6,154 nt of DNA, from assembly GCF_000966975.1 (NCBI RefSeq), contig NZ_JZWV01000103.1:1-6154 (forward strand), in the 5' to 3' direction. The notes beneath the pieces are model-generated. The model searched no databases and was not told the origin of the DNA. It was given only the letters and a program-made list of their open reading frames with translations. The translations under genes were made by a program, and so were the position numbers. Numbering within the stretch: position 1 is the first letter of the stretch; each line of letters begins with the position of its first letter. Source of the DNA: Streptomyces katrae (GTDB lineage: Bacteria > Actinomycetota > Actinomycetes > Streptomycetales > Streptomycetaceae). This document shows, piece after piece, positions 1 to 6,154 of the stretch.

Positions 1-57
1 CCCGTACACGAAGAACGGCAGGACGCCGCCCGATCCCGGCCGATCGACCGATGCCAC
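1..57 (-). CDS. N-terminus of a gamma-glutamylcyclotransferase-like protein (AIG2/GGCT fold), cut by the left edge
   Basis: Only the first 19 codons are visible, reading leftwards from a GTG at 57-55: MASVDRPGSGGVLPFFVYG. The stretch LPFFVYG, normally followed by TLRPG, is the typical opening of the gamma-glutamylcyclotransferase / AIG2-like family, where the YG(T/S)L loop binds the gamma-glutamyl substrate. Members cyclise gamma-glutamyl compounds to 5-oxoproline. The start is well supported: a near-perfect Shine-Dalgarno AAGGAGG lies on the minus strand at 69-63, five bases before the GTG. The gene diverges from the lipoprotein gene at 226. The family call rests on one short motif, and the catalytic acidic residue lies outside the window, so the exact reaction cannot be judged. 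The presence of a gene start is more certain than its function. Confidence 0.6.
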   Translation of the reverse strand, partial: MASVDRPGSGGVLPFFVYG

Positions 58-62
58 GAGCC

Positions 63-69
63 CCTCCTT
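63..69 (-). promoter_or_regulatory. Shine-Dalgarno AAGGAGG of the left-edge gene
   Basis: On the minus strand AAGGAGG is followed by GGCTC and then the GTG at 57. This seven-base match to the anti-SD at ideal spacing is what reveals the partial gene at the left edge and fixes its start. Confidence 0.75.
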
Positions 70-94
70 CGACTACACCGGACCTGCCCGGGCC

Positions 95-108
95 GGGCCG
101 AAAGGCCC
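95..108. other. Short hairpin with GAAA tetraloop in the divergent spacer
   Basis: GGGCC (95-99) and GGCCC (104-108) pair around GAAA, a GNRA tetraloop, and are followed by CTCTTT on the plus strand. On the minus strand the hairpin would sit in the untranslated leader of the left-edge gene, about 38 bases before its start. It could be a weak rightward terminator or a leader structure. A five-pair GC stem is easily met by chance in DNA of this composition. Confidence 0.2.
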
Positions 109-156
109 CTCTTTCCCGTGCACCCCCACCGTACGCACCGCTGTTACACAATCTCC

Positions 157-186
157 CGGTCGCTGTGACGGTCGCCGGTTACCGTC
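157..186. promoter_or_regulatory. Candidate operator: overlapping direct and inverted repeats upstream of the lipoprotein gene
   Basis: GACGGT (167-172) and ACCGTC (181-186) form inverted arms around a central CCGG (175-178), giving 16 of 20 symmetric positions. CGGTCGC also occurs twice as a direct repeat (157-163 and 169-175), 12 bases apart. The element sits 40-70 bases before the lipoprotein ATG, in the spacer shared with the divergent left-edge gene. Direct repeats at about one helical turn suit an OmpR-class response regulator and the dyad suits a dimeric repressor, but no regulator is identified. No convincing -35/-10 pair was found nearby. Confidence 0.25.
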
Positions 187-225
187 CGATTCATCCCCTT
201 TCCTCACCCCCACGGTTCCGTTCCC

Positions 226-933
226 ATGTCGCGATCCCCCCGCCCCACCGCCGCCGCGGCACCGGCCCTCGCGGCCCTTGCCGCCCTCGCCGCCCTCGCG
301 GGCTGCGCCGCACCCGGCGGGCTGGCCGCGGGGGAGCCCGTGGCCCCGGCGTCCCCGCAGCCCCAGCCGCAGGCCCTGTGGCCCGCCTGGGCCGACGACT
401 CCCCGAAGTCCCCCGGGGCGGCGACCGGCACCCGGCAGCCCCCGCCGGCACCGCTGGCGGACGCCCCCGAGGTGGGTGCCGGAGGGCTGACGGCGGTGAA
501 GGCGGCCGATGTCGTCAAGGCCGACCCGCGCATGCGGCTGTTCGCCGAGAAGGGGACCATCAACTCCCCCGGCCGGTCCGGGATCCGCCCGCCGGTCTAC
601 CTGGACCTCACGGGGGACGGGCAGCAGGAGCTGATCGTCGCCGCCGACACCGAGACCGGCCGCACCGCACTGACCGTGTACGCGGCCCGGGGCAAGCGGA
701 TCGTGCCCGTCCTGTTCACCCTCGGGCGGCGGATGGCCGCCGAGTCCCTGGGCCAGGACCTGCTGATCCGCACCGCCCCCGACGACGGCTCGGAGCAGGC
801 CGTCCGCTACCGCTGGGACGGAGAGCGGATGACCGTGGTCAACGAGGAGCGGCGCTACAACAAGACCCTCCCCGCCCCCTCCTCCGGCGGGTCCGCGCCG
901 GAAGCGGACCACGGCGCCGGGGGCGCCCGGTGA
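226..933 (+). CDS. Putative lipoprotein, likely partner of the downstream sensor kinase
   Basis: Encodes 235 residues. Residues 1-27 are a lipoprotein signal peptide: basic start (R3, R6), an Ala/Leu core built from AAL repeats, and lipobox LAGC with C27 as the lipidated cysteine. A Pro/Ala-rich linker (about 28-80) follows, then a globular part. The globular part contains DLTGDGQQE (127-135), an Asp/Gly calcium-loop-like motif seen in VCBS/FG-GAP-type repeats, and YRWDGERM near 195-202. The protein should sit on the outer face of the membrane. No clear Shine-Dalgarno precedes the ATG, but the signal peptide fixes this start to within a few codons. Its stop overlaps the kinase start by GTGA, so the two are translationally coupled. 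In the Streptomyces sigE locus a lipoprotein (CseA) tunes a coupled sensor kinase (CseC). A similar role is an inference here, since neither sigE nor a response regulator is present and I did not establish homology to CseA. Confidence 0.8.
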   Translation: MSRSPRPTAAAAPALAALAALAALAGCAAPGGLAAGEPVAPASPQPQPQALWPAWADDSPKSPGAATGTRQPPPAPLADAPEVGAGGLTAVKAADVVKADPRMRLFAEKGTINSPGRSGIRPPVYLDLTGDGQQELIVAADTETGRTALTVYAARGKRIVPVLFTLGRRMAAESLGQDLLIRTAPDDGSEQAVRYRWDGERMTVVNEERRYNKTLPAPSSGGSAPEADHGAGGAR

Positions 934-1469
934 GGCGGCTGCCGGCCCGCTGCCGGCGGCTGCTGCGGGCCCTCGGGCTGCGCTGGAAGATCGCCGCGCT
1001 GCTGGCGGCCGGCTGTTCGCTCGTCGCGGTCACCATCGGGGTCCTGATCTACGAGGCCCGGGTGCGCCAGGTGTCGGACGCGGCCCGCAAGGGCGCGACC
1101 GAGCAGCTGGTCCGCGTACGGCAGGTGTACGAGCTGACGGGCCGCCTCGACTACGACAAGGTGGGCGAGGCCGACGCCCGGCTCGACTGCCCCGAGGTGC
1201 CCCAGGAGCTGCGCGCGGCGGCCCTGGACGGCCTCCGCACCACCTACCTCGACCTCTCGGGTCCGGATCCGGCGGTGTGGGCGGCGCGGCCGGTGGGCGG
1301 CGGGCACGTGCTGTCGGTGCGGCGCTCCCTGGCCGGGGAACGGGCCGAGCTGGAGGAGCTGGACGCCCAGCTGGTCGCCTCCGGGACCGGGGTGGTGGCG
1401 CTGGCGGCGGTCGGCGGGGCCCTGATGGCGAGCCGGCTGAGCAAGGATCTGCGGTGGCGAGCCGGCTGA
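930..1469 (+). CDS. Sensor kinase, N-terminal half: two membrane helices and extracytoplasmic sensor
   Basis: Starts at GTG 930, whose last two bases begin the lipoprotein stop codon (GTGA overlap). It reads 179 residues before an early stop. An Arg-rich cytoplasmic start (residues 2-20) leads to helix 1 (about 20-41, WKIAALLAAG to GVLIY). An extracytoplasmic sensor of about 105 residues follows, rich in charged residues and with one cysteine in LDCPEVP, and then helix 2 (about 149-167, ending GGALMAS). Residues 166-175 are the start of the HAMP linker, and the last four (WRAG) are out-of-frame readthrough of repeat copy 2. The fragment could insert in the membrane and bind a ligand but has no kinase domain. 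The ligand is unknown, and the adjacent lipoprotein is a likely interaction partner. Confidence 0.7.
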   Translation: MRRLPARCRRLLRALGLRWKIAALLAAGCSLVAVTIGVLIYEARVRQVSDAARKGATEQLVRVRQVYELTGRLDYDKVGEADARLDCPEVPQELRAAALDGLRTTYLDLSGPDPAVWAARPVGGGHVLSVRRSLAGERAELEELDAQLVASGTGVVALAAVGGALMASRLSKDLRWRAG

Positions 1470-1483
1470 GCAAGGACCTGCGG
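1426..1483 (+). repeat. 29-base perfect-phase tandem duplication that breaks the kinase frame
   Basis: Copy 1 spans 1426-1454 and copy 2 spans 1455-1483, head to tail with no spacer. Both begin TGGCGAGCC and end CTGCGG. They differ at one position, T1448 versus C1477, which are synonymous Asp codons in the ancestral frame. As 29 is not a multiple of three, the second copy moves the frame by -1. The flanking bases differ (A1425 versus G1454), which fixes the unit length. The junction places a GTG (1454-1456) six bases after AAGGA (1443-1447), so the duplication itself supplies a possible internal start. Confidence 0.95.
1443..1456 (+). promoter_or_regulatory. Ribosome binding site and GTG start created at the duplication junction
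   Basis: AAGGA at 1443-1447 in copy 1 is followed by six bases and GTG at 1454-1456. G1454 comes from the end of copy 1 and TG from the start of copy 2. The GTG is in frame with the kinase half and lies 11 bases before the stop of the sensor half, so ribosomes ending there could restart. Copy 2 carries the same AAGGA but no start codon after it. The fit may be chance. Confidence 0.4.
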
Positions 1484-2245
1484 GCGGCGGCCGAGACGGC
1501 CCGGCGGATCAGCGCGGGCGACCTGGACGCCCGGATCGGGCCGTCCGGGGCCCCGGGCAGCCGCGACGAGGTGGCCGAACTGTCCTCGGCGGTCGACACG
1601 ATGGCGGCGAGCCTGCAGCGGCGGCTGGAGGCGGAGCAGCGGTTCACGGCGGACGTGGCGCACGAGCTGCGGACCCCGCTGACGGGACTGCACACGGCGG
1701 CCGAGCTGCTGCCCGCGGGGCGGCCGACGGAGCTGGTGCGGGACCGGGTCGCGGCCCTGCGGACGCTGACGGAGGACCTGCTGGAGGTGGCCCGGCTGGA
1801 CGCGAACCGGGAGGAGGCCCGGCTGGAGGCGCAGCCGCTGGGGCCCCTGGTGGTCTCGATCGTGCGGCGGTCGGGGGTGGCGGCCGAGGTGTCGGGCGCC
1901 GCGGAGCCGGAGGAGGGCGGCACGTGGGTGCGTACCGATGCCCGGCGGCTGGAGCGGATCCTGACGAACCTGCTGGTCAACGCCCGTCGGCACGGCCAGG
2001 GCCGGATTGCGGTGACGGTGTCCGGGGCCGAGGTGACCGTCCGGGACCAGGGGCCGGGTTTCCCGGAGAGCCTGCTGCGGGAGGGGCCGCAGCGGTTCAT
2101 GACCGGCGCGGCCGAGCGGGGCCAGGGCACGGGGCTGGGGCTGACGATCGCCTTCGGGCAGGCCCAGGTGATCGGCGCCGGGGTGCGCCTGTGGAACCCC
2201 GCCGACGGGGGCGCGGCGGCGACGGTGACCCTGCCGGAGGTCTGA
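1454..2245 (+). CDS. Sensor kinase, C-terminal half: HAMP, phospho-acceptor His and ATPase
   Basis: Read from GTG 1454 this gives 263 residues and no membrane helix. HAMP sequence covers about 1-50 (ARRISAGDLDARIG). The dimerisation/phospho-acceptor H-box is RFTADVAHELRTPLTG with His70. The HATPase domain carries the N-box (RILTNLLVNARRH, N172 and N176), the G1 box DQGPG (198-202), an F-box-like RFMTG and the G2 box GTGLGL (225-230). It ends in the usual TVTLPEV strand. All catalytic motifs are intact, so the fragment could autophosphorylate if expressed, but detached from the sensor it would be soluble and unregulated. The cognate response regulator is normally encoded next to such a kinase. 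None is visible, so its target is unknown. Confidence 0.72.
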   Translation: MASRLSKDLRAAAETARRISAGDLDARIGPSGAPGSRDEVAELSSAVDTMAASLQRRLEAEQRFTADVAHELRTPLTGLHTAAELLPAGRPTELVRDRVAALRTLTEDLLEVARLDANREEARLEAQPLGPLVVSIVRRSGVAAEVSGAAEPEEGGTWVRTDARRLERILTNLLVNARRHGQGRIAVTVSGAEVTVRDQGPGFPESLLREGPQRFMTGAAERGQGTGLGLTIAFGQAQVIGAGVRLWNPADGGAAATVTLPEV

Positions 2246-2309
2246 GCGGACCGGTTTTCACCCGGACGGGGTGGGGGTGCACGGATGGCCGCGCAGGGCC
2301 TCTGGCCTG

Positions 2310-2336
2310 GGCGGATGCCCTCCCCAGGGGCACGCC
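2310..2336 (+). terminator. Candidate terminator hairpin after the kinase gene
   Basis: GGCG (2310-2313) and TGCCC (2316-2320) pair with GGGCA (2328-2332) and CGCC (2333-2336), giving nine GC-rich pairs with a two-base bulge and a seven-base loop. It lies 65 bases after the kinase stop. No T-tract follows, which is common for actinomycete terminators but weakens the call. Confidence 0.4.
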
Positions 2337-2365
2337 GGCCGGGATCTGACGACGGGTCAGCAGGC

Positions 2366-2387
2366 GGCCGCCGGGCGGCCCGGTTTT
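2366..2387 (+). terminator. Hairpin followed by TTTT upstream of the surface protein gene
   Basis: Two mutually exclusive stems overlap: GGCCGC/GCGGCC (2366-2371 with 2375-2380) and CCGGG/CCCGG (2371-2375 with 2379-2383). The second runs straight into TTTT (2384-2387), an unusual T-run in this DNA. It may end transcription from the kinase unit, or act as a leader attenuator if the promoter of the 2424 gene lies upstream of it. Confidence 0.35.
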
Positions 2388-2393
2388 CCTCGA

Positions 2394-2417
2394 GACACGA
2401 CCCCGTGTCCCCTGGAG
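2394..2417 (+). promoter_or_regulatory. Leader hairpin and Shine-Dalgarno of the surface protein gene
   Basis: GACACG (2394-2399) and CGTGTC (2404-2409) form a six-pair stem with an ACCC loop, ending four bases before the Shine-Dalgarno GGAG (2414-2417). Six bases then lead to the ATG at 2424. The RBS spacing supports that start. The dyad could be an operator or a structure that changes access to the RBS. Confidence 0.4.
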
Positions 2418-2423
2418 TGACCC

Positions 2424-2969
2424 ATGCGCCGCAGGACCGCCCACGCGCTGACCGCCGCCGCGCTGACCGCCGGCGCCTTCGCCGGCCCGGTCGCGGGAGC
2501 GGTGGCCGCGGCGGACCTCGGCATGCCCCCCTTCGCGCCCGGGGACTTCGCCGTACTGGAGGTCTGGCCGAAGTCCGCCGTACCGGGCACCACGGTCACC
2601 GTGAACACCAAGGCCTGCGGGCCGGGCAGCCATGCCGAGGGCGATGCCACCACCGTGGGCGGGGGCCGGTTCAAGCTGACCCCGGGCACCCACAAGGAGG
2701 TCGTGGCCGGCCAGTTCCAGGTCGCCCGGGACATCCGCCCCGGCACGTACGGCATCGGCGCCACCTGCGCCGACGGCAAGTTCGCCACCGGCGACCTGGT
2801 CGTCACCGAGCACGGCCCCCAGGGGCACGTGCGCACCGGGGTGGGCGGTGGCACGACCACCACCGCCGCCGACCCGGCCAAGATCACGGCGGGAGCGGCA
2901 GTGCTGGCCGCGGCCGCCGTCGGCGGTACCTGGCTCCTGCGTCGCCGGGCGAGCGGCACGCGGAGCTGA
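2424..2969 (+). CDS. Secreted, C-terminally anchored small surface protein, likely sortase substrate
   Basis: Encodes 181 residues. A signal peptide (1-30: MRRR start, Ala-rich core, cleavage likely after AVAAA) precedes a compact domain of about 100 residues. The domain has two cysteines (C65 in TKACG, C115 in GATCADG) that could form a disulfide, and a PGTTVTV / RPGTYGIG pattern that suggests a beta-sandwich. A Thr/Gly-rich stretch (138-148) leads to a hydrophobic helix (153-172) and a terminal RRR (173-175). That arrangement of spacer, helix and basic tail is the sorting-signal layout. No LPxTG or LAxTG is present; the nearest candidate is HVRTGVGGG (135-143). A class F sortase follows 131 bases downstream, supporting the pairing. 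Similar small secreted proteins beside class F sortases occur in Streptomyces as far as I recall, with no established function. It could alternatively stay in the membrane by its helix alone. Confidence 0.82.
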   Translation: MRRRTAHALTAAALTAGAFAGPVAGAVAAADLGMPPFAPGDFAVLEVWPKSAVPGTTVTVNTKACGPGSHAEGDATTVGGGRFKLTPGTHKEVVAGQFQVARDIRPGTYGIGATCADGKFATGDLVVTEHGPQGHVRTGVGGGTTTTAADPAKITAGAAVLAAAAVGGTWLLRRRASGTRS

Positions 2970-2978
2970 CGGGCGCCC

Positions 2979-2998
2979 ACCGCGGCTGCGGCCGCGGT
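2979..2998 (+). terminator. Strong hairpin just after the surface protein gene
   Basis: ACCGCGGC (2979-2986) pairs perfectly with GCCGCGGT (2991-2998) around a TGCG loop, ten bases after the stop codon. This is an eight-pair, nearly all-GC stem without a T-tract, and is a likely terminator or mRNA 3' stabiliser. Confidence 0.5.
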
Positions 2999-3015
2999 CC
3001 GACCGGTACCGCCCC

Positions 3016-3063
3016 CCGTCGCCCGCCCCGCGAGGTCCCCCCGTTCGCGGGGCCGGGCGACGG
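3016..3063 (+). terminator. Long 18-pair hairpin between the surface protein and sortase genes
   Basis: The left arm 3016-3033 (CCGTCGCCCG then CCCCGCGA) pairs with the right arm 3045-3063 (TCGCGGGG, bulged C, CGGGCGACGG). All 18 pairs are Watson-Crick with one bulged base (3053) and an 11-base C-rich loop. It begins 46 bases after the surface gene stop and ends 22 bases before the sortase RBS. It is the strongest structure in the window. It may be a terminator, a partial terminator that sets the substrate-to-sortase ratio, or an RNA processing site. Confidence 0.55.
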
Positions 3064-3085
3064 CCACCGCTGTCAACGGCGAGAC

Positions 3086-3092
3086 AAGGGGG
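3086..3092 (+). promoter_or_regulatory. Shine-Dalgarno-like AAGGGGG for the sortase start
   Basis: AAGGGGG is followed by eight bases and ATG 3101. A competing start, ATG 3191, has AGGA at 3180-3183 with seven bases of spacing. The longer start is preferred because codons 3101-3190 keep G or C at nearly every third position. Confidence 0.45.
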
Positions 3093-3100
3093 TACGAGGC

Positions 3101-3820
3101 ATGGCCGGCTTCCCGGGATCCCGGGCCCTCCCCGCCCTCCGGCTCATCGCCCGGGGACACCACCGCCGAGCCCCCCGCCAGGACCACGGCATGCGTCCCG
3201 GCGCGCCGGGGCCCCGGGGGCGGGCCGGGCTGGTGGCGCTGGCCGCGTGCGTCGGCGTATGGCTCGTCAGCAGCGGTTCCGGCGAAACCGTACGGCCGCC
3301 GCTGCCCTCCCCCGCCGACGCCCTGAGCGCGCAGGCCCTCTACCCCGGGAGCATCGACCCGCTCCCCGGATCCCCGCCGACCCGGATCCGGATCCCGTCC
3401 ATCCACGTGGACGCCCCGCTCACCGGGCTCGGCCTCGAACGCGACGGCAGCCTGGAGGTGCCGCCTCCGGCCCGGGGCGACCTCGCGGGCTGGTACCGGG
3501 ACGGGACCGCCCCGGGCGCGACGGGCACCGCCGTGATCGCCGGCCACGTGGACAACGCGAGCGGCCCGGCCGTCTTCTACCACCTGGGCGCCCTGCACCG
3601 GGGCGCCTCGATCGAGGTCGCCCGCACGGACGGGCGTACGGCGGTGTTCACCGTCCACGCGGTCGAGGTGTACGACGCGAAGTCCTTCCCCGACCACCGC
3701 GTCTACGGCCCCTCACCGCGCGCCGAGCTGCGGGTGATCACCTGTGGCGGCGGTTTCTCCCCGCGCACCGGATATCAGGGCAACGTGGTCGTCTTCGCCC
3801 ATCTCACCGGGACGCACTGA
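3101..3820 (+). CDS. Class F sortase (cysteine transpeptidase)
   Basis: Encodes 239 residues. A basic N-terminus (1-42) and one membrane helix (about 43-59, LVALAACVGVWLVSS) place the catalytic domain outside the membrane. A Pro-rich linker precedes the sortase beta-barrel (about 92-236), opening RIRIPSIHVDAPLTGLGL. The catalytic residues are visible: H139 in AVIAGHVDN, C215 in RVITCGGGF and R222 in SPRTGYQGN. The short barrel, the TCGG box and the single N-terminal helix match class F, the actinobacterial group usually annotated by that name. Sortases cut a C-terminal sorting signal and join the protein to a cell-wall amine. The surface protein at 2424 is the obvious candidate substrate. A shorter start at ATG 3191 (209 residues) also keeps the helix and cannot be excluded. 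The 131-base gap with two hairpins suggests expression partly independent of the upstream gene. Confidence 0.88.
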   Translation: MAGFPGSRALPALRLIARGHHRRAPRQDHGMRPGAPGPRGRAGLVALAACVGVWLVSSGSGETVRPPLPSPADALSAQALYPGSIDPLPGSPPTRIRIPSIHVDAPLTGLGLERDGSLEVPPPARGDLAGWYRDGTAPGATGTAVIAGHVDNASGPAVFYHLGALHRGASIEVARTDGRTAVFTVHAVEVYDAKSFPDHRVYGPSPRAELRVITCGGGFSPRTGYQGNVVVFAHLTGTH

Positions 3821-3864
3821 AACCGGACACCCCGCCGCCCCGGTCAAGATCATCGGGTTGCAGA

Positions 3865-4467
3865 ATGTCCCGCATGTCGATAACGAACACGCCCACGACA
3901 GCCTCGGTCGACGACGCCGCGGACATCAGCCGCAGCCTGGCCCGCGCCTTCGCCGACGACCCGATGATGTGCTGGTTCTTCCCCGACGAGGCCACGCGCG
4001 AGGAGCGCATGGTCCGGTACTTCGCGACGCTCCTCACCCGGCACTACGGCCGCCACGGCGTGTGCGAGCGCACCGGCCTGGCCGCCGCCTTCTGGGTGGC
4101 GCCGGACGGCCGCGCCCTTCCCGACGAGGAGACCCTGGACGAGCTCGCCACGGTGCTCGGCGACCGGGCGGGGGTGTTCCGGGAGGGCATCCTGGCGGCC
4201 GCCGAACACGCGCCCCCGGAGGACCACTGGTACCTGGCGGTGCTCGGCGCCGACCCGGCCGGCCAGGGCCAGGGGCACGGGGCCGCGCTGCTGCGCTCGG
4301 GCCTGGCGAAGGCCGACGCGGCGGGCCTGCCCGTCTACCTGGAGTCCTCCAAGGAATCCAATGTGCCCTTCTACGAGCACTTCGGCTTCACCCTGCTCGG
4401 CGAGGCCCGGCTGCCCGGCGGCGGACCCACCCTGTGGGTGATGCGCCGCGCCCCGCAGGCGGCCTGA
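3865..4467 (+). CDS. GNAT-family N-acetyltransferase
   Basis: Encodes 200 residues from ATG 3865, or 197 from the in-frame ATG at 3874; neither has a Shine-Dalgarno. CAGAAT at 3861-3866 could be a -10 box giving a leaderless message at 3874. The N-terminal half (about 20-110) is substrate-side, with ARAFADDPMMCWFFP and AAFWVAPDG as in many actinobacterial GNAT proteins. Motif A is LAVLGADPAGQGQGHGAA, where Q134-x-x-G137-x-G139 is the pyrophosphate loop for acetyl-CoA. Motif B follows with LESSKESNVPFYEHFGF; Y170 is the usual general-acid position and N166 is also conserved. The protein is cytoplasmic and moves an acetyl group from acetyl-CoA to an amine. The substrate cannot be told from sequence, and small-molecule or antibiotic acetylation is possible but unsupported. 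It lies 44 bases after the sortase and converges on the transporter gene. Confidence 0.88.
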   Translation: MSRMSITNTPTTASVDDAADISRSLARAFADDPMMCWFFPDEATREERMVRYFATLLTRHYGRHGVCERTGLAAAFWVAPDGRALPDEETLDELATVLGDRAGVFREGILAAAEHAPPEDHWYLAVLGADPAGQGQGHGAALLRSGLAKADAAGLPVYLESSKESNVPFYEHFGFTLLGEARLPGGGPTLWVMRRAPQAA

Positions 4468-4477
4468 TCCGGCAAGG

Positions 4478-4509
4478 GCGGGCGCGGGCCCACCGGTTCC
4501 CGCGCCCGC
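4478..4509. terminator. Bidirectional terminator between convergent genes
   Basis: GCGGGCGCGGG (4478-4488) pairs perfectly with CCCGCGCCCGC (4499-4509), 11 GC pairs around a ten-base loop. It fills most of the 42 bases between the stop of the acetyltransferase (4465-4467) and the stop of the minus-strand transporter (4512-4510), and directly abuts the latter. There is no T-tract on either side. The symmetry and position suit a shared terminator for both genes. Confidence 0.75.
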
Positions 4510-5286
4510 TCAGCCCCACTGCTCCAGGCCGAGCTTGACCACCAGCGCGCCGACCACGGTCAGCAGCACGCCGCGGACGAACCCGCTGCCCTTCTTGAGC
4601 GCCATCCGGGCACCGACCATGCCCCCGGCGAGGTTGAACACGGCCATCAGCGCGGCCAGCTGCCAGAACACCATCCCCTGGTAGGCGAACATCGCGAGCG
4701 CCCCGGCGTTGGTGCAGCAGTTGACGATCTTCGCGGTGGCGGAGGCGGTGACCAGGTCGAGGTGGAGCAGGGCGGTCAGGGCCAGCACCAGGAACGTGCC
4801 GGTGCCGGGCCCGATGAGGCCGTCGTAGAAGCCGATGCCCAGGCCGGCGAGGGCGATCGTGAGCAGGACCCGCTGCCGGGAGACGGGCGAGGCGGAGGGG
4901 GCGGCACCGAAGCCCGGCTTGAAGATCACGACGGCGGCGACCACCACGAGCACACCCATGATGAGCGGCCGCATCGTGTCCTTGCTGATCCCGCCGGCGA
5001 GGGCGGCCCCGCCCACCGACCCGGCGAGCGCGGCCAGCCCGATCCGTACGGCGAGCTTCACGTCCACGGGGGTCTTGCGCACGTAGGTGACGGCGGCCCC
5101 GGCCGTCCCGACGATGGCCACCGCCTTGTTGGTCCCGAGGACGGCGGCCGGCTGGGCGTGCGGGAGGCCGAGCAGCAGGGCGGGCAGGAGCAGGAGTCCG
5201 CCGCCGCCCACCACCGCGTCGATCCAGCCGGCCGCCGCGGCTGCCACGCACAGCACGATGATCATGGTCGTTGATATGTCAGGCAC
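4510..5286 (-). CDS. TauE/SafE (TSUP) family membrane transporter
   Basis: Encodes 258 residues from GTG 5286, giving MPDISTTMIIVL. The next in-frame ATG at 5265 would trim seven residues. The protein is almost wholly hydrophobic with about eight membrane helices. It shows the internal duplication typical of TSUP proteins: GWIDAVVGGGGLLLLPALL near the start is echoed by GFYDGLIGPGTGTFLVLA about 130 residues later, and each is followed by an Ala/Thr/Asn-Lys segment (GTNKAVAIVG and TASATAKIVN). Family members move small anions such as sulfite, sulfoacetate or related organosulfur compounds across the inner membrane. Which anion is carried here is unknown. The gene stands alone on the minus strand, convergent with the acetyltransferase and divergent from the NirB-like oxidoreductase. 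A promoter for a leaderless message fits the GTG. Family assignment is firm and substrate is not. Confidence 0.9.
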   Translation of the reverse strand: MPDISTTMIIVLCVAAAAAGWIDAVVGGGGLLLLPALLLGLPHAQPAAVLGTNKAVAIVGTAGAAVTYVRKTPVDVKLAVRIGLAALAGSVGGAALAGGISKDTMRPLIMGVLVVVAAVVIFKPGFGAAPSASPVSRQRVLLTIALAGLGIGFYDGLIGPGTGTFLVLALTALLHLDLVTASATAKIVNCCTNAGALAMFAYQGMVFWQLAALMAVFNLAGGMVGARMALKKGSGFVRGVLLTVVGALVVKLGLEQWG

Positions 5287-5293
5287 GCACCCG

Positions 5294-5322
5294 ACCCTAG
5301 GGAGCGGATCCGAGCACGTCCC
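5294..5322 (-). promoter_or_regulatory. Candidate promoter for a leaderless transporter mRNA
   Basis: On the minus strand TAGGGT (5299-5294) fits the -10 consensus TANNNT. It ends seven bases before the GTG start at 5286, so transcription would begin at or next to the start codon. This explains the lack of a Shine-Dalgarno. Seventeen bases upstream is GGGACG (5322-5317), a 3/6 match to TTGACA that keeps the central GAC. Confidence 0.4.
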
Positions 5323-5363
5323 ACCGGTCCGGGGAAAGTTGCGCGAAGCTTGAGGTTCACGGA

Positions 5364-5395
5364 CCCTCACCGGCCGCCCGGGCGGGCGCTGAGGG
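5364..5395. repeat. 32-base inverted repeat in the divergent spacer
   Basis: CCCTCA (5364-5369) and TGAGGG (5390-5395) flank a perfect 12-base palindrome CCGCCCGGGCGG (5374-5385), centred between 5379 and 5380. Of 16 base pairs 14 match; the mismatches are 5370/5389 and 5373/5386. It lies 78 bases upstream of the transporter start and 65 upstream of the oxidoreductase start. It may be an operator serving both genes or, as RNA, a stem-loop. Confidence 0.5.
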
Positions 5396-5399
5396 CGGC

Positions 5400-5437
5400 G
5401 TTCCGTCCGGGTAACAGGAGCGATGCGGCCGGGAAAC
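5400..5437 (+). promoter_or_regulatory. Possible GlnR-type binding array upstream of the oxidoreductase gene
   Basis: Four pentamers sit at exact 11-base steps: GTTCC (5400), GTAAC (5411), GATGC (5422) and GAAAC (5433). The known GlnR pattern in Streptomyces is alternating gTnAc and GaAAc half-sites with six-base spacers. Here one half-site is perfect (GAAAC), GTTCC and GTAAC are one base off in this phase, and GATGC is weak. GlnR controls nitrite reductase genes, which suits a NirB-like neighbour. The match is partial and may be chance. Confidence 0.3.
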
Positions 5438-5459
5438 AGCCGCCCCGCACGCTCGTTCC

Positions 5460-6154
5460 ATGACCTCGGAACAGCGTGTGGTGGTGATCGGCGGCGGCCT
5501 GGCGGGCCTGCGGCTCGCCGCACGGCTGGGACCGGCCGCGGCGGTGACCGTCCTCGGCGAGGAGTCCCACGCCCCCTACAACCGGGTCCTGCTGGCGGAG
5601 GTGCTGGCCGGCCGGTACACCCCCGACGTGGCCGCGCTGCCGGCCCCCGGACCGGTGCTGCGGCGGGGGGTGCGGGCGGTACGGATCGACCGCGACGTCC
5701 GCCGGGTGCACTGCGACGACGGCACGGCGCCGGAGTACGACGTCCTCGTGCTGGCCACCGGCTCGAACCCGGTCCTGCCGCCGCTGCGCGGGCTGTTCCC
5801 GCCCGGCGGCGGGGAACTCCCCGAGGGGGTGCACGCGTTCCGCACCATGGACGACTGCCTCGCCCTGGACGCGGCCGTACGTCCGGGCGTACGCGCGGTG
5901 GTGATCGGCGGCGGCCTCCTCGGCGTCTCCGCGGCCCGTGCGCTGGCGGCCCGGGGGGCCCATGTGGTGCTCGCCCAGCAGGCGGAGCGGCTGATGGAGC
6001 GCCAGCTGGACGCCGATTCCGCTGCGCTGCTGCGGGAGCACCTCGCGGGGCTCGGCGTGGAGATCCACACCGAGTGCCGCGTCAGGGGCCTGACGACCAC
6101 GCCTGCGGCGGGGCTCACCACGGCCCCGCCGGCGTTCGAGGCGCTGGGGGTACC
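5460..6154 (+). CDS. NAD(P)/FAD-dependent oxidoreductase, NirB-like N-terminal part, cut by the right edge
   Basis: Reads 231 codons from ATG 5460 and continues beyond the window. It begins MTSEQRVVVIGGGLAG, the GxGxxG FAD-binding fold. SHAPYNRVLLAEVLAG (about residues 39-54) closely resembles the PYNRVLLS-VLAG segment of the NirB nitrite reductase large subunit and related rubredoxin-type reductases. DVLVLATGSNPVLPPL (about 98-113) is the ATG FAD motif. AVVIGGGLLGVSAARAL (about 144-160) is the second, NAD(P)H-binding, Rossmann motif, followed by ERLMERQLDADSAALL. The protein should pass electrons from NAD(P)H through FAD to an unseen partner. Full NirB would add iron-sulfur and siroheme domains downstream, while a stand-alone reductase would end near 400 residues; the cut prevents a decision. 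No Shine-Dalgarno precedes the ATG. It diverges from the transporter, and nitrite assimilation is the best guess at its role. Confidence 0.85.
   Translation, partial: MTSEQRVVVIGGGLAGLRLAARLGPAAAVTVLGEESHAPYNRVLLAEVLAGRYTPDVAALPAPGPVLRRGVRAVRIDRDVRRVHCDDGTAPEYDVLVLATGSNPVLPPLRGLFPPGGGELPEGVHAFRTMDDCLALDAAVRPGVRAVVIGGGLLGVSAARALAARGAHVVLAQQAERLMERQLDADSAALLREHLAGLGVEIHTECRVRGLTTTPAAGLTTAPPAFEALGV

What the first reader, a model, noticed from the sequence alone, without database searches (positions are those of the whole stretch)
1426..1483. A 29-base tandem duplication splits a histidine kinase at the membrane/HAMP junction
Two head-to-tail copies, 28/29 identical, move the frame by -1 exactly where the second membrane helix meets HAMP. 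Deleting one copy restores a single 428-residue kinase. The one difference between copies (T1448/C1477) is synonymous in the ancestral frame, which suggests either some age or that the copies were once both read in frame. Adjacent long direct repeats can be lost by slippage, so the gene could switch on and off in a population. An assembly or sequencing error is the main dull alternative.
Basis: seen in the sequence. Interest (0 to 1): 0.75.

Follow-up and report, generated by a model that had tools for sequence, protein, structure and literature searches.

The report
False 29-base duplication from genome assembly
The 29-base repeat that cuts a Streptomyces sensor-kinase gene in two is likely an assembly error rather than a genetic switch: about 0.96 million other bases of the same draft genome hold eight more frame-breaking repeats of this kind, and a similar amount of sequence from related genomes holds none.

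Summary
In detail: 1426-1454 and 1455-1483 are head-to-tail copies, 28/29 identical, and they move the frame of a histidine kinase between its second membrane helix and HAMP. In 23 of 23 related loci the junction is single-copy and open.

The cause is very probably not biology. The window is one whole contig of an 8.05-Mb draft in 1873 contigs. In 962,297 other readable bases of that draft, 8 of 31 tandem duplications (at least 12 nt, length not a multiple of three) lie between open coding flanks whose phase shifts by exactly the duplication's length; they are 14-31 nt long. Related genomes give 0 of 37 in 988,073 bases. Genes hit include the only monomeric isocitrate dehydrogenase found and an ABC ATPase at its nucleotide-binding loop. 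Two of four single-N positions have exact 7-8 nt repeats on either side, as expected where contigs were butted together with their overlap unmerged.

Best explanation: two contigs whose overlap was too short to be recognised were concatenated, so it was written twice; T1448 is probably an error near a contig end. No reads or second assembly could be examined. A true duplication or slippage switch is possible but improbable.

The parts
1426..1454 (+). first copy of the 29-nt duplication, probably the end of the left assembly piece; carries T1448 (GAT)
   Evidence: assignment to an assembly piece is inference
1455..1483 (+). second copy, 28/29 identical, probably the start of the right assembly piece; carries C1477 (GAC)
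   Evidence: relatives have GAC in 13, GAT in 3 and Glu codons in 7 of 23
930..1469 (+). left part of the histidine kinase (N-terminal membrane and sensor region) with a frameshifted tail and a stop inside copy 2
   Evidence: CseC profile 4-162 of 424, 86.3 bits; phase
1427..2245 (+). right frame of the kinase: HAMP (about 1454-1618), HisKA (about 1634-1804), HATPase_c (about 1937-2239)
   Evidence: CseC profile 149-401 of 424, 274 bits
226..933 (+). lipoprotein-like gene just upstream, overlapping the kinase start; context
   Evidence: no Pfam or NCBIfam hit; homologue upstream of the kinase in 24 of 24 loci compared, two of which are the same contig; 'lipoprotein' judged by eye

Best explanation
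The 29-nt tandem duplication is likely an assembly artefact: two neighbouring assembly pieces that overlap by 29 bases were probably joined end to end without merging the overlap, so it was written twice and an intact histidine-kinase gene looks frameshifted. Shown here: the duplication itself; single-copy open junctions in 23 of 23 related loci; eight more frame-shifting duplications of 14-31 nt in other places of the same draft against none in the control sequence; and two single-N joins with an unmerged 7-8 nt repeat on either side. Inferred: that position 1454/1455 is such a join; that the assembler could not recognise overlaps shorter than roughly 32 nt (no lesion above 31 nt was found although lengths up to 400 were scanned); that T1448 is a base error near a contig end; and that the strain carries an intact kinase.
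For: The window is a whole 6154-nt contig of a draft of 1873 contigs. Of tandem duplications of at least 12 nt and not a multiple of three, 8 of 31 in 962,297 readable bases of the draft (window excluded) have stop-free coding flanks on one strand with a phase shift equal to the length, against 0 of 37 in 988,073 control bases; Fisher p = 0.0011, per-base binomial p = 0.0035. Leaving out six contigs picked because an ABC domain looked split: 7 of 29, p = 0.0020 and 0.0059 (all). With periods from 8 nt: 14 of 161 in the draft, window included, against 0 of 165 in 925,502 control bases. Both halves of the same gene are recognised by profile for 6 of these 8: isocitrate dehydrogenase (TIGR00178 positions 5-669 and 661-741 of 744), an ABC ATPase, a flavin monooxygenase, a cellulase, DUF2797 and a LysR regulator. 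The isocitrate dehydrogenase pieces are the only matches to that family in the genome. Two of four single-N positions have exact 7- and 8-nt repeats on either side (chance of such a repeat at a random position 0.0009), and there the coding phase shifts by the repeat length plus the N. Relatives: 23 of 23 open and single-copy. Passages in PMC3158087 describe flanking contigs whose overlap is too short to be joined; [quoted passage not shown]
Against: No raw reads, coverage, assembler name or second assembly of the species was available. A scan for any same-strand frame switch, duplicated or not, showed no excess in this draft (31 events in 968,451 bases, against 46 in 925,502 control bases); that scan is unspecific, since it also counts gene boundaries, and it missed the window itself. 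For 2 of the 8 lesions (C79 and C1732) only one half has a profile match. GAT occurs at the mismatch codon in 3 of 23 relatives, so T1448 need not be an error. A control draft of similar fragmentation gave only 62,571 readable bases. Neither paper describes exactly this artefact.
Confidence: 0.93

Rival explanations
1. A real, recent tandem duplication in the sequenced isolate has inactivated this kinase, which is under way to becoming a pseudogene.
For: The duplication is real in the deposited sequence; single tandem duplications of this size do arise in bacteria (general knowledge); the copies differ at one base; GAT occurs in 3 of 23 relatives.
Against: It would need eight further independent gene disruptions per about 0.96 Mb in the same strain, including its only monomeric isocitrate dehydrogenase, against none in 0.99 Mb of controls.
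Confidence: 0.05
2. The repeat is a slippage-driven on/off switch of the kinase.
For: Adjacent near-identical 29-nt copies could recombine or slip back to one copy (general knowledge).
Against: 23 of 23 related loci have no tandem copy, so no switch element is conserved. The same kind of lesion is spread over functionally unrelated genes of this draft. No read mixture could be examined.
Confidence: 0.015
3. The gene is really split into two working proteins, or the ribosome is programmed to shift frame at the repeat.
For: The right frame is open upstream of the duplication, with possible GTG starts.
Against: In GC-rich DNA such open frames are common by chance; no relative among the 23 has a split. 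No slippery site or structure was looked for.
Confidence: 0.005

Closest known systems
Unmerged contig overlap ('negative gap') in short-read assemblies (PMC3158087 and PMC3528712; passages seen)
   Same: Neighbouring contigs share an overlap too short for the assembler to use; lengths found here stop at 31 nt, as a k-mer limit would give.
   Different: Those papers describe closing such gaps; neither passage shows the overlap left as a tandem duplication that breaks genes, and the assembler used here is unknown.
False segmental duplication by mis-assembly (PMC2864568; search listing and start of abstract only)
   Same: A duplication that exists only in the assembly.
   Different: There the cause is two divergent haplotypes in diploid genomes and the duplications are large; here it is a haploid bacterium and tens of bases.
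CseC sensor kinase of Streptomyces (NCBIfam NF041732)
   Same: Best NCBIfam family for both halves.
   Different: The halves score 86.3 and 274 bits against a cut-off of 700; no response-regulator gene lies next to it in the window or was recognised around the relative L104. It is a paralogue, apparently an orphan kinase.

Membership tests
assembly duplication from an unmerged contig overlap | recurs at unrelated places in the same assembly and is absent from other genomes | tested here: met
   8 of 31 against 0 of 37 non-3n tandem duplications
assembly duplication from an unmerged contig overlap | length bounded by the overlap the assembler can detect | tested here: met
   14-31 nt for the eight and 29 for the window; none longer in scans up to 400 nt
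assembly duplication from an unmerged contig overlap | the assembly shows joins with the overlap left on both sides | tested here: met
   2 of 4 single-N positions
assembly duplication from an unmerged contig overlap | reads show one copy | not testable with these tools
   no reads held
slipped-strand phase-variable gene | repeat present at the same place, with varying copy number, in relatives | tested here: not met
   no tandem copy in 23 of 23 related loci
slipped-strand phase-variable gene | mixture of copy numbers within one culture | not testable with these tools
   no reads held
CseC equivalog (NF041732) | score over the curated cut-off of 700 bits | tested here: inconclusive
   halves scanned apart: 86.3 and 274 bits; a split protein cannot reach the cut-off fairly, and intact relatives were not scanned
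CseC equivalog (NF041732) | cseB-type response regulator next to it (recalled) | tested here: not met
   none among the window genes scanned; none recognised by eye among ORFs of L104 5164-9891

The most novel reading that the evidence does not exclude
The duplications are real: the strain has a mutator-like process that lays down 14-31 nt tandem duplications throughout its chromosome, so that many genes, this sensor kinase and its isocitrate dehydrogenase among them, are reversibly broken and a population explores on/off combinations by losing one copy.
Probability: 0.03. Interest if true: 0.8.

Novelty: not a real feature. Interest (0 to 1): 0.08.

Why it matters
As biology it probably does not matter: the kinase is likely intact in the cell. 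As a caution it does. By extrapolation from 8 in 0.96 Mb, some tens of genes in this public draft may be falsely frameshifted, and a reader looking for pseudogenes or phase-variable genes would be misled. The signature (tandem duplications no longer than about 31 nt, frame shifted by their own length, many genes, absent from relatives) is easy to screen for.

Tried and rejected
Slippage switch: rejected on the spread of such lesions over unrelated genes and the single-copy relatives.

A general scan for same-strand frame switches did not separate this draft from controls (31 against 46 events); many hits are probably ordinary gene boundaries, and it missed the window. I therefore used the narrower test on tandem duplications.

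First, stricter phase test: 3 frame-shifting duplications in the draft, window included, against 0 in control. Looser test: 13 of 32, window included, against 0 of 37. One search splits the looser set without the window into 8 stop-free sites and 4 with a stop in a flank (C200, C37, C1792, C227), which may be gene boundaries and are not counted. A further 20-nt duplication on C1458 (at 9055) coincides with a frame switch but did not pass and is not counted.

Sampling: 100 stretches of this genome were taken; 23 short contigs read wholly N and count as no sequence. Contigs were taken partly by arbitrary number, partly because a histidine-kinase or ABC-transporter match showed them to be long, six of them because an ABC domain looked split; C79 was taken because it holds a kinase paralogue. 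Two stretches of C10 overlap by 1001 bases. Controls were 20 stretches from nine relatives, 80 named loci around kinase relatives (mostly Streptomyces, so repeats of one neighbourhood; one contig occurs in both sets) and 20 stretches of the draft G017, mostly masked.

Papers: search listings, which found none, gave no paper that I used further except for passages of PMC3528712; led to passages of PMC3158087. No paper was read whole.

Full report
Observation. The window carries TGGCGAGCCGGCTGAGCAAGGA(T/C)CTGCGG twice, at 1426-1454 and 1455-1483, 28 of 29 bases identical. The left frame of a histidine kinase starts near 930 and runs into a stop at 1467-1469. The right frame carries HAMP, HisKA and HATPase_c. 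Both halves fit one kinase profile, NF041732 CseC, at positions 4-162 and 149-401 of 424.

Relatives. In a search of 150 genomes of the genus, own genome included, 28 have a match at E <= 1e-80; ten others are at least 71% identical to the right half. A scan of named genomes gave 80 loci, the best from Streptomyces flavotricini, S. roseus and others. The genus is taken as Streptomyces because contig G071:C82, called same genus, has the same length, 182,942, as a named S. roseus contig. In 23 of 23 loci compared, 570 nt around the membrane/HAMP junction are open in one frame and hold no tandem duplication. The window is therefore the exception.

What kind of exception. The window is contig 306, complete, of a draft of 8,047,724 bases in 1873 contigs. 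If the repeat were an assembly fault, similar faults should recur elsewhere in the draft. I took 100 stretches, 962,297 readable bases, and looked for tandem duplications of at least 12 nt whose length is not a multiple of three. For each I asked whether the coding phase, from the GC content of codon positions, shifts across it on the same strand by exactly that length, with no stop in either flank. The result was 8 of 31, against 0 of 37 in 988,073 bases of relatives (Fisher p = 0.0011). Six contigs had been picked because an ABC domain looked split; without them it is 7 of 29 (p = 0.0020). With lengths from 8 nt, 14 of 161, window included, against 0 of 165.

The eight lesions are 14, 14, 14, 16, 19, 19, 28 and 31 nt long. 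For six, profiles recognise both sides as parts of one protein: monomeric isocitrate dehydrogenase on C1458, an ABC transporter ATPase on C1183 (duplicated in the GKST loop, a Walker A motif by recall), a flavin monooxygenase on C682, a cellulase on C575, a DUF2797 protein on C130 and a LysR regulator on C1868. For the other two, a PAP2 phosphatase on C79 and a SpoIIE-type regulator on C1732, only one side has a match. The isocitrate dehydrogenase pieces are the only matches of that family in the genome; other types of isocitrate dehydrogenase were not sought. A strain with its central metabolism cut in this way is less likely than a faulty assembly.

Direct traces of joins. The readable sample has four single N. 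Two have the same 7 or 8 bases on either side, and at both the coding phase changes by the repeat plus the N (shift 2 for 7+1, none for 8+1). A repeat of 7 or more exact bases occurs at 0.09% of random positions. These look like joins whose overlap was never merged. At the other two there is no repeat; one of them also shows a phase change.

Mechanism. Passages of two papers describe the situation: flanking contigs that overlap by too little to be linked (PMC3158087), and contig overlaps shorter than the k-mer for Velvet and Allpath (PMC3528712). If such contigs are concatenated, the overlap is written twice, and no such duplication should exceed the detectable overlap; none here exceeds 31 nt in scans up to 400. 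Two of the eight (C79, 31 nt; C1868, 28 nt) have one mismatch, as the window has; base errors at thinly covered contig ends would give this. In the window T1448 is the less usual base: GAC 65 against GAT 9 in the window's genes and 13 against 3 in relatives. That is suggestive only.

Results against this reading. A general frame-switch scan shows no excess in this draft (31 against 46 events). It is dominated by other causes and misses the window, but it does not support a badly broken assembly in general. No reads, coverage values or conspecific assembly were seen. The control draft of similar fragmentation was small (62,571 bases), so I cannot say how common the fault is among drafts.

Verdict. 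Likely an assembly artefact (0.93), possibly a true inactivating duplication (0.05); a switch or a programmed frameshift is improbable. The kinase itself looks like an ordinary CseC-like paralogue without a neighbouring response regulator, in a neighbourhood conserved in relatives.

Noticed in passing
window 226-3820: A neighbourhood conserved in relatives: a lipoprotein-like gene (homologue in 24 of 24 loci), the CseC-like kinase (24 of 24), a GVDTG-sorting-domain protein (22 of 24) and a class F sortase (16 of 24; some loci are cut short and two loci are the same contig). An orphan sensor kinase beside a sortase and its likely substrate might be a cell-surface signalling unit.
   Followed up: partly
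L202 6451-6488 (G000 contig C1458): The only monomeric isocitrate dehydrogenase found in the genome is split by an exact 19-nt tandem duplication.
   Followed up: yes
L217 2786-2813 (G000 contig C1183): An ABC transporter ATPase is split by an exact 14-nt duplication in its GKST loop.
   Followed up: yes
L216 about 1456-1460 (G000 contig C1410): An ABC transporter domain changes frame with no obvious tandem duplication, by eye a small indel: the draft may hold other error types.
   Followed up: partly
L228 6018 (G000 contig C256): A single N in a coding region with a phase change but no flanking repeat.
   Followed up: no
window 5460-6154: Start of a NirB-like nitrite reductase gene, cut off by the contig end.
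   Followed up: no
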